From: Mangrovimonas cancribranchiae
GTDB lineage: Bacteria > Bacteroidota > Bacteroidia > Flavobacteriales > Flavobacteriaceae
Direction: 5' to 3'
Length of the DNA stretch: 64,000 nt
Assembly: GCF_037126245.1 (NCBI RefSeq)
Contig: NZ_CP136925.1
Span: 674,001 to 738,000, forward strand
Position 1 is the stretch's first letter, and each line of letters starts with the position of its first letter. The notes under the pieces were generated by a model. The model was not told the origin of the DNA and ran no database searches. It saw only the letters and a list, made by a program, of their open reading frames with translations. Below, one piece after another: positions 1 through 64,000 of this stretch. The translations under genes were made by a program, and so were the position numbers.

Positions 1-748
1 CGTGTACATTAATAGTATCTCCAGAAGCAGTAGTTTGTACTCTTCTTCTAGTATTTTGTGGGCTAATAATACTATCGTTACCTCCGTATGTTTGTGTAGG
101 CGCATTAATGTAAGTGTCTGTGTTAAATGTTTCGCCAGCTTCAACTGCTATTTTAGCATCTCTAGTAATGTAACCTTCTTCTTCTAGGTATAATTCGTTA
201 ACACGGTCTGTTCTCCAATTAGCGTATTCAACAGCTTGAATCCAGCTAACACCAACAACTGGATACTCTCCATATGCTGGGTGACGAAGATAATTTTCAG
301 TCATAACTTCGTTGTAACCTAAACGGTTTCTCCAAACTAAAGTGTCTGGTAAAGCACCAGTGTAAATACCTTTAAAATTTTCTTCTGTAGGTGGGTAAGT
401 TCTTTTAATCCAATCTAAGTATTCTGTGTACATTTTATTGGTTACCTCTGTTTCATCCATGTAAAAGGATTGTACGTGTTGTTGATTTGGACTATTATTC
501 CAATCGTGCATAACATCGTCTCCAACTTTACCCATGGTAAAAGTTCCGCCTTCAACAAATACTAATCCTGGAGCTGTTTCTTGCTCTTTAAAATCGGTGT
601 TGTATTGAAAACCACCATCTCTAGAGTTAATGTCCCAACCAGTTCCTCGTGAGGTGTTTGAACTGGAAGATCTTTTACAACCAACAAGAGATACTGCTAA
701 AACCGTAGTTAACAATACCTTACATACCATTGCTTTTTTCATATCCAT
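1..748 (-). CDS. gldJ: Gliding motility lipoprotein GldJ (partial, C-terminus beyond window)
   Basis: The minus strand is open from position 748 to the window edge (249 codons). The N-terminus is a lipoprotein signal with lipobox LVGC (Cys24). It is followed by a formylglycine-generating-enzyme/SUMF1-like domain, visible in FVEGGTFTMG, YMDETEVTNKMY and YPVVGVSWIQAVEYANWR. GldJ is an outer-membrane-associated lipoprotein of the Bacteroidota gliding/T9SS machinery and has this fold without needing sulfatase-activating activity. Divergence from porU-porV is the usual flavobacterial neighbourhood and supports GldJ over other SUMF1 lipoproteins such as GldK. A second in-frame ATG at 742 is an equally plausible start. 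The rest of the gene lies to the left of base 1. Confidence 0.88.
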   Translation of the reverse strand, partial: MDMKKAMVCKVLLTTVLAVSLVGCKRSSSSNTSRGTGWDINSRDGGFQYNTDFKEQETAPGLVFVEGGTFTMGKVGDDVMHDWNNSPNQQHVQSFYMDETEVTNKMYTEYLDWIKRTYPPTEENFKGIYTGALPDTLVWRNRLGYNEVMTENYLRHPAYGEYPVVGVSWIQAVEYANWRTDRVNELYLEEEGYITRDAKIAVEAGETFNTDTYINAPTQTYGGNDSIISPQNTRRRVQTTASGDTINVH

Positions 749-941
749 ACGTTTAAGTAAGCTTAAAATATTTTTGGTGACGCAATATAATAATTATACC
801 CAAGATTACAAGCAAAAATTAAAAATTTACATAAAAAAACATGCATTTCATCCTGTAATTTATGCATTACAACGATGATTTTTTGGGTTTAATCATAATT
901 ATTTGCCGTAGTATAACGCTAAATATTTTATTTTATTATTG

Positions 942-949
942 TAATTTTG
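942..949 (+). promoter_or_regulatory. Promoter -7 box for porU
   Basis: TAATTTTG matches the Bacteroidota TAnnTTTG -7 consensus. It lies 67 bases before the ATG of porU at 1016. The longest open frame would start at a TTG inside this box, so that start is rejected. No clear -33 TTG is visible at the usual spacing. Confidence 0.45.
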
Positions 950-1015
950 AAACGTTTTTTAAAAAACGTGCTATTAATCAATAATATTGCCATATTATTT
1001 ACGTTATTGCTACCA

Positions 1016-4000
1016 ATGAAAAAGAAATTAATACTTTTTGTTTTTTTAGTTAGTACTTATGTTCATGCGCAACAAAAGCAGTTTGAAATTCAGTGGGATG
1101 GGTATCAAACATTGTTTACTAGTAGTTATAAAGTAGAAGTACCTTTTTTTAATAAAGAGAACTTTAATTACAATGCTATTGATGGGTTACAATTTATAAC
1201 GCAGTGGCAAAGTGGATTTATAAATGAAGCCTCTGTTTCGGTTGATAATGTTACTTATGAAACCATTTCGAGAGCGCAATTAAAAGATGTCGATGTTAGT
1301 ACTATTCCTAATAATTTAAGATTTTCAGCAAAAAATACAGAGGCTCGTGGGGTTTCTGGCGTAGAGTTTAAGTTGTCACCGATAATAAAATTGAATAATA
1401 ATTCTTTTAAGAGAGTAACTTCTTTTACGGTAGATTACAATTTGGGTAGTTATAATAGAAATGCTAGTAACAGGCAAAATATTGATGACTCTGCTTTAAG
1501 TACTGGACAATGGTTTAAGTTTTATATCGATAAAACGGGGGTGTTTAGATTATCGAAAAGTTTTCTGTCAAACTTAGGTGTTAATGTTAACGATATTGAT
1601 CCAAGAACTATAAAACTGTATGGTAATGGCGGTAATATGATTCCTTACTCCAATGCATTACCTCAGTCCTACGATGTTCGTGAAAATGCCATTAGAGTGG
1701 TTGGAGAAAGCGATGGCGTTTTTAATGATAATGACTATATTTTATTTTATGGTCAAGGGCCAAAATCCTGGGATGTTGAAAAAGGCACACACGTAAACTG
1801 TTATACTAATAGAACTTATTACTATATTAATATAAGTCCAGGTTTGGGGAAACGTATTCAGCCTTTTATTCAACCTACAGGAAATGTAGATATGGTAATA
1901 AATACATTTCATGACTATCAATTTCATGAAAGCGATGAGTTTAATTTAGTAAGAGTAGGAAGACGTTGGTTTGGGGACCGTTTTGATATTGAGAATAATA
2001 AAACATTCACATTTCAATTTCCTGATCTTGTTGAAACAGAGCCTGTAAGTTTTAATATACAAACAGCATCAACAGCAGAGGTTTCTACAAGTTTAGATGT
2101 TTCTATTAACTCTCAAGATGTTTCTACATTAATATTTTCACCTATTACCGATTCTAATTTAGCTATTCCAGCTAGTTATGCACAAGATGTTAATGTTAAT
2201 TCATCCACAATTACAGTTAATTTAAATTATAATAATAGTGGGAATCCAAGTTCTATGGCCTATTTAGATTATATTGCTATAGAAGCTACCAGGAATCTTA
2301 ACTTTTCTGGAAGACAACTTACATTTAAAAACAATGATGTTAGTCGTGAAAATGGGATTGGACAATATGATATTACCAATACGTCACAAGTATCAGAAAT
2401 TTGGGATGTAACAGATGTTTATAACGTTACTAATTTTGTTAATACAGATAATAGTAATACACTAAGTTTTACGTCCAATTTAGGGAGTGAAAAAAGCTAC
2501 GCGCTTGTCACGCCTTCCGATTATTACCAAGCATTTTTAGGTGAGCGTACACGAGTGAGTAATCAAAACTTAAAAGGCACAATTTTTCAAAACCAACAAG
2601 GCGAATTTGAAGATATTGATTACCTTATAGTTGCTCCTCAAAATATGCTTAATCAAGCCGAACGATTAGCGCAAATTAATCGCAATTACAACAACTTAAA
2701 TGTTAAAGTAGTCTCTTTAAGTCAAATCTATTCAGAATTTAGTACAAGTAACCCAGATATTGGAGCTATAAGAAACCTTGTAAAATATATTTATGATAAC
2801 GCAAGTTCCTCAGAACATAGAATTAAATATTTATGCTTATTTGGCGATGCATCATTTGATTATAAAAACAGAATAGAAAATAATACAAACATAGTGCCTT
2901 CTTGGCATGCGTACAATAGTTTTAACTTAACCAATTCCTTTGTGTCTGATGATTTTTATGGTATGATGGGGGATAATGAAGGAACCATGGCGACTTCAGA
3001 TAAACTAGATATTGCTGTAGGAAGAATTTTAGCAGATACACCACAACGTGCGAGAATTTTAGTTGATAAAATAGAGACTTATTACAAAGAAGCTTCTTTT
3101 GGTAGATGGCGAAATAATTTTGTCGTCTTATCAGACGATATAGATGAAGAATGGGAAAGTGTCTTGCAAGAAACCACAGATGGGATTGCAAATACCATTA
3201 CTGAGGAACACCCGTTTTTAAACCCCATAAAGATTCATATGGATGCTTATCAGCAAGAGTCTACAGCAGGTGGAGATAGTTACCCTACTGTAAATACAGC
3301 TCTATTAAATGCAATTGAAAATGGCGCTTTAGTAATTAATTACTTTGGCCATGGTGGGGAAGACGGATTAGCACACGAACGTATTTTTCAAAAACCAGAT
3401 TCACAAAGCTTAAATAATATTTGCAAACTTAATTGTTTTGTAACGGTAACCTGCGAATATACTCGTTTTGATAACCCGTTACGTCCAACAGCAGGCGAGT
3501 TTACTTATTGGAATGAAAATGGAGGTGCCGTTGGATTAATCTCAACAACACGTCAAATATTTGTAAATGTTGGTATTACATTTAATAATGTTTTAGAAGA
3601 ATATCTATTTTCATTTAATGACGACGATGAATATCAAGATTATGAGTTTCCCTCAATGGCAGAGGCTTTAAGGCTAACCAAAAACCATCCTAATATCTCA
3701 GGTATTGGGCAAAGACGTTTAGTGTTTTTTATAGGTGATCCAGCCATGAAATTAGCGTTTCCTAAGCCTAATGTAAGATTAACCGCTGTTAACGATGTGC
3801 CTTTAAACCAAGGAATTGATGTGCTAAAAGCACTTGATAGAGTAAAAATTTCTGGCGAAGTTACTGATGTTTCAGGCAATGTGCTTTCAAATTATAATGG
3901 CGTGCTTTCTACAACTATTTTCGATAAAAAAATTGAACGTGAAACCTTAGGGAATGATGGAACGCGTTCCGGCGGTCAGCTTATAATTATGCCTTTTGAA

Positions 4001-4888
4001 ACCTTAGGAGAAACACTCTTTAGAGGACAAGCTTCCATAACCAACGGGCAGTTTGAATTCGAATTCGTCATGCCTAGAGATATTGGTATAAACGAAGGTT
4101 ACGGTAAAGTTAGTTTTTATGCAAAACAAGACGAGCAATTAAACGACCAATCTGGTGCCGCTGTAAATACCATTTTAATAGGGGGTATTAATAACGAAGC
4201 TCCAGAAGACAACAATGGCCCCATTATAAACCTGTTTATGAATGACGAAAGTTTTGTCTCAGGAGGCATAACTAACGAGTCTCCAAGTTTATTAGTGAAA
4301 TTGGAAGATGATAATGGTATTAATACAGCAAGTGGCATTGGACATGATATTGTAGCAATAATCGATGGCGATGAAACCAATCCGTTTGTGTTAAACGATT
4401 ACTACGAAACCGAGCTAGATAACTTTCAAAGAGGAATTGTAAATTACCCTTTTCGTAACTTAGACCCAGGCTTACATACATTAACATTAAAAGCTTGGGA
4501 TGTTTATAATAATTCTTCCACCTCCGAAATCCAATTTGTGGTACAGAACGAAAATCAGCAACTTGTTATCGATAATGTATTGAATTATCCAAATCCTTTT
4601 GTTAATTACACCGAATTTTGGTTTAACCACAATAGTTCATCGCCGTTAAACGTTTCAGTACAAATATTTACGGTTTCAGGGAAATTAGTAAGAACTTTAA
4701 ACAGTCAAACTAATTCCTCTAATTGTTGCAATAATGGAACATCGTCCTTGTCAAGAGACATTATTTGGGATGGTCGAGACGATTTTGGCGATAAAATAGG
4801 AAAAGGCGTGTATGTATATAAATTAAAAGTACATTCCCCATCATTAAATAAAACCGTAGAGAAAATAGAGAAACTTGTTATCCTTTAA
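1016..4888 (+). CDS. porU: T9SS sortase PorU (C25 family cysteine peptidase)
   Basis: This is a 1290-residue surface peptidase that removes C-terminal sorting domains from T9SS cargo and helps attach them to the cell surface. ATG 1016 is chosen because it begins a clean signal peptide (MKKKLILFVFLVSTYVHAQ) and leaves the promoter box upstream. The gingipain-type C25 catalytic pair is visible: His779 in YFGHGGEDG and Cys813 in VTVTCEYTRF. The 34-residue spacing fits the family. The C-terminus (SLSRDIIWDGRDDFGDKIG... YVYKLKV) is a FlgD-like/T9SS-type beta domain, which PorU keeps uncleaved. porV follows 27 bases downstream, in line with PorU and PorV working in one attachment complex. Confidence 0.93.
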   Translation: MKKKLILFVFLVSTYVHAQQKQFEIQWDGYQTLFTSSYKVEVPFFNKENFNYNAIDGLQFITQWQSGFINEASVSVDNVTYETISRAQLKDVDVSTIPNNLRFSAKNTEARGVSGVEFKLSPIIKLNNNSFKRVTSFTVDYNLGSYNRNASNRQNIDDSALSTGQWFKFYIDKTGVFRLSKSFLSNLGVNVNDIDPRTIKLYGNGGNMIPYSNALPQSYDVRENAIRVVGESDGVFNDNDYILFYGQGPKSWDVEKGTHVNCYTNRTYYYINISPGLGKRIQPFIQPTGNVDMVINTFHDYQFHESDEFNLVRVGRRWFGDRFDIENNKTFTFQFPDLVETEPVSFNIQTASTAEVSTSLDVSINSQDVSTLIFSPITDSNLAIPASYAQDVNVNSSTITVNLNYNNSGNPSSMAYLDYIAIEATRNLNFSGRQLTFKNNDVSRENGIGQYDITNTSQVSEIWDVTDVYNVTNFVNTDNSNTLSFTSNLGSEKSYALVTPSDYYQAFLGERTRVSNQNLKGTIFQNQQGEFEDIDYLIVAPQNMLNQAERLAQINRNYNNLNVKVVSLSQIYSEFSTSNPDIGAIRNLVKYIYDNASSSEHRIKYLCLFGDASFDYKNRIENNTNIVPSWHAYNSFNLTNSFVSDDFYGMMGDNEGTMATSDKLDIAVGRILADTPQRARILVDKIETYYKEASFGRWRNNFVVLSDDIDEEWESVLQETTDGIANTITEEHPFLNPIKIHMDAYQQESTAGGDSYPTVNTALLNAIENGALVINYFGHGGEDGLAHERIFQKPDSQSLNNICKLNCFVTVTCEYTRFDNPLRPTAGEFTYWNENGGAVGLISTTRQIFVNVGITFNNVLEEYLFSFNDDDEYQDYEFPSMAEALRLTKNHPNISGIGQRRLVFFIGDPAMKLAFPKPNVRLTAVNDVPLNQGIDVLKALDRVKISGEVTDVSGNVLSNYNGVLSTTIFDKKIERETLGNDGTRSGGQLIIMPFETLGETLFRGQASITNGQFEFEFVMPRDIGINEGYGKVSFYAKQDEQLNDQSGAAVNTILIGGINNEAPEDNNGPIINLFMNDESFVSGGITNESPSLLVKLEDDNGINTASGIGHDIVAIIDGDETNPFVLNDYYETELDNFQRGIVNYPFRNLDPGLHTLTLKAWDVYNNSSTSEIQFVVQNENQQLVIDNVLNYPNPFVNYTEFWFNHNSSSPLNVSVQIFTVSGKLVRTLNSQTNSSNCCNNGTSSLSRDIIWDGRDDFGDKIGKGVYVYKLKVHSPSLNKTVEKIEKLVIL

Positions 4889-4915
4889 GAAAAAATTATA
4901 TTTGTTAAATAAATC

Positions 4916-6187
4916 ATGTTTATGAAAAAATACATTCTTGCCCTATCTGCTTTATATTTTGGAGTGCAAATACAGGCACAAGCACAAACAGTTACAATTC
5001 CAGATGCACAAGATTCCCGCGTTATAACCACAGGATTGCCGTTTGTGTTAATTGCGGCTGATGCCAGAGCAGCAGGTATGGGAGATATGGGAGTGGCAAC
5101 ATCCGTAGATGCCTTTTCCCAACAATGGAACCCAGCAAAATATGCCTTTTCCGAGACTAAACAAGGTGTTGGGGTAAGTTATACCCCGTATTTAAGTAAG
5201 TTAGTAGATGATATATTTCTGGGAGGATTAACGTACTTTAATCGTTTAAATGAACGAAGTGCTTTTGGAGCTAGTTTTAGGTACTTTTCATTAGGAGAAA
5301 TTGAATTTGTACAAGATGAAAATAGTACACCACTGGCTATGAACCCTAACGAGTTTACCTTGGATGTATCGTATGCTTTAAAATTAAGCGAGCAGTTCTC
5401 TATGGCGGTTGCCATGCGTTTTTTACATTCCGATTTAAAATTACCTGGTTATTCTGGCGATCCAGAACCAGCGAGTACATTTGGTGTAGATATTTCAGGA
5501 TATTACCAAAGCGAAGAAGAAGCTTATGCTAATTTTAATGGGCGAACGCGTTTAGGCTTTGCTATACAAAACATAGGCCCAAAATTTAAATACGATGCTC
5601 AAGGTCAAGAAAACTTTCAACCAACAACCTTACGTTTAGGTGGTGGATTCGATTTTATTTTAGACCAATACAATACCGTTGCTGTAACTGCTGAAGTAAC
5701 AAAATTATTAGTGCCAACACCACCTAAATACGGGACAGAATATGAATATACCGATAATAATGGCAATGGTGTTTACGATCCAGAAAATGGTACAGATGAA
5801 ACCGATACAGATGAATTAGGAGCTATTGTGACGCCTTCTGTAATTATGGATGGCCAAGATCCAGACGTAGGCTTTTTTCAAGGAATGTTCCAATCGTTTG
5901 GCGATGCGCCAGGTGGATTTAGCGAAGAAATGAAAGAATGGACTTGGGCTTTAGGAGCCGAGTACCGTTACCAAGATTCGTTTGCCTTTAGAGCAGGGTA
6001 TTTCAATGAATCCGAAGAAAAAGGTGCGCGTAAGTTTTTTGCTCTAGGCGCAGGATTTAAATACAATGTTGTTGGGGTAGATTTATCTTATTTATTCTCA
6101 GCATCAAAAGTGCAAAGTCCTTTAGAAAATACGTTACGCTTTACGTTGTCGTTTAACATCGATAGAAATGCGTACCAAGAATATTAA
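4916..6187 (+). CDS. porV: T9SS outer membrane channel/shuttle protein PorV (LptO)
   Basis: A 423-residue FadL-like outer-membrane beta-barrel that carries T9SS cargo from the translocon to the attachment complex. A signal peptide ends near AQAQT. The conserved PorV N-terminus TIPDAQDSRVITTGLPFVLI follows, then ADARAAGMGDMGVAT, and the protein ends in alternating beta strands (LRFTLSFNI). An acidic, Asn/Gly-rich loop at about residues 275-305 (DNNGNGVYDPENGTDETD) looks like an extended surface loop. The start may be ATG 4916 or ATG 4922; both precede the same signal peptide. It is probably cotranscribed with porU, and a strong hairpin terminator follows at 6215. Confidence 0.92.
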   Translation: MFMKKYILALSALYFGVQIQAQAQTVTIPDAQDSRVITTGLPFVLIAADARAAGMGDMGVATSVDAFSQQWNPAKYAFSETKQGVGVSYTPYLSKLVDDIFLGGLTYFNRLNERSAFGASFRYFSLGEIEFVQDENSTPLAMNPNEFTLDVSYALKLSEQFSMAVAMRFLHSDLKLPGYSGDPEPASTFGVDISGYYQSEEEAYANFNGRTRLGFAIQNIGPKFKYDAQGQENFQPTTLRLGGGFDFILDQYNTVAVTAEVTKLLVPTPPKYGTEYEYTDNNGNGVYDPENGTDETDTDELGAIVTPSVIMDGQDPDVGFFQGMFQSFGDAPGGFSEEMKEWTWALGAEYRYQDSFAFRAGYFNESEEKGARKFFALGAGFKYNVVGVDLSYLFSASKVQSPLENTLRFTLSFNIDRNAYQEY

Positions 6188-6214
6188 TAGGACGCCTTAA
6201 AATAAAAGATTGAT

Positions 6215-6245
6215 AAAAAACTATTGCGAATGCAATAGTTTTTTT
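6215..6245 (+). terminator. Intrinsic terminator after porV
   Basis: A perfect 13-base stem (arms 6215-6227 and 6232-6244) with a GAAT loop runs into seven T residues. It closes the porU-porV unit before cdd. Confidence 0.85.
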
Positions 6246-6275
6246 GTCTCCAATAGTTTTTAATAACTTTATAAT

Positions 6276-6758
6276 ATGAAAGAGATTAAAATAGAAGCTA
6301 CATTAATGGTATTTAATAATGTAGATGAATTGCCCGAAGATGTCGCTAAATTAATGGCAGTAGCCATGGAGGCAAGGGCTAAAGCCTATGCCCCATATTC
6401 TAATTTTAGTGTTGGAGCAGCTTTATTGCTAGATAATAACGAAGTTATATCGGGTAACAATCAAGAAAATGCCTCTTATCCATCTGGACTTTGTGCCGAG
6501 CGAACTGCTATATATTATGCTGGAGCAAACTTCCCAGATGCTAAAGTGTTAAAAATGGCCATTACAGCAGGTTCAAGAATGCAGCCAACCATAACACCTA
6601 TTCCGCCATGTGGCGCATGTAGACAAGCTATTGCAGAATACGAAGTAAAACAAGAAACCCCTATAGAAATTTATTTTATGGGAGAAACAGGTAAAGTGGT
6701 TAAGTCTAATTCGCTAGCAGACTTATTACCTTTAGGGTTTGATAAGTCCTTTCTATAA
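6276..6758 (+). CDS. cdd: Cytidine deaminase
   Basis: A 160-residue zinc enzyme that converts cytidine and deoxycytidine to uridine and deoxyuridine in pyrimidine salvage. The zinc and catalytic motifs are both intact: CAERTA (Cys73, Glu75) and PPCGACRQ (Cys112, Cys115). The N-terminal substrate-site region AYAPYSNFSVGAALL is typical of the homotetrameric class. The protein is about 20 residues longer than the shortest bacterial forms because of an N-terminal extension before MVFNNVDELP. It stands between the porV terminator and the pdh genes and is probably transcribed on its own. Confidence 0.93.
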   Translation: MKEIKIEATLMVFNNVDELPEDVAKLMAVAMEARAKAYAPYSNFSVGAALLLDNNEVISGNNQENASYPSGLCAERTAIYYAGANFPDAKVLKMAITAGSRMQPTITPIPPCGACRQAIAEYEVKQETPIEIYFMGETGKVVKSNSLADLLPLGFDKSFL

Positions 6759-6811
6759 CGTTTTCGTGAATTTTTAAGGGTTTCAGGTTTTTTCATTAAT
6801 AAGTAAAATGC

Positions 6812-6819
6812 TATTTTTG
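6812..6819 (+). promoter_or_regulatory. Possible -7 box for pdhA-pdhC
   Basis: TATTTTTG fits TAnnTTTG, 28 bases before the pdhA ATG. There is no convincing -33 element, and the T-rich context makes a chance match possible. Confidence 0.3.
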
Positions 6820-6847
6820 TTATTCGGTTTTTAAACAAACACAATCA

Positions 6848-7846
6848 ATGCAAAAAGTAACTAAAGAAACATATCTAAAGTGGTACGAAGATATGTTGTT
6901 TTGGCGCAAGTTTGAAGACAAACTAGCCGCAGTGTATATTCAACAAAAAGTTAGAGGTTTTCTTCACTTGTATAATGGTCAAGAAGCTGTATTAGCAGGT
7001 GCTTTACACGCTATGGATTTAACCAAAGACAAAATGATAACCGCTTATCGTAATCACGTACAACCTATTGGTATGGGCGTTGATCCTAAAAGAGTCATGG
7101 CAGAGCTGTATGGTAAATCTACAGGAACATCGCATGGCCTTGGTGGTTCCATGCATATCTTTTCTAAGGAACACGGGTTTTATGGAGGCCATGGTATCGT
7201 AGGAGGCCAAATTCCTTTAGGTGCTGGACTTGCATTTGGCGATAAATATAAAGGCAACGACGCTGTAACTATTTGTTGCTTTGGCGATGGTGCTGCAAGA
7301 CAAGGTTCGTTACACGAATCATTCAACTTAGCAATGCTTTGGAAGTTACCAGTAGTATTTGTTTGTGAAAATAATGGTTACGCTATGGGAACTTCAGTAG
7401 AGCGTACAGCTAATCATACCGATGTTTGGAAACTAGGTTTAGGTTATGAAATGCCTTGTGGTCCAGTAGATGGTATGAATCCAGTAAAAGTAGCCGAAGC
7501 ATTTGATGAAGCAATTCAACGTGCTAGACGAGGTGAAGGACCAACATTTTTAGAATTAAAAACGTATCGTTATAGAGGACACTCAATGAGTGATGCACAG
7601 CATTACCGTACAAAAGAAGAAGTAGAAGAGTACAAGAAAATAGATCCTATTACACAAGTAAAAGATATTATTCTTGAAAAAAACTATGCTACCGAAGATG
7701 ATATAAAAACCATTGACAAGCGTGTTAAAGATTTAGTGAAAGAATGTGAGAAGTTTGCAGAAGAATCACCATATCCAGACAAAAACGTGATGTACGATGT
7801 CGTTTACGAACAAGAAGACTATCCATTTTTACAACATAAACTATAA
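6848..7846 (+). CDS. pdhA: Pyruvate dehydrogenase E1 component subunit alpha
   Basis: A 332-residue thiamine-diphosphate-binding alpha subunit of E1, which decarboxylates pyruvate and passes the acetyl group to the E2 lipoyl arm. The ThDP motif runs from GDGAARQG (GDG at 146-148) to CENNG (Asn175-176). The phosphorylation-loop region YRYRGHSMSDAQHYR is present. The neighbouring gene is E2, three bases downstream, so the two are cotranscribed. No E1 beta gene is in this window. In flavobacteria pdhB is commonly encoded elsewhere, so its absence is not by itself a defect. Confidence 0.93.
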   Translation: MQKVTKETYLKWYEDMLFWRKFEDKLAAVYIQQKVRGFLHLYNGQEAVLAGALHAMDLTKDKMITAYRNHVQPIGMGVDPKRVMAELYGKSTGTSHGLGGSMHIFSKEHGFYGGHGIVGGQIPLGAGLAFGDKYKGNDAVTICCFGDGAARQGSLHESFNLAMLWKLPVVFVCENNGYAMGTSVERTANHTDVWKLGLGYEMPCGPVDGMNPVKVAEAFDEAIQRARRGEGPTFLELKTYRYRGHSMSDAQHYRTKEEVEEYKKIDPITQVKDIILEKNYATEDDIKTIDKRVKDLVKECEKFAEESPYPDKNVMYDVVYEQEDYPFLQHKL

Positions 7847-7849
7847 ACT

Positions 7850-9457
7850 ATGGCCGAAGTAATTAATATGCCGCGATTAAGCGACACTATGGAAGAAGGA
7901 ACGGTTGCCACTTGGTTAAAAAAAGTTGGTGATAAAGTAGAAGAAGGTGATATTTTGGCCGAAATAGAAACCGATAAAGCTACAATGGAGTTTGAGTCTT
8001 TTCACGAAGGAACATTGCTTCACATAGGTGTGCAAGAAGGTGAAACAACAAAAGTAGACGAGCTTTTAGCTATTATTGGAGACGAAGGCGAAGATATTTC
8101 AGAGTTACTTAATGGAAGTACAAGTTCAGATTCTGAAAAAGAAGAAACTCCTAAAACAGATGAAACTACTTCAGAAGAGTCTTCTGAAGCTGTTGATATT
8201 CCAGAGGGTGTTACAGTGGTTACTATGCCACGATTAAGTGATACCATGGAAGAAGGAACGGTTGCCACTTGGTTAAAAAAAGTTGGTGATAACGTTGAAG
8301 AAGGTGATATCTTGGCAGAGATAGAAACCGATAAAGCCACCATGGAATTTGAATCATTCCAATCTGGAACCTTGTTACATGTTGGGCTGCAAGAAGGAGA
8401 ATCGGCCAAAGTAGATGCGTTGTTAGCTATTATTGGCCCTAAAGGAACAGATGTTTCTAACATTGCCAAGAATTTTAAAGCACCTTCTACTGAAACAAAA
8501 GCAGAAGCACCTAAAAAAGAAACAGCACCCAAAACAGAACCTAAAGTTGAAACGCCAAAAGCAGAAACCAAAACGGTAGACTCTGCGCCAACAACAGCTT
8601 CTGGAGATCGTTTATTTGTATCGCCATTAGCTAAAAAAATGGCCGAAGAGCGTCATATTAATTTATCGCAAGTACAAGGTTCTGGAGAAAATGGACGCAT
8701 TATAAAAAGAGATATAGAAAACTTTACACCAGCAACTGCCGGAGCATCAGTAAGTAAATTTGTGCCTGTAGGACAAGAAGATTTTGATGAGGTTGCTAAC
8801 TCTCAAATGCGTAAAACAATTGCAAAACGTTTAGCGCAATCTAAATTTACAGCACCACATTACTATCTAAATGTGGAGTTTGATATGGATAATGCTATTG
8901 CATTTCGTCAACAGTTTAACTCCTTACCAGATACCAAAATTTCATTTAACGATATTGTTGTTAAAGCTTGTGCTTTAGCATTAAAACAGCATCCGCAAGT
9001 AAATTCGCAGTGGTTTGATGATAAAATGCGTATGAATAACCATGTGCACATTGGTGTTGCTGTTGCTGTGCCAGATGGTTTGGTAGTTCCTGTGGTTAAG
9101 TTTGCTAACGAGCAAACCTTACCGCAAATAGGCGCTGCTGTTAAAGATTTTGCAGGAAAAGCACGTAATAAAAAATTAACGCCACAAGAAATGGAAGGAA
9201 GCACCTTTACGGTGTCCAACCTAGGTATGTTTGGAATAGAAAGCTTTACGTCTATTATAAATCAACCAAATTCAGCCATTCTTTCTGTAGGCGCTATTGT
9301 ACAAAAACCTGTTGTTAAAAATGGGCAAGTTGTTGCAGGAAACACAATGAAACTTTGTTTAGCTTGTGATCACAGAACAGTTGATGGTGCAACTGGAGCA
9401 CAATTCTTACAAACCTTAAAAGGATATATTGAGAATCCAGTAACAATGTTAGTATAG
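7850..9457 (+). CDS. pdhC: Pyruvate dehydrogenase E2, dihydrolipoamide acetyltransferase with two lipoyl domains
   Basis: A 535-residue E2 core protein that transfers acetyl groups from lipoyl-lysine to CoA. It has two nearly identical lipoyl domains, with the lipoylated Lys in ETDKATMEF at residue 43 and again at 162. A Pro/Ala/Glu-rich linker follows, then a peripheral subunit-binding domain (LFVSPLAKKMAEERHINLS, about 249-286), and a catalytic domain ending in DHRTVDGATGAQFL (His508, Asp512). The two lipoyl domains share a 47-base exact DNA repeat. It pairs with pdhA three bases upstream and is closed by a hairpin terminator at 9483. Confidence 0.95.
   Translation: MAEVINMPRLSDTMEEGTVATWLKKVGDKVEEGDILAEIETDKATMEFESFHEGTLLHIGVQEGETTKVDELLAIIGDEGEDISELLNGSTSSDSEKEETPKTDETTSEESSEAVDIPEGVTVVTMPRLSDTMEEGTVATWLKKVGDNVEEGDILAEIETDKATMEFESFQSGTLLHVGLQEGESAKVDALLAIIGPKGTDVSNIAKNFKAPSTETKAEAPKKETAPKTEPKVETPKAETKTVDSAPTTASGDRLFVSPLAKKMAEERHINLSQVQGSGENGRIIKRDIENFTPATAGASVSKFVPVGQEDFDEVANSQMRKTIAKRLAQSKFTAPHYYLNVEFDMDNAIAFRQQFNSLPDTKISFNDIVVKACALALKQHPQVNSQWFDDKMRMNNHVHIGVAVAVPDGLVVPVVKFANEQTLPQIGAAVKDFAGKARNKKLTPQEMEGSTFTVSNLGMFGIESFTSIINQPNSAILSVGAIVQKPVVKNGQVVAGNTMKLCLACDHRTVDGATGAQFLQTLKGYIENPVTMLV
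7889..7935 (+). repeat. 47-base direct repeat, copy 1 (first lipoyl domain of pdhC)
   Basis: Bases 7889-7935 are identical to 8246-8292, an offset of 357 bases (119 codons). They encode the MEEGTVATWLKKVGD stretch of each lipoyl domain. Flanking codons differ at silent positions, so the exact core suggests recent gene conversion or duplication. Confidence 0.85.
8246..8292 (+). repeat. 47-base direct repeat, copy 2 (second lipoyl domain of pdhC)
   Basis: Second copy of the identical stretch described at 7889-7935, in the same reading frame. Confidence 0.85.
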
Positions 9458-9482
9458 TTTTTATATATGATATAAAATGATT

Positions 9483-9514
9483 AAAAATCCTGCTGTATTT
9501 AGCAGGATTTTTTT
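9483..9514 (+). terminator. Intrinsic terminator after pdhC
   Basis: A twelve-base stem (arms 9483-9494 and 9501-9512, core ATCCTGCT/AGCAGGAT) with a six-base loop, followed by a T run. Confidence 0.85.
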
Positions 9515-9614
9515 GTTAATGATAATTTTTATTGAATTGCTGGTAGCAATTTCTTTTTTTTCTTAAAAAATGTTAATTTGTTGTCTTTTACTAACTGAAT
9601 TTAACGTTTATACG

Positions 9615-12600
9615 ATGAAAAAAGGACGATTAACCCAACTTTTCTTTTTCTTTTTTATTGCAAATACATCTTTCCACTTTTTAGAAGCTCAAGTTTTTCA
9701 AAGAGTTGAAGACATAGCTGGGTTTGAATCCTTACTTCAAAATCATGGCGTAGCAGTGGCAGATTTTAATGGAGATCATGTTTATGATATTTTTGTGGTT
9801 GCAAAGGCAAAAGACCAAGTTGGCGTTGAAAAAACCCATAGTAAGTTATATATTAATAATAATAATGGCAGTTTTACAGATGTAACATTATCCTCTGGAC
9901 TAAATAATTTACTAACCGAAGATTATGCTGATGACGATGTTTTTTATGTCTTTGATGGCCCAAAAATTGGAGCCTTTTGGGGAGATTACGATAATGATGG
10001 TCTACCAGATTTGTTAATGACTAATACTTATAATGTATTATTATTTCATAATGAGGGAGATGGTACTTTTTCTGATGTTACAAATATGGCAGGTTTTAAT
10101 TTGCCAACAACATGCCAGTTTACTGGGGCAACTTGGTTTGATTATAACAACGATAGCCTCTTAGATATTTATATCTGTGAATGGGGTAATTGTAGTTCAA
10201 ATCAGATGTTTAGGAATAATGGAGATGGCACTTTTACTAATATCACTGATGAAGCTGATATGATAGAGACTACCCCAAGAGCTAGTTTTACTGCATTACC
10301 ATACGATTTTAATGATGATGGTTTAATGGATTTATACGTGACTAACGATTTTAGAATACCAAATTATTTATATATTAATGATGGAGACGGTACATTTTCA
10401 GAACAGGCAGAGTATTTTGGAGTAGACAGCACTATTGATGATATGGGGTTAACCATGGGAGATTACAATTTAGATGAAACCCTAGATATTTATATTACTG
10501 GTAAGGGTGAGTCTGCACTTTTTAAAAATGGGGAAAATGGGTATTTTTCAAATGATGAACAATCAGAAGAAATTTTATACAATTCTGGTTGGGCTTGGGG
10601 AACTACATTTGCAGATTTCGATTTAGATGGCGATGAAGATTTATTTATAACTAATGGTTATTATAATTCAGGCCCCGAGTATAACTTTTATTATCAAAAT
10701 GAATTTAATATCAATAATGAGTTTCAGGATGCGACAAACTCTGTTGGACTTCATGATTTGTCTGAAGGAATCAACCCTGTAGATTTTGATTATGATAATG
10801 ATGGCGATTTAGATTTATTTGTTACTAATGCAGATATAAATCCGTTTTTTTACGAAAATACTATACTTAATTTTGAAAATTCGATTACTTCAAGTAACAA
10901 TTGGTTTCAAATATCATTAGAAGGGACTATTTCTAATAGAAGTGCTATAGGGACAGAAGTTACCTTAACAACAGAAACGAGAACACTTAAAAGATATTTT
11001 AGTGGCGTAGGCATGTTAAGTCAAAGTATAAAACCATTACATTTTGGATTAAATAATGATGAAAATATTCTTGAAATAACCATAAAATGGCCATCAGGTT
11101 TATTAGAAGTATATGATCAAAATATTCAAATAGATAGTTTTTATAAAGCTGTAGAAGGTGGAAGTTTAACAAATTTAAATATAGAACCTAGTATTAAGGT
11201 TTATGGCTGTACAGATCCTATATCGTGTAATTATAATCCTAACGCAACGTTAAGTGATGGAAGTTGTACTTATTTAGCATCAGGAACAATATCCGGTTCA
11301 GTAAATGTGAATTTTTTAAGTGAAGAAATTTATGGATACGCAATTGATCCAGAATCAACTGCTCATTGGGAAGTACAAGGAGGGGAAATTTTAGAAGGAC
11401 AAGGCACTTCTCAAATTTTAGTTAAATGGGGCTTAAACCAGTCTGGAGAAATTAGTGTTACTGAGATGGGAACTAATTGTTCAGGACAAACAGAAACATT
11501 AAATGTAAACTTAGGTCTTTCCGAATCATTTGAAGGTGTTTCTGTAGCGCGACTTTGGAATGAAGCTTTATTAGGAGCAATTAGAAAAGATTTTGCTAGA
11601 CCAACTGTACATGCTAGAAACCTCTTTCATTCTAGTGTGGCTATGTATGATATTTGGGCAATATATGATGATGAAGCTACACCCTACTTTATAGGAAATG
11701 AAGTTCATGGGTTTAGCAGCTCATTGGAGGAGTTCTCTTCATCAGAAGATATAAATGAATCCAGGCGAAGAGCTATTAGTTATGCTGTGTATAAGTTGCT
11801 AACGTATAGGTTCCAAAACTCACCAAACCAAGAGCAAACGCAACTTATGTTTGATTATTTAATGGAAGAATTAGGGTACGATACATCAATTACATCAATT
11901 GATTATCAATCAGGAGAACCTGCTGCTTTAGGAAATTACGTCGCCGAAATGCTTATTAATTATGGATTAATAGATGGAGCTAGAGAAAGTACAGGGTATG
12001 ATAATGAGTATTATGAATCAATTAATCCACCATTGGCGCCAGAGTTTCAAAATAGTACTATTCAATATCCCAATCGTTGGCAGTCTTTAAATTTACAAAC
12101 CTATATAGACCAAAGTGGTAACTTGATAGAAGGAGATAATATACCTTTTTTAAGCCCAGAATGGGGTAATGTTTATGCATTTGCTCTATCAGAAGAAGAT
12201 AAAACAACGTATACAAGAGATGGAAATACCTATTTTGTGTTTAAAGATCCATCAGAGCCGCCTTATTTAGGAGCAACAGAAGAGGAAGCATCAAATAATG
12301 CTTACAAATGGGCATTTTCTTTAGTATCGGTATGGAGTTCTCATTTAGACCCAAGTGATGGTGTACTTTGGGATGTATCACCCAATTCTATTGGTGGATT
12401 GAATATAGAAGATTTACCAGACTCTTATTTACAGCATCCTAGTTTTTATGACCTATTAGAAGGAGGAGATCCTAGCGAAGGCCACGCTGTTAACCCTAGT
12501 ACAGGTCTTTCTTATGAAGAACAATTAGTTCCAAGAGGAGATTACACAAGGGTTCTTGCAGAGTTTTGGGCCGATGGACCAGATTCTGAGACGCCTCCAG

Positions 12601-13652
12601 GTCATTGGTTTACACTCCTAAATTATGTGTCAGATCACCCTGATTTGGAGAAAAGGTTAAATGGTCAAGGCGACATTTTACCCGATTTAGAATGGGATGT
12701 TAAAACCTACTTTATTTTAGGTGGCGCAATGCACGATGCGGCAGTTGCTGCATGGAGTGTTAAAGGTTGGTACGACTATATAAGACCTATTTCGGCTATT
12801 CGTTATATGGCTAATTTAGGTCAAAGTAGCGATAATACATTAAGTAATTATCATGTTGATGGTATTCCTTTAATTCCTAATTATATAGAAGTAGTTGATG
12901 AAGGCGATCCTTTAGCAGGAGCTACAAATCAACATGTAGGCAAAATTAAATTGTATACATGGAAAGGACATGACTATGTGTATGATACAGAAACAGATGT
13001 GGCAGGTGTTGATTGGATTTTAGCTGAAAATTGGTGGCCTTACCAAAGACCTTCATTTGTAACGCCTCCTTTTGCAGGATATGTTTCTGGACATTCTACC
13101 TTTTCTAGAGCGGCAGCAGAAGTAATGACTTTAGTAACTGGCGATGAATATTTCCCTGGAGGCATGGGAGAGTTTGTAGCGAGAAAAAATGAATTTTTAG
13201 TTTTTGAAGAAGGCCCTTCAACCGATGTGGTTTTGCAATGGGCAACCTATAGAGATGCTTCAGATCAATGTAGTTTATCGCGTATTTGGGGAGGAATTCA
13301 TCCACCTTCAGATGATATTCCAGGACGTTTTATGGGAGAGGAAATTGGTATTGAAGCTTATAATTTTGCCATTCCTTATTTTTACGGCTCTCTAGGCCTT
13401 GATGAGTATGTGTTAAATTCAAATTTATATCCTAATCCTGTAACTTCAGGTAATGTAATACATATTACACATGCTAATCCAAAAGATACTTATGTGCTTT
13501 ATGATTTGAGTGGGAGACAAATAGATATTGAGAAAATTAACGATGGACATCAAAACGAAACTGTTAGAATAAGAATTCCTCAATCTACTTCAGAAGGCAT
13601 TTATATACTGAGTTGGAATGGCCATTCTGAAAAAATCATTGTCAAAAATTGA
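9615..13652 (+). CDS. Secreted FG-GAP/UnbV protein fused to a vanadium haloperoxidase-like domain, with T9SS sorting tail
   Basis: A 1345-residue multidomain secreted protein. ATG 9615 gives a signal peptide (MKKGRLTQLFF... FLEAQ); an upstream in-frame ATG at 9570 lacks one. Residues about 35-430 hold FG-GAP/VCBS repeats with Asp-rich calcium loops (GDYDNDGLPDLL, DFDLDGDEDLF, DFDYDNDGDLDLF). Residues about 450-515 form an ASPIC/UnbV module (NRSAIGTEVTL... KWPSGLLEVY). A Cys-containing GCTDPISCNYNP linker sits at 530-553. Residues about 635-1265 form a PAP2/vanadium-haloperoxidase-like domain with KX6RP (Lys1050, Arg1057), SGH (1158-1160) and SRxxxGxH (1222-1229). The tail from LYPNPVTSGNVIHI to the end is a type A T9SS sorting domain. 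The halide used, or a phosphatase activity instead, cannot be told from sequence. Confidence 0.85.
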   Translation: MKKGRLTQLFFFFFIANTSFHFLEAQVFQRVEDIAGFESLLQNHGVAVADFNGDHVYDIFVVAKAKDQVGVEKTHSKLYINNNNGSFTDVTLSSGLNNLLTEDYADDDVFYVFDGPKIGAFWGDYDNDGLPDLLMTNTYNVLLFHNEGDGTFSDVTNMAGFNLPTTCQFTGATWFDYNNDSLLDIYICEWGNCSSNQMFRNNGDGTFTNITDEADMIETTPRASFTALPYDFNDDGLMDLYVTNDFRIPNYLYINDGDGTFSEQAEYFGVDSTIDDMGLTMGDYNLDETLDIYITGKGESALFKNGENGYFSNDEQSEEILYNSGWAWGTTFADFDLDGDEDLFITNGYYNSGPEYNFYYQNEFNINNEFQDATNSVGLHDLSEGINPVDFDYDNDGDLDLFVTNADINPFFYENTILNFENSITSSNNWFQISLEGTISNRSAIGTEVTLTTETRTLKRYFSGVGMLSQSIKPLHFGLNNDENILEITIKWPSGLLEVYDQNIQIDSFYKAVEGGSLTNLNIEPSIKVYGCTDPISCNYNPNATLSDGSCTYLASGTISGSVNVNFLSEEIYGYAIDPESTAHWEVQGGEILEGQGTSQILVKWGLNQSGEISVTEMGTNCSGQTETLNVNLGLSESFEGVSVARLWNEALLGAIRKDFARPTVHARNLFHSSVAMYDIWAIYDDEATPYFIGNEVHGFSSSLEEFSSSEDINESRRRAISYAVYKLLTYRFQNSPNQEQTQLMFDYLMEELGYDTSITSIDYQSGEPAALGNYVAEMLINYGLIDGARESTGYDNEYYESINPPLAPEFQNSTIQYPNRWQSLNLQTYIDQSGNLIEGDNIPFLSPEWGNVYAFALSEEDKTTYTRDGNTYFVFKDPSEPPYLGATEEEASNNAYKWAFSLVSVWSSHLDPSDGVLWDVSPNSIGGLNIEDLPDSYLQHPSFYDLLEGGDPSEGHAVNPSTGLSYEEQLVPRGDYTRVLAEFWADGPDSETPPGHWFTLLNYVSDHPDLEKRLNGQGDILPDLEWDVKTYFILGGAMHDAAVAAWSVKGWYDYIRPISAIRYMANLGQSSDNTLSNYHVDGIPLIPNYIEVVDEGDPLAGATNQHVGKIKLYTWKGHDYVYDTETDVAGVDWILAENWWPYQRPSFVTPPFAGYVSGHSTFSRAAAEVMTLVTGDEYFPGGMGEFVARKNEFLVFEEGPSTDVVLQWATYRDASDQCSLSRIWGGIHPPSDDIPGRFMGEEIGIEAYNFAIPYFYGSLGLDEYVLNSNLYPNPVTSGNVIHITHANPKDTYVLYDLSGRQIDIEKINDGHQNETVRIRIPQSTSEGIYILSWNGHSEKIIVKN

Positions 13653-13678
13653 TAATACTTGTCTTTAAAATAGCTGTT

Positions 13679-13708
13679 AAAAATCCTGTATCCATACAGG
13701 ATTTTTTT
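13679..13708 (+). terminator. Intrinsic terminator after the haloperoxidase-like gene
   Basis: A twelve-base stem (13679-13690 with 13695-13706, core ATCCTGTA/TACAGGAT) with a TCCA loop and T tail. Confidence 0.85.
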
Positions 13709-13735
13709 ATATTCGGAAAATCATAAAAACACCTC

Positions 13736-14680
13736 ATGAAACATCTACTTTTATTAGTAATTCCGTTAGCGCTTTTAAGCTGTAAAAAAACAAATGGCCA
13801 AGTTGAAAAGCCTTTTATATCAAATGCAGAGCTCAAAAATATGGTATCTTATTTGTCATCAGATGAGATTAAAGGCCGTAATACAGGAACCGAAGGAATA
13901 GACAAAGCCGCAACATTTATAGCGCGTAAGTTTAAAGAATTTAATGTAAAACCTTACTATAAGACTTATCGCGATTCATTTATGGTAAAAGGAAAGCAAG
14001 CATTTAATGTGATTGGTTTTATAGAAGGAACAGATAAAAAGCTAAAAGACGAAATTATCATTCTAGGAGCACATTATGATCATATAGGATTTGGGAAAAA
14101 AGTAGGAAACGATTCTATTGCTAATGGTGCAAACGACAATGCAACAGGAACAAGTGCAGTTATTGCAATGGCGAAGTATTTCTCTAAAGTAAAAAATAAC
14201 AAGCGTAGTATAATGTTCGCTTTATTTTCGGCAGAAGAGATGGGACTACGAGGTTCTATACACTTAGCAGAGCGTTTAAAAGAAGGCCATGCTAAAATTT
14301 ATACTGTAGTAAACTTTGAAATGATAGGCGTCCCTTTAATAAATGTAAAGCATCAAGCTTTTTTAACAGGGTATGAGTTATCTAATATGGGAGAAAAGAT
14401 AAACGGTTATGCCAATACAAATTTGGTTGGTAAATCTGATGTCTCTAAAAAATATAATTTGTTTAAGAGATCGGATAACTATGCATTTTATAACGCATTT
14501 AAAGTGCCAAGCCATACATTATCATCTTGCGATTTAACTAATTTTGATTATTACCACCAAGTTGGTGATGAGGTAGAGCTGTTAGATTTTACTTTTATGA
14601 CAGATTTAATAAACAATACAATTCCGGCAATAGAGAAAATGAGTAACACTCCAGTGCAAGAAATTAAAATGCATAAATAG
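13736..14680 (+). CDS. M28 family zinc aminopeptidase, lipoprotein
   Basis: A 314-residue M28-family peptidase anchored as a lipoprotein (MKHLLLLVIPLALLSC, lipobox LLSC at Cys16). The zinc ligands and catalytic residues of the family are visible: His113 and Asp115 in GAHYDH, Asp134 in NGANDNATG, Glu167-Glu168 in FSAEEMGLRGS, and NFEMIG. M28 enzymes trim N-terminal residues from peptides; the likely role is extracytoplasmic peptide use. Substrate preference cannot be inferred. An SDR gene follows nine bases downstream, so the two are probably cotranscribed, though a functional link is not evident. Confidence 0.88.
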   Translation: MKHLLLLVIPLALLSCKKTNGQVEKPFISNAELKNMVSYLSSDEIKGRNTGTEGIDKAATFIARKFKEFNVKPYYKTYRDSFMVKGKQAFNVIGFIEGTDKKLKDEIIILGAHYDHIGFGKKVGNDSIANGANDNATGTSAVIAMAKYFSKVKNNKRSIMFALFSAEEMGLRGSIHLAERLKEGHAKIYTVVNFEMIGVPLINVKHQAFLTGYELSNMGEKINGYANTNLVGKSDVSKKYNLFKRSDNYAFYNAFKVPSHTLSSCDLTNFDYYHQVGDEVELLDFTFMTDLINNTIPAIEKMSNTPVQEIKMHK

Positions 14681-14689
14681 CAGAGTAAC

Positions 14690-15370
14690 ATGAAAAATAT
14701 TATTATAACAGGAACAAGTAGAGGAATTGGCTTAGAATTAGTGCAAATTTTAGCCAATGCTGGACACAATATTTTAGCACTTTCTAGAAATGAACTACCA
14801 GTTGCCAATTTAAAGTTAGAGAATGTAACAACATTTTCTTTTGATTTAAGTCAGGAAACCAATTATAAAAAAGTGGCCGAATTTGTAACATCCAATTGGA
14901 ACCAAGTAGATATTTTAATAAACAATGCAGGCGCCATTTTAAATAAACCGTTTTCAGAAACAACAATGGCCGATTTTGATTATGTGTATAAAACAAATGT
15001 TTTTGGAGTTTCAGAAATGATACGAACAGTATTGCCCTTTATGCATAAATCAAGTCATGTAGTTACTATAAGCTCTATGGGCGGTGTGCAAGGAAGTATG
15101 AAATTTCCCGGATTAGCAGCATATAGTTCTAGTAAAGGCGCCGTTATTACGCTTACCGAATTACTTGCCGAAGAGTATAAAGAACAAGGCCCATCGTTTA
15201 ATGTATTAGCGTTAGGTGCTGTGCAAACCGAAATGCTTGAAGAAGCGTTTCCTGGCTATAAAGCCCCAACATCAGCTAAAGAAATGGCCAATTATATTGC
15301 CGAGTTTTCTCTAACAGGGAATACATATTACAATGGAAAAATGCTTCAAGTATCTAATTCTACACCATAA
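14690..15370 (+). CDS. Short-chain dehydrogenase/reductase (SDR)
   Basis: A 226-residue classical SDR. The Rossmann dinucleotide motif TGTSRGIG is at residues 7-14, NNAG follows beta-4, and the Ser-Tyr-Lys catalytic set is seen in VTISSMGG and AAYSSSKGAV. The family oxidises or reduces alcohols and ketones with NAD(P)H; nothing here identifies the substrate. At 226 residues it is near the short end of the family. It follows the M28 peptidase by nine bases. Confidence 0.87.
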   Translation: MKNIIITGTSRGIGLELVQILANAGHNILALSRNELPVANLKLENVTTFSFDLSQETNYKKVAEFVTSNWNQVDILINNAGAILNKPFSETTMADFDYVYKTNVFGVSEMIRTVLPFMHKSSHVVTISSMGGVQGSMKFPGLAAYSSSKGAVITLTELLAEEYKEQGPSFNVLALGAVQTEMLEEAFPGYKAPTSAKEMANYIAEFSLTGNTYYNGKMLQVSNSTP

Positions 15371-15372
15371 GC

Positions 15373-15402
15373 TTGTTCTTAAGCTGAAAATAAATAATTT
15401 TG
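15373..15402 (+). promoter_or_regulatory. Promoter (TTG-N19-TAnnTTTG) for the CtlX-like gene
   Basis: TTG at 15373-15375 and TAATTTTG at 15395-15402 are separated by 19 bases, matching the Bacteroidota -33/-7 arrangement. The start codon lies 20 bases further on. Confidence 0.6.
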
Positions 15403-15422
15403 CGGCATAAAATAAACTAACA

Positions 15423-16358
15423 ATGCAACAAACTACAAACACCATATTAATGATTCGTCCTATAAACTTTAGGATGAACGAGCAAACAGCTGTTAATAAC
15501 TATTACCAAAAGGTTTTAGATACTTTATTACCAGAAACAGTTAATGCAAAAGCACAACAAGAATTTGATAGTTATGTAGAAAAACTAAGACATGTTGGTG
15601 TCAATGTGGTTGTTGTAAGTGATACAACGGAGTTTGATACACCAGACTCTATTTTTCCAAATAATTGGATTTCATTTCATGAAAACGGAACCATAGCCTT
15701 GTATCCTATGTTTGCAGAAAATAGAAGACTAGAGCGTCGTGAAGATGTTTTAACGCAACTAGAAGATAGCGGTTTTATTATAAAAGACGTTGTTGATTAT
15801 ACAAGTGCAGAGGAAGAAGATGTTTTTCTTGAAGGTACAGGAAGTTTATTGTTAGATCGTGTAAACAGAAAAGCGTATTGTGCATTGTCACCAAGAGCAG
15901 ATGAAAGTTTGTTTATTGAGTTTTGCGAAGATTTTGAATTTACACCTGTAGTTTTTCATGCCAATCAAACCGTAAATGGCCAACGAAAAGCTATTTATCA
16001 TACCAATGTTATGATGTGTTTAGCCGAAACCTTTGCCGTAATTTGTTTAGATAGTATAGATGATAAAAAAGAACGTAAGAATGTTATCGAGCACCTTAAA
16101 TCTGATGGAAAAGAGATTATAGCAATTACCGAAGATCAGGTAAATAGCTTTGCGGGGAATATGTTGCAAGTAAAAGGCGAAAACGAAAAGCGTTTCTTGG
16201 TAATGAGCCAAGCTGCTTATCAAATCTTAAATCAAGGGCAAATATCAAAAATAGAAACCCATTGCGAGATTCTTACAAGTTCATTAGATACAATTGAAGC
16301 TTGTGGTGGCGGAAGTGCAAGATGTATGATGGCAGAAGTGTTTTTGCCTAAGGCTTAA
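15423..16358 (+). CDS. ctlX: Amidinotransferase-superfamily hydrolase, CtlX (citrulline utilization) type
   Basis: A 311-residue member of the arginine deiminase/amidinotransferase superfamily. Recognisable family features are IFPNNWISFHENGTIALYPM, FLEGTGSLLLDR, the His motif in IYHTNVMMCL, and a C-terminal GGGSARCMMAEVFLP with the nucleophile Cys301. The CtlX subgroup is annotated as citrulline-utilising hydrolase; related enzymes act on arginine, dimethylarginine or agmatine. The exact substrate is therefore inferred. It has its own promoter and converges on the histidine kinase gene, overlapping its 3' end by four bases. Confidence 0.8.
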   Translation: MQQTTNTILMIRPINFRMNEQTAVNNYYQKVLDTLLPETVNAKAQQEFDSYVEKLRHVGVNVVVVSDTTEFDTPDSIFPNNWISFHENGTIALYPMFAENRRLERREDVLTQLEDSGFIIKDVVDYTSAEEEDVFLEGTGSLLLDRVNRKAYCALSPRADESLFIEFCEDFEFTPVVFHANQTVNGQRKAIYHTNVMMCLAETFAVICLDSIDDKKERKNVIEHLKSDGKEIIAITEDQVNSFAGNMLQVKGENEKRFLVMSQAAYQILNQGQISKIETHCEILTSSLDTIEACGGGSARCMMAEVFLPKA

Positions 16359-18460
16359 TTAACAGAAGCCATAGCGGCTAAATTTTGTGTATTACCGTTG
16401 CCGTTTTCGGGTTTACTTTTAGGGAGTTCAATATAAAACGTACTTCCTATGTTTAAATCGCTTTCAACCCATATTTTGCCATGGTTAAGCTCCACTAAAT
16501 CTTTACAAATGGTAAGACCTAAACCAGTACCTTTTTCATTTTGTGTACCAATAGTTGTAAAAGACGTGTTTTTAAACAACTTATCTTGATTTTCTTTAGA
16601 GATACCAACACCAGTATCAGAGATACTAATAATCGATTTGCCAGCGCTAATATGATTAGATATGGTTATAATATCTCCAGCTTTGCTAAATTTTATAGCA
16701 TTTGTGAGTAGGTTTTGAATAATAATCTCAACCATACTTCTATCGGCGTAAACAAAATCCTTTAAAGTTTTATCTTGAAGTCGGATGTTTTTCTTTTCTA
16801 ATTTGTGCTCTAATAAGTGGACTTTTTCTTCAAATACTTCTTGAATATCAAAAAGACTAGGATTAGGCTCAAGTGCTTGCATTTGCGATTTAGACCAGTT
16901 TAAAAGGTTAAATAACAGTAAAGAGGCGTTGTTGGCGTTTTCGCTTAATTCTGGAATTAACGACTGAAATTCTTCGGGGGTTACAGAGCCATCTTTTAAT
17001 AAATCTATAAAGCCTTTAATAGAGGTTAGCGAATCTTTTAAATCGTGCGATACAATAGAAAAAAGCTTGTCTTTTACTTTGTTTATTTCTTCAAGGTGAT
17101 TTGCTTGTTCAAGAATAGCTTCGTTTTGCAACTCGATTTTCTTGTTTTTGTTTTCTAATGCTCGGGTGTACTTTATTCTGCTATTGCGTTTCAGATAAAT
17201 TAACACTAAAAAGGTAGAAACAATGACTAGTGCGGCAAGTAATGCGTAAAGAATTAATTTAAATCGATTGCTTTCTTCTTTATGGGCATCTAAAGAGTTG
17301 TTGGTTGTTGTTTTTTCTGGAGCTATCTCGGTGTCATCAGTTTCAAATAAATCTGAAACAACAAAGTCCTCTTGTTGTGCCGTATCTTGTTGAGTGGGAG
17401 ATTGTTTGTCTAGTTTATTTTTTAGTTGATAGAATTCACGCTGCCAAATAAAAGCTCTATCGAAGTTTTTGTTGGTAGAGTCTAAAGCTTTTAAAAGTTT
17501 AAAGTTTCTAAGCTGTTCTTCTTTATTGTCTATAGTTACAGCAATATCTTTAGCTTCTATTAATTGCCCTTCGGCGTAGCGTAAATAATTGCGCTTAAGG
17601 TTTAGTTTTCCTAAGTTATTTAAGGTGACTAATAAGCCATTTTTATTATTAAGATTACGATTTAGTTTTAATCCTTGTATTAAATATTCGGCAGCTTTGT
17701 CGTAATCGTTAAACTGTAGGTATTCGCCACCAAGTTTAGGGTAAACTTCACCTTTTAGAGAATCGGTTAGCGTATTTGAGTTTAGTCCTTTTTCGTAATA
17801 CTCAATAGATTTTCTATACTCTCTTTCTTTTGAATATAATTCGGCTAATCTTAGTATGGTATTAATCTCTCCATCGCCCTCATTTTGTTGCTCAATATGT
17901 AATGATTTTGAATAAAACTCGATGGCTTTATCATAATTGTTAACACTGTAATAAGCCTTTGCTAGATTGTTGTAGGCTAAGTGTAAATCATTAATAAGAT
18001 GTCTTTTTTCAAATTCTTTTATAGCTGAAAGCGAATATTGCAACCCTTTATTATAATGGCCTCTTTCTATTTCTATTAAACCAATATTATTATTTATTTG
18101 GGCTATGCATAAGGTGTCGTTTAAAGAAGCATAAATACTTTTGGATTTATTGTAATAATCCATTGCATTTAAGTAGTCTTTCTTTTTAGTGTAAATAAGT
18201 GCTTTGTAGTAATTTACTTTGGCAACACCTAAATTATACTCTAATTTATTTGACAATTTTTCACTTTCCGAAATAAATTTTAGGGCTTTATAGTAGTCTT
18301 TTTGTTCATATAATACCTTAATTAATTCTATAGAGGTCTTAACTTTTAAGGTATCTGGATTTTGAAAAGCTAATTGTACGGTAAGACTATCCTGTTTTTG
18401 GGTTTGAGAATAACCAAAAAAAAGACAACAAAAAGCAAATACGGTAATTAGCTTCTTCAT
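16355..18460 (-). CDS. TPR-containing sensor histidine kinase
   Basis: A 701-residue sensor kinase. ATG 18460 begins the signal peptide MKKLITVFAFCCLFFGYSQ; an in-frame upstream ATG at 18484 adds eight unlikely residues. The periplasmic part (about 25-330) is a row of tetratricopeptide repeats (YYNKSKSIYASLNDTLC, YYSVNNYDKAIEFYSKSL). One membrane helix follows at about 405-428, then a coiled coil, a HisKA domain with phospho-acceptor His472 (IVSHDLKDS) and a HATPase domain (N box NLLTNAIKFSKAG; DTGVGIS; GTGLGLTICKDL). No response regulator gene is adjacent, so its partner is elsewhere or unknown. The signal sensed is not evident. Confidence 0.9.
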   Translation of the reverse strand: MKKLITVFAFCCLFFGYSQTQKQDSLTVQLAFQNPDTLKVKTSIELIKVLYEQKDYYKALKFISESEKLSNKLEYNLGVAKVNYYKALIYTKKKDYLNAMDYYNKSKSIYASLNDTLCIAQINNNIGLIEIERGHYNKGLQYSLSAIKEFEKRHLINDLHLAYNNLAKAYYSVNNYDKAIEFYSKSLHIEQQNEGDGEINTILRLAELYSKEREYRKSIEYYEKGLNSNTLTDSLKGEVYPKLGGEYLQFNDYDKAAEYLIQGLKLNRNLNNKNGLLVTLNNLGKLNLKRNYLRYAEGQLIEAKDIAVTIDNKEEQLRNFKLLKALDSTNKNFDRAFIWQREFYQLKNKLDKQSPTQQDTAQQEDFVVSDLFETDDTEIAPEKTTTNNSLDAHKEESNRFKLILYALLAALVIVSTFLVLIYLKRNSRIKYTRALENKNKKIELQNEAILEQANHLEEINKVKDKLFSIVSHDLKDSLTSIKGFIDLLKDGSVTPEEFQSLIPELSENANNASLLLFNLLNWSKSQMQALEPNPSLFDIQEVFEEKVHLLEHKLEKKNIRLQDKTLKDFVYADRSMVEIIIQNLLTNAIKFSKAGDIITISNHISAGKSIISISDTGVGISKENQDKLFKNTSFTTIGTQNEKGTGLGLTICKDLVELNHGKIWVESDLNIGSTFYIELPKSKPENGNGNTQNLAAMASVN

Positions 18461-18484
18461 ACAATAGTTACACACCAAAGGCAC

Positions 18485-18829
18485 ATAATTCCTGTCTTCT
18501 TGTAGAGGGATGGAGAAGCGGACTAATTCTTTATTTACCTAGGTAAAATGTGTTAGTTAGTTTTAAAAAGCCCATTATATATATTAAGGACTTAATAATT
18601 AATAGCTTTTACAGTAACAAAAATTGTAAAATCACATCTTAAAAACTAATTTTTGCGTTTTATTGCGAAAAAATTAGACGAAAGGTTCTCTTGATTTTTT
18701 TGACAAAAAGGGTGTTCGATGAACGGTAAAAAACACAGAAAAAGAGCTAATTTCATCGATAAATGGTTTTAGCTAAAATGAGTGTTTTAAATAAGATTCT
18801 TCTATGTTTCCAAAAAACGCGATAAAACG
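18485..18829. other. Intergenic region between divergent histidine kinase and argS
   Basis: About 380 bases lie between the two genes with no credible coding frame. It contains an inverted repeat at 18646-18677 and the argS promoter box near its right end (listed separately). Nothing else stands out. Confidence 0.6.
18646..18677. repeat. Inverted repeat in the histidine kinase-argS gap
   Basis: Arms CTAATTTTTGCG (18646-18657) and CGAAAAAATTAG (18666-18677) pair at 11 of 12 positions around an eight-base loop. It could be a protein-binding site or RNA hairpin. The position, about 155 bases before the argS promoter box, gives no clear role. Confidence 0.45.
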
Positions 18830-18837
18830 TATCTTTG
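18830..18837 (+). promoter_or_regulatory. Promoter -7 box for argS operon
   Basis: TATCTTTG followed by C is a near-ideal Bacteroidota -7 element, 25 bases before the argS start codon. No clear TTG is visible at -33. Confidence 0.6.
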
Positions 18838-18862
18838 CATACTTAAAAAAGTACGTTTTCTT

Positions 18863-20644
18863 ATGAACCTTCAACAAGAGTTATCTATTCAAGTAAAAGA
18901 AGCAGTTAAAAATATCTATCAAAAGAATTTAGATTCAGTAGAGTTTCAAGCAACTCGTAAAGAGTTTGCAGGAGATATTACTGTGGTTGTTTTTCCAATG
19001 TTGCGTGTGGTTAAAGGAAACCCAGTTCAAATAGGAGAAGCTATAGGAGACTTCTTAGTTGAACATGTTGAAGATGTTAAAGCCTATAATGTTGTAAAAG
19101 GGTTTTTAAATATTGAAATTAACGATAGCTTTTATATTAATTTTTTTAACCGAATAAGAGAGCAATCTAAATACGGATTTGAAACGTCTAAAGAAGGTGA
19201 CAAGGCTGTTATGGTAGAATATTCTTCGCCAAATACAAACAAACCGTTGCATTTAGGTCATATAAGAAACAACCTTTTAGGCTATAGTGTTGCTGAAATT
19301 TTAAAAGCATCGGGAAAGAAAGTTTACAAAACTCAAATTATTAACGATCGTGGTATTCATATTTGCAAAAGTATGTTAGCATGGAAACGTTTTGGTAATG
19401 GTGAAACGCCAGAATCTACCGGACTTAAAGGAGATAAACTGGTTGGTAATTACTACGTAAAGTTCGATCAAGAGTATAAAAAAGAGATAGAGAAACTAAT
19501 GTCTAAAGGCGTATTAGAAGACGATGCCAAAAAGCAAGCGCCCATTTTTATTGAAGCCCAAGATATGCTTAGACAATGGGAAGCTGGCAATGAAGAGACT
19601 GTCGCACTTTGGGAAAAAATGAATGGTTGGGTTTACGATGGTTTTGATATTACCTATAAAAACTTAGGTGTAGATTTTGATTGTTTATATTATGAGAGCA
19701 ATACCTACCTTTTAGGGAAAGAATTTATAGATCAAGGTTTAAAAACAGGCGTATTTTATAAAAAAGACGATGGGTCTGTTTGGTGCGATTTAACCAACGA
19801 AGGTCTCGATGAAAAACTGGTGCTTCGTGCCGATGGAACGGCTGTTTATATGACACAAGATATTGGTACAGCCATACAGCGTATAAAAGATTACCCCGAT
19901 GTTGGTGGTATGGTTTATACCGTTGGTAACGAGCAAGACTATCACTTTAAAGTACTGTTCTTAATCTTAAAAAAACTAGGCTTCGATTGGGCAAAAAACC
20001 TCTATCATTTAAGCTATGGTATGGTAGATTTACCTACTGGAAAAATGAAAAGTAGAGAAGGAACCGTTGTCGATGCCGACGATTTAATTGTCGAGATGGC
20101 AAATACTGCTGAAGACATTTCGCAAGAATTAGGCAAATTAGATGGTTATAGCAAAGAAGAAAAACAAGACCTTTATAAAACCATAGGTTTAGGTGCTTTA
20201 AAGTATTTTATACTAAAAGTTGATCCTAAAAAACGCATTCTGTTCGACCCTAAAGAATCTATCGATTTTCAAGGAAATACGGGGCCTTTTATTCAATATA
20301 CTTATGCTAGAATACAATCTATTTTAAGAAAAGCAGATAATATAGATATATCGGTTTCAATTGAAAACATCACGTTACATGACAAAGAAAAAGAGCTTTT
20401 AAAACACGTTCAGTTATTTCCTGAAACAATTCAATTAGCCGCCGATAATTATAGTCCAGCCATAATTGCCAATTATATTTACGATTTAGTTAAAGAATTT
20501 AATTCATTCTATCAAAATGTATCTATTTTAGGAGCCGATTCCGATGTCGAAAAAGTGTTTAGAGTACAATTGTCTAAAACAGTAAGTCAAGTTATTAAAA
20601 ATGGCTTTTTATTACTAGGTATTCAAGTGCCAGAACGTATGTAA
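18863..20644 (+). CDS. argS: Arginine--tRNA ligase
   Basis: A 593-residue class I aminoacyl-tRNA synthetase that charges tRNA-Arg. Visible parts are the N-terminal Arg-S additional domain (NIYQKNLDSVEFQATRKEF), the HIGH-type motif PLHLGHIRNN after SSPNTNKP, the KMSK-equivalent loop KMKSREGTVV, and the C-terminal anticodon-binding DALR domain (FNSFYQNVSIL). Length is usual for bacterial ArgRS. It heads a tight run with the SprT-like, guanylyltransferase and DUF389 genes, with gaps of 15, 1 and 7 bases. Confidence 0.97.
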   Translation: MNLQQELSIQVKEAVKNIYQKNLDSVEFQATRKEFAGDITVVVFPMLRVVKGNPVQIGEAIGDFLVEHVEDVKAYNVVKGFLNIEINDSFYINFFNRIREQSKYGFETSKEGDKAVMVEYSSPNTNKPLHLGHIRNNLLGYSVAEILKASGKKVYKTQIINDRGIHICKSMLAWKRFGNGETPESTGLKGDKLVGNYYVKFDQEYKKEIEKLMSKGVLEDDAKKQAPIFIEAQDMLRQWEAGNEETVALWEKMNGWVYDGFDITYKNLGVDFDCLYYESNTYLLGKEFIDQGLKTGVFYKKDDGSVWCDLTNEGLDEKLVLRADGTAVYMTQDIGTAIQRIKDYPDVGGMVYTVGNEQDYHFKVLFLILKKLGFDWAKNLYHLSYGMVDLPTGKMKSREGTVVDADDLIVEMANTAEDISQELGKLDGYSKEEKQDLYKTIGLGALKYFILKVDPKKRILFDPKESIDFQGNTGPFIQYTYARIQSILRKADNIDISVSIENITLHDKEKELLKHVQLFPETIQLAADNYSPAIIANYIYDLVKEFNSFYQNVSILGADSDVEKVFRVQLSKTVSQVIKNGFLLLGIQVPERM

Positions 20645-20659
20645 CCTCTTTATTTTTTT

Positions 20660-21259
20660 ATGGATGATACCTTAAAAAATCACTTACCAGATAACGCCAT
20701 ATACCATGTGCTTCAACTTCTAACCGAAGAACATCTTACGATAAAAGTTACAGGCGAACGCAAAACAAAACATGGCGATTATAGGCGTTTACCAAATGGA
20801 AAACATCAAATTACCATAAATGGAAACCTTAATCCTTATCGGTTTTTAATAACTTTAATTCATGAGATTGCTCATTTTGAAGCATTCAAGAATTACGGAA
20901 AATCTATTAAACCACATGGCATTGAATGGAAGCAAACATTTAAACAATTAATGTTACCTTTTTTAAATCCAAGTATTTTCCCTGCGGAACTATTACCATT
21001 ACTAGCAAAGCATTTTAAAAACCCCAAAGCGTCAAGCGACACCGATGTTACGCTTTCGTTAGCATTAAAACAGTTTGACGAACCTAACAATAAAACCTAT
21101 ATATTTGAAATACCTTTTGGAAGCACGTTTAAACTTTATAATGGGCGCGTTTTTAAAAAAGGGAACAAGCGTGTAAAGCGTTATGAATGTGTTGAGGTTA
21201 AAACAGGAAGACTATACCTTTTTAATCCTAATGCAGAAGTTGAACTAATAAATTCTTAA
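20660..21259 (+). CDS. SprT-like zinc metallopeptidase domain protein
   Basis: A 199-residue protein with the HExxH zinc motif of the SprT/Spartan family in TLIHEIAHFEAF (residues 68-72). The C-terminal part (FKLYNGRVFKKGNKRVKRYECVE) is a basic beta-rich tail in the place of the SprT zinc ribbon, but without obvious paired Cys ligands. The bacterial function of this family is poorly defined. It sits between argS and the mannose-1-phosphate guanylyltransferase gene, one base from the latter. Confidence 0.85.
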   Translation: MDDTLKNHLPDNAIYHVLQLLTEEHLTIKVTGERKTKHGDYRRLPNGKHQITINGNLNPYRFLITLIHEIAHFEAFKNYGKSIKPHGIEWKQTFKQLMLPFLNPSIFPAELLPLLAKHFKNPKASSDTDVTLSLALKQFDEPNNKTYIFEIPFGSTFKLYNGRVFKKGNKRVKRYECVEVKTGRLYLFNPNAEVELINS

Positions 21260-21260
21260 G

Positions 21261-22340
21261 ATGAATAAAAATTATTATGCCATATTAATGGCAGGTGGAG
21301 TAGGATCACGATTTTGGCCAGTAAGTACACAAGATTACCCCAAGCAATTTCACGATATGCTTGGAACAGGCGATACCTTAATCCAAAAAACATTTCATAG
21401 ATTAAGTCAACTTATTCCACAAGAAAATATTTTCATCTTAACCAATGAAAAGTATAATAATTTGGTTCTAGAACAGTTGCCAGAAGTAAAGCAACGACAA
21501 GTCGTTTTGGAACCAGCCATGCGAAATACAGCACCATGTATTTTATATGCTTCTTTAAAAATACAAAAAGAAAACCCCAATGCTGTAACGATTGTAGCAC
21601 CAAGCGACCATTGGATTGAAGATGAAAAAGCTTTTATAAACAATGTGGAAGAATCCTTCGAGTTTTGTGCTAAAAATGATGCGTTAATAACATTAGGAAT
21701 TCAGCCTACATTTCCTAATACAGGTTATGGTTATATAGAGTTTGATAAAACAACAACCCAAAGTATAAAACCCGTTAATCAGTTTCGTGAAAAACCAGAT
21801 TACCAAACAGCAAAAAGTTTTATATCGCAAGGTAACTTTTTATGGAATGCTGGTATTTTTATGTGGAGCGTTGAAAGTGTTATTTCAGCATTTAAAAATA
21901 ATCAACCAGAACTTTTCGAACTTTTTCAAAAAGGGTATGCATATTATAATACCAAAAAGGAGTATGATTTTATTTTAGAGAATTATGCCAAAGCCGAAAA
22001 TATTTCGGTTGATTATGCAGTTATGGAAAAATCTGAAAATGTATTTGTATTACCCGCTACTTTTGATTGGAACGATTTAGGAACTTGGGGAAGTTTGTAT
22101 GATAAGCTTGAAAAAGACACCAATAATAATGCTGTGGTTAATGCCAAAACATTGGTAAACGAGGCTTCTGGAAATATGATTAGAAGCAACAAGGATAAAA
22201 TTGTAGTAGTTGATGGACTAAATGACTATATTATAGTTGATAAAGACGAAGTTTTGCTTATCTTTCCTAAAGCAAAGGAGCAAAATATTAAACAAGTTCT
22301 TCAAAATGTAAAAGACACCTTTGGAGAACAATATGGGTAA
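21261..22340 (+). CDS. Mannose-1-phosphate guanylyltransferase
   Basis: A 359-residue nucleotidyltransferase that makes GDP-mannose from mannose-1-phosphate and GTP for glycan synthesis. The signature GTP-binding loop MAGGVGSRFWPVS is at residues 10-22. PKQFHDMLG, APSDHWI, TGYGYIEF and FREKP follow, as does NAGIFMW. It lacks the C-terminal isomerase half of bifunctional ManC/AlgA enzymes and matches the short, single-function class. It is cotranscribed with argS and the SprT-like gene, a linkage that appears to be positional rather than functional. Confidence 0.92.
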   Translation: MNKNYYAILMAGGVGSRFWPVSTQDYPKQFHDMLGTGDTLIQKTFHRLSQLIPQENIFILTNEKYNNLVLEQLPEVKQRQVVLEPAMRNTAPCILYASLKIQKENPNAVTIVAPSDHWIEDEKAFINNVEESFEFCAKNDALITLGIQPTFPNTGYGYIEFDKTTTQSIKPVNQFREKPDYQTAKSFISQGNFLWNAGIFMWSVESVISAFKNNQPELFELFQKGYAYYNTKKEYDFILENYAKAENISVDYAVMEKSENVFVLPATFDWNDLGTWGSLYDKLEKDTNNNAVVNAKTLVNEASGNMIRSNKDKIVVVDGLNDYIIVDKDEVLLIFPKAKEQNIKQVLQNVKDTFGEQYG

Positions 22341-22347
22341 ATAACCT

Positions 22348-23808
22348 ATGGAAGAAAATAAATTCAACTTCAACGAAGACGAAAAAATAAAAGAGCAAAA
22401 AGTAGAAGAGTCTAAAGAAGCCGTAAGGAAAGATGCTAAAGGACTTATACAAAGCGTTAAAAAGTTTTTAGACGAATTACTAGATTTTAGAGACGACACC
22501 GATAGGGACGCTACCATAGAAGCCATAAAAAATGATATTTCATTTAAAGGCGCAACAGCATGGATTCTTATTTGCTCTATTTTTGTAGCCTCTATAGGGT
22601 TAAATGCTAACTCAACAGCAGTTGTTATTGGTGCCATGTTAATTTCGCCATTAATGGGGCCAATTTTAGGGGTGGGAATGTCTATAGCTATAAACGATAT
22701 AGACACTTTAAAACGATCTTTAATAAACTTAGCCATCATGATTGTGTTAAGTTTAATTACAGCTTTTTTATTCTTTTATTTATTTCCACTAAGCGAAGAT
22801 AATTCAGAACTTTTAGGAAGAACACGACCAGATATTCGCGATGTTTTAATTGCGTTTTTTGGTGGTTTAGCTTTAATTATAGCCAGAACCAAAAAAGGAA
22901 CGATAGCTTCGGTAATTTTTGGTGTAGCCATTGCTACCGCTTTAATGCCACCGTTATGTACTGCAGGTTACGGTTTGGCACAAGCCAATTTTGAATATTT
23001 CCTTGGGGCGTTATATCTATTCACTATAAATACCATATTTATAGCCTTGGCAACTTTTATAGTGCTGAAAATTTTAAGGTTTCCAATGCTTAAATATGCC
23101 AATTCTAAAAAGCGAAAGCGTATTGCTAGAATTGCAACTACTTTAGCCATTGTAGTTATGTTCCCGGCTACTTGGACCTTTGTTCAAGTGCTTCGTGAAA
23201 CAAACTTTAATAATGCGGCCAGCTCCTTTATAGATAAGGAAGTAACAGCTTTACCGCATGGCGACTATTTAAAAAAGAATGCGACGTATAATTATATGGA
23301 TGGCAATGAGCCTGTAATAGAAATAAACACGTTTGGCTTAGATGAAATTCCTGAAGAAACCATAGCTCTTTTAGAAGGAAGATTAAAAGATTATAGTGTT
23401 TTAAATACCACATCTTTAATTATTAACCAAAATGATAATGATGGTATAGACAGCTTTAAATATATGCAAGAATTAAAATCTAGAGACTCTATTGCATTAT
23501 TAACACAAAATCAGAAAATAACAATTTTAGAGAATAGAGTGAAGCAACTTTCTAAGTTTGAGAAAAATCAAATTCCTATGGATAAAATAGGGCAGGAGAT
23601 TAAAATAAATTACGATAATTTAGAGCGCTTATCTTTCTCAAATGTGATTACATCCGATTTTTCTAAAATCGATACCATTTCAGTATTTACTGCAAAATGG
23701 AAAAAAGAAGTGGATAATAATACGATTGAAAAAGAACGTAAAAAATTAGAAGCCTGGCTTAATTACAAACTTGATTTAGATAGTTTAATTGTAAGGGTGC
23801 AATCTTAA
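22348..23808 (+). CDS. DUF389 domain-containing membrane protein
   Basis: A 486-residue integral membrane protein. The DUF389 core begins at SFKGATAWILICSIFVASIG and contains the conserved AVVIGAMLISPLMGPILGVG and GVAIATALMPPLCTAGYGLA segments across about six helices (residues 60-280). The C-terminal 200 residues are soluble with a coiled-coil part (ILENRVKQLSKFEKNQ). DUF389 proteins have no settled function. The gene ends the argS run and converges on the MlaF-type gene with a four-base gap. Confidence 0.88.
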   Translation: MEENKFNFNEDEKIKEQKVEESKEAVRKDAKGLIQSVKKFLDELLDFRDDTDRDATIEAIKNDISFKGATAWILICSIFVASIGLNANSTAVVIGAMLISPLMGPILGVGMSIAINDIDTLKRSLINLAIMIVLSLITAFLFFYLFPLSEDNSELLGRTRPDIRDVLIAFFGGLALIIARTKKGTIASVIFGVAIATALMPPLCTAGYGLAQANFEYFLGALYLFTINTIFIALATFIVLKILRFPMLKYANSKKRKRIARIATTLAIVVMFPATWTFVQVLRETNFNNAASSFIDKEVTALPHGDYLKKNATYNYMDGNEPVIEINTFGLDEIPEETIALLEGRLKDYSVLNTTSLIINQNDNDGIDSFKYMQELKSRDSIALLTQNQKITILENRVKQLSKFEKNQIPMDKIGQEIKINYDNLERLSFSNVITSDFSKIDTISVFTAKWKKEVDNNTIEKERKKLEAWLNYKLDLDSLIVRVQS

Positions 23809-23812
23809 CTTG

Positions 23813-24580
23813 CTATTGATTTTCTTCTAAATACATTTTACGAACCTTCTTAAATAATTCAGAAGAGTACACAAAATTAGTTACAGCATCGTTATCTGTT
23901 TTAAAAATGGTGTTTTTACTACCTTCCCATGCTTTATGACCATTTTTTAAGAAAACAATTTTCTCACCTATTTCCATAACCGAATTCATATCGTGAGAGT
24001 TTATTACTGTTGTAATATTATATTCGTCTGTAATTTCTTGTATTAGGTTATCAATAACAATAGCTGTTTTAGGGTCTAATCCAGAGTTTGGCTCATCGCA
24101 AAACAGATATTTAGGTTTGTTTACTATGGCTCGAGCAATGGCAACACGTTTTTGCATACCACCGGAAGCTTCGCTAGGCATTTTATGGTGCGCATTTTCT
24201 AAATTCACACGTTTTAAAACAAAGTTTACCCGATCTTCCATCTCACTTTTACTTTGTTTAGTAAACATACGTAATGGAAACATAACATTTTCGGCAATCG
24301 TCATAGAATCAAATAAAGCACTGCCTTGAAAAACCATACCTATTTTTGATCTAATATCACGTTTTTCATCGCTATTAAGGTTGCCAAAAACTTTTCCGTC
24401 GTAAGATATAGTACCTTTTTCATAGTCAAAAAGACCTAATAAACACTTTAAAAAAACAGTTTTACCAGAGCCACTTTGCCCAATAACTAGGCTTGTTTTA
24501 CCTTTTTCAAAAGATGTACTAATGCCTTTTAAAATGTGGGTGTTACCAAAAGATTTATGTAAGTCTTTAACTTCTATCAT
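23813..24580 (-). CDS. mlaF: ABC transporter ATP-binding protein, MlaF type
   Basis: A 255-residue ABC ATPase. Walker A is GQSGSGKT, the signature is SGGMQKRVAIARA, and Walker B is YLFCDEPNSGLDP. It follows the MlaE-type permease with overlapping TAATG stop/start. The pair belongs to the MCE/Mla class that moves phospholipids between the inner and outer membranes to keep outer-membrane lipid asymmetry. The MCE substrate-binding protein (MlaD) is not adjacent here and must be encoded elsewhere if present. Confidence 0.88.
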   Translation of the reverse strand: MIEVKDLHKSFGNTHILKGISTSFEKGKTSLVIGQSGSGKTVFLKCLLGLFDYEKGTISYDGKVFGNLNSDEKRDIRSKIGMVFQGSALFDSMTIAENVMFPLRMFTKQSKSEMEDRVNFVLKRVNLENAHHKMPSEASGGMQKRVAIARAIVNKPKYLFCDEPNSGLDPKTAIVIDNLIQEITDEYNITTVINSHDMNSVMEIGEKIVFLKNGHKAWEGSKNTIFKTDNDAVTNFVYSSELFKKVRKMYLEENQ

Positions 24581-25317
24581 TAGCTTAAAAGTAATTGGGT
24601 AATAATGTAATTTAAAAGTATAATAGCCACACTAGTCCATACAAATGCCGTTGTACTTGCTTTTCCTACTTCTAAAGCGCCGCCTTTCATAAAAAAACCA
24701 TAAAACGATGGAATTGTTGCTAAAAGGAAGGCAAAAACAATAGTCTTTATAAAAGCGTAAGTAATATGAAAGGGCATGAAATCTAATTGAATACCTGTAA
24801 TGTAATCATCTAGAGTACTAAAACCACCATAAATACAAGCTGCCATACCGCCTAAAATGCCTAAAAACATAGCAATTGAAATTACAAATGGATATAGCAT
24901 TAAGGCAACAAACTTAGGGAAAACCAAATAGTTAATAGCGTTAATTCCCATAACTTCAAGAGCATCAATTTGCTCGGTAACACGCATGGTTCCTATACTA
25001 GAGGTTATAAACGACCCCACTTTTCCGGCCATGATTATAGAGATGAATGTAGGGGCAAACTCTAAAATGACAGACTGTCGTGTTGCAAACCCAACTAAAT
25101 ACTTTGGAATAAGAGGATTGGTAATATTTAGCGCAGTTTGTATGGTAACAACACCACCAACAAAAAACGAAATAAAGGCTACAATACCAAAAGATCCAAT
25201 TATTAAGTCGTCAATATCTTTAAGGATAAGACCTTTCATCACAGACCATTTAGTAGGCTTGCGAAAGATGTCTTTTACCATAATAAAATAGGCACCAATG
25301 TTATGAAGGTATGTCAT
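24580..25317 (-). CDS. mlaE: ABC transporter permease, MlaE family
   Basis: A 245-residue MlaE/YrbE-type permease with five or six membrane helices. Family signatures are GGVVTIQTALN, the conserved motif EFAPTFISIIMAGKVGSFIT, and GTMRVTEQIDALEVMGINA. It is the membrane part of the Mla-type lipid transporter with the ATPase that overlaps its stop codon. The start MTYLHNIGAYF has several possible alternatives within ten codons; the one given matches the family N-terminus. Confidence 0.9.
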   Translation of the reverse strand: MTYLHNIGAYFIMVKDIFRKPTKWSVMKGLILKDIDDLIIGSFGIVAFISFFVGGVVTIQTALNITNPLIPKYLVGFATRQSVILEFAPTFISIIMAGKVGSFITSSIGTMRVTEQIDALEVMGINAINYLVFPKFVALMLYPFVISIAMFLGILGGMAACIYGGFSTLDDYITGIQLDFMPFHITYAFIKTIVFAFLLATIPSFYGFFMKGGALEVGKASTTAFVWTSVAIILLNYIITQLLLS

Positions 25318-25396
25318 AAAGGATTTTGTTGTTGCTAAAGTATAAAAACTCTAGGTTTTTTAACCTTAATTTTAAATTAAGATGTGCAAAAAAATG

Positions 25397-25404
25397 TACT
25401 TTTG
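25397..25404 (+). promoter_or_regulatory. Promoter -7 box for the PafA-like gene
   Basis: TACTTTTG fits TAnnTTTG. It overlaps the beginning of the longest open frame (GTG 25384), which supports the downstream ATG at 25429 as the real start. Confidence 0.45.
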
Positions 25405-25428
25405 ATGTTCAAAATCAAATATTGTATC

Positions 25429-27063
25429 ATGAAAGGCTTCCTTAGTTTATCACTTGTTTTATTATTCATATTACCAGTAACAGCCCAACAGAAAAGTAAC
25501 CAAAATAATCCTAAATTAGTAGTAGGTATTGTGGTTGATCAAATGCGTTACGATTACCTAACAAGGTTTGAAAGTAAGTATGGTAATGGCGGTTTTAAAC
25601 GATTAATAAATGATGGTTACAACTGCAAAAATCATCATTTTAATTACATTCCAACAAAAACAGCGCCAGGACACGCATCGGTTTATACAGGAACGACACC
25701 AAAAAATCATGGTATTATAGCTAACGATTGGTATGATAAGTACACTAAAGAAATGGTGTATTGTGTAAATGATAATTCAATGACTCCTGTTGGAACAACA
25801 TCTGATGATGGGAAAATGTCGCCACACCGATTAAAAACCACAACATTTGCCGATGAAAATAGAATGTTTACACAAAAAAGAGGCAAAACAATAGGTATAG
25901 CCATAAAAGATAGAGGGGCTATTTTACCTGCTGGGCATACGGCTAATGCAGCATATTGGTTTAGAGGTAAAGATGAAGGGAAATGGATAACAAGTTCGTT
26001 TTATATGGACGAGTTGCCAACATGGGTAACCAATTTTAATGCTTCTGGAAAAGCAGCATCTTATTTAAAAGTTTGGGATACATTTTATGATATTGATACC
26101 TATGTTGAAAGTACTAGCGATTTAAATAATTATGAGGGTGGTTTTAAAGGCAAAGAAACCGCAACATTCCCTTACAATTTAAAAGCCTTGTCAAAAGACA
26201 ATGGAGGTTACGATATTATTAAATACACCGCTTATGGAAATAGTTTAACGGCCGATTTTGCTATAGCAGCAATAGATGGTGAACACCTTGGAGATGATGC
26301 TATTACTGATGTACTAACAGTAAGTTTTTCTAGCCCAGATTATGTAGGGCATAATTTTGGGGTAAGTTCAAAAGAAGTTCAAGACACGTATATCCGTTTA
26401 GATAAAGATATTGAGCGTTTACTAAATAAACTAGATAAAACAGTTGGAAAAGGTGAATACACGGTATTTTTAACAGCAGATCATGGTGCTGTAGAAGTAC
26501 CAGCATATTTACACGATCATGATATTCCAGCAGGATATTTAAATACTAAGGAAGCAAAACAGCGATTGTCTAAATTTTTGCAGAATACGTTTGGAGATTC
26601 AGATTTAGTTGAAAATGTAAGTAACGATCAAATATTTTTAAATAGAGAAAAAATAAATAACTTAGGATTAGATTTAGCTCATGTGCAAACAGCTATTGTA
26701 AACGAAATTATTAATTATAAGGATGTTTATAAAGCTTACACAGCAACAAATATGGCATCGTTATCTTATAATAATGGTATAGAAATGTTATTGCAAAATG
26801 GTTACAATCAAAAACGATCTGGCGATGTTTTAGTTATTTATGCACCAGCACATATTTCATATAGTAGAACAGGTTCAACACATGGTTCTGGATTTAATTA
26901 TGATACGCATGTACCATTATTGTTTTATGGAAAGGGAATAAAACAGGGCGAAACTTTTGAAAAAACAACTATTCCTGATATAGCTCCAACTATATCTGCA
27001 TTACTAGGGGTAAGCTTTCCTAACGGAAGTACTGGACAGCCTTTAGAGAAGGTGTTAGATTAA
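25429..27063 (+). CDS. PafA-like alkaline phosphatase family protein
   Basis: A 544-residue secreted phosphomonoesterase/nucleotide pyrophosphatase-like enzyme. A signal peptide ends at VTAQQ. The nucleophile Thr78 lies in PTKTAPGHASVYTG, metal ligand Asp37 in VVDQMRYDY, Asn99 in IIANDWYD, and the Lys/Arg phosphate-monoester pair of PafA in GIAIKDRGAILPAGH. Later metal ligands are in TADHGAVEVP and STHGSGFNYD. These residues match the phosphate-insensitive PafA class rather than PhoA or PhoX. ATG 25429 is chosen because the longer frame starts within the promoter. It converges directly on the ACBP gene. Confidence 0.88.
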   Translation: MKGFLSLSLVLLFILPVTAQQKSNQNNPKLVVGIVVDQMRYDYLTRFESKYGNGGFKRLINDGYNCKNHHFNYIPTKTAPGHASVYTGTTPKNHGIIANDWYDKYTKEMVYCVNDNSMTPVGTTSDDGKMSPHRLKTTTFADENRMFTQKRGKTIGIAIKDRGAILPAGHTANAAYWFRGKDEGKWITSSFYMDELPTWVTNFNASGKAASYLKVWDTFYDIDTYVESTSDLNNYEGGFKGKETATFPYNLKALSKDNGGYDIIKYTAYGNSLTADFAIAAIDGEHLGDDAITDVLTVSFSSPDYVGHNFGVSSKEVQDTYIRLDKDIERLLNKLDKTVGKGEYTVFLTADHGAVEVPAYLHDHDIPAGYLNTKEAKQRLSKFLQNTFGDSDLVENVSNDQIFLNREKINNLGLDLAHVQTAIVNEIINYKDVYKAYTATNMASLSYNNGIEMLLQNGYNQKRSGDVLVIYAPAHISYSRTGSTHGSGFNYDTHVPLLFYGKGIKQGETFEKTTIPDIAPTISALLGVSFPNGSTGQPLEKVLD

Positions 27064-27330
27064 TTATCTTCTGTAAAGAAAATAATTATCTACTAGTTCT
27101 ATATAAGTTCGTTTTGCTTCTTCTTTAGAGATGTTTTTTGCTTGAAATAAAGCGTTTGTTTTAAACGCATTTATAATAGGTTTTCTGCTGCTAGGTCTAC
27201 CATAGTTATCTGTAGCCTTTTTGTAGTAGGCGTATAAGCGAAGTAAAAAATCTGCTGGGAAAGGCTCTTTATGGTTATTAATCCTTTCTACAGCATCTTT
27301 AAAAGCGATATCTAATTCTTCTGAGTTCAT
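27064..27330 (-). CDS. Acyl-CoA-binding protein
   Basis: An 88-residue four-helix ACBP-fold protein that binds and buffers long-chain acyl-CoA. The family signature is seen in LLRLYAYYKKATDNYGRPS, followed by FKTNALFQAKNISKEEAKRTYIELV. It is the last gene of the LUD-cdsA-psd group, nine bases after psd, which fits a role next to phospholipid synthesis. Confidence 0.85.
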   Translation of the reverse strand: MNSEELDIAFKDAVERINNHKEPFPADFLLRLYAYYKKATDNYGRPSSRKPIINAFKTNALFQAKNISKEEAKRTYIELVDNYFLYRR

Positions 27331-27339
27331 TAGTTCATT

Positions 27340-27990
27340 TTACTTTTCTGCAATAACGGTTTCACCTCCACGAACTTTTTGGTTAAGTTCTACTTTAATA
27401 TTGCTATCTAAAGGTAATAATAAGTCAACTCTCGATCCAAATTTAATAAATCCAGAATCGCTTCCTTGTATAACACTTTGGTTTACTTTAGCGTAGTTAA
27501 CAATGCGCTTTGCTAAGGCTCCTGCAATTTGCCTATGTAAAACTTCGCCAAAATACGTGTTTTTAACAACAACTGTAGTTCTTTCGTTTTCTTCGCTAGA
27601 CTTAGGGTGCCATGCTACTAAATATTTACCTGGATGATATTTACTGTAAAGTACTTGACCACCAATAGGGTAACGTGTTACATGAACATTTAAAGGCGAC
27701 ATAAATACACTTACTTGAATTCTTTTATCTTTAAAGTATTCTTTTTCAAAAACTTCTTCTATGGCAACAACTTTACCATCTACGGGAGATACGGCTTGTT
27801 GTTCGTTTACTTGTGTGTAGCGTTTAGGGTTTCTAAAAAACTGAAGAATAAGAATAAAAAATACTAAAATGGCTATCATTAATAGTGTACGAAGCCAAGA
27901 AATAGTAATAAAATAGTCGGTAAGTAGAAAGGTAGCCACAACAAAAAAAGTAGCTCCTAAAATAATTTTATGTCCTTCTTTATGAAACAT
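27340..27990 (-). CDS. psd: Phosphatidylserine decarboxylase family protein
   Basis: A 216-residue short-form decarboxylase that turns phosphatidylserine into phosphatidylethanolamine. ATG 27990 (MFHKEGHKIILG) is chosen; a longer frame from 28032 would run well into cdsA. Two membrane helices lie near the N-terminus. The self-cleavage Gly-Ser that creates the pyruvoyl group is in DSGFIKFGSRVDLLLP. FMSPLNVHVTRYPIGG is the conserved core. The start overlaps the end of cdsA by 11 bases, indicating translational coupling. Confidence 0.92.
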   Translation of the reverse strand: MFHKEGHKIILGATFFVVATFLLTDYFITISWLRTLLMIAILVFFILILQFFRNPKRYTQVNEQQAVSPVDGKVVAIEEVFEKEYFKDKRIQVSVFMSPLNVHVTRYPIGGQVLYSKYHPGKYLVAWHPKSSEENERTTVVVKNTYFGEVLHRQIAGALAKRIVNYAKVNQSVIQGSDSGFIKFGSRVDLLLPLDSNIKVELNQKVRGGETVIAEK

Positions 27991-28801
27991 AATGTAATAG
28001 TTGTAAGTATAAATATATAAATGGTGCTGCAAAAATAATACTGTCTAATCTATCTAAAAGACCACCATGTCCAGGCATGATAACACCACTATCTTTTACA
28101 TTGGCTTGGCGTTTAAATTTAGATTCTATTAAATCTCCTAAAGTACCAAATACACTAATTATTATAGCTAATACTAACCAATTAGTAAATCCTAATGTTT
28201 CGGTAAAGGTAGCAATAAAATAGCTAGCTATGGTAGAAAAAAATAAACCGCCTAAAAAACCTTCTACAGTCTTTTTAGGAGAAATTTTTTCGAATAACTT
28301 TTGTTTTCCAAAATTCTTACCTACTAAATAGGCAAATGTATCGTTCGTCCATATTAAAATAAAGGATCCTAATAGTAAAAAAGGATTGTATTCTTCATAG
28401 TATTGAGCAATCAATATTATAAAAACAAAGCCACTAGATAGGTAAAACGTTGTAATGATGAATCGTTTAGAAATAAAAAGCGGAATGTTCTTGTGCGTGA
28501 ATAAGTCTTTAACCAAGAATAAAAGTACAAATATCGTGGTTACATGAAATATTTGTGTAGCTTCTTTTAGCCCATAATCACTTTTCATTACAAATTGCCA
28601 ATAGCCAAAAACAATATATAAAATAGTAAAAATGATGTATGGAAAAAAAGACTTATAGTGAATAAGTTTTTTTAATTCTGCTAAAGCGATAATGCCAAAA
28701 ACAAAAAACAACGCAATAACAGCATGTTCGTTAAATAACGATAGTATTAGGACAGAAATATAGAGTAATCCTGATAATGATCTAACGAGAACTTCTTTCA
28801 T
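27980..28801 (-). CDS. cdsA: Phosphatidate cytidylyltransferase
   Basis: A 273-residue membrane enzyme that makes CDP-diacylglycerol from phosphatidic acid and CTP. About eight membrane helices are visible. The C-terminal signature is present in SKFKRQANVKDSGVIMPGHG and LLDRLDS. It supplies the precursor used for phosphatidylserine and so feeds psd downstream. It lies one base after the LUD gene and overlaps psd. Confidence 0.94.
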   Translation of the reverse strand: MKEVLVRSLSGLLYISVLILSLFNEHAVIALFFVFGIIALAELKKLIHYKSFFPYIIFTILYIVFGYWQFVMKSDYGLKEATQIFHVTTIFVLLFLVKDLFTHKNIPLFISKRFIITTFYLSSGFVFIILIAQYYEEYNPFLLLGSFILIWTNDTFAYLVGKNFGKQKLFEKISPKKTVEGFLGGLFFSTIASYFIATFTETLGFTNWLVLAIIISVFGTLGDLIESKFKRQANVKDSGVIMPGHGGLLDRLDSIIFAAPFIYLYLQLLHYVS

Positions 28802-28802
28802 T

Positions 28803-29420
28803 TTAAAGGTCTTCTAACAGTAGTAAGTACAAGTTTTTAGAACTACTACCGTAACTCATAAAGTCTTTTTCCTCTGTTGTTTTTTCGGGTTTGAAGTTTT
28901 TTATGGTTGTAATATTGGTGGGTATTTTAGTTTTGTTTTTAGACTTAATCCCTCTAAGTCCTTCACCAATACTTCCAACAATTTGACTTGTTGTAGCAAA
29001 AACCACAAAATGGTCAGGGAGTTCTCTAAGTTTTTTTTCTGCAATTTGATTAGAAGATATAAGCAAAGACCCATCATCTGCAATTAAATTCTCGCAGGTT
29101 GTTAAAAAGTAGGTAGATTCTTGGGTAGAAGTTGTTTGGTTTAAATTAAAATCTTTAAATCGGTCTTTGAGATTTTTATCAAAAACAAGAGCTTTATCGC
29201 CTTGCCAAGAATTTTCTACAATAATATTTTTTAAGCTATCAAAAATTTCGTTTAAATCTTCACAATACAAAAATTTCCCACCATTTGCTTTAAAGTTTAT
29301 AGTAAACCTTTCGTCAATTGGTAGTTTAACTTCTGGCATGTATTTGCTTCGTTCCTCTGATTTTATTTCTTCCTTTGATTTATCAGATTTGGAACCAAAA
29401 ATTTTTCTAAATAAGCTCAT
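28803..29420 (-). CDS. LUD domain-containing protein (LutC/YkgG-like)
   Basis: A 205-residue protein of the LUD family (lactate utilisation domain), related to LutC. Supporting parts are SWQGDKALVFDKNLKD, the core CENLIADDGSLLISS, and PDHFVVFATTSQIVGSIGEG. LutA and LutB are not nearby, so a role in lactate oxidation is doubtful. In flavobacteria this gene commonly sits between ftsH and cdsA. It starts after its own promoter box at 29462-29469 and heads the cdsA-psd-ACBP group. Confidence 0.8.
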   Translation of the reverse strand: MSLFRKIFGSKSDKSKEEIKSEERSKYMPEVKLPIDERFTINFKANGGKFLYCEDLNEIFDSLKNIIVENSWQGDKALVFDKNLKDRFKDFNLNQTTSTQESTYFLTTCENLIADDGSLLISSNQIAEKKLRELPDHFVVFATTSQIVGSIGEGLRGIKSKNKTKIPTNITTIKNFKPEKTTEEKDFMSYGSSSKNLYLLLLEDL

Positions 29421-29461
29421 TTACATCTTTTGCTATTAATACAATGCTTAAGGGAGTTTTT

Positions 29462-29469
29462 CAAATATA
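29462..29469 (-). promoter_or_regulatory. Promoter -7 box for LUD-cdsA-psd-ACBP
   Basis: On the minus strand this reads TATATTTG, matching TAnnTTTG, 41 bases before the LUD start. It touches the T tail of the ftsH terminator, so one short region ends one transcript and starts the next. Confidence 0.5.
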
Positions 29470-29509
29470 AAAAATCTTAAACTAACTGTTAAGTCAATTT
29501 AAGATTTTT
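29470..29509 (-). terminator. Hairpin terminator after ftsH
   Basis: Perfect 12-base arms AAAAATCTTAAA and TTTAAGATTTTT enclose a 16-base loop. On the minus strand the second arm ends in a T run. It separates rsfS-ftsH from LUD-cdsA-psd. Confidence 0.6.
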
Positions 29510-29536
29510 GATACTAGTTAACAAAAATACTAGAAA

Positions 29537-31525
29537 TTATTCTTCTTCAGAGGTGTCTTTTACTACAGAAACCTCACTTTCTTTGTCTTGAGTCGCGTTT
29601 TCATTTTCAAAAGGGCGTTTCCCGAAAATTTTCTCTAAATTATCTTTAAAAATCACCTCTTTTTCTAATAAAACTTCGGCTAACTCTGTAAGTTTATCTT
29701 TATTGTTAGATAACAAATCAATAGCTCTTTGATATTGCTCTTCAATAATATCAGAAATTTCTTTATCAATCAATTCAGCAGTTTGCTCGCTATAAGGCTT
29801 AGTAAACCCGTATTCATTTTGTCCAGAAGAATCGTAATACGTTAGGTTTCCTACCTTGTCGCTTAACCCATATATGGTTACCATAGCTCTAGCTTGCTTG
29901 GTTACTTTTTCTAGATCGCTTAAAGCTCCTGTTGATATTTTATTGAAGATTACCTTTTCGGCTGCACGACCACCTAAAGCAGCACACATTTCATCTAGCA
30001 TTTGCTCAGGGCGAACAATTAAACGTTCTTCTGGTAAATACCAAGCAGCGCCTAACGAGCGTCCTCTAGGAACAATAGTAACTTTTACTAAAGGCGCAGC
30101 ATGTTCCAGCATCCAACTTACAGTAGCATGTCCGGCTTCATGGAAAGCAATGGCTTTTTTCTCAGCTGGAGTTATAATTTTATTTTTCTTTTCTAAACCG
30201 CCAATAATTCTATCTACAGCATCAAGAAAGTCTTGTTTATCAACCGCTTTTTTACCGTTTCTTGCAGCAATTAAAGCAGCTTCGTTACAAACGTTAGCAA
30301 TGTCGGCTCCAGAGAAACCTGGTGTTTGTTTCGATAAGAAATCGGTATCTAAGTCTTTAGCCTTTTTTAAAGGTCGTAAATGAACTTCGAAAATTTCTTT
30401 ACGTTCACGAACGTCTGGTAAATCGACAAAAATTTGTCTATCAAATCGTCCAGCACGCATTAAAGCTTTATCTAAAACATCGGCACGGTTTGTAGCGGCT
30501 AAAACAATAACGTTTGTGTTTGTGCCAAAACCATCCATTTCGGTTAAAAGCTGGTTTAAGGTATTTTCACGTTCGTCGTTTGAGCCTGAGAAATTACTTT
30601 TTCCTCTAGCGCGACCAATAGCATCAATTTCATCAATAAAAATAATTGATGGCGATTTTTCTTTAGCTTGTTTAAAAAGGTCGCGAACACGAGAGGCTCC
30701 AACACCAACAAACATTTCTACGAAATCTGAACCTGATAATGAGAAGAAAGGTACTTTAGCTTCTCCGGCTACAGCTTTTGCTAATAAGGTTTTTCCTGTT
30801 CCTGGGGCGCCAACTAATAAAGCACCTTTTGGAATTTTACCACCAAGAGCAGTGTATTTTTCTGGGTTTTTTAAGAAATCAACAATTTCTTGAACCTCTT
30901 CTTTGGCGCCTTCTAAACCAGCAACATCCTTAAACGACACTTTTACATCGGTATTTTGATCGAAAAGTTTGGCTTTAGATTTTCCGATGTTAAAAATTTG
31001 ACCGCCAGCGCCACCAGCGCCACCAGAAGACATACGTCTCATAATAAAAATCCAAACAGCAATAAGGATGATAAATGGAAGTAATCCAATAATAAAATCG
31101 CCCCAAAGGTTTTGTTCGGTTTTATATTCAATTTTTGGTTTTGGGTCTAGCTTGTAGTTATTAACAACTTCTGCCATATCATCTTCAAAATTTTGAAGAT
31201 CACCAAACTCAAACTTGTAATTAGGTAACTGGCTTGAAGAAGCTAATAGTGTTGAAGGTTTAGAGTTTTTATGAATCTCTTTTTCTTGTGCTTGAGCTGT
31301 TAAGTAAACTTTCGCTTCGCGACGGTTTACAATCTCCACTTTTGCAACATCGCCATTTTTTAAAAACTCCATAAATTGCGATGGCGTCGTGGAACTTGCA
31401 TCCTGAAATCCACCACCACTAAAAAGTTGCATACCCAAAAAGATGGCTATAATACCACCGTAAATCCAATAAGGGTTAAATTTAGGTTTCTTGTTTTTTG
31501 TATTTTTTTTATTGTTTGTTGCCAT
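29537..31525 (-). CDS. ftsH: ATP-dependent zinc metalloprotease FtsH
   Basis: A 662-residue membrane-bound AAA+ protease that degrades misfolded membrane proteins and regulators. An N-terminal helix (IYGGIIAIFLGMQLF), a periplasmic domain and a second helix (IIGLLPFIILIAVWIFIM) precede the AAA module: Walker A GAPGTGKT, Walker B IIFIDEIDAIG, second region of homology ATNRADVLDKALMRAGRFDR. The zinc motif HEAGH and downstream DLEKVTKQARAMV complete the M41 domain. The tail is acidic. It follows rsfS by eight bases and ends at a hairpin. Confidence 0.97.
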   Translation of the reverse strand: MATNNKKNTKNKKPKFNPYWIYGGIIAIFLGMQLFSGGGFQDASSTTPSQFMEFLKNGDVAKVEIVNRREAKVYLTAQAQEKEIHKNSKPSTLLASSSQLPNYKFEFGDLQNFEDDMAEVVNNYKLDPKPKIEYKTEQNLWGDFIIGLLPFIILIAVWIFIMRRMSSGGAGGAGGQIFNIGKSKAKLFDQNTDVKVSFKDVAGLEGAKEEVQEIVDFLKNPEKYTALGGKIPKGALLVGAPGTGKTLLAKAVAGEAKVPFFSLSGSDFVEMFVGVGASRVRDLFKQAKEKSPSIIFIDEIDAIGRARGKSNFSGSNDERENTLNQLLTEMDGFGTNTNVIVLAATNRADVLDKALMRAGRFDRQIFVDLPDVRERKEIFEVHLRPLKKAKDLDTDFLSKQTPGFSGADIANVCNEAALIAARNGKKAVDKQDFLDAVDRIIGGLEKKNKIITPAEKKAIAFHEAGHATVSWMLEHAAPLVKVTIVPRGRSLGAAWYLPEERLIVRPEQMLDEMCAALGGRAAEKVIFNKISTGALSDLEKVTKQARAMVTIYGLSDKVGNLTYYDSSGQNEYGFTKPYSEQTAELIDKEISDIIEEQYQRAIDLLSNNKDKLTELAEVLLEKEVIFKDNLEKIFGKRPFENENATQDKESEVSVVKDTSEEE

Positions 31526-31533
31526 TAATTCTT

Positions 31534-31905
31534 TTAATAATTTGTTTCAATAACCGTTGTTTTTGCGTCTCCCCAAAGACTTTCTATATCATAATAACTT
31601 CTAACGTGCTTTTGGAAAACATGAACAACAACGTTTACATAATCCATTAAAACCCATTCGGCATTATCAACACCTTCAACATGCCAAGGCTTGTCTTTTA
31701 GTTCTTTACTTACTTTTTTCTGAATTGAATTTACTATGGCATTTACTTGCGTATTTGAAGTACCTTCGCAAATAATAAAATAGTCGCAAACCGTATTTTC
31801 AATATCACGTAAATCTAAAATGGTGATTTCTTGTCCTTTTACATCTTCAATTCCACTTATAATTGTAGCTATGAGTTGATCTGCGTTAGAGTCCTTTTTG
31901 GTCAT
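31534..31905 (-). CDS. rsfS: Ribosome silencing factor RsfS
   Basis: A 123-residue RsfS/Iojap protein that binds ribosomal protein uL14 and blocks subunit joining when nutrients are scarce. The family core is present in DLRDIENTVCDYFIICEGTS, KPWHVEGVDNAEWVLMDY and VVVHVFQKHVRSYYDIESLW. Its position directly upstream of ftsH is common in Bacteroidota. The gene has a good -7 box at 31925-31932. Confidence 0.94.
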   Translation of the reverse strand: MTKKDSNADQLIATIISGIEDVKGQEITILDLRDIENTVCDYFIICEGTSNTQVNAIVNSIQKKVSKELKDKPWHVEGVDNAEWVLMDYVNVVVHVFQKHVRSYYDIESLWGDAKTTVIETNY

Positions 31906-31924
31906 TAAATTTATTTAGTTTGTG

Positions 31925-31932
31925 CAAAGTTA
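31925..31932 (-). promoter_or_regulatory. Promoter -7 box for rsfS-ftsH
   Basis: The minus strand reads TAACTTTG followed by C, an almost ideal -7 element 20 bases before the rsfS start codon. Confidence 0.55.
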
Positions 31933-31999
31933 TTATTTTTTAGTTCTTTATACTTTAAAAATTTCATAAGATTTTACAGTACGAAGATAACTATTTATT

Positions 32000-32731
32000 A
32001 TGCGTATAATCAAACTTGATGCCATTGATTCGACTAACCAGTATTTAAGGCAGTTGAGCTTAGAACATAAACTACAAGATAATACTGTTGTTGTGGTTAA
32101 AAACCAAACAAAAGGAAAAGGGCAAATGGGAAGTGTTTGGTTATCTGAACCAGGTAAAAACCTTATGTTTAGTGTGTTTAAACAGCTTCAACTTCCTGTA
32201 AAAGATAATTTTTATATAAGCATGGTGGTTTCTCTAGCTGTTGTTAAAGCACTACAAACTGTTGGTATTCCAGAATTAGCGATAAAGTGGCCTAACGACA
32301 TTTTGTCATGCAATAAGAAGGTTTGTGGTATTTTAATTGAGAACGGACTTAAGGGACAAAATATAAAATCATCTATAATAGGCATAGGTCTTAACGTAAA
32401 TCAGGAAGGTTTTGAAGACTTGCCTAAAGCGTCGTCATTAAAAAATATAACTCAACAGACTTATGTTATAGATGAGCTTTTAAATGTAATTTTAAACCAA
32501 TTGGAGTTGTATTTCTCTAAGTTAAAAACCAACCAGTTTGCTAGTTTAAAGCAAGACTATGAGCGTTTACTTTTTAAAAAGGATGTTATGGTTGAGTTTA
32601 AAAACGAGGAAGGAAATGTGTTTTACGGTATAATAAAATCGGTTTCAGCATCTGGTAAATTGCAAGTGTTACCAAAGGGTGAAACCGATATTAAAGCGTT
32701 TGATTTAAAACAGCTCGTTTTAAATTATTAA
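32000..32731 (+). CDS. birA: Biotin--[acetyl-CoA-carboxylase] ligase
   Basis: A 243-residue biotin protein ligase without the N-terminal DNA-binding domain of E. coli BirA, so it is a ligase and not a repressor. The catalytic region includes DSTNQYLRQL, the adenylate-binding loop KNQTKGKGQMGSVWLSE, and IKWPNDILSCNKKVCGILIE. It activates biotin and attaches it to carboxylase carrier proteins. It diverges from rsfS and its 3' end overlaps that of the SRPBCC gene by four bases. Confidence 0.92.
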   Translation: MRIIKLDAIDSTNQYLRQLSLEHKLQDNTVVVVKNQTKGKGQMGSVWLSEPGKNLMFSVFKQLQLPVKDNFYISMVVSLAVVKALQTVGIPELAIKWPNDILSCNKKVCGILIENGLKGQNIKSSIIGIGLNVNQEGFEDLPKASSLKNITQQTYVIDELLNVILNQLELYFSKLKTNQFASLKQDYERLLFKKDVMVEFKNEEGNVFYGIIKSVSASGKLQVLPKGETDIKAFDLKQLVLNY

Positions 32732-33120
32732 ATGGCGTTAGGAATGTTTTCTGCCAATGTTTTTATAAAGTTAGAAATAGGGCTTTTAATCATCATGGCC
32801 ATCATAGGGTTGAAATCGCCATTAAAGGTTAGTTTTACGTTGCTTTCTTCGTCGTTAATTTGAGAAATATCTCCAGTAAGTGAAAAATCTATTTTTCCAC
32901 CAGCAGCACCAAGCACTATTTTATTAGGCGATTCGATGTCTTTTTTCTTAAGTTTTATTTCTGGCATGCCTTTAAGTGCAAAAAGAAAAGAGTCGCTATC
33001 TAAAACTTCAAATTTGGTGTTTTCTGGCATAAGTTTTTCAAAATTTTCTACGTTGCTTAAAAATTCGAAAACTTTTTCAGGAGTTTGTTTTACCGTAACT
33101 TTTGGTGATTCTAAATTCAT
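32728..33120 (-). CDS. SRPBCC (START-like) family protein
   Basis: A 130-residue protein with the START/SRPBCC helix-grip fold: TPEKVFEFLSNVENFEKLMP at the N-terminus, central beta strands, and a C-terminal long helix (MAMMIKSPISNFIKTLAENI). The family binds hydrophobic ligands, but no ligand or catalytic residue can be named here. It lies 21 bases after pyrE on the same strand and is probably cotranscribed with it. Confidence 0.8.
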   Translation of the reverse strand: MNLESPKVTVKQTPEKVFEFLSNVENFEKLMPENTKFEVLDSDSFLFALKGMPEIKLKKKDIESPNKIVLGAAGGKIDFSLTGDISQINDEESNVKLTFNGDFNPMMAMMIKSPISNFIKTLAENIPNAI

Positions 33121-33141
33121 GTGTTTTTTTACGTTTGTTTA

Positions 33142-33786
33142 TCAAATAGCGTTCCATTCACTAGGATTGGCATTCCATTCGGAAAGGGTTTCTAATTCTT
33201 TTTGAGAAATATAATTTGTGTCTAGTGCTTGTTCTAGTAGCGTATCGTAATTTCCTAAGGTATGTAATGTAATGTTTTCTTTTTCAAAATTTTCCTTAGA
33301 AACATCAAACCCATAAGAAAAAATAGCGACCATGCCTTTTACATTTAAATGGGCTTCTTTTAAAGCTTTTACAGCATTTAAACTACTTTTTCCGGTGCTA
33401 ATTAAATCTTCAACAACCACGACGTTTTGGCCGCTTTCTGCATAGCCTTCAATTTGGTTTTGTCTACCATGTTCTTTGGCTTTAGGGCGAACGTATATAA
33501 ATGGAACACCTAAATACTCAGCCACCAGCATACCAATGCCAATAGCTCCTGTGGCTACACCTGCAATAACATCGGGTTTACCGTATTGTTTTTCTATGTG
33601 TTTAGCCATCGTTTCTCTAATATAATTTCTTATGGTAGGGTAGGATAGCACAATTCTATTATCGCAATAAATTGGCGATTTCCAGCCCGATGCCCAAGTA
33701 AAAGGCTTTTTAGGGCTTAGTTTTATGGCATTAATTTGTAATAAAACTTCTGCGGTTTTTCTGGCGGTATGTTTGTTGAAAATCAT
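33142..33786 (-). CDS. pyrE: Orotate phosphoribosyltransferase
   Basis: A 214-residue enzyme of de novo pyrimidine synthesis, joining orotate to PRPP to give orotidine monophosphate. The PRPP-binding motif NVVVVEDLISTGKSSL is complete. SGWKSPIYCDNRIVLSYP and IYVRPKAKEHGRQNQIEG (the flexible catalytic loop with the Lys/His) are also present. A -7 box ends only six bases upstream of the ATG, so the transcript may be nearly leaderless. Confidence 0.95.
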   Translation of the reverse strand: MIFNKHTARKTAEVLLQINAIKLSPKKPFTWASGWKSPIYCDNRIVLSYPTIRNYIRETMAKHIEKQYGKPDVIAGVATGAIGIGMLVAEYLGVPFIYVRPKAKEHGRQNQIEGYAESGQNVVVVEDLISTGKSSLNAVKALKEAHLNVKGMVAIFSYGFDVSKENFEKENITLHTLGNYDTLLEQALDTNYISQKELETLSEWNANPSEWNAI

Positions 33787-33791
33787 AGTCG

Positions 33792-33799
33792 CAAAATTA
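33792..33799 (-). promoter_or_regulatory. Promoter -7 box abutting pyrE start
   Basis: The minus strand reads TAATTTTG. Its last base is only five bases upstream of the pyrE ATG at 33786, which predicts transcription starting at or next to the start codon. Confidence 0.5.
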
Positions 33800-33915
33800 C
33801 ATTTTTTTATTAATTATTTCATATTGAATTTTTAATATAATTAACAATATGATAATTTTTGTGCGGCTAAAAATTATATTTTTACATTTACATAAATCCG
33901 CGAATAGATTATAAG

Positions 33916-34497
33916 ATGTATAAAGTTTTTGTTGGTGATAAACCTATTATACTAACGACAAAAGTAGAAAAGGAAACAGATTTTAAAAATTACCTTTTAA
34001 ACTCTGTTAATATTAATAAGGTAATTAAAGAATTAAATAAAACGGCTTTAAAGGAAGTGCGTTTAATTCATAAAAAAGAAGATAAACTCTTAAAAAAGTT
34101 TTTAAAATTACTTCCTAATGTAACTGCAGGAGGAGGCAAAGCATTTAACGATAAAGGCGATATTCTTTTTATTTATAGAAATGATAAATGGGACTTGCCA
34201 AAAGGAAAAGCTGAGAAAAAGGAAACTATTGAAGAGACCGCGATTAGGGAAGTTGAAGAAGAAACAGGTGTAGAAGGACTTGAAATAATAAAACCATTAG
34301 ATGTTACGTATCATATTTTTAGAAGAAATGGTAGGAATAAAATAAAAATAACGCATTGGTTTGAAATGAAAACCTCTTATCAAGGCAAGCTACAGCCGCA
34401 GGAAAACGAAGGTATAACTAAAGTGGCATGGCTGGATGAAATTGCGAGCATTAAAGCATTAGAAAACTCTTATGCTAATATTAAAGCATTAGTTTAA
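33916..34497 (+). CDS. NUDIX hydrolase
   Basis: A 193-residue protein with a complete Nudix box, GX5EX7REUXEEXGU, read as G-KAEKK-E...REVEEETGV at about residues 97-119. This is the metal site for cleaving nucleoside diphosphates linked to other groups. About 70 residues precede the Nudix domain, with KVFVGDKPIILTTKVEKE at the N-terminus; this extension recurs in flavobacterial homologues. The substrate is not evident. It diverges from pyrE and converges on the TonB receptor gene. Confidence 0.88.
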   Translation: MYKVFVGDKPIILTTKVEKETDFKNYLLNSVNINKVIKELNKTALKEVRLIHKKEDKLLKKFLKLLPNVTAGGGKAFNDKGDILFIYRNDKWDLPKGKAEKKETIEETAIREVEEETGVEGLEIIKPLDVTYHIFRRNGRNKIKITHWFEMKTSYQGKLQPQENEGITKVAWLDEIASIKALENSYANIKALV

Positions 34498-34498
34498 A

Positions 34499-36790
34499 CT
34501 ATAAATGTATTCTAAAACTAAAGTTTGGTGTAATTCCTAAAGAGGTGTTTTCTACTTTATTTACTGTATTATTATCTTCTAATATATAATAGGTGTTAAT
34601 TATGTTTTTTCTGTTTAAAACATTCCAAACAGACGCTCCTAAAACAGCTTGTTTATCTTTAAAAATTGCAAACGTATAAGTGGTAGAAATATCGGTACGC
34701 AAATAATCATTTAAATTTTGATTATTGGGCGATTGATAATTGATAGTGGTATTTTGAGTTTGACTAAACTCTTTTGGAGCCGTGTAAGGTCTGCCAGTGT
34801 GCCAATTTAAACCCAGAGCTATTTTAAACCTGTTAATAGCATAAGATCCAGCAAATGAAAGTTGATGCCTAATATCTATATTATTAGGAAAGCTATGGTT
34901 GTTATTTAATGCCTTAAAAACGTAATCGTTTTTACTGTAAGTGTAGCTAAGCCAAGTACTCAAATTATTAAACTGTTTGTTAATTAAAAAATCAATACCG
35001 TAGGTTTTGTAATGCCCTGTAGCGTTTGTAAATTGGTATTGATTTTGAAACCCTTGACTTCTTGTTGTAATACCATCAACGTGTTTAATAAAACCTTCCG
35101 CACTAACTAATAAGCTGCTTTTATTAAAATGAAGTCCAAGAGAAGCTTGCTTGCTTTTTATAATGGGAATAGTGGTGTTGTTAGCTAAAACCCAACGCCT
35201 TTTTTCTATGCCTAAAAAGTCTTTTTGAAGATCTATAATTTGAGATGTTGTCTGGCTTTTTAATTCACCTAATACTTCAATTTTAAAGTAGTTTAAAAAC
35301 TGTTGATTAAAACGAATTCTAGGTTCCACTAAAAAGGTGTTGAATTTTGAAATATAATTTGTTCTAGCTCCTATTTTTAACAGCGTTTGTTGGTTTTTAG
35401 ACGATAATTCTCCTTCAATATATCCAGAATGTGTACGAATAACCTCTTTAATGTAGCTGTTAAAAGGCGGGTTGTTAACATCTTCAAAATTACTTATGCC
35501 AACTTCAAAAAACTGGTAGCCACCTTCAAATTTTAAATATGGAGATACACTAAAATCTACATGTAATTTAAATGTGTTTTCAAAAACTTCGTTTTCCTGT
35601 TTTAAACGCTGATTGTTAACTAAATCGACATTAGCAGCATTTAAATTGTAATTAGAAATGTATGCTTCGGCTGTTGTGGTTAGCTTATTATTCCAGTATC
35701 TAGAATAGTTTAAACCACTAGCGATATTGGTTTGTTTTAAGTAACTATCAGAAGCCGATGTTTCTCCATGTATGTTGGCTTGTTCTTTATAATCAAGGGT
35801 GTTTTTACTTAGCATGCCATAAACCTGAAATTTATCTTTTGGCGAGACATTGTATATATATTTTGCAGAGACATCGTAAAAGTAAAAGGTCTCATCGCTA
35901 GAAATACTATGCGATAAATCTGAATCTTGAAACACACGTTTAGTGTATTGTTTATAAGTTGGCGTTTTTACAACATCTGTAAGCGAACGTCTTGCAGCTA
36001 TTTGGATGTTACTATTCTCAGAAATAGGTGTTTTAGCAAAACCATCAACACTAATTAAATTTACACCAGCGCCATAACTAGGTTTTTGTTGAATAGAATC
36101 GGTTAATTGCATGTCAATTACACTAGACACACCATCACCATGTTTAGCACTACTACCATTTTTAGTAACGTGTATTTTTTCGGTTAAATAAGGATTAAAT
36201 GCAGAAATTAAACCAAAAAAGTGACCAGATTGATACATTTTAATGCCTTCCCAAAGGATTAAGTTTTGGTCGTGTGTACCGCCTCTTACATTAATGTTGG
36301 AAACCGTTTCATCCACACTCAAAACACTAGGAAGCGTTTGAATGGTGTGCAGGACATCGGGTTCGGTTAAACCGGGAAGAAGGCCAAATTCTTCTGGTCT
36401 AATAATAATATGGCCTTGTTTGGAAATAGAGAGTCCTTTGGTTAGATATTTCGTGATAAAGACTTCGTCTAATTGCTCTATTTTATAGTTGTTTAATTGT
36501 GTTTTTTTTATCACCACAAACCTATTGTTTAAAACCTTAAACTGTAAGTGAGTATTTTTTTCTAAAATGTTTAAGGCTTCCTCTAGAGTAAGTGTGTTGT
36601 TGGGTAATGGGCTTGTAATGTTTTTTATGTGCTTGTCAGCATAAGAAAAGCTAATATTGTAACGAGATTCAAGTGTTTTTAAAATGTTGGTAAGTGGTTG
36701 TTGTTCTTGTTGAATAGTTTGTGAAGAGAGTTCAAAAGTATTCAACAAAAATAAGATTAGAAAAAGAAATAAAGAGCTTCTTTTACTCAC
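34499..36790 (-). CDS. TonB-dependent outer membrane receptor with STN signalling domain
   Basis: A 763-residue TonB-dependent receptor of the signal-transducing FecA class. After a signal peptide (LFLFLILFLLNTFELSSQ) comes a secretin/TonB short N-terminal (STN) domain (ILKTLESRYNISFSYADKHI... HLQFKVLNNRFVVIKK), the part that contacts FecR. The plug follows (TIQTLPSVLSVDETVSNINV, RGGTHDQNLILWEG), then a beta-barrel ending in ...SFRIHL with a terminal aromatic and hydrophobic pattern. It has no carboxypeptidase-like domain and no SusD neighbour, so it is not a SusC glycan importer. Its start overlaps fecR by eight bases. The ligand is unknown. Confidence 0.9.
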   Translation of the reverse strand: MSKRSSLFLFLILFLLNTFELSSQTIQQEQQPLTNILKTLESRYNISFSYADKHIKNITSPLPNNTLTLEEALNILEKNTHLQFKVLNNRFVVIKKTQLNNYKIEQLDEVFITKYLTKGLSISKQGHIIIRPEEFGLLPGLTEPDVLHTIQTLPSVLSVDETVSNINVRGGTHDQNLILWEGIKMYQSGHFFGLISAFNPYLTEKIHVTKNGSSAKHGDGVSSVIDMQLTDSIQQKPSYGAGVNLISVDGFAKTPISENSNIQIAARRSLTDVVKTPTYKQYTKRVFQDSDLSHSISSDETFYFYDVSAKYIYNVSPKDKFQVYGMLSKNTLDYKEQANIHGETSASDSYLKQTNIASGLNYSRYWNNKLTTTAEAYISNYNLNAANVDLVNNQRLKQENEVFENTFKLHVDFSVSPYLKFEGGYQFFEVGISNFEDVNNPPFNSYIKEVIRTHSGYIEGELSSKNQQTLLKIGARTNYISKFNTFLVEPRIRFNQQFLNYFKIEVLGELKSQTTSQIIDLQKDFLGIEKRRWVLANNTTIPIIKSKQASLGLHFNKSSLLVSAEGFIKHVDGITTRSQGFQNQYQFTNATGHYKTYGIDFLINKQFNNLSTWLSYTYSKNDYVFKALNNNHSFPNNIDIRHQLSFAGSYAINRFKIALGLNWHTGRPYTAPKEFSQTQNTTINYQSPNNQNLNDYLRTDISTTYTFAIFKDKQAVLGASVWNVLNRKNIINTYYILEDNNTVNKVENTSLGITPNFSFRIHL

Positions 36791-37676
36791 GTTTTAATAC
36801 AATTGTATCCTTTGTTTTGCTGTAAGATAGGTGCATTGGCATTGTTATGGACTTTATGGCAACATCTAAGTTGTTGTGTGTAAAACTTCCTGTAAACAAC
36901 GTTTTTGTATCTACCTTATCTGTAATAAATGTTACTTTGTATTGACGCTCAAATTCAGCAATAACATACTCTAACGGAATGCTTTTGAAAGTACTTTCGT
37001 TGTTAAGCCATTGTGGTACTTGAGCGGTTTCTTTTTCAGTGGCAATTTGTTTTCCATCGCGTATTATAAACGTATGTCCAGGAGGTAATTTAGTGTTTTT
37101 AGACTGGTATGTAACGCTAACCAAACCTTCGTAACAAGTGACTTCAAAAAAATTGTCGCGTTGTTTTACATTAAATTGTGTGCCTAAAACAGTCACGGTT
37201 CCTAAATCTGTAATAACATTAAATTTAGAGCCTTTGGCTACTTTAAAAAACGCTTCGCCTTGTAGGAAAACTTCACGATTATCTTTCCACGAATGTTTGT
37301 TGTAGGTTAAAGTTGATAGGGCATTTAAAGTTACCTTAGAGTGATCGGGTAAATTAATGTTATTTTTTTGTGCTATAAGTGTTTTAGTAGTAGTGTCTTG
37401 TGTTGTTGTGTAATAATACACACAAAACCCAATAGCTAATAAAGCTGCTATACGTAATAATGGTTTAAACCATTGACGTTTTGGTTTTATAGAATCAATA
37501 TGGTTTAATGTAGATTTTAGCGCGTTTTCTGTATGGAGCTCAGGAGCTTTAAAATGTTTTAATCCATGAGATAGTTGGGTTAATTTGGCAAAATCTTCAC
37601 GCTGTTTAAATGCCTGAAACTCTTCCTGAGTTAACTCATGATTTAGCCATTTTTTTAATAAATCGTCTTTTTCCAT
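36783..37676 (-). CDS. FecR family anti-sigma/transmembrane regulator
   Basis: A 297-residue FecR-type protein. The cytoplasmic N-terminal part (MEKDDLLKKWLNHELTQEEF) binds the sigma factor. One membrane helix follows (LLRIAALLAIGFCVYYY), then the periplasmic FecR domain (VTVLGTQFNVKQRDNFFEVT) and a C-terminal DUF4974-like domain (LEYVIAEFERQYKVTFI). It relays the ligand state of the receptor to the ECF sigma factor encoded 68 bases upstream. The receptor gene overlaps its 3' end. A candidate ECF-type promoter lies just before it at 37697-37723. Confidence 0.92.
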   Translation of the reverse strand: MEKDDLLKKWLNHELTQEEFQAFKQREDFAKLTQLSHGLKHFKAPELHTENALKSTLNHIDSIKPKRQWFKPLLRIAALLAIGFCVYYYTTTQDTTTKTLIAQKNNINLPDHSKVTLNALSTLTYNKHSWKDNREVFLQGEAFFKVAKGSKFNVITDLGTVTVLGTQFNVKQRDNFFEVTCYEGLVSVTYQSKNTKLPPGHTFIIRDGKQIATEKETAQVPQWLNNESTFKSIPLEYVIAEFERQYKVTFITDKVDTKTLFTGSFTHNNLDVAIKSITMPMHLSYSKTKDTIVLKRE

Positions 37677-37696
37677 AATCTATGTAACACTTATAT

Positions 37697-37723
37697 AACA
37701 GTTGTAGGTTTATTTTTCCTACC
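37697..37723 (-). promoter_or_regulatory. Candidate ECF sigma-dependent promoter upstream of fecR
   Basis: On the minus strand the sequence reads GGTAGG, 16 bases, CTGTT, ending 20 bases before the fecR ATG. The same pattern with the same spacing occurs at 38305-38331 in front of the divergent lipoprotein gene. It does not resemble the TAnnTTTG housekeeping box. Confidence 0.55.
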
Positions 37724-37744
37724 CTTGTTATGTCTTTTTTTAAT

Positions 37745-38260
37745 TTATAACTCATCAATGTCTTTACGTAGTTTTTTTAAGGCTCCATAAATACGCTTTT
37801 CAACAGCTTTTGTCGAGATGTCTAAAAGAGTTGCAATCTCTTTAAAGGTTTTTCCTTCAATTCTATTAAGCATAAAAGCTACTCGTTGGGCTTCGGTTAA
37901 TTTAGAGATAGCTATTTCTAATTTGTTTAAATATTCTTTTTCCTGAAGTAAAAATTCAGGAGATTCGTTAGTATGCGATTTTGGTTTTATTTGTTGATGT
38001 TTCCATACTATTTTTTGATGAGCAGCTTCATTAAGCATTAAATTATTAGCAACAGTAAATAAAAAACTCTTGGCTTTTTCGGGAGACACTTTGGCGCAAT
38101 TTTGCCAGAGTTTAATAAATGCTTCTTGTACTTTGTCTTCTGGGTTTAAATGGCTTCCAAACTTATAATATAAGAAGTTGTGAAGGTTTTCTGCATGCGT
38201 TTTAAACAGCTTAGAAAACAAGATTTTATTACAAATATTATTGTTTAAATTGTTAGGCAT
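37745..38260 (-). CDS. ECF RNA polymerase sigma factor (FecI-like)
   Basis: A 171-residue sigma-70 family factor of the extracytoplasmic-function type. Region 2 is seen in FYYKFGSHLNPEDKVQEAFI-like sequence near residues 30-55 and AKSFLFTVANNLMLNEA. Region 4 is a helix-turn-helix (IATLLDISTKAVEKRIYGAL) near the C-terminus. Immediately followed by fecR and an STN-type receptor, it fits the FecI-FecR-FecA three-part surface signalling design of Bacteroidota. It probably transcribes fecR-receptor and the divergent lipoprotein. Confidence 0.93.
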   Translation of the reverse strand: MPNNLNNNICNKILFSKLFKTHAENLHNFLYYKFGSHLNPEDKVQEAFIKLWQNCAKVSPEKAKSFLFTVANNLMLNEAAHQKIVWKHQQIKPKSHTNESPEFLLQEKEYLNKLEIAISKLTEAQRVAFMLNRIEGKTFKEIATLLDISTKAVEKRIYGALKKLRKDIDEL

Positions 38261-38297
38261 TTTAGTTTTTTAGGAGTATAAATGTAAAAAAAAATGA

Positions 38298-38309
38298 CTA
38301 CCATGGTAG
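38298..38309. repeat. Perfect 12-base palindrome between sigma and lipoprotein genes
   Basis: CTACCATGGTAG reads the same on both strands. Its right half is the GGTAG of the lipoprotein promoter, and its left half places a GGTAG on the minus strand towards the sigma gene. It may be a shared recognition element or a chance extension. Confidence 0.4.
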
Positions 38310-38331
38310 GGGATTTTAGCTTTTGTCTGTT
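38305..38331 (+). promoter_or_regulatory. Candidate ECF sigma-dependent promoter upstream of the repeat lipoprotein
   Basis: GGTAGG (38305-38310), 16 bases, then CTGTT (38327-38331), 35 bases before the ATG at 38367. Identical pattern and spacing to the element before fecR. Confidence 0.55.
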
Positions 38332-38366
38332 TCATTAACAAACAATGTTTAATTTAAAAACCAGCT

Positions 38367-40724
38367 ATGAAACCAAATTTTAAGTACCTGTTTGTTTTGG
38401 CATTTATTACACTATTTTTTGTGTCTTGTCAAGATGAAGAAACCGAAATTAATAACCCAACACCAGACGAAGTTGTAGAATCCAATTCCTCATTGGCCGA
38501 TTTAATGCGTTCAACAGCCGCTTTTGATGGTTCTTTTGATAATATTTTAGATAACGCTAATTGTATTGGTGTTAATTTACCTGTAACCGTTACAGTTAAT
38601 AATACAACAATAGTTATTGAAACACTAGACGACCTTGAGCTTGTCGAAGACATTTTTAATGCTTTTGATGATGATGAAGATATTCTAGAATTTTTATTCC
38701 CTATTACCATTACACTAAACGATTACACTGAAGTTGTTGTGGAAAATGAAGAAGAATTAGATGCTTTTGTAAATAATTGTGTTAACGAACCCGACGTTAT
38801 AGAATGTGTCGATTTTGTATATCCTATTGTGTTCTCTATTTACAACTCTAACTTTCAGGTTATTGATACTGTAGAGATTCAAAGCGATTTTGAACTATAT
38901 GTGTTCCTAGAAAACTTAGATAGCGATGAAGGCGCTGTATTAGCTAGCTTAAATTTTCCAGTGTCATTAATATACGCAAATGGTGATTCAGTTGAGGTAA
39001 CAAGTAACCAAGAATTGGAAAATGCTATTAATAATGCTGAAGAAGATTGTAATTATGTAGCTTGCCAAGCTGAAGAGATAGCGGCTAATTTACAAGAATG
39101 CCAATGGGTTATTACATCGTTCAATGGCGATGATAATTTTATCCAGTACGACTTACATTTTAATACCAATGGCGAACTTCAAATCACCCACGGAGATACT
39201 ACCGAATTTATAGGTGGCGAGTGGAGTGTTACAACTGAAGAAAATGTTGTTTTAACGCTATCAAACCTAACTGCTTTTTCGGGAGATTTAGGTGGCGATT
39301 GGTTAGTGCAAAATTGCGAGTCAAATCAGCTTGTTCTTACGCAGGAGTTTGAAAATCAAATCGTAGAAGTTATTATGGAGCAAGATTGCGAAACTGCAGA
39401 AACACCATTTAATTGTTTTGAAAATACAACCATAACAGCTTGCGATTATGATAATGATGGATTTGCAACATTTGAAATGGAAACACAAGTTTTAGGGAAT
39501 GTTGTTTGCAATGTAGATTTTGTAGCTTCATTTCATGTTTCTCAAACCAATGCCGAAGCTAATGTTAATGCTATTGTAGCACCAAATGCGTATACCAACA
39601 CATCAAACCCACAAACTATTTATCTAAGAGTAGAAGCAATCAATGGTGATTTCCAAGTTTTTGAAATAGAATTAGTTGTTGAGGACTGTAGTTCAAATTG
39701 TTCTGAAACAGATGTTGACGCGTACCTACAAGGATGTAATTGGAACGTAGTTAATTTTAATGGCGATGACCATTTAATAAACTATAATTTAGATTTCACT
39801 TCAAGTACAGAGGCAATTATTACAGGAAACGGTATAACTACAACAATGTATTGGTCGTCTTATCAAGCGGCAGAAGGTGTTGTAGTAGAGTTTTCAAATG
39901 TTGCTGCTCCTAATATACAAGCTATAACAGGAAGTTGGTTAGTTGTAGCTTGTGAAGAAGGTAGGTTAGAATTTGAATCTCTTAATAGTGCAAATACCAT
40001 GGTTATGGAATGTCATTATTACACTCCAGAAGAACTATTAACTACTTTAAGTGAATGCCAATGGGAAGTATATAGTTTTCAGGTTGATAATGTAGATCAA
40101 ACATCAGATTACAACGACGTCTTATTCTCATTCTTTGAAAACGATTTTGCCATTGCCGAGGTAGGAGAGAGTACAGTAAATTATGGAAACATAGAGGCAG
40201 AAAATACTAACGAAGGTACAGAGTTGTCAGTTCTTTTTGCTATGACAGGAGAGACACATAGTTTAGGAGGGTATTATTCTGTTATTTCAATAACAGAAGA
40301 CGAAGTAACGTTTTATACATCGCAACCTAGACGTTTAATTTTAAGAAAAACTTGTACAAATGATAACCAAGATGACGACACTACTCAAATTAAAGACTGG
40401 TTATACGATGGTAATTGGGAAGTAACATACTCTACAATGGAAAGCGCAGATAACTCTCAAGATTATGATGGTATTGTATTTAACTTTCAAAATAATGCCA
40501 CCTTTTTAGGCGATAATGGCAGTTGGATAGCAGAATTAGATTACGAAGTGCTTAGAGACCACGAAGGAAATTTAAGATTTATAATTAATTATTTAGGACA
40601 ATTCCCTTATTGGCAAATGGATGACGATTGGTACATTACTAGTGTCACCAGTACACGAATAGAACTACATGCTGTAAACGATGCGAACAATTCAGATTTC
40701 GTATTAGTATTTGAAAAAATGTAA
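38367..40724 (+). CDS. Large repeat-containing surface lipoprotein linked to the ECF/FecR/TonB receptor locus
   Basis: A 785-residue acidic lipoprotein (signal LAFITLFFVSC, lipobox VSC, Cys21) of unrecognised function. Two kinds of repeat are visible. Residues about 60-235 hold four copies of a short unit with an FPVxxxL-type strand followed by a V-V-x(E)-EL helix (LPVTVTVNNTTIVIETLDDL; FPITITLNDYTEVVVENEEE; FPVSLIYANGDSVEVTSNQE). Residues about 240-785 hold four lipocalin-like units that begin with a CxW or NW motif (LQECQWVITSFNGDD; LQGCNWNVVNFNGDD; LSECQWEVYSFQVDN; LYDGNWEVTY). The adjacent sigma/FecR/receptor genes and the shared promoter pattern suggest a ligand-capturing partner of the TonB receptor. 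This role is inferred. Confidence 0.85.
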   Translation: MKPNFKYLFVLAFITLFFVSCQDEETEINNPTPDEVVESNSSLADLMRSTAAFDGSFDNILDNANCIGVNLPVTVTVNNTTIVIETLDDLELVEDIFNAFDDDEDILEFLFPITITLNDYTEVVVENEEELDAFVNNCVNEPDVIECVDFVYPIVFSIYNSNFQVIDTVEIQSDFELYVFLENLDSDEGAVLASLNFPVSLIYANGDSVEVTSNQELENAINNAEEDCNYVACQAEEIAANLQECQWVITSFNGDDNFIQYDLHFNTNGELQITHGDTTEFIGGEWSVTTEENVVLTLSNLTAFSGDLGGDWLVQNCESNQLVLTQEFENQIVEVIMEQDCETAETPFNCFENTTITACDYDNDGFATFEMETQVLGNVVCNVDFVASFHVSQTNAEANVNAIVAPNAYTNTSNPQTIYLRVEAINGDFQVFEIELVVEDCSSNCSETDVDAYLQGCNWNVVNFNGDDHLINYNLDFTSSTEAIITGNGITTTMYWSSYQAAEGVVVEFSNVAAPNIQAITGSWLVVACEEGRLEFESLNSANTMVMECHYYTPEELLTTLSECQWEVYSFQVDNVDQTSDYNDVLFSFFENDFAIAEVGESTVNYGNIEAENTNEGTELSVLFAMTGETHSLGGYYSVISITEDEVTFYTSQPRRLILRKTCTNDNQDDDTTQIKDWLYDGNWEVTYSTMESADNSQDYDGIVFNFQNNATFLGDNGSWIAELDYEVLRDHEGNLRFIINYLGQFPYWQMDDDWYITSVTSTRIELHAVNDANNSDFVLVFEKM

Positions 40725-40761
40725 AGTATTAAAAACTAGAGAAAGAAAAATTTAGGTTATT

Positions 40762-40805
40762 AAACTGGGAGAAAACCATTCTAAAAATGTTTTCTCTCAG
40801 TTTTT
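40762..40805 (+). terminator. Intrinsic terminator after the repeat lipoprotein
   Basis: Fifteen-base arms (40762-40776 and 40789-40803, one G-U pair) around a 12-base loop, with a five-T tail. Confidence 0.8.
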
Positions 40806-40851
40806 ATGTATATAATTAATCACTACGCTTTATAAATACATGACAAATCCT

Positions 40852-40859
40852 TAAATTTG
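40852..40859 (+). promoter_or_regulatory. Promoter -7 box for ffh
   Basis: TAAATTTG followed by C fits the housekeeping -7 box, 25 bases before the ffh ATG. Confidence 0.5.
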
Positions 40860-40884
40860 CAAACTTTAAAACAGATGACAGATT

Positions 40885-42213
40885 ATGTTTAATAATTTAA
40901 GTGAAAAGTTAGATAAAGCGTTACACGTATTAAAAGGTCATGGTAGTATTACCGAAGTTAATGTTGCCGAAACCTTAAAAGAAGTCCGTCGTGCGCTTTT
41001 AGATGCCGATGTTAACTTTAAAATAGCCAAAAACTTCACCAATACCGTTAAGGAAAAAGCCTTAGGTCAAGACGTACTTACAACGTTACAGCCGGGGCAG
41101 TTAATGGTAAAAATAGTTAAGGACGAATTAACCCAATTAATGGGTGGCGATGCCGAAGGGATTAATCTTTCAGGAAATCCTAGTGTGATTTTAATGTCTG
41201 GTTTACAAGGATCTGGTAAAACAACCTTTTCTGGTAAGTTGGCTAACTATTTAAAAACCAAAAAAACAAAAAAGCCTTTATTAGTTGCCTGTGATGTGTA
41301 TCGTCCAGCAGCGATAGATCAGTTACATGTAGTAGGAGATCAAATTAATGTAGAGGTTTACAGCGATAAAGGCAATCAAGACCCTGTGGCTATTGCACAA
41401 GCGGGTATAGCGCATGCAAAAGCAAATGGTCATAATGTAGTGATTATAGATACCGCAGGTCGTTTAGCTGTAGATGAGGCCATGATGACCGAAATATCTA
41501 ATATCCATAACGCCATCCAGCCTCAAGAAACGCTATTTGTAGTAGACTCTATGACCGGTCAAGATGCCGTAAATACTGCAAAAGCATTTAACGACGTCTT
41601 AAATTTTGATGGGGTTATCCTTACCAAATTAGATGGCGATACACGTGGTGGAGCTGCCATTTCTATTAAATCTGTAGTCGATAAGCCAATTAAGTTTATT
41701 GGTACAGGTGAGAAAATGGAAGCGATAGATGTGTTCTATCCAGCACGTATGGCCGATCGTATTCTCGGCATGGGAGATGTAGTATCTTTAGTAGAAAGAG
41801 CTCAAGAACAATACGACGAAAAAGAAGCCAGAAAACTTCAAAAGAAAATTGCTAAAAACCAATTTGGTTTTGACGACTTTTTAAATCAAATCCAGCAAAT
41901 CAAGAAAATGGGTAACATGAAAGATTTGGTGGGGATGATTCCTGGAGCAGGAAAAATGATGAAAGATATCGATATAGATGATGATGCCTTTAAACATATC
42001 GAAGCTATTATTCATTCTATGACACCAAAAGAACGTACAACGCCTAAGGTGTTAAATGCTAGCCGCAAAAAACGAATTGCAAAAGGATCGGGAACTTCAG
42101 TACAAGAAGTAAATCAATTACTAAAACAATTCGACCAAATGAGTAAGATGATGAAAATGATGCAAGGCGGAAAAGGAAAAGCCATGATGCAAGCTATGAA
42201 AAACATGAGATAA
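40885..42213 (+). CDS. ffh: Signal recognition particle protein Ffh
   Basis: A 442-residue SRP54-type GTPase that, with 4.5S RNA, delivers membrane proteins to SecYEG/YidC. Domains in order: N domain (residues 1-90), G domain with P-loop SGLQGSGKTTFSGKLA, DTAGRLAVDE, TKLDGDTRGGAA and GTGEKMEAIDVFYP, and a Met-rich M domain (MGNMKDLVGMIPGAGKMMKD ... MSKMMKMMQGG) that binds RNA and signal sequences. The stop codon lies inside the loop of its own terminator hairpin. folD follows. Confidence 0.97.
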   Translation: MFNNLSEKLDKALHVLKGHGSITEVNVAETLKEVRRALLDADVNFKIAKNFTNTVKEKALGQDVLTTLQPGQLMVKIVKDELTQLMGGDAEGINLSGNPSVILMSGLQGSGKTTFSGKLANYLKTKKTKKPLLVACDVYRPAAIDQLHVVGDQINVEVYSDKGNQDPVAIAQAGIAHAKANGHNVVIIDTAGRLAVDEAMMTEISNIHNAIQPQETLFVVDSMTGQDAVNTAKAFNDVLNFDGVILTKLDGDTRGGAAISIKSVVDKPIKFIGTGEKMEAIDVFYPARMADRILGMGDVVSLVERAQEQYDEKEARKLQKKIAKNQFGFDDFLNQIQQIKKMGNMKDLVGMIPGAGKMMKDIDIDDDAFKHIEAIIHSMTPKERTTPKVLNASRKKRIAKGSGTSVQEVNQLLKQFDQMSKMMKMMQGGKGKAMMQAMKNMR

Positions 42214-42227
42214 TCTCATGTTTTTTT
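42199..42227 (+). terminator. Intrinsic terminator overlapping the ffh stop codon
   Basis: Twelve-base arms AAAAACATGAGA (42199-42210) and TCTCATGTTTTT (42214-42225) enclose a three-base loop that is the TAA stop of ffh. A seven-T run follows. Confidence 0.75.
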
Positions 42228-42259
42228 ATTTACAATAACGACACAACATATACAACAAG

Positions 42260-43147
42260 ATGATTTTATTAGACGGAAAAAAAACCAGTAATGACATTAA
42301 AGATGAGATTGCTGCTGAAGTGAAAAAAATGAAAGCAGATGGGGAAAAAGTTCCTCATTTAGCAGCCATTTTAGTAGGTAACGATGGGGCGAGCTTGACT
42401 TACGTGGGAAGCAAAGTAAAGGCATGCGAGCGTGTAGGATTTGAATCGACTTTAGTTAAAATGTCTAATACAACTAGCGAAATAGAGTTGTTAGATAAAA
42501 TTGAAGAGTTAAATAATAATCCAGAAATAGACGGCTTTATTGTGCAACTACCATTACCAAAACAAATCGATACGCAAAAAGTGTTGTTAGCTGTAAATCC
42601 AGATAAAGATGTTGATGGATTTCATCCTACTAACTTTGGAAAAATGGCTTTAGATATGAGTACCTTTATTCCAGCGACGCCATTTGGAATTTTGGAATTG
42701 CTAGACAGGTATAATGTTGAAACAAAAGGAAAACATACCGTTGTTATAGGTAGAAGTCATATTGTAGGACGCCCAATGAGTATTTTAATGGGAAGAAGAG
42801 GGTTTCCTGGAAATTCAACCGTTACATTAACACATAGCCATACTAAAAATATCACGCAAATAACTTCACAAGCCGATATTATTATTACAGCTTTAGGTGT
42901 TCCTGGGTTTTTAAAAGCTGAAATGGTAAAAGACGATGCCGTAATTATTGATGTAGGAATTACACGAGTAGCAGACGATAGTTTACCTAAAGGTTATAAA
43001 ATTACAGGTGATGTCGATTTTGAAAATGTAAGCAAGAAAGCAAGTTTTATTACACCAGTTCCAGGCGGCGTTGGACCAATGACGATAGCTATGTTACTTA
43101 AAAATACGCTTCTAGCTAGAGAGCGTAATATGGAGAGAAACAAATAA
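42260..43147 (+). CDS. folD: Bifunctional methylenetetrahydrofolate dehydrogenase/cyclohydrolase
   Basis: A 295-residue FolD that interconverts 5,10-methylene-THF, 5,10-methenyl-THF and 10-formyl-THF. The catalytic Tyr/Lys region is TYVGSKVKACERVGFES, with GFIVQLPLPKQI and the NADP-binding GRSHIVGRPMSILM. The end signature is TPVPGGVGPMTIAMLLKN. Length is typical. It lies 46 bases after ffh and converges on the RluF-like gene. Confidence 0.96.
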   Translation: MILLDGKKTSNDIKDEIAAEVKKMKADGEKVPHLAAILVGNDGASLTYVGSKVKACERVGFESTLVKMSNTTSEIELLDKIEELNNNPEIDGFIVQLPLPKQIDTQKVLLAVNPDKDVDGFHPTNFGKMALDMSTFIPATPFGILELLDRYNVETKGKHTVVIGRSHIVGRPMSILMGRRGFPGNSTVTLTHSHTKNITQITSQADIIITALGVPGFLKAEMVKDDAVIIDVGITRVADDSLPKGYKITGDVDFENVSKKASFITPVPGGVGPMTIAMLLKNTLLARERNMERNK

Positions 43148-43153
43148 CATTTA

Positions 43154-43903
43154 TTAACGTCTAGAACGTGATTTGGGTTGAAAGGTTTTAGAGGAGTCTT
43201 TTAAAAGACTGTTTAATTCTTTCAACTCATGGTTTGTTAATTCTCTATGTTTTCCAACAGGAACATCCAGTTTTATATTCATAATACGAACACGTTTTAA
43301 GGTTTGCACCTCGTAGTTTAAGTACTCGCACATACGACGAATCTGGCGGTTCAACCCTTGTGTTAAAGTGATTTTAAAGGTAAATCTGTCTAATTTTTCA
43401 ACACGACATTTTTTAGTCACTGTATCTAGAATAGGAACGCCGTTACTCATGCGTTCTATAAATGTTTGCGAGATAGGCTTGTCTACTGTTACAATATATT
43501 CTTTTTCATGGTTGTTGCTAGCACGCAATATTTTATTTACAATATCGCCATCATCGGTAAGTAAAATAAGGCCTTCGCTGGGTTTGTCTAACCTACCAAT
43601 AGGAAAGATGCGTTTATGGTAGTTAATGTAGTCTATAATATTATCTTTCTCAACCCTAGTGTCGGTCGTACATACAATACCAACAGGTTTGTTAAATGCC
43701 AAATAGGTAAAGGACGATTTTGTGTTTTTAACAACATTTCCATCAACAGCAACTACATCATCATTGCTGATTTTTGTACCCATTTCAGGAACTTTTCCGT
43801 TAATGGTTACTCTTCCAGCATCAATTAATCTGTCAGCTTCTCTTCTTGAGCAAAACCCAACTTCACTTAAATATTTATTAATACGTTTTAAATTATCTGC
43901 CAT
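43154..43903 (-). CDS. rluF: RluF-like 23S rRNA pseudouridine synthase
   Basis: A 249-residue RsuA/RluF-family enzyme with an N-terminal S4 RNA-binding domain (RINKYLSEVGFCSRREADRL) and a catalytic domain carrying GRLDKPSEGLILLTDDGD, which holds the catalytic Asp. LTQGLNRQIRRMCEYLNYEV is the conserved C-terminal motif. Sequence features favour RluF (position 2604 of 23S rRNA in E. coli) over RluB or RsuA. It is the last gene of a six-gene minus-strand run. Confidence 0.88.
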   Translation of the reverse strand: MADNLKRINKYLSEVGFCSRREADRLIDAGRVTINGKVPEMGTKISNDDVVAVDGNVVKNTKSSFTYLAFNKPVGIVCTTDTRVEKDNIIDYINYHKRIFPIGRLDKPSEGLILLTDDGDIVNKILRASNNHEKEYIVTVDKPISQTFIERMSNGVPILDTVTKKCRVEKLDRFTFKITLTQGLNRQIRRMCEYLNYEVQTLKRVRIMNIKLDVPVGKHRELTNHELKELNSLLKDSSKTFQPKSRSRR

Positions 43904-43918
43904 AATGCAAAAATAACA

Positions 43919-44743
43919 CTAGTTTTCTAGAAACTGGCAAATGTGTTGATTTATACTTGTATCTCTTAGCGAATGCCCAAGCCCATTAGTCGTTATTAGC
44001 GTACTATTTTTAAAGTGCTTTTTTATTAAAATAGCATCTTCATAAGGGATAATATCGTCTTCTTTATCGTGTATAATAAGACCTTTTGAAGTAATGTTTT
44101 TAAGTTGTTTTGCAGTTGAGAAATCTTCAGGAGAAGTGCCGTATCGTTCTATAATAGTTGAGTTAATTTGTGTAATAGTTCTTTGGTTGTAGCCAAGCAT
44201 ATTGGTATAGCGTTCTAGAATATTTTTAAATTCAGAAGGCGACCCTAATAAAATAATTTTTTCAACCGATGGGTTTTGGTACTTGCTTTGAGAAAAAATG
44301 GAAGCCATGCCACCTACCGAGTGTCCAATAATGATATTGGGGTGAAATCGTTGTGAAATAATATTAATAAACTCGGCGTATAATAACGCATTAAATCTGT
44401 TGCTGCCAGAGTTTCCATGCGCAGGAGCATCTAGGGCAATAACATTAAAGTCTTGTTTTTTAAGTTCAAGAATTAAATTTTTCCAGCGTGCCGAATTACT
44501 TTCCCATCCATGAACTAAAAGCACGGTTTTTTTGCTTCCTAACCAACGATAACTCATTATCGGAAGATTTTTATAGCTAAACTCTTCTGTAAAAGCAGTT
44601 TCTAAAAAGTCAGATTGTTCTAGAGTTATTTGTCCTTTAAAGGGTTTTGTAAACAGGAAAATAGCTATTCTAGCAGATAGTTTAGGGGAAATAAAACTGG
44701 TTAGGTTAATAATAAAACCTATAATTTTTTGAAAAATAGTCAT
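43919..44743 (-). CDS. Alpha/beta hydrolase
   Basis: A 274-residue alpha/beta hydrolase. The oxyanion-hole region LLVHGWESNSARW, nucleophile elbow IIGHSVGGMAS (Ser in GHSVGG), an acid in HDKEDDIIPYED and the catalytic His in NGLGHSLRD are all visible. A hydrophobic N-terminus (IIGFIINLTSFIS) may touch the membrane. The ester or amide substrate cannot be told. It lies seven bases after the cupin gene. Confidence 0.87.
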   Translation of the reverse strand: MTIFQKIIGFIINLTSFISPKLSARIAIFLFTKPFKGQITLEQSDFLETAFTEEFSYKNLPIMSYRWLGSKKTVLLVHGWESNSARWKNLILELKKQDFNVIALDAPAHGNSGSNRFNALLYAEFINIISQRFHPNIIIGHSVGGMASIFSQSKYQNPSVEKIILLGSPSEFKNILERYTNMLGYNQRTITQINSTIIERYGTSPEDFSTAKQLKNITSKGLIIHDKEDDIIPYEDAILIKKHFKNSTLITTNGLGHSLRDTSINQHICQFLEN

Positions 44744-44750
44744 GTAATGG

Positions 44751-45110
44751 TTACTCTCTGTTTACAGTTTTAATATTGAAAGCAGGTTGGCAAATAGAGA
44801 TGTACTCGCAAGCCTCACTAAAAGGGTTCGCGTATTGTACTCTTGTATCACGGTTAATTTTAATAGATTCTCCAGCCTTTAGTATAACTATTTCACCATC
44901 AATATTGAATTGTTTTTTGCCTTTTATAATAAAAGTATATTCATCAAATTCTGGTGTTTGAAAAGGTTCGCTCCAATTTGGTGGTGCAATCATGTGTGCT
45001 ATGCTTATATCTTGATTACCATCGCTAGCCAATCCAAAATGTTCTTTAATGGTTTTGCCGTCAGTAGTAGGAACCACAAATGGTTGTGTTTGTTTGGTAT
45101 ATTTTTTCAT
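44751..45110 (-). CDS. Cupin domain-containing protein
   Basis: A 119-residue single-domain cupin. The barrel is seen in EPFQTPEFDEYTFIIKGKKQ and DGEIVILKAGESIKINRDTR. The usual metal-binding His pair of motif 1 is not obvious (PEFDEYTF in its place), so it may bind a small molecule rather than act as a metalloenzyme. Its start overlaps the YitT gene by four bases (ATGA), indicating translational coupling. Confidence 0.8.
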   Translation of the reverse strand: MKKYTKQTQPFVVPTTDGKTIKEHFGLASDGNQDISIAHMIAPPNWSEPFQTPEFDEYTFIIKGKKQFNIDGEIVILKAGESIKINRDTRVQYANPFSEACEYISICQPAFNIKTVNRE

Positions 45111-46084
45111 TTTTTTTCTAAAGGTTTGCGTTTAATCATACCGCCTTTTAAATCTTTAACTAGTCCCATAATAATAAACGCTTTGCTATCAATTTTATCA
45201 ATTTCTGTGTGTAGTTTAGCCAATTCTAAACGAGTAACAACAGTGTAAATAATGTCTTTGTCGTATGCTGTTTTAGAGTCGCCATAACCACCTTTGCCAG
45301 CATAGATAGTACAAGCACGTCTTAGTTTTTCTGTAATCATAACCCGAATAGCTTCATGTTCTTTAGAGATTATGGTTACCCCCACATATTCTTCAACACC
45401 ATCAACAACAAAGTCTACTGTTTTTGCAGCTGCTAGATAGGTTAAAATGGCATAAAGTGCAATTTCTATAGAAAGCACATAGGCACCAAAAGAAAAAATG
45501 ATAATATTAATAAGTAATAAAACGTCGCCAACAGTTAAAGATAGTTTTCGGCTTAAATAAATAGCTAATACTTCGGTGCCATCAATAACGCTACCGCCTC
45601 GCATAGAAAGTCCTATACCTAATCCAAGAAAAAAACCGCCAAAAACGGCAATTAATAATTTATCGTTTGTAATTGTAGGGTAGTCTACATAATGAACCAC
45701 AAATCCTAAAAACGCAATAGCAGCAATACTTTTTAAGGCAAATTTGACACTAAATGTTTTAGCGCCAAGAATTAAAAAGGGGATGTTGACAAGAATAAGT
45801 AAAAAACTTAATTCTATAGCTGTTATATTTTCAAGTAAAAGTGAAATACCAGTAGCGCCACCATCTATAAACCGGTTTGGAAGTAAAAAGCCTTTTAACC
45901 CAAATCCGGCAGAAAAAACACCAATTACAATATAAATAAATTCTTTTATAGCATGTGTTATTTCTACCTGAAGCGATTTAACTAAAGGCACTATTTGCTT
46001 ATTAGATATTGGCGTGGAAGGTGTTTTTGCCTTGAGCCTTTTTTGAGCTATATTAACTAGTATTTTTGAAAAAAATGGATTCAT
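45107..46084 (-). CDS. YitT family membrane protein
   Basis: A 325-residue membrane protein of the YitT/DUF161 family with a C-terminal DUF2179 domain. Five or six helices are visible. Signature segments are AGFGLKGFLLPNRFIDGGAT, GLGIGLSMRGGSVIDGTEVLA and the C-terminal YGDSKTAYDKDIIYTVVTR. Some members have been linked to transport, but the function here is open. It is coupled to the cupin gene downstream and lies five bases after the lipoprotein gene. Confidence 0.88.
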   Translation of the reverse strand: MNPFFSKILVNIAQKRLKAKTPSTPISNKQIVPLVKSLQVEITHAIKEFIYIVIGVFSAGFGLKGFLLPNRFIDGGATGISLLLENITAIELSFLLILVNIPFLILGAKTFSVKFALKSIAAIAFLGFVVHYVDYPTITNDKLLIAVFGGFFLGLGIGLSMRGGSVIDGTEVLAIYLSRKLSLTVGDVLLLINIIIFSFGAYVLSIEIALYAILTYLAAAKTVDFVVDGVEEYVGVTIISKEHEAIRVMITEKLRRACTIYAGKGGYGDSKTAYDKDIIYTVVTRLELAKLHTEIDKIDSKAFIIMGLVKDLKGGMIKRKPLEKK

Positions 46085-46089
46085 CTATG

Positions 46090-46641
46090 TTACCAACCTA
46101 TCATGAAGTATTTAATTTTAGCTTTTTCTGGTATTTGAATAGCTTCAATTTTGGCTGAGGTATTAAATTGTAATTCCGAAGGTAATTCTTTCTTGTCAAT
46201 AGTAAAGAACGCATTAATATCATTTACAAAAACAACCACGTTTTTTAATGTATTTTGTATACTCGAAATTTTGTAATTGTTTTGAATGTCGCCAAAAGTA
46301 CTGTTAACAGTAATTCCTTTTTTAGTTTTAAATTTAGAATCTACAACTTTTATTGTTGTTATAGTAGAGGTTGAGTCGTCTATTTTTTCTGGGGTTAACG
46401 TTAAAAGCTTGTTGTTGCTTTTATCGAATATTGAGATAGAATAATCTGCTTTTAAATAAGCCTCTTCAGGATTGTTTTTTGCAATAGAATCCTCAGGGAA
46501 AACCAGTTTTAAATCTTTAACTTGAGTAGAATCTGTAAGCAATCCTACGTTTTGTTTTTCAATTAAAAAAGGGTCTTGTTTTTTCTGACAACTTAATGCT
46601 GTAATAGCTATTGCGAAAACGATGATAATGTTTTTTCTCAT
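46090..46641 (-). CDS. Hypothetical lipoprotein
   Basis: A 183-residue lipoprotein of unrecognised family (signal IIIVFAIAITALSC, lipobox ALSC, Cys18). The mature part is beta-rich, Lys/Asp/Ser-rich and has no Cys or obvious catalytic motif (KADYSISIFDKSNNKLLTLT). The pattern resembles small periplasmic lipoproteins of Flavobacteriaceae with no known role. It lies between the HerA-like ATPase gene and the YitT gene in one run. Confidence 0.75.
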   Translation of the reverse strand: MRKNIIIVFAIAITALSCQKKQDPFLIEKQNVGLLTDSTQVKDLKLVFPEDSIAKNNPEEAYLKADYSISIFDKSNNKLLTLTPEKIDDSTSTITTIKVVDSKFKTKKGITVNSTFGDIQNNYKISSIQNTLKNVVVFVNDINAFFTIDKKELPSELQFNTSAKIEAIQIPEKAKIKYFMIGW

Positions 46642-46656
46642 AATATTTTAGGGGTT

Positions 46657-48186
46657 TTATTTTAGCATTTTTCCAAGTATTCCCAAAACACTGCGTATAA
46701 CAGTTGGACTGGTTAAAACTTTTACAATAGGGTTTTGTCTTGTGCTTCGTCTTGAAGATGATTTTCTAGAAGAGGCTTTTTCTAGTTTTTCTTTTTCTTC
46801 TTGAGCTTTTCTTTTAGCTTCTTCGGCTTCGGCTTTTTCAATTTTTTCGTTTAGTAATTCGTAAGCACTTTCACGATCTATGGTTTCATTGTATTTATCG
46901 ACCATTCGTGACGAACGCAATAAATCTTTCAATTCCTTATCGGTTAAAATATCCATCCTACTCATAGGAGCACGCATCATTGTTGCGGCCAAAGGAGTGG
47001 GGCGACCTTTTTCATCTAGAGCAGAAATAAGTGCTTCGCCAGTTCCTAACGATGTTAAAACTTCGGCAGTATCATAATAATCTGTATCTGGATAGTTTTG
47101 CGCCGTAAGTTTAATGGCTTTTCGGTCTTTTGCAGTAAACGCACGTAAAGCATGTTGCACTTTTAAACCTAATTGCCCAAGAACTTCTTCGGGAACATCG
47201 GTTGGGTTTTGGGTAACAAAATACAAGCCAACGCCTTTACTACGAATTAATTTTACAATACTTTCTATCTGATCGAGTAAAGCATCGGAAGCTTCGTTAA
47301 AAATTAAGTGAGCTTCATCGATAAACATCACCAATTCTGGTCTTCCAGTATCGCCTTGCTCTGGAAATGTGGAATAGATTTCTGCTAGCAAGCTCAACAT
47401 AAAGGTTGAGAATAATTTGGGTTTATCTTGAATATCGGTAAGCCTGATAATATTTATAAAGGCGCGACCGTTGTCATCTAATCTTAGTAAATCTTGAACG
47501 TCAAACGATTTTTCACCAAAAAATAAATCGCCACCTTGTTGCTCGATTTCAATAATTTTTCTCAAAATGGCACCTGTAGAAGCTGTTGAAATTCTGCCAT
47601 ATTCTTTTTGAAACTCTTCTTTACCTTCATTCGTAGTATATTGAAGCATTTTTTTAAAATCCTTCAAATCCAACAAAGGTAATTTGTTGTCGTCACAGTA
47701 TTTGAAAATCACCGAGATAATTCCTGCTTGTGTTTCGGTAACATCCAAAATTCTAGACAAGAGAACGGGGCCAAACTCACTTACGGTTGCACGAAGTCTT
47801 ACGCCGTTTTGTTCGGAGATGGTCATGATTTCTACAGGAAACTCTTTAGCTTCAAATGGCATCTCAATTAATTCGTGGCGTTCATCAATTTTTTCATGAC
47901 CAGGACTTGGCTGGGCCAAACCACTTAAATCGCCCTTAATGTCCATAAGCAAAACAGGAACACCTCTTTCACTTAAGTTTTCAGCTATAACTTGTAGTGT
48001 TTTGGTTTTCCCTGTTCCTGTAGCACCAGCAATTAATCCATGACGATTCATTGTTTTTAGAGGTACATTAACATAGGCTTTTTTTACAGTTTTGCCGTCT
48101 AGCATGGCAGAACCTAAAGTAATATAGTCACCTTTACAAGTGTTACCTTCGGTTATATGCTTGAAAAATTCATCTTGTCTGCTCAT
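46657..48186 (-). CDS. HerA-like ATPase/helicase (DUF853)
   Basis: A 509-residue P-loop ATPase of the HerA/FtsK superfamily, DUF853 branch. Walker A is AGATGTGKTKTLQ, Walker B VMFIDEAHLIFNEA, and the glutamine and arginine-type motifs appear in GLYFVTQNPTDVPEEVLGQL and RSKG. The C-terminus is a charged coiled coil (KIEKAEAEEAKRKAQ) and a Ser/Arg tail. The role of this branch is not known well. No defence gene (such as Sir2, NurA or DUF4297) is adjacent, so a phage-defence role is not supported here. It heads the six-gene run. Confidence 0.88.
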   Translation of the reverse strand: MSRQDEFFKHITEGNTCKGDYITLGSAMLDGKTVKKAYVNVPLKTMNRHGLIAGATGTGKTKTLQVIAENLSERGVPVLLMDIKGDLSGLAQPSPGHEKIDERHELIEMPFEAKEFPVEIMTISEQNGVRLRATVSEFGPVLLSRILDVTETQAGIISVIFKYCDDNKLPLLDLKDFKKMLQYTTNEGKEEFQKEYGRISTASTGAILRKIIEIEQQGGDLFFGEKSFDVQDLLRLDDNGRAFINIIRLTDIQDKPKLFSTFMLSLLAEIYSTFPEQGDTGRPELVMFIDEAHLIFNEASDALLDQIESIVKLIRSKGVGLYFVTQNPTDVPEEVLGQLGLKVQHALRAFTAKDRKAIKLTAQNYPDTDYYDTAEVLTSLGTGEALISALDEKGRPTPLAATMMRAPMSRMDILTDKELKDLLRSSRMVDKYNETIDRESAYELLNEKIEKAEAEEAKRKAQEEKEKLEKASSRKSSSRRSTRQNPIVKVLTSPTVIRSVLGILGKMLK

Positions 48187-48394
48187 TCTTTTAAGAAATT
48201 TGGGTAAAAATACTACAATTTAATCGATAATTTAGGCTAAACACGGTAGCACTTATATTAAAGCAATTAGGTGTGTTACCTTAAGTTCTTTTCTTAACTC
48301 GTTCTTAGGGTTTTTGTGTGATTTTATAACTAGGGCGTCATAAGAAAATATACATTTTTGAAGTTTTATAAGCCAAAGCTTCTATCTTATTGAT

Positions 48395-48402
48395 TATCTT
48401 TG
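48395..48402 (+). promoter_or_regulatory. Promoter -7 box abutting queE start
   Basis: TATCTTTG followed by C, with its last base five bases before the ATG at 48408. It predicts a transcript that starts at or very near the start codon. Confidence 0.55.
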
Positions 48403-48407
48403 CGCCA

Positions 48408-49036
48408 ATGAAAGAAGATGTACAGAAATTGGTAGACAAAGGCGAAATGCTTCCATTGATGGAAGAATTTTATACCATTCAAGGCGAAGGGTTCCACAAA
48501 GGAACAGCAGCTTATTTTATTCGTGTTGGTGGTTGCGATGTAGGTTGCCATTGGTGCGATGTCAAGGAAAGCTGGAATGCCGAGATTCATCCACCAACCG
48601 AAACGTCTAAAATCGTAGAAAATGCCAGTCGATATAGTGATACCATTGTGGTTACTGGTGGTGAACCTTTAACTTGGGACATGACGCCTTTGACCCAGCA
48701 ATTAAAACAAAAAGGGCTGCAAATTCACATTGAAACCTCAGGTGCTTATCCGTTAACTGGAACCTGGGATTGGATTTGCTTATCACCAAAAAAATAAAAC
48801 TTCCAACGGATGAAGTTTATGCAAAAGCCAATGAGCTAAAGGTAATTGTTTACAATAAAGATGATTTTAGATTTGCTGAGGAACAAGCGGCCAAAGTTAA
48901 TAACGATTGTATTTTGTACTTGCAACCAGAATGGAGTAAACGAGATAAAATGATGCCACAAATAGTAGATTATGTTATGAAACATCCTAAATGGAAAGTG
49001 TCGTTACAAACTCATAAATACTTAAACATACCTTAA
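48408..49036 (+). CDS. queE: 7-carboxy-7-deazaguanine synthase QueE, reading frame broken at a slippery A7 site
   Basis: This radical-SAM enzyme makes 7-carboxy-7-deazaguanine for queuosine. The first part (48408-48797) holds FYTIQGEGF and the iron-sulfur motif CDVGCHWC (Cys43, 47, 50), and stops after SPKK. The -1 frame continues without loss from 48794 (IKLPTDEVYAKANELKVIVY ... SLQTHKYLNIP). The join falls on AAAAAAA at 48788-48794, with TAA directly after. A -1 slip, or an eighth A, would give an intact protein of about 209 residues, the normal length. Whether this is a mutation, a sequencing error or programmed frameshifting is unresolved. ATG 48408 is preferred to 48390. Confidence 0.88.
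48788..48797 (+). other. A_AAA_AAA slippery heptamer followed by in-frame TAA in queE
   Basis: In the zero frame the codons are CCA AAA AAA TAA. Two Lys tRNAs on AAA AAA could both slip back one base and re-pair perfectly, then read ATA. This is the ideal layout for -1 slippage. Confidence 0.6.
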
Positions 49037-49037
49037 T

Positions 49038-49066
49038 AAAAAAGCCTCTTCGACAGAGGCTTTTTT
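49038..49066. terminator. Bidirectional terminator between queE and the DUF2911 gene
   Basis: Twelve-base arms AAAAAAGCCTCT and AGAGGCTTTTTT around a five-base loop. T runs are present on both strands, so it can end both convergent transcripts. Confidence 0.85.
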
Positions 49067-49075
49067 ATTTATAAT

Positions 49076-49612
49076 CTATTCCGAAATAGGAACGGCTACA
49101 CGGAATGTTCCCCAGCCTAAATGCATAGTGCCGTTGCCATCAAAGGCAATGGAGAAAGGTTCCAAATAATCTTCGCCTTTGGTCACGGGAACGGTTGCAC
49201 GAGCAACATCGTTGTCTTTGTTGTAGCTATACGCACCCCAAACATCTACGTCGGTATTGATGATGATTGTCCATTCTTTTTCTCCAGGAATGGTAAACAG
49301 CGAATAGGTTCCTGCTTCTACTTTTTTATCGCCAAAAGTAACATCTTTAAAAAACGTGATTTCTGTAGCTTCGTTAGCGCCAGTACGCCATACCTCGCCA
49401 TTTGGCGTAAGAGACTGAACCGTTCTGCCTTTAAGTTGTGGTCTACTGTATATGACCTTGACAACTTTTTTGGAAACTCTATGGCTGCTTGGGTGAGCGG
49501 CTGCATCCATTGGACTTGCATCCAAATCCTTGAAGTTTTGTGCCGTTAAGGAAAAGGATGTTAGAAATACAAGTGTTAAAATGGAGCCTAAAAATGTTTT
49601 TGTTGATTTCAT
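49076..49612 (-). CDS. DUF2911 domain-containing secreted protein
   Basis: A 178-residue protein with a signal peptide ending near SLTAQ. The DUF2911 hallmark is clear in VIYSRPQLKGRTV, GEVWRTGANEATEITFFKDV and AGTYSLFTIPGEKEWTIIIN. The family is widespread in Bacteroidota and has no known activity. It appears as a single-gene unit, sharing a terminator with queE. Confidence 0.87.
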   Translation of the reverse strand: MKSTKTFLGSILTLVFLTSFSLTAQNFKDLDASPMDAAAHPSSHRVSKKVVKVIYSRPQLKGRTVQSLTPNGEVWRTGANEATEITFFKDVTFGDKKVEAGTYSLFTIPGEKEWTIIINTDVDVWGAYSYNKDNDVARATVPVTKGEDYLEPFSIAFDGNGTMHLGWGTFRVAVPISE

Positions 49613-49652
49613 GTTTTAAGATTTGATTTTTGAAATGTTTGTTGAGTTATAA

Positions 49653-50918
49653 TTATTTTTTAATGAATTTTAAAGACTGCCTTTGAAAATTATTGTGAAC
49701 ATCTACAAAATACATACCAGACGATAAGTTTTTGACGTCAAATTTGTAGGTTTTTGAGGTTCCTGCTAAAATATTGGTGTCTCTGTTTAGTTGTTTTATG
49801 TATCGTCCATTAACATCGTAAAGTTCAATTAAAATATTGTCGTTATCAGAAAATTCAATGGTAAGGTTTAAATATGATACTACAGGATTTTCGTTAAGTT
49901 TTATGTTGAGTTTTTTTGAATCCTCGAAAGTGTGATTATTTGTATTAAGGGTTTCTTCGGTAAATTTATAAATGGTGGTTCCAGCTGCATAAGCTAAGTT
50001 TTCATTAATAATAAAAATCCGATTTAAGTTTGAGCCAATATTGATGTCGGTCCAAGTGGCTCCTCCATCGTCTGTTTGATGAAACCCCGTATTGTGGCCG
50101 CCCATCCATCCAGTGTTTGCGTTAATAAATCCAACCGCTTGAATATCGGTTTCTGGAGCATCATAACTCAACCAATTGTTACCGTTGTCTAAGGATTTTA
50201 CAAGCTTTCCTGGGTTAGAAGCTACAGAAGACACGGCGCCAAAAATAATATTGCTATCATCCAAAATTTGAAGTTTCCATACGTATTCGCCTGGAATATT
50301 AGTGTTGTAAATTTCAGTCCAACTTTGGCCGCCATCGGTTGTTTTTAAAATGCAGCCACCAGTATTGTTTCTGCCGCTAGCATAGCCAAGCATTTCTGTT
50401 TGAAATAATACTTCAACAAGTGCTGTGGCATACGCAGACATATCGATAACGGTCCAAGTGTCACCGCTATCTGTCGATTTAATAATATGTGCCGGTGTAA
50501 AATAGGCGCCGCACCCATATATTGTAGTTGTACCAATGGCGTCCAAGCCACAAATAGCTTGTGGATTTGGTGATAAGGAGACTTCAGTCCAATTCTGACC
50601 ACCATCGGTTGTTTTGAAGAACTCGCCATTGAGTGTGCCTAAAAAGTCAATGTTATCATTTAAAAATTCAATGTTTCTAAAATAATAGCCACCTCCTAAA
50701 TCACTTTCATTGAGTTGTTCGGTCCAAGAAACGCCGCCGTCTGTAGTTTTATACACCGCAGCGTAATAGCCATTTGCTGCCCAACCTGTAGTTTCGTTTA
50801 AGAAAAACACATCGTCAAATCGTTGGTTGTTGGCATTGTTAGCAATAGATGTGCTTTGCCACGTTTGGCTATACAAACTAATAGAGAAAAGAAATAGAAT
50901 AAGGTGTAATGGTTTCAT
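49653..50918 (-). CDS. Secreted YCF48/BNR-repeat protein with T9SS sorting domain
   Basis: A 421-residue secreted beta-propeller. After a signal peptide (LHLILFLFSISLYSQ) come repeated Asp-box-like units of the form KTTDGGxxW (VYKTTDGGVSWTE, FKTTDGGQNWTE, IKSTDSGDTWT, LKTTDGGQSWTE, KSLDNGNNW, QTDDGGATWTD), as in YCF48/sialidase-like propellers. The C-terminus (PVVSYLNLTIEFSDNDNILI ... KFIKK) is a type A T9SS sorting domain. It should be exported by the T9SS and processed by PorU. The ligand is unknown. Confidence 0.87.
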   Translation of the reverse strand: MKPLHLILFLFSISLYSQTWQSTSIANNANNQRFDDVFFLNETTGWAANGYYAAVYKTTDGGVSWTEQLNESDLGGGYYFRNIEFLNDNIDFLGTLNGEFFKTTDGGQNWTEVSLSPNPQAICGLDAIGTTTIYGCGAYFTPAHIIKSTDSGDTWTVIDMSAYATALVEVLFQTEMLGYASGRNNTGGCILKTTDGGQSWTEIYNTNIPGEYVWKLQILDDSNIIFGAVSSVASNPGKLVKSLDNGNNWLSYDAPETDIQAVGFINANTGWMGGHNTGFHQTDDGGATWTDINIGSNLNRIFIINENLAYAAGTTIYKFTEETLNTNNHTFEDSKKLNIKLNENPVVSYLNLTIEFSDNDNILIELYDVNGRYIKQLNRDTNILAGTSKTYKFDVKNLSSGMYFVDVHNNFQRQSLKFIKK

Positions 50919-51097
50919 TTATTTAAGGCTAACTTTCATTTTGTAAAAATAACTAATAAAATGGAAGTTGTTTTGTTTCAATGTTGTATGATTATATGGT
51001 TTTTTGTTTAATAGTGTAATTGTTTTTTTGTTAAGTGTTTTTATTTGTAATTATTATCTGAATATTTGCTTTGTTATTAAAATAAAAAATAATAATT

Positions 51098-52762
51098 ATG
51101 TGCGGAATTGTATGTGCGTTTGATTTAAAACAAAAAACAGAAGACTTAAGACCTCAAATACTTGAGATGTCTAAAAAAATACGTCATCGTGGCCCAGATT
51201 GGAGTGGTGTTTTCGATAACGATAAAGCTATTATGGCTCACGAGCGTTTAGCCATTGTAGATCCAACTTCAGGGAAACAGCCTTTGTTTTCAGAGGATAA
51301 AAAATTGGTTCTAGCTGCTAATGGTGAAATTTATAACCATAGGGCATTGCGGGCGCAATTTGAAGGCAAATACAAATTCCAAACAAAAAGTGATTGTGAA
51401 GTTATTTTAGCACTTTACAAGGAAAAAGGAGTCGATTTTGTTGATGAACTTAACGGTATTTTTGGCTTTGCTATATATGATGTGGATAACGATGAATACT
51501 TCGTGGCACGCGACCATATGGGAATTATTCCATTATATATGGGATGGGATGAAAATGGAACCTTCTATGTCGCTTCCGAATTAAAAGCCTTAGAAGGCTA
51601 TTGCACAAAAATTGAATTATTTCCACCAGGACATTATTTATCGAGTAAGGATGGTCAGCTTGTACAATGGTATGAACGTGATTGGCAAGATTATGAGGCT
51701 GTAAAAGATAATGAAACCAGTATTTTGGAACTGCAACAAGCTTTGGAAGATGCTGTTCATAGGCAATTAATGAGCGATGTGCCTTATGGCGTGTTGTTAT
51801 CTGGTGGCTTGGATTCTTCGGTAACATCTGCCATTGCTAAAAAATATTCACAAATGCGTGTAGAAGCCGATGATAAAACCCAAGCTTGGTGGCCACAATT
51901 ACACAGTTTTTCGGTAGGATTAGAAGGTTCTCCAGATTTGGCTGCTGCACAAAAAGTTGCCGATCATATAGGAACAGTACATCACGAAATTAAATTTACT
52001 ATTCAAGAAGGTTTAGATGCTATAAAAGATGTCATTTACCAATTAGAAACTTACGATATTACAACCATTCGTGCCAGCACACCAATGTACTTAATGGCAA
52101 GAGTTATAAAATCTATGGGCATAAAAATGGTGTTATCAGGTGAAGGTGCCGATGAATTATTTGGTGGTTATTTATACTTTCATAAAGCACCAAATGCCAA
52201 AGAGTTTCATGAAGAAACTGTAAGAAAATTAAGTAAGTTGCATCAATACGATTGTTTACGAGCCAACAAAAGCTTAGCGGCTTGGGGGATTGAAGGTCGT
52301 GTGCCGTTTTTGGATAAAGAGTTTATGGATGTTGCTATGCGCATTAACCCACAAGATAAAATGATTACTCCAGAGCGTATGGAAAAATGGGTAATTCGTA
52401 AAGCTTTTGAAAATTATTTGCCAGAAAGTGTGGCGTGGCGACAAAAAGAGCAATTTAGCGATGGCGTTGGATATAGCTGGATAGACACGTTAAAAGAAGT
52501 GGTTAACGAAGCGGTAACCGATGAACAACTCGCCAATGCCAAGTATAAATTCACTATACAAACGCCAACAAGCAAGGAGGAGTTCTATTATCGTTCTATT
52601 TTTGCAGAGCATTTTCCAAGCGATGCAGCGGCTTTAAGCGTACCACAAGAGCCAAGCGTCGCGTGTAGTACAAAAATTGCTTTAGAGTGGGATGAAGCGT
52701 TTAAAAGTATGAATGAACCAAGTGGAAGAGCAGTAGCAAAAGTACATACTGATGCGTATTAA
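51098..52762 (+). CDS. asnB: Asparagine synthase (glutamine-hydrolysing) B
   Basis: A 554-residue AsnB that makes asparagine from aspartate, ATP and glutamine. The glutaminase nucleophile Cys2 follows Met1 (MCGIVCAF). GEIYNHRALR and the ATP-pyrophosphatase loop LLSGGLDSSV are present, as is SGEGADELFGGYLYF. Length and order match the E. coli AsnB type, not the small secondary-metabolite forms. It is preceded by 179 bases with no clear promoter match and ends at a strong terminator. Confidence 0.96.
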   Translation: MCGIVCAFDLKQKTEDLRPQILEMSKKIRHRGPDWSGVFDNDKAIMAHERLAIVDPTSGKQPLFSEDKKLVLAANGEIYNHRALRAQFEGKYKFQTKSDCEVILALYKEKGVDFVDELNGIFGFAIYDVDNDEYFVARDHMGIIPLYMGWDENGTFYVASELKALEGYCTKIELFPPGHYLSSKDGQLVQWYERDWQDYEAVKDNETSILELQQALEDAVHRQLMSDVPYGVLLSGGLDSSVTSAIAKKYSQMRVEADDKTQAWWPQLHSFSVGLEGSPDLAAAQKVADHIGTVHHEIKFTIQEGLDAIKDVIYQLETYDITTIRASTPMYLMARVIKSMGIKMVLSGEGADELFGGYLYFHKAPNAKEFHEETVRKLSKLHQYDCLRANKSLAAWGIEGRVPFLDKEFMDVAMRINPQDKMITPERMEKWVIRKAFENYLPESVAWRQKEQFSDGVGYSWIDTLKEVVNEAVTDEQLANAKYKFTIQTPTSKEEFYYRSIFAEHFPSDAAALSVPQEPSVACSTKIALEWDEAFKSMNEPSGRAVAKVHTDAY

Positions 52763-52783
52763 TTTCGATAATCTATAAGATTG

Positions 52784-52810
52784 AAAGCCGGTTAAAAACC
52801 GGCTTTTTTT
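52784..52810 (+). terminator. Intrinsic terminator after asnB
   Basis: Ten-base arms AAAGCCGGTT and AACCGGCTTT around an AAA loop, with T tail. Confidence 0.88.
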
Positions 52811-52930
52811 ATTTTAAAAAATAATTACCTTTAAGCATTTAGCTTACCCAATATGCTATTTTGAGTTTTTAAATAAATTTGTTTAATGATAACTTATAAC
52901 CCTTATAAAACCTAATAATGACATATAGGT

Positions 52931-52944
52931 GACATTTAAATGTC
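52931..52944. promoter_or_regulatory. Perfect palindrome, candidate operator for the XRE/CPBP cassette
   Basis: GACATTTAAATGTC is a perfect 14-base palindrome about 25 bases upstream of the -7 box of the XRE gene. A further GACAT lies 13 bases upstream of its left end. The position fits autoregulation by the XRE protein. Confidence 0.45.
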
Positions 52945-52968
52945 GTGTTAAAATTCAATTACCTGAAG

Positions 52969-52976
52969 TAGATTTG
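52969..52976 (+). promoter_or_regulatory. Promoter -7 box for the XRE/CPBP cassette
   Basis: TAGATTTG fits TAnnTTTG, 20 bases before the XRE start codon at 52997. Confidence 0.5.
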
Positions 52977-52996
52977 TACTAGAAAAAATAATCAAA

Positions 52997-53566
52997 ATGA
53001 ATAAAAATTCTTTAAGCGAAAATTTAACCTATCAGCGAAAGCTAAAAGGGTATACGCAAGAGCAACTTTCAGACAAAACTACGGTTACGGTTAGAACCAT
53101 TCAACGTATAGAAAAAGGTGATGTGCAACCACATCTTCAAACGGTAAAATTATTGGCAGCTGGTCTTGATATTGAGATTGACGAATTGTTAATTCTTGAA
53201 GATCCAAAGGAAGAAGTCATTCAGCGCAAATGGATGTTGTTACTTCATGGTTCTCCTTTTTTAGGATTAATTATTCCTTTTGGAAGTATTTTGTTTCCGC
53301 TGTTTCTTTGGATTCATAAAGCTGAAGACAGTAAGGTGTATGATGCTCATGGTAGAGCTGTCGTAAATTTTCATGGAACAATTACCTTATCCTTCTTTTT
53401 GTCATTATTGAGCTTTTTTATCATTCCAGGATATAACTTTTTTATTTCAGGAGCAATTGTGCTTTTTGCCATTGTCACAAGTATATATAATATATCGAGA
53501 GCACTACAAACAGCTACTTTTAAGTATCCATTTTCAATTCCTTTTTTGAAACCAAAAGAGGTGTAA
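52997..53566 (+). CDS. XRE-family regulator fused to a DUF4870-like membrane domain
   Basis: A 189-residue protein. Residues 5-65 are a Cro/C1-type helix-turn-helix (YTQEQLSDKTTVTVRTIQRI, EKGDVQPHLQTVKLLAAGLD). Residues about 85-175 hold three or four membrane helices with a DUF4870-like pattern (HGRAVVNFHGTITLSFFLSL). This makes it a membrane-anchored transcription factor, which could sense membrane state. It lies 23 bases before two CPBP protease genes, which it probably regulates with itself. Confidence 0.85.
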   Translation: MNKNSLSENLTYQRKLKGYTQEQLSDKTTVTVRTIQRIEKGDVQPHLQTVKLLAAGLDIEIDELLILEDPKEEVIQRKWMLLLHGSPFLGLIIPFGSILFPLFLWIHKAEDSKVYDAHGRAVVNFHGTITLSFFLSLLSFFIIPGYNFFISGAIVLFAIVTSIYNISRALQTATFKYPFSIPFLKPKEV

Positions 53567-53589
53567 CTTTAATTTAAACCGTATTTCAA

Positions 53590-54303
53590 ATGTTAGGATT
53601 ATTAATGATAATAGTAATCTCATGGGCACTCTTACGCTTCATTGAGAAAAAAAACATCGATGTTTTAGGAATTATTCCTTACCCAAATAGACTGTTTCAG
53701 TTTTTTATTGGACTGGTTTTTATGATGTTTCTGTGCCTGTTGATGGTTGTTGCCGAAACCTATATTTTAAATGTTGAGTGGAAACAAAAAGAGACTGTTG
53801 ATTTCAGTTTAATATTTCAATCTTTCATCTACCACTTAAGATCGGCTTTAACCGAAGATTTAGTCTTTCGAGGAGCAATTTTGTATGTATTGATTCAAAG
53901 AATTGGGTCAAAAAAGGCTATTCTACTATCTGCATTGTGTTTTGGTGTTTATCATGTATTCTCTTATGGTATGATGGGAGAAGGAATTATTCCTATCGTA
54001 TATGTGATTTTGGTAACAGGATTTACAGGCTATGTTTGGGCCTATACATTTCATAAAACCAAGTCAATAATGTTGGGTTTAGGATTTCATTTGGGCTATA
54101 ACTTTTTAATGACGTTCTTTTATAAAACCTATCCGTATGGCGAAATAATTTTTATAGAGGTGTCAAAAACTTCTCTTCAGGATTGGAATTGGGTTTTCTT
54201 TAATCTCTCTAAAGGACTATTACCATCTATTGTTACATTAGCCTTTGTGAATCAGTTAAAAAAATCAGCTGTTATAATTAAATCAAATAGTAGTCAATTA
54301 TGA
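53590..54303 (+). CDS. CPBP family intramembrane metalloprotease (first copy)
   Basis: A 237-residue membrane protein of the CAAX protease/bacteriocin-processing (Abi) family. Motif 1 is LTEDLVFRG: Glu89 then Asp90 in place of the usual Glu-Glu, with Arg94 kept. Motif 2 is FGVYH (Phe118, His122). The third motif is GFHLGYN (His167, Asn171). The Glu-to-Asp change may alter activity. The downstream CPBP gene overlaps its stop by four bases (ATGA). Members act in prenyl-protein processing or bacteriocin immunity; which applies here is unknown. Confidence 0.85.
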   Translation: MLGLLMIIVISWALLRFIEKKNIDVLGIIPYPNRLFQFFIGLVFMMFLCLLMVVAETYILNVEWKQKETVDFSLIFQSFIYHLRSALTEDLVFRGAILYVLIQRIGSKKAILLSALCFGVYHVFSYGMMGEGIIPIVYVILVTGFTGYVWAYTFHKTKSIMLGLGFHLGYNFLMTFFYKTYPYGEIIFIEVSKTSLQDWNWVFFNLSKGLLPSIVTLAFVNQLKKSAVIIKSNSSQL

Positions 54304-55118
54304 AACGACTGCTTGCACAATATCCCAATGTATCACGTATTATTTTAGCAACCTTACTATTTGCCGTTGTATTGGTATTAAGTATCATTTTTAACAAAGG
54401 CGTAGTTAAACAGTATTTTCCTTATACAGCACCAATCCTCTTGTTTTTAGCAACTTGGTTCTTCTATAAAGGAGAAGGGAAAACACTAAAAGCTATTGGA
54501 TTGAATTTTAGTTTAAGGAATCTATTGTGCCTGCCATTGGGTATTTTAATTGGAGCTTTTGCCTTTTTTGGCGCTAAATATTTAAGAGCTGTATTGGTTG
54601 GTGAAACCTTTGAATTGTCGCTTTCAATTGATTATTCAACAATATTATATGCGTTCTATTTTATTTTGCCACAAGTCGCCACTGAAGAATTGTTATTTAG
54701 AGGTTACTTGTTCAAAAAGACGATTGAAATTTTCAATGTAGTTGTAGCCAACGTGATTTTTTCTATCTTATTTATGCTTATACATGTGTTAGATGAAGGT
54801 GTGCTGAATAATATGGGCATGATTGTTATGTTAGGTATTTCAATACCTGTTGGGCATTTACTATTTGCCACGGGATTGTTAAAATGCAAAACGCTCTACT
54901 TTCCAATAGGTCTTCACTTGGGTAATAATTGGGCCACAAGGCATCTAATAAGTAGCGGTAATTCAGGTGAAAGTATCTTTTTTATTCCTAACACGGTTGT
55001 GTTTGATACGTGGACTCCTTTTATCGCTATGCTAATTTTATTCAATGGCTTTTATTTACTGGTAACATTTCTAATTTGGAAATGGAATGATTTGCTGCTT
55101 TTTAGACGTAAAACATAA
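54300..55118 (+). CDS. CPBP family intramembrane metalloprotease (second copy)
   Basis: A 272-residue paralogue of the preceding protein, with full canonical motifs: ATEELLFRG (Glu129, Glu130, Arg134), FMLIH (Phe158, His162) and GLHLGNN (His206, Asn210). About seven membrane helices. It is translationally coupled to the first copy. Having one copy with Glu-Glu and one with Glu-Asp suggests different activities or a heterodimer. No bacteriocin precursor peptide is seen alongside. Confidence 0.87.
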   Translation: MKRLLAQYPNVSRIILATLLFAVVLVLSIIFNKGVVKQYFPYTAPILLFLATWFFYKGEGKTLKAIGLNFSLRNLLCLPLGILIGAFAFFGAKYLRAVLVGETFELSLSIDYSTILYAFYFILPQVATEELLFRGYLFKKTIEIFNVVVANVIFSILFMLIHVLDEGVLNNMGMIVMLGISIPVGHLLFATGLLKCKTLYFPIGLHLGNNWATRHLISSGNSGESIFFIPNTVVFDTWTPFIAMLILFNGFYLLVTFLIWKWNDLLLFRRKT

Positions 55119-55330
55119 TTTTTTTAATGTAATTTCATTAAACTATAAACGCATTAAAACCTCTCTAATGAATTTTTTGTATTTAATCGATTTTGAAGGG
55201 GTCTAAAAAAACCTTAAAATCAAATTTAAGGGTGTTTTTAGTCGTTTTTAGGCACTTTTAAGTAATTAACAATTGTTGATAATTATTGGTTTAAGTCGGT
55301 TAAAAGCTTTAAAAAAGCATCAAAAATTCG

Positions 55331-55338
55331 TATATTTG
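55331..55338 (+). promoter_or_regulatory. Promoter -7 box for gyrB
   Basis: TATATTTG fits the housekeeping -7 box and lies 73 bases before the gyrB ATG. A terminator-like hairpin lies between them. Confidence 0.5.
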
Positions 55339-55352
55339 AAAGTGATAAAACG

Positions 55353-55375
55353 AATGCACAACGGTGCATTTTTTT
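55353..55375 (+). promoter_or_regulatory. Terminator-like hairpin in the gyrB leader (possible attenuator)
   Basis: Seven-base arms AATGCAC and GTGCATT around an AACG loop are followed directly by a seven-T run. It begins about 15 bases after the predicted -7 box and ends 36 bases before the gyrB ATG, so it lies in the predicted leader and not behind another gene. Confidence 0.5.
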
Positions 55376-55384
55376 ATGGCATAA

Positions 55385-57349
<1,965 letters not shown>

Positions 57350-57384
57350 TTAGTTTATCAAGATACTTTTTATCATAAAAAAAT

Positions 57385-57417
57385 AAAAGTGTACTATATT
57401 ATATGGTGCACTTTTTT
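57385..57417 (+). terminator. Intrinsic terminator after gyrB
   Basis: Ten-base arms (57385-57394 and 57406-57415, one G-U pair) around an 11-base loop, with a T tail. Confidence 0.75.
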
Positions 57418-57492
57418 CATTTACAGCATAATAATTTGTATTTTCGCTATCTTAAAAATCACAACACAAAACAATTAAATTTTAATAAACAA

Positions 57493-58419
57493 ATGAAAGT
57501 AACAGTAGTTGGAGCAGGAGCAGTAGGCGCTAGTTGTGCCGAATATATTGCCATTAAAAATTTTGCATCAGAAGTTGTCTTATTAGACATTAAAGAAGGC
57601 TTTGCAGAAGGTAAAGCTATGGATTTAATGCAAACCGCTTCATTAAATGGTTTCGATACTAAAATAACAGGTGTAACAAACGATTATACTAAAACAGCAG
57701 GTAGCGATATTTGCGTAATAACGTCTGGGATTCCACGTAAACCAGGAATGACTCGTGAAGAGCTAATAGGGATTAATGCGGGTATTGTAAAGTCTGTATC
57801 TTCAAGTTTAATCGAGCAATCGCCAAATACCATCATCATTGTGGTGAGTAACCCAATGGATACTATGACGTATTTAGTACATAAAACTACCGATTTACCA
57901 AAGAATAGAATTATTGGAATGGGTGGAGCGTTAGATTCTGCACGTTTTAAATATAGACTAGCTGAAGCTTTAGAAGCGCCAATTAGCGATGTAGACGGTA
58001 TGGTAATTGGTGGACATAGCGATAAAGGTATGGTGCCATTAACAGCTCACGCTACAAGAAATAGTGTTAAAGTCACTGAGTTTTTATCTGATGAACGTTT
58101 AAACCAGGTAAAAGAAGATACTAAAGTAGGTGGAGCAACACTTACAAAATTATTAGGAACATCTGCTTGGTATGCGCCAGGAGCTGCAGTAAGTGGTTTA
58201 GTACAAGCCATTGCTTGCGACCAAAAGAAAATGTTCCCTTGTTCTGCTTTATTAGAAGGTGAATTTGGATTAAACGATCTTTCTATTGGTGTTCCAGTAA
58301 TCTTAGGACGCAACGGAATTGAAAAAATCGTTGAGATAGAATTAAGTGATGCCGAAAAAGCACATTTAACAGAAAGTGCCGAAGGTGTTAAAAAAACCAA
58401 CGGCCTTTTAGACCTATAA
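57493..58419 (+). CDS. mdh: Malate dehydrogenase
   Basis: A 308-residue NAD-dependent malate dehydrogenase of the TCA cycle, LDH-like type. The Rossmann motif GAGAVGASCAEYIA is at the very start from ATG 57493. The longer frame from 57403 begins within the gyrB terminator and is rejected. The substrate Arg pair appears in TSGIPRKPGMTREELIG, which marks malate rather than lactate specificity. The catalytic His is in VIGGHSDKGMVPL. The DUF4412 gene follows 13 bases downstream. Confidence 0.95.
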   Translation: MKVTVVGAGAVGASCAEYIAIKNFASEVVLLDIKEGFAEGKAMDLMQTASLNGFDTKITGVTNDYTKTAGSDICVITSGIPRKPGMTREELIGINAGIVKSVSSSLIEQSPNTIIIVVSNPMDTMTYLVHKTTDLPKNRIIGMGGALDSARFKYRLAEALEAPISDVDGMVIGGHSDKGMVPLTAHATRNSVKVTEFLSDERLNQVKEDTKVGGATLTKLLGTSAWYAPGAAVSGLVQAIACDQKKMFPCSALLEGEFGLNDLSIGVPVILGRNGIEKIVEIELSDAEKAHLTESAEGVKKTNGLLDL

Positions 58420-58432
58420 CTAGATATTTTAA

Positions 58433-59098
58433 ATGAAAAGATTAGCATTATATTTATTTGTTTCTGTTTTTTGTGCCTCGTTAGTAGCGCAAGAGAAAAT
58501 AACAGAAGGTGTGATGTCTTCAACAATAAAACTGTCAAGTTCAAATGCGCAAATGAACAGTCAGTTTGCTATGATAGGAGATATTTCATCTGTCACTTAT
58601 TTTAAAGGAAACAAAACAAGAACAGAATCGGCAAACCCTATGACAGGGACTTCTATTGTGATTATTGATAATGCTACCAAGAAAATGCTAGCTTATGTAA
58701 ATAATGCGGCAATGGGTAAAAAGTATATGCAAGATAGTATTCAACCTTCAGAAGACGAATTAAAAAACGTTACTGTAGAAAAAGGTGCAGAGACCAAGAC
58801 AATTCTTGGGTACACATGTCAGCAATACTTTGCTAATTTAAAAGAAGATGGAGCAACCGTAAATATGGAGCTTTATACCACTGATAAATTACCAGCCGTT
58901 TCAGATAAAACAGCCATTTTAGGTGGTAAAGTAAAAGGTTATCCATTATATCTTAAAATGGAAGCCCAAAATACTGTTATGGATATGATTATGACAACAG
59001 AAGTTACAGAAATAAAGCAAGAAACTGTAGCCGATGACAAGTTTAATATGACGCCACCAGAAGGGTATACAAAAACCAATAATTTAAATGGGATTTAA
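58433..59098 (+). CDS. DUF4412 domain-containing secreted protein
   Basis: A 221-residue protein with a signal peptide ending at SLVAQ. The mature part shows the DUF4412 pattern: SVTYFKGNKTRTE, IVIIDNATKKMLAYVNNAAM and TKTILGYTCQQYFANL, ending in KFNMTPPEGY. This family of periplasmic or outer-membrane Bacteroidota proteins has no known activity. It probably shares a transcript with mdh and ends at a strong terminator. Confidence 0.82.
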   Translation: MKRLALYLFVSVFCASLVAQEKITEGVMSSTIKLSSSNAQMNSQFAMIGDISSVTYFKGNKTRTESANPMTGTSIVIIDNATKKMLAYVNNAAMGKKYMQDSIQPSEDELKNVTVEKGAETKTILGYTCQQYFANLKEDGATVNMELYTTDKLPAVSDKTAILGGKVKGYPLYLKMEAQNTVMDMIMTTEVTEIKQETVADDKFNMTPPEGYTKTNNLNGI

Positions 59099-59119
59099 TA
59101 AAAACCCTTAATATATTCT

Positions 59120-59148
59120 AAAGCAGCCTATAAAAAGGCTGCTTTTTT
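59120..59148 (+). terminator. Intrinsic terminator after the DUF4412 gene
   Basis: Ten-base arms AAAGCAGCCT and AGGCTGCTTT around a six-base loop, followed by T residues. Confidence 0.87.
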
Positions 59149-59180
59149 GTTTTATATAAGGCATAAACTCGTAAAACCTT

Positions 59181-59211
59181 TTGCGTAATCACTATATAAA
59201 ATATATATTTG
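59181..59211 (+). promoter_or_regulatory. Promoter (TTG-N20-TAnnTTTG) for secDF
   Basis: TTG at 59181-59183 and TATATTTG at 59204-59211 are 20 bases apart, a full match to the Bacteroidota promoter layout, 48 bases before the secDF ATG. Confidence 0.6.
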
Positions 59212-59259
59212 CTCGTTTTTAAAAATAACAACAAAATAAACTAATTAATTACATCAATA

Positions 59260-62259
59260 ATGCAGAATAAAGGATTAGTAAAGCTGTTTGCGATTTTGTT
59301 TGGTTTGGTGAGTATTTATCAATTATCATTCACATTCAAAGCGAATAGTGTTGAAGATGAAGCACAAACCATTTCCAACGGAAATTTTGAAGAAGAAAGA
59401 ATTTATCTAGATTCTCTTTCAAGTGAAAAAGTTTTTGATTTAGGATTTGCCGATTACACTTACGACGAAGTTAAGGAAAACGCCATGAATCTTGGTTTAG
59501 ATTTAAAAGGTGGTGTAAGTGTGATATTACAAGTCTCTGTAAAAGACATCTTAAAAGGGTTAGCTAATTACAGTAAAGATCCTGTATTTAATAAAGCATT
59601 AGACGATGCAACCGAGCTACAGAAAAATAGCCAGAACACGTATTTAGAAGACTTTTTCGTAGCTTTTGATGCAATTAAAGGCGATAAAAAATTAGCCTCA
59701 CCAGAAATTTTTGCTAACAGAACTTTAAGTGAGGAAATCACTTTCGATATGTCTGATGATCAGGTGAAGCCTATCATTGAAACAAAAATAGACGAGTCTA
59801 TTGTTTCTGCATTCGAAGTATTACGTAAACGTATCGATGAATTTGGTGTTGTTTCACCAAGCATTCAACGTTTAGGAGATTCTGGACGTATTTTAGTAGA
59901 ATTACCAGGTGTAAAAGATAAAGAACGTGCTATTAAGCTTTTACAAAGTACAGCACAATTAGAATTCTGGGAAGCTTACAAAGGTGAGCAATTCATGGGC
60001 TTTTTAAATCAAGTCAATGAGTTGTTAAAAGACATGGAAGCAGAGCAGGAAGATGCAGTAACAGAAAGTACAGAAGAAGAAAAACCTACTGATGATACAG
60101 AGCAAACCGAAGACGATAAAATTGCCGATCTTTTAGGTGAAGATCCAGACTCATCTGCTGTAGAAAATAATCCATTAGGAAAGTTAATTAGAGGATTTGG
60201 TTACCAAGGTGGCCCAATTGTAGCACAATTTGCTGTTAAAGACAAAGACTTAGTAGAGGAGTACTTAAACATGCCTCAAGTAAGAGCTTTATTGCCAGCA
60301 GAAATGCGCGAAGTAAAATTCCTTTTTGGGAAACCAGCTACCGATAGCGAAATAATAGATTTATACGCTTTAATAGGCAATAGAGATAATGTGCCACCAT
60401 TAAGTGGAGCTGTTGTTACAGATGCTAGACAAGAATTTGGCCCAACAGGAAAACCTGTAGTGTCTATGCAAATGAACACTAAAGGTGCTAAAATCTGGGA
60501 AGAATTAACAGGTAAAGCGTATCAGCAACAAAGCCAAATAGCTATTGTACTTGACAACGTTGTGTATTCTGCACCAGGAGTAACTACAGGAGCTATTTCT
60601 GGAGGTAATTCTCAAATTTCTGGAGAGTTTACTTTAAACGAAGCTACCGACCTTGCTAACGTACTACGTGCCGGTAAATTACCTGCTTCTGCCGATATTA
60701 TTCAAGGAGAAGTAGTTGGACCATCATTAGGTCAAGAAGCAATAGATAGTGGTAAATTATCATTTTTAATAGCTTTAGGATTAGTATTAGTATGGATGTT
60801 ATTTTACTACGGAAAAGCTGGACTTTTTGCCGATATAGCTATGCTATTCAATATTTTACTAATCTTTGGTGTGTTATCAGGATTAGGAGCTGTGTTAACG
60901 TTACCAGGTATTGCAGGTATTGTATTAACTATTGGTATGTCGGTTGATGCGAACGTACTTATTTTTGAGCGTATTCGAGAAGAACTTTACAAAGGCAAAG
61001 AACAAAAAGAAGCTATTCAAGATGGTTTTGCTAATGCCTTATCATCTATTTTAGATGCAAATATTACAACAGGTTTAACAGCATTAATCCTATTTATTTT
61101 TGGTACAGGACCAATTAAAGGATTTGCTACAACCTTACTTATAGGTATTGGTACATCATTATTTACGGCCATCTTTATTACACGATTAATTGTAGATTGG
61201 TATGTAGGTAGAGGCGGAAAATTAGAATTCTCTACAGGAATTACTAAAAACCTTTTCAGAAACATAAATATCGAATTCCTTAAAAAGCGCAAGGCAGCTT
61301 ATATTATATCAGCCGCTTTAATCGTTGTAAGTTTAGGATCGTTATTTACAAATGGATTAGACCAAGGTGTTGATTTTGTAGGAGGAAGAACATATCAAGT
61401 ACGTTTTGCTAATGATATTAGTGCTTCTGAAATTACGTCTAATTTAACAGATGTATTTGGTAGTGCTGATGCTAAAACATTTGGTAGTGCGAATCAATTA
61501 AAAATTACAACTAAATATAAAGTAAACGAAGTAGGAACAGAAGTTGATGAAGAAATCAGACAAGACCTATACAACGCTTTACAACCTTACTTTGATGGTT
61601 TAAGCTACGAAGAGTTTATTAGCGATAATGAACACAAAACTGTAGGCTTAATGAAGTATTACAAAGTAAGCCCTACAATTGCCGATGACATTAAGAAAGC
61701 TTCTTTCTGGGCTATTTTAGGATCGTTAATAGTTGTATTCCTTTACATCTTATTTAGATTTAAGCGTTGGCAATTCTCTCTTGGTGCGGTAGCAGCCGTA
61801 TTCCACGACGTGCTAATTGTATTAGGAATATTCTCTTTAACCTATAAGTTTATGCCATTTACTATGGAGATAGACCAAGCATTTATTGCAGCAATTCTTA
61901 CAGTAATTGGATACTCGTTAAACGATACCGTGGTTGTTTTTGATAGAATTCGTGAATTTTTTAATGAGCATACAAGCTGGGATTTCGATAAAGTTATTAA
62001 CTCATCGTTAAGCAGTACATTAAGTAGAACATTAAATACCTCGTTAACAACATTAGTGGTATTGCTTTCTATCTTTATTTTTGGTGGCGATTCCATTAGA
62101 GGATTCATGTTTGCATTAATAATTGGTGTTATTGTAGGTACGTATTCATCGTTATTTATTGCGACACCAATTATGTATGATACTGTGAAAAGAGGTGATG
62201 CAAAAGAAGGATTAAGAAAGAAAGAAGACCCTAAAGAAGAGGAAGAGCAAGAAGCTTAA
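59260..62259 (+). CDS. secDF: Protein translocase subunit SecDF (fused)
   Basis: A 999-residue fusion of SecD and SecF, the proton-driven partners of SecYEG that pull proteins across the inner membrane. The SecD half holds NLGLDLKGGVSVILQV, RIDEFGVVSPSIQRLG, the P1 periplasmic domain and six helices with VDANVLIFERIREEL. The SecF half starts near GLDQGVDFVGGRTYQVRF and has six more helices with YSLNDTVVVFDRIREFF. A Glu/Asp-rich insert of about 40 residues lies near residues 260-300. The fused form is normal in Bacteroidota. The C-terminal tail is strongly charged. Confidence 0.96.
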   Translation: MQNKGLVKLFAILFGLVSIYQLSFTFKANSVEDEAQTISNGNFEEERIYLDSLSSEKVFDLGFADYTYDEVKENAMNLGLDLKGGVSVILQVSVKDILKGLANYSKDPVFNKALDDATELQKNSQNTYLEDFFVAFDAIKGDKKLASPEIFANRTLSEEITFDMSDDQVKPIIETKIDESIVSAFEVLRKRIDEFGVVSPSIQRLGDSGRILVELPGVKDKERAIKLLQSTAQLEFWEAYKGEQFMGFLNQVNELLKDMEAEQEDAVTESTEEEKPTDDTEQTEDDKIADLLGEDPDSSAVENNPLGKLIRGFGYQGGPIVAQFAVKDKDLVEEYLNMPQVRALLPAEMREVKFLFGKPATDSEIIDLYALIGNRDNVPPLSGAVVTDARQEFGPTGKPVVSMQMNTKGAKIWEELTGKAYQQQSQIAIVLDNVVYSAPGVTTGAISGGNSQISGEFTLNEATDLANVLRAGKLPASADIIQGEVVGPSLGQEAIDSGKLSFLIALGLVLVWMLFYYGKAGLFADIAMLFNILLIFGVLSGLGAVLTLPGIAGIVLTIGMSVDANVLIFERIREELYKGKEQKEAIQDGFANALSSILDANITTGLTALILFIFGTGPIKGFATTLLIGIGTSLFTAIFITRLIVDWYVGRGGKLEFSTGITKNLFRNINIEFLKKRKAAYIISAALIVVSLGSLFTNGLDQGVDFVGGRTYQVRFANDISASEITSNLTDVFGSADAKTFGSANQLKITTKYKVNEVGTEVDEEIRQDLYNALQPYFDGLSYEEFISDNEHKTVGLMKYYKVSPTIADDIKKASFWAILGSLIVVFLYILFRFKRWQFSLGAVAAVFHDVLIVLGIFSLTYKFMPFTMEIDQAFIAAILTVIGYSLNDTVVVFDRIREFFNEHTSWDFDKVINSSLSSTLSRTLNTSLTTLVVLLSIFIFGGDSIRGFMFALIIGVIVGTYSSLFIATPIMYDTVKRGDAKEGLRKKEDPKEEEEQEA

Positions 62260-62282
62260 TACCTTTTGAATAACATATAAAT

Positions 62283-62315
62283 AAAAACCCTTTCAATTTC
62301 TGAAAGGGTTTTTTT
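62283..62315. terminator. Terminator between secDF and the DUF192 gene
   Basis: Twelve-base arms AAAAACCCTTTC and GAAAGGGTTTTT around a seven-base loop, with T tail on the plus strand and an A/T tract on the other. It can serve both convergent genes. Confidence 0.85.
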
Positions 62316-62340
62316 ATGGGTAACAAGAATGTTTATTTTT

Positions 62341-62832
62341 TTATTCTGATAATTCTGAGAATGTTATTTTATCACCTTCGGTTAATTGCCACACATCAGA
62401 AAGTCCTGCGTTAACTTCTAAAACATATTTTGCAGGTACTTTAGATGGTAATGAACTTTCATCTAATGGTTTGGCGTTCTTTTGAATACTAACAATAGAA
62501 AGGTTTTCATTTAAATAAATAATATCTAAAGGAATACGTGTATTTTTCATGTAAAAATACCGAGGAGACACATCATCAAAAATAAATAACATACCGCGGT
62601 TTTTCTTCATTGAAGAGCGGTACATTAAACCTGTTTGTGTTTCGTAGCTAGTTTTAGCTATTTCAATATCTAATTGTGTAATAATAGAATCCGATGTGGC
62701 TTTAAAAATGGTTAATTCACCTTCTTTTTTAAATGACACTTCGGTAGGTTTTATGTTTTTAGCATCCTCTTCTTTGCAGGAAAAGCTAAACATTGTGCCA
62801 ACAATAATAGCTGGTAAAAGGTATTTTTTCAT
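62341..62832 (-). CDS. DUF192 domain-containing lipoprotein
   Basis: A 163-residue lipoprotein (signal LLPAIIVGTMFSFSC, lipobox SFSC). The DUF192 core is clear in QTGLMYRSSMKKNRGMLFIF, FYMKNTRIPLDIIYLNENLS and VLEVNAG. The family is small, secreted and of unknown function. It lies eight bases after lgt on the same strand, so it is likely made with the enzyme that modifies its own lipobox Cys. Confidence 0.88.
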   Translation of the reverse strand: MKKYLLPAIIVGTMFSFSCKEEDAKNIKPTEVSFKKEGELTIFKATSDSIITQLDIEIAKTSYETQTGLMYRSSMKKNRGMLFIFDDVSPRYFYMKNTRIPLDIIYLNENLSIVSIQKNAKPLDESSLPSKVPAKYVLEVNAGLSDVWQLTEGDKITFSELSE

Positions 62833-62840
62833 GTTTACGA

Positions 62841-63770
62841 TTAAACTTTTTTAGATGTTTTCTTATAGAAGAACATAAAATACAGTCCAATAAGAATAAA
62901 AGGAATGCTTAACCACTGTCCTGTGTTAAGTCCAAACCAATTAATGTATTCATCGCCTTGAGGCTCTTTTACAAACTCGACAAAGAAACGAACAGTCCAA
63001 AGCATAACAAGGAATAACCCGAAGAGAAACCCTAGTTGATTGCCTTTTGATGTTTTTTTGTAAACATACCATAGGATAAGAAATACAAAAATGTAACAAA
63101 ACGATTCGTAAAGTTGCGCTGGATGTCTATAAGGAACGGCTTCTAATAGGTTGCTAAATTCTGGGTTATTTGCAATGGCATCGTAAGCTTTTTTAGCTGG
63201 TTGAATGTTGGTTAATTGAACCACCTCGTACTTATTATACTCCTCTTGAATAAAACGTACACCCAAAGCAGAATCGGTCACTTTACCAATAATTTCGGAG
63301 TTTATAAAATTTCCAATTCGTATAAAAATCGCTCCAGAAGCCACAGGTATTACAACACGATCTAAAATCCACATTAACGATTTGTAGGTGTACTTTTTGC
63401 GGTATAAGTACATGCCAATAATAATGCCAATGGCGGCACCATGACTTGCTAGACCTTGAAAACCGGTAAACTCAAACTCTGGTTTGAATCTAAATGGTAG
63501 AAAAATGCTAAAGAAGTCTTGGCTTATTAATTCTGATTGGTAAAATAGTACATGCCCTAATCTAGCGCCAATCATGGTGGCTAAAACAGTGTATATAAAA
63601 AGCGGATCTAAATAGTCTAATTTTACTTTCTCACGGGTAAAAATATACTTCATAATATACCAGCCTATTAAGAAGGCGGTAATCCACATCATGCTGTAAA
63701 AATGAAGCTTAAAATTTCCTACAATATCAATACCAGTAATTGGGTTCCAATCGAATTTAAGAAGGTGCAT
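62841..63770 (-). CDS. lgt: Prolipoprotein diacylglyceryl transferase
   Basis: A 309-residue inner-membrane enzyme that adds diacylglycerol to the lipobox Cys, the first step of lipoprotein maturation. About seven helices are visible. The Lgt signature is RIGNFINSEIIGK. The essential His-containing segment is seen in ASHGAAIGIIIGMYLYRKK. PYRHPAQLYESFCYI is also conserved. The window holds many of its substrates, including GldJ and the lipoproteins listed here. yidD lies upstream on the same strand. Confidence 0.95.
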   Translation of the reverse strand: MHLLKFDWNPITGIDIVGNFKLHFYSMMWITAFLIGWYIMKYIFTREKVKLDYLDPLFIYTVLATMIGARLGHVLFYQSELISQDFFSIFLPFRFKPEFEFTGFQGLASHGAAIGIIIGMYLYRKKYTYKSLMWILDRVVIPVASGAIFIRIGNFINSEIIGKVTDSALGVRFIQEEYNKYEVVQLTNIQPAKKAYDAIANNPEFSNLLEAVPYRHPAQLYESFCYIFVFLILWYVYKKTSKGNQLGFLFGLFLVMLWTVRFFVEFVKEPQGDEYINWFGLNTGQWLSIPFILIGLYFMFFYKKTSKKV

Positions 63771-63841
63771 AGTTGTATTTTTCTGTATGTAAATATAGAT
63801 AAATGCTTACGTTATAAAAAGTAAATAAATAATAACAAACG

Positions 63842-64000
63842 TTAATTCTTGTCTGCTTTATCTGGAACAGGATCGTATCCAGAACCACCCCAGGGGTGAC
63901 AACTAAAAATACGTTTTAAAGCTAACTTACCGCCACGCCATAAGCCATGTTTTTCTAAAGCTTCAATAGTATAATGTGAGCACGTGGGTTGGTATCTGCA
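63842..64000 (-). CDS. yidD: Membrane protein insertion efficiency factor YidD (partial, N-terminus beyond window)
   Basis: The minus strand is open from the right edge to TAA at 63842-63844 (52 residues seen). The sequence begins [19 protein letters not shown] and continues [20 protein letters not shown] and SGYDPVP, the hallmark of the YidD family. YidD is a small membrane-associated protein thought to help YidC insertion. The start codon lies beyond base 64000. It precedes lgt on the same strand. Confidence 0.94.

Follow-up and report, generated by a model that had tools for sequence, protein, structure and literature searches.

Few ECF sigma factors of the Bacteroidota have, to our knowledge, a promoter that is known. 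According to the accessible parts of the respective reports, the E. coli fec system possesses promoters upstream of fecA and of fecI, and transcription of fecIR is not autoregulated (PMC9249621). In ECF systems of Bacteroides, the periplasmic domain of the anti-sigma factor meets a TonB-dependent outer-membrane protein, in this case a SusC-like porin, and the same 2013 reconstruction describes the prediction of ECF sigma promoters as a challenge that needs mapped start sites (PMC3878776). For Bacteroides thetaiotaomicron, 50 ECF sigma factors are reported (PMC12596196).

The locus described here lies in a 64,000-nucleotide stretch of the Mangrovimonas cancribranchiae genome, the whole of which is denoted as the window. 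As in the E. coli FecI-FecR-FecA system, an ECF sigma factor, an adjoining FecR-family regulator, and a TonB receptor with an N-terminal signalling-type domain are found together. The sigma factor (37745..38260, minus strand, 171 aa) consists of regions 2 and 4 only, with Pfam Sigma70_r2 and Sigma70_r4_2 above cut-off; with 106.9 bits against NCBIfam TIGR02985 (Sig70_bacteroi1) it stays under the curated cut-off of 126.4 and is thus not a member, and it also falls under the NCBIfam cut-off of NF058625. The FecR-type anti-sigma regulator (36783..37676, minus strand, 297 aa) scores 66.1 bits with Pfam FecR and 35.8 bits with FecR_C, exceeding both cut-offs. It is followed by the TonB-dependent receptor (34499..36790, minus strand, 763 aa), which harbors an N-terminal STN-like (FecR_C/DUF4974) domain and a plug, with FecR_C (36.7 bits, residues 30-92) and Plug (28.1 bits) above cut-off and Pfam STN (22.8 bits) under its cut-off of 28.4. 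On the plus strand, a divergent gene (38367..40724) encodes a lipoprotein of 785 aa with CQDEE after the lipobox and, judged from sequence and Foldseek single-domain matches, lipocalin-like repeats. The unit thus comprises sigma factor, FecR, TonB receptor with STN-like domain, and a lipoprotein that is probably exposed on the cell surface. The names ffh, folE, cysS, lgt, secDF, porU, and porV used for this region are our assumptions from the look of the proteins; what we take to be porU- and porV-like genes of the type IX secretion system are located at window positions 947-6187, ~32 kb left of the unit.

The sigma gene is flanked on either side by the same bipartite element. Element 1 (37693..37723, minus strand) reads GGTAGG-N16-CTGTT-ATAT and is the proposed -35/-10 promoter of the fecR-receptor operon; element 2 (38305..38335, plus strand) reads GGTAGG-N16-CTGTT-TCAT and is proposed to serve the lipoprotein gene in the same way. 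On present evidence it is very probable that the two elements represent the -35 and -10 boxes of two promoters read by RNA polymerase carrying the FecI-type ECF sigma factor encoded between them. This placement differs from E. coli Fec in that the element lies between sigma gene and fecR, so that the gene for the regulator is grouped with that for the receptor in the target operon and separated from sigma, and in that the divergent lipoprotein gene forms a second target. Both boxes also differ from those of FecI.

An earlier note on this DNA had pointed to the same pair of blocks on the two strands, in each case with 16 bases between the blocks and ending 20 to 35 bases before a start codon. 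The GGTAGG and CTGTT blocks are found at 37697-37723 (minus strand) and 38305-38331 (plus strand), both with a spacer of exactly 16, and the distance from the end of CTGTT is 20 bp to the fecR ATG (37676) and 35 bp to the lipoprotein ATG (38367). The genome scan that the earlier note had proposed as a check revealed that the pattern is confined to this locus: in the whole genome (3,085,202 bp), GGTAGG-N15-17-CTGTT has exactly two matches, both of them here, with one match for the reversed control. A profile trained on 45 sites of relatives, without the genome of the window and with two sites from other Mangrovimonas included, ranks element 1 first (E 5.8e-6) and element 2 second (E 0.0015) in the whole genome, followed by a partial match at E 0.086. 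A relaxed form of the longer pattern (YTGTT-NTAT, at most one mismatch) is present at five further places, one of them exact (G000:C1:1270855); all five are located inside ORFs of 128-724 aa and probably reflect chance. Short motifs do recur, and this one exact match inside an ORF might be taken as a sign that the element pair itself is a chance resemblance in an AT-rich genome. Against this stand the two matches in the window vs 0.03 expected from dinucleotide shuffles (two or more in 0 of 100 shuffles), the count of only two in the genome, and the retention of the element across 80 loci of relatives; conservation of this kind in species that keep the genes, as was seen, counts as refuting a chance origin, whose probability we regard as negligible.

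This conservation was followed in named genomes, where 518 relatives of the sigma factor were found; the best 80 of these 518, all from Flavobacteriaceae and 69-95% identical, were used, the closest one coming from Mangrovimonas. Around these 80 sigma genes, fecR is a neighbor in 78 loci, the receptor in 78, the lipoprotein in 76, and, adjoining the latter, a gene that we presume from its look to be ffh in 74. Within 330 bp of the sigma gene, with one mismatch and spacers of 12-20 allowed, 69 of the 80 loci show a best match on the side of fecR and 78 on that of the lipoprotein gene; the loci are kin, so that these and the following locus counts are not independent. Eight of the 11 missing fecR-side sites have a strict element further downstream or overlapping the sigma stop codon, two are situated at contig ends, and one locus (L299) has none; on the lipoprotein side, one of the two misses (L306) shows a strict element once the sigma start is read further in, and the other (L303) has none. 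Overall, the element precedes fecR in 77 of 78 assessable loci and the divergent lipoprotein gene in 79 of 80, which bears out its expected retention in species with the same gene order. L303 (Lacinutrix jangbogonensis, lipoprotein side) and L299 (Kordia aestuariivivens, fecR side) are the only clear losses among the 80 named loci.

The geometry is nearly constant. All 147 best matches at the named loci have a spacer of 16, ties being settled in favor of 16 (one tie on recount); counted without such preference, 16 is found in 129 of 130 strict matches (the other having 12) and in 18 of 35 one-mismatch matches, for which 12-20 were allowed. AT bases after TGTT are conserved, and the element is oriented toward its gene. 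In 65 of 69 loci, 17-21 bp separate the end of CTGTT from the fecR start, the distance being 10 bp in three further loci and 31 bp in one; a distance of 17-21 bp would leave a leader of roughly ten bases. In seven loci, 530-1061 bp with an ORF of 163-333 aa separate the sigma gene from the element, which is still found 18-20 bp before fecR. Since the distance to fecR is preserved despite the extra stretch, the element is to be assigned to fecR rather than to the end of sigma. These stretches (L242, L250, L253, L260, L270, L294, and L305) are placed exactly between the sigma stop codon and the fecR promoter, marking an insertion-tolerant spot, and their longest ORFs differ in the first residues.

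A conserved, spaced motif before two genes could in general be an operator, and the element might accordingly be bound by an unrelated DNA-binding regulator of both genes, with the sigma gene merely sharing the locus. The spacer of 16 in 129 of 130 strict matches, the single orientation toward the gene, and, for 65 of 69 loci, the distance of 17-21 bp from fecR speak against such an operator, as does the distribution of the element across the family. In 149 family genomes, GGTAGG-N16-YTGTT-NTAT has 184 matches vs 10 for the reversed pattern, and 183 of the 184 strict sites fall in the 104 genomes with a match to this sigma factor (E <= 1e-20); nine of the 10 reversed-control sites are also found in these 104 genomes. 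The pattern is present in 84 of the 104 sigma-positive vs one of the 45 sigma-negative genomes (G116; Fisher p ~5e-21, uncorrected for kinship and genome size). Paralogues that use another hexamer are part of the list of 20 sigma-positive genomes without the strict long pattern, and NTAT is not conserved throughout. A looser profile search (E <= 0.05 per genome, with stricter filters) recovers 97 of the 104 sigma genomes and also yields matches in 15 of the 45 genomes without sigma, which may be due to chance, to sites of other sigma factors, or to a real exception. The best of these 15 is located at G009:C24:178076-178113 (E 3e-4).

In principle, a transcription factor linked to the unit might show the same covariation. 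In paralogous units, the hexamer tracks residues of sigma region 4. Ninety sigma loci of the family were compared, 30 returned directly and 60 picked from a listing roughly by E-value, with some rows passed over (e.g. G005:C11, G140:C28, G103:C6, and G090:C1). The strict pattern is present on both sides in 47 of these loci, on one side in 25, and on neither in 18; 19 of the 25 one-sided loci gain the other side at one mismatch with spacer 16. Fourteen of these 18 loci form one paralogous clade nested among motif-bearing sigma factors (support 100/75), and ten of the 14 carry NTCAGG or ATAAGG, in unchanged register to a TGTT box, on either side of the sigma gene (10/10). Two smaller hexamer classes rest on three loci and one locus, respectively: L193, L195, and L197, which form a second clade, have TTTGGG before fecR and, in two of the three, NTTGGG on the other side, and L202 harbors CGGGTA and AGGGTA. 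Exceptions on the divergent side are L193 without a pattern match, L195 with the box TTGTC, and L202 with the box ATGTT. In nine genomes, the two kinds of loci occur together, each with its own hexamer class at its flanks, the second kind being NTCAGG/ATAAGG in G028, G024, G130, G141, G125, and G097 and TTTGGG in G109 (one side only), G085, and G045.

Between 72 GGTAGG and 10 NTCAGG sigma factors, the positions that separate the two groups by a chosen threshold are 114, 124, 133, 148, 149, 152, 155, 161, 165, and 168 together with the C-terminal tail, i.e. all from residue 114 on, the region-4 half of the protein; four loci without a strict site (L192, L196, L224, and L227), each with a one-mismatch site on at least one side, were left out of this comparison. 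Residue 149 is serine in 72 of 72 GGTAGG and threonine in 10 of 10 NTCAGG sigma factors, residue 152 is alanine in 71 of 72 and valine in the NTCAGG group, and residue 155 is lysine in 72 of 72 and tyrosine in the NTCAGG group. Sigma factors of the TTTGGG class display threonine 149, valine 152, and histidine 155, and that of L202 has threonine 149 and arginine 154. Via alignment to SigL, residues 152 and 155 would correspond to T169/S172 of E. coli sigmaE and T168/T171 of SigW, which, according to the accessible part of the source, touch base -34 in solved complexes (PMC6713349). Residues 149, 152, and 155 are predicted to lie in the -35-reading recognition helix of the sigma factor. In the compared sequences, the paralogue hexamer changes together with these residues, with TGTT box and spacing kept. 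Taken with the co-occurrence with this sigma factor, this makes an unrelated regulator improbable as the reader of the element.

Transcription of the genes by the housekeeping sigma factor from TAnnTTTG boxes, with the element as an accessory, is less probable still. It would agree with the start-site map of Flavobacterium psychrophilum, in whose accessible description the three promoter motifs of highest abundance are variations of TAnnTTTG (PMC9723704). Within 100 bp of the sites, at -10 to +90 relative to the hexamer, where a start site would be placed, TAnnTTTG was found in only four of 147 cases, under the shuffled rate of 6%.

Promoter recognition by the ECF sigma factor encoded between the elements therefore remains the preferred reading. 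Elements, conservation, near-constant geometry, co-occurrence with sigma, and co-divergence with the presumptive -35-reading helix are established at the level of sequence, and recognition by this very sigma factor would account for them: conservation, sigma co-occurrence, the kept distance to fecR, and the joint divergence of hexamer and helix make it very probable that the element serves this sigma factor as its promoter. Transcription of the receptor gene by its cognate sigma is likewise suggested by comparative evidence. The proposal of the earlier note that the element is the sigma recognition site is in this way strengthened by its conservation, by the co-occurrence in 149 genomes, and by the concerted change of hexamer and helix, and its assignment of the lipoprotein to the regulon of a four-gene unit gains support from the element before this gene in 79 of 80 named loci.

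The sigma gene itself does not appear among the targets. Its leader (38261..38304, minus strand) is without a GGTAGG element on the sigma strand, and a strict element directed at the sigma gene within 400 bp upstream is found in 0 of 80 named loci, which fits the previous remark that sigma lacks the element and would not be strongly autoregulated. A conserved housekeeping TAnnTTTG promoter within 60 bp upstream of the sigma gene is not indicated by the sequences, as one of the 80 loci has an exact octamer, 39 differ in the last base, and 40 have neither; a TAnnTTTG-like octamer is thus found before the sigma gene in half of the relatives only.

By analogy with cell-surface signalling, a ligand, perhaps presented by the surface lipoprotein, would bind at the TonB receptor and change its periplasmic STN-like domain, which would then act on inner-membrane FecR and set the sigma factor free. 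The freed sigma factor would transcribe fecR and the receptor gene leftward and the lipoprotein gene rightward. Both this presumed signal path from receptor via FecR to sigma and the sign of the feedback are inferred. Since the sigma gene is not its own target, the loop would raise anti-sigma, receptor, and lipoprotein, not sigma; and as the promoter is placed between sigma gene and fecR, anti-sigma output should grow with the response, constituting a built-in brake.

The divergent lipoprotein has no Pfam or NCBIfam match up to E 0.1. Directly after the lipidated cysteine, a polar residue is followed by acidic residues, and 70 of 74 lipoproteins read have two or more acidic residues between +2 and +7, mostly as CQ[DE]E. 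A lipoprotein export signal (LES) is reported, in the accessible part of the source, to bring lipoproteins to the surface in this phylum (PMC5080379), and the protein is thus probably surface-exposed. The predicted model of the 785-aa protein has a mean pLDDT of 72 and a pTM of 0.32. Only three single-domain matches with probability 1.00 are among the 50 Foldseek matches listed, namely 4qrl (lipocalin-like, TMt 0.66), 5byp (uncharacterised, 0.59), and 8ehc (potempin E, 0.71). The top Foldseek matches by E-value (TbpB) were rejected as models for the fold of the whole protein, with TM values of 0.08-0.11 that are not meaningful. A laminin-G/concanavalin-like domain is present in six of 30 aligned lipoproteins and absent from that of the window. 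With the export-like signal, the single-domain matches, and the variable laminin-G/concanavalin-like domain, the family resembles modular surface lipoproteins whose outer part varies, and it may have a binding role.

Two features go beyond the earlier note, namely the other hexamers of paralogues described above and a regulon that in relatives seems to include other surface proteins. In the genome of the window itself, the profile of relatives' sites finds only the two places well above background. Among 40 extra-site loci, a non-random choice from a listing of pattern matches, two (L101 and L102) are sigma loci and were left out of the tally. The remaining 38 sites lie away from the sigma locus, and 36 of them fall outside ORFs of at least 150 aa (one of the 36, L068, lies inside a 452-aa ORF under an alternative rule), and 29 of these have a same-strand gene within 300 bp. 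A signal-peptide-like start, assigned by a crude rule, is found in 22 of these 29 first genes vs 42 of 112 neighboring genes (p 3e-4). Four of 10 first genes searched (L067, L078, L079, and L080) encode type IX sorting domains, two others being cut before the C-terminus. From these sequences it seems that the regulon reaches type IX-secreted proteins in some relatives.

A recurring target is an operon beside a gene that we take, from the look of its product, to be folE; it encodes a secreted protein of ~155 residues, which has no Pfam match in the one searched, and then a giant protein. The giant protein read whole (L123:9181-15801) combines CUB/PKD domains with a type IX sorting domain. The pair also occurs at L083, L085, L086, L093, and L097, and in several genomes it is located ~30 kb from sigma. 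An upstream model match (E <= 0.0025) is present at 15 of the 30 loci that carry the 155-residue gene, all in sigma genomes, and the other 15, sigma genomes among them, have none, which indicates that regulon membership varies between genera. In the genome of the window, a 2495-aa protein with type IX type-B sorting (L135:4482-11969) is encoded beside folE just right of the window, at the position occupied by the regulated operon in relatives; no convincing element precedes it, the best match in the gap lying on the opposite strand and being partial (E 0.03 for 20 kb), and the 155-aa protein of the folE operon has no match in this genome at E <= 1e-8. Four genes in three genomes (L067, L077, L080, and L081; G044, G036, and G019) have the element upstream and share GHSLI near the N-terminus of their products, the two searched (L067 and L080) having type IX sorting domains. 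At L064, L092, and L100, in three genomes, the element lies 215, 2269, and 2437 bp, respectively, before related-looking genes whose products have similar starts (MK..KYI); at L092 and L100, no same-strand ORF is listed in between.

Read jointly, these data would describe the four-gene unit as a portable surface-sensing module, whose duplicates are insulated by few changes in the recognition helix (149, 152, 154, and 155) and a matching new -35 hexamer at both flanking promoters, with spacing and TGTT fixed. With four hexamer classes in one bacterial family, FecI-type sigma factors of Bacteroidota would then possess a natural code of specificity, and type IX-secreted adhesin-like proteins would likewise be driven by the module in a number of genera. 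We put forward this comprehensive view tentatively, giving it slightly less than an even chance. The underlying logic, that the same sigma-specific box flanks the sigma gene on both sides, yields a promoter without expression data; the element predicts targets genome by genome, the natural hexamer-helix pairs can serve for testing the recognition code, and one sensor becomes tied to an unrecognised lipoprotein family and, in some relatives, to type IX-secreted proteins.

No description of GGTAGG-N16-YTGTT was met in the open-licence literature on ECF promoters, FecR systems, export signals, and -35 recognition, as far as the accessible text of these papers extends, and absence from print is not claimed. 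The start-site map of F. psychrophilum, a member of the same family, comprises six motifs, none of which is described in the accessible part as GGTAGG-N16-YTGTT; SM6 is likewise an ECF-type promoter motif, which differs by a CGT box near -10 and whose targets include T9SS components (PMC9723704). A TGTT box near -10, as in the element, is described for two SigW-1 promoters of B. thetaiotaomicron in the accessible part of that report, the motif being non-significant (PMC12596196). Motif PM2 of B. thetaiotaomicron has boxes at -10 and -30 and, compared by its accessible description only, is unlike the GGTAGG element in being near-palindromic and tied to oxidative stress (PMC7366714). With the ECF/anti-sigma systems of Bacteroides that involve SusC-like proteins, the unit shares the phylum and a presumed TonB-dependent outer-membrane partner for the anti-sigma factor. 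It differs from these systems in that the lipoprotein is encoded on the opposite strand and has no SusD-family match, with no Pfam or NCBIfam hit to E 0.1, and in that the receptor, at 763 aa and without NCBIfam match, is not of SusC size. On sequence grounds, the unit is best regarded as a variation on cell-surface signalling of the FecI/FecR/FecA type.
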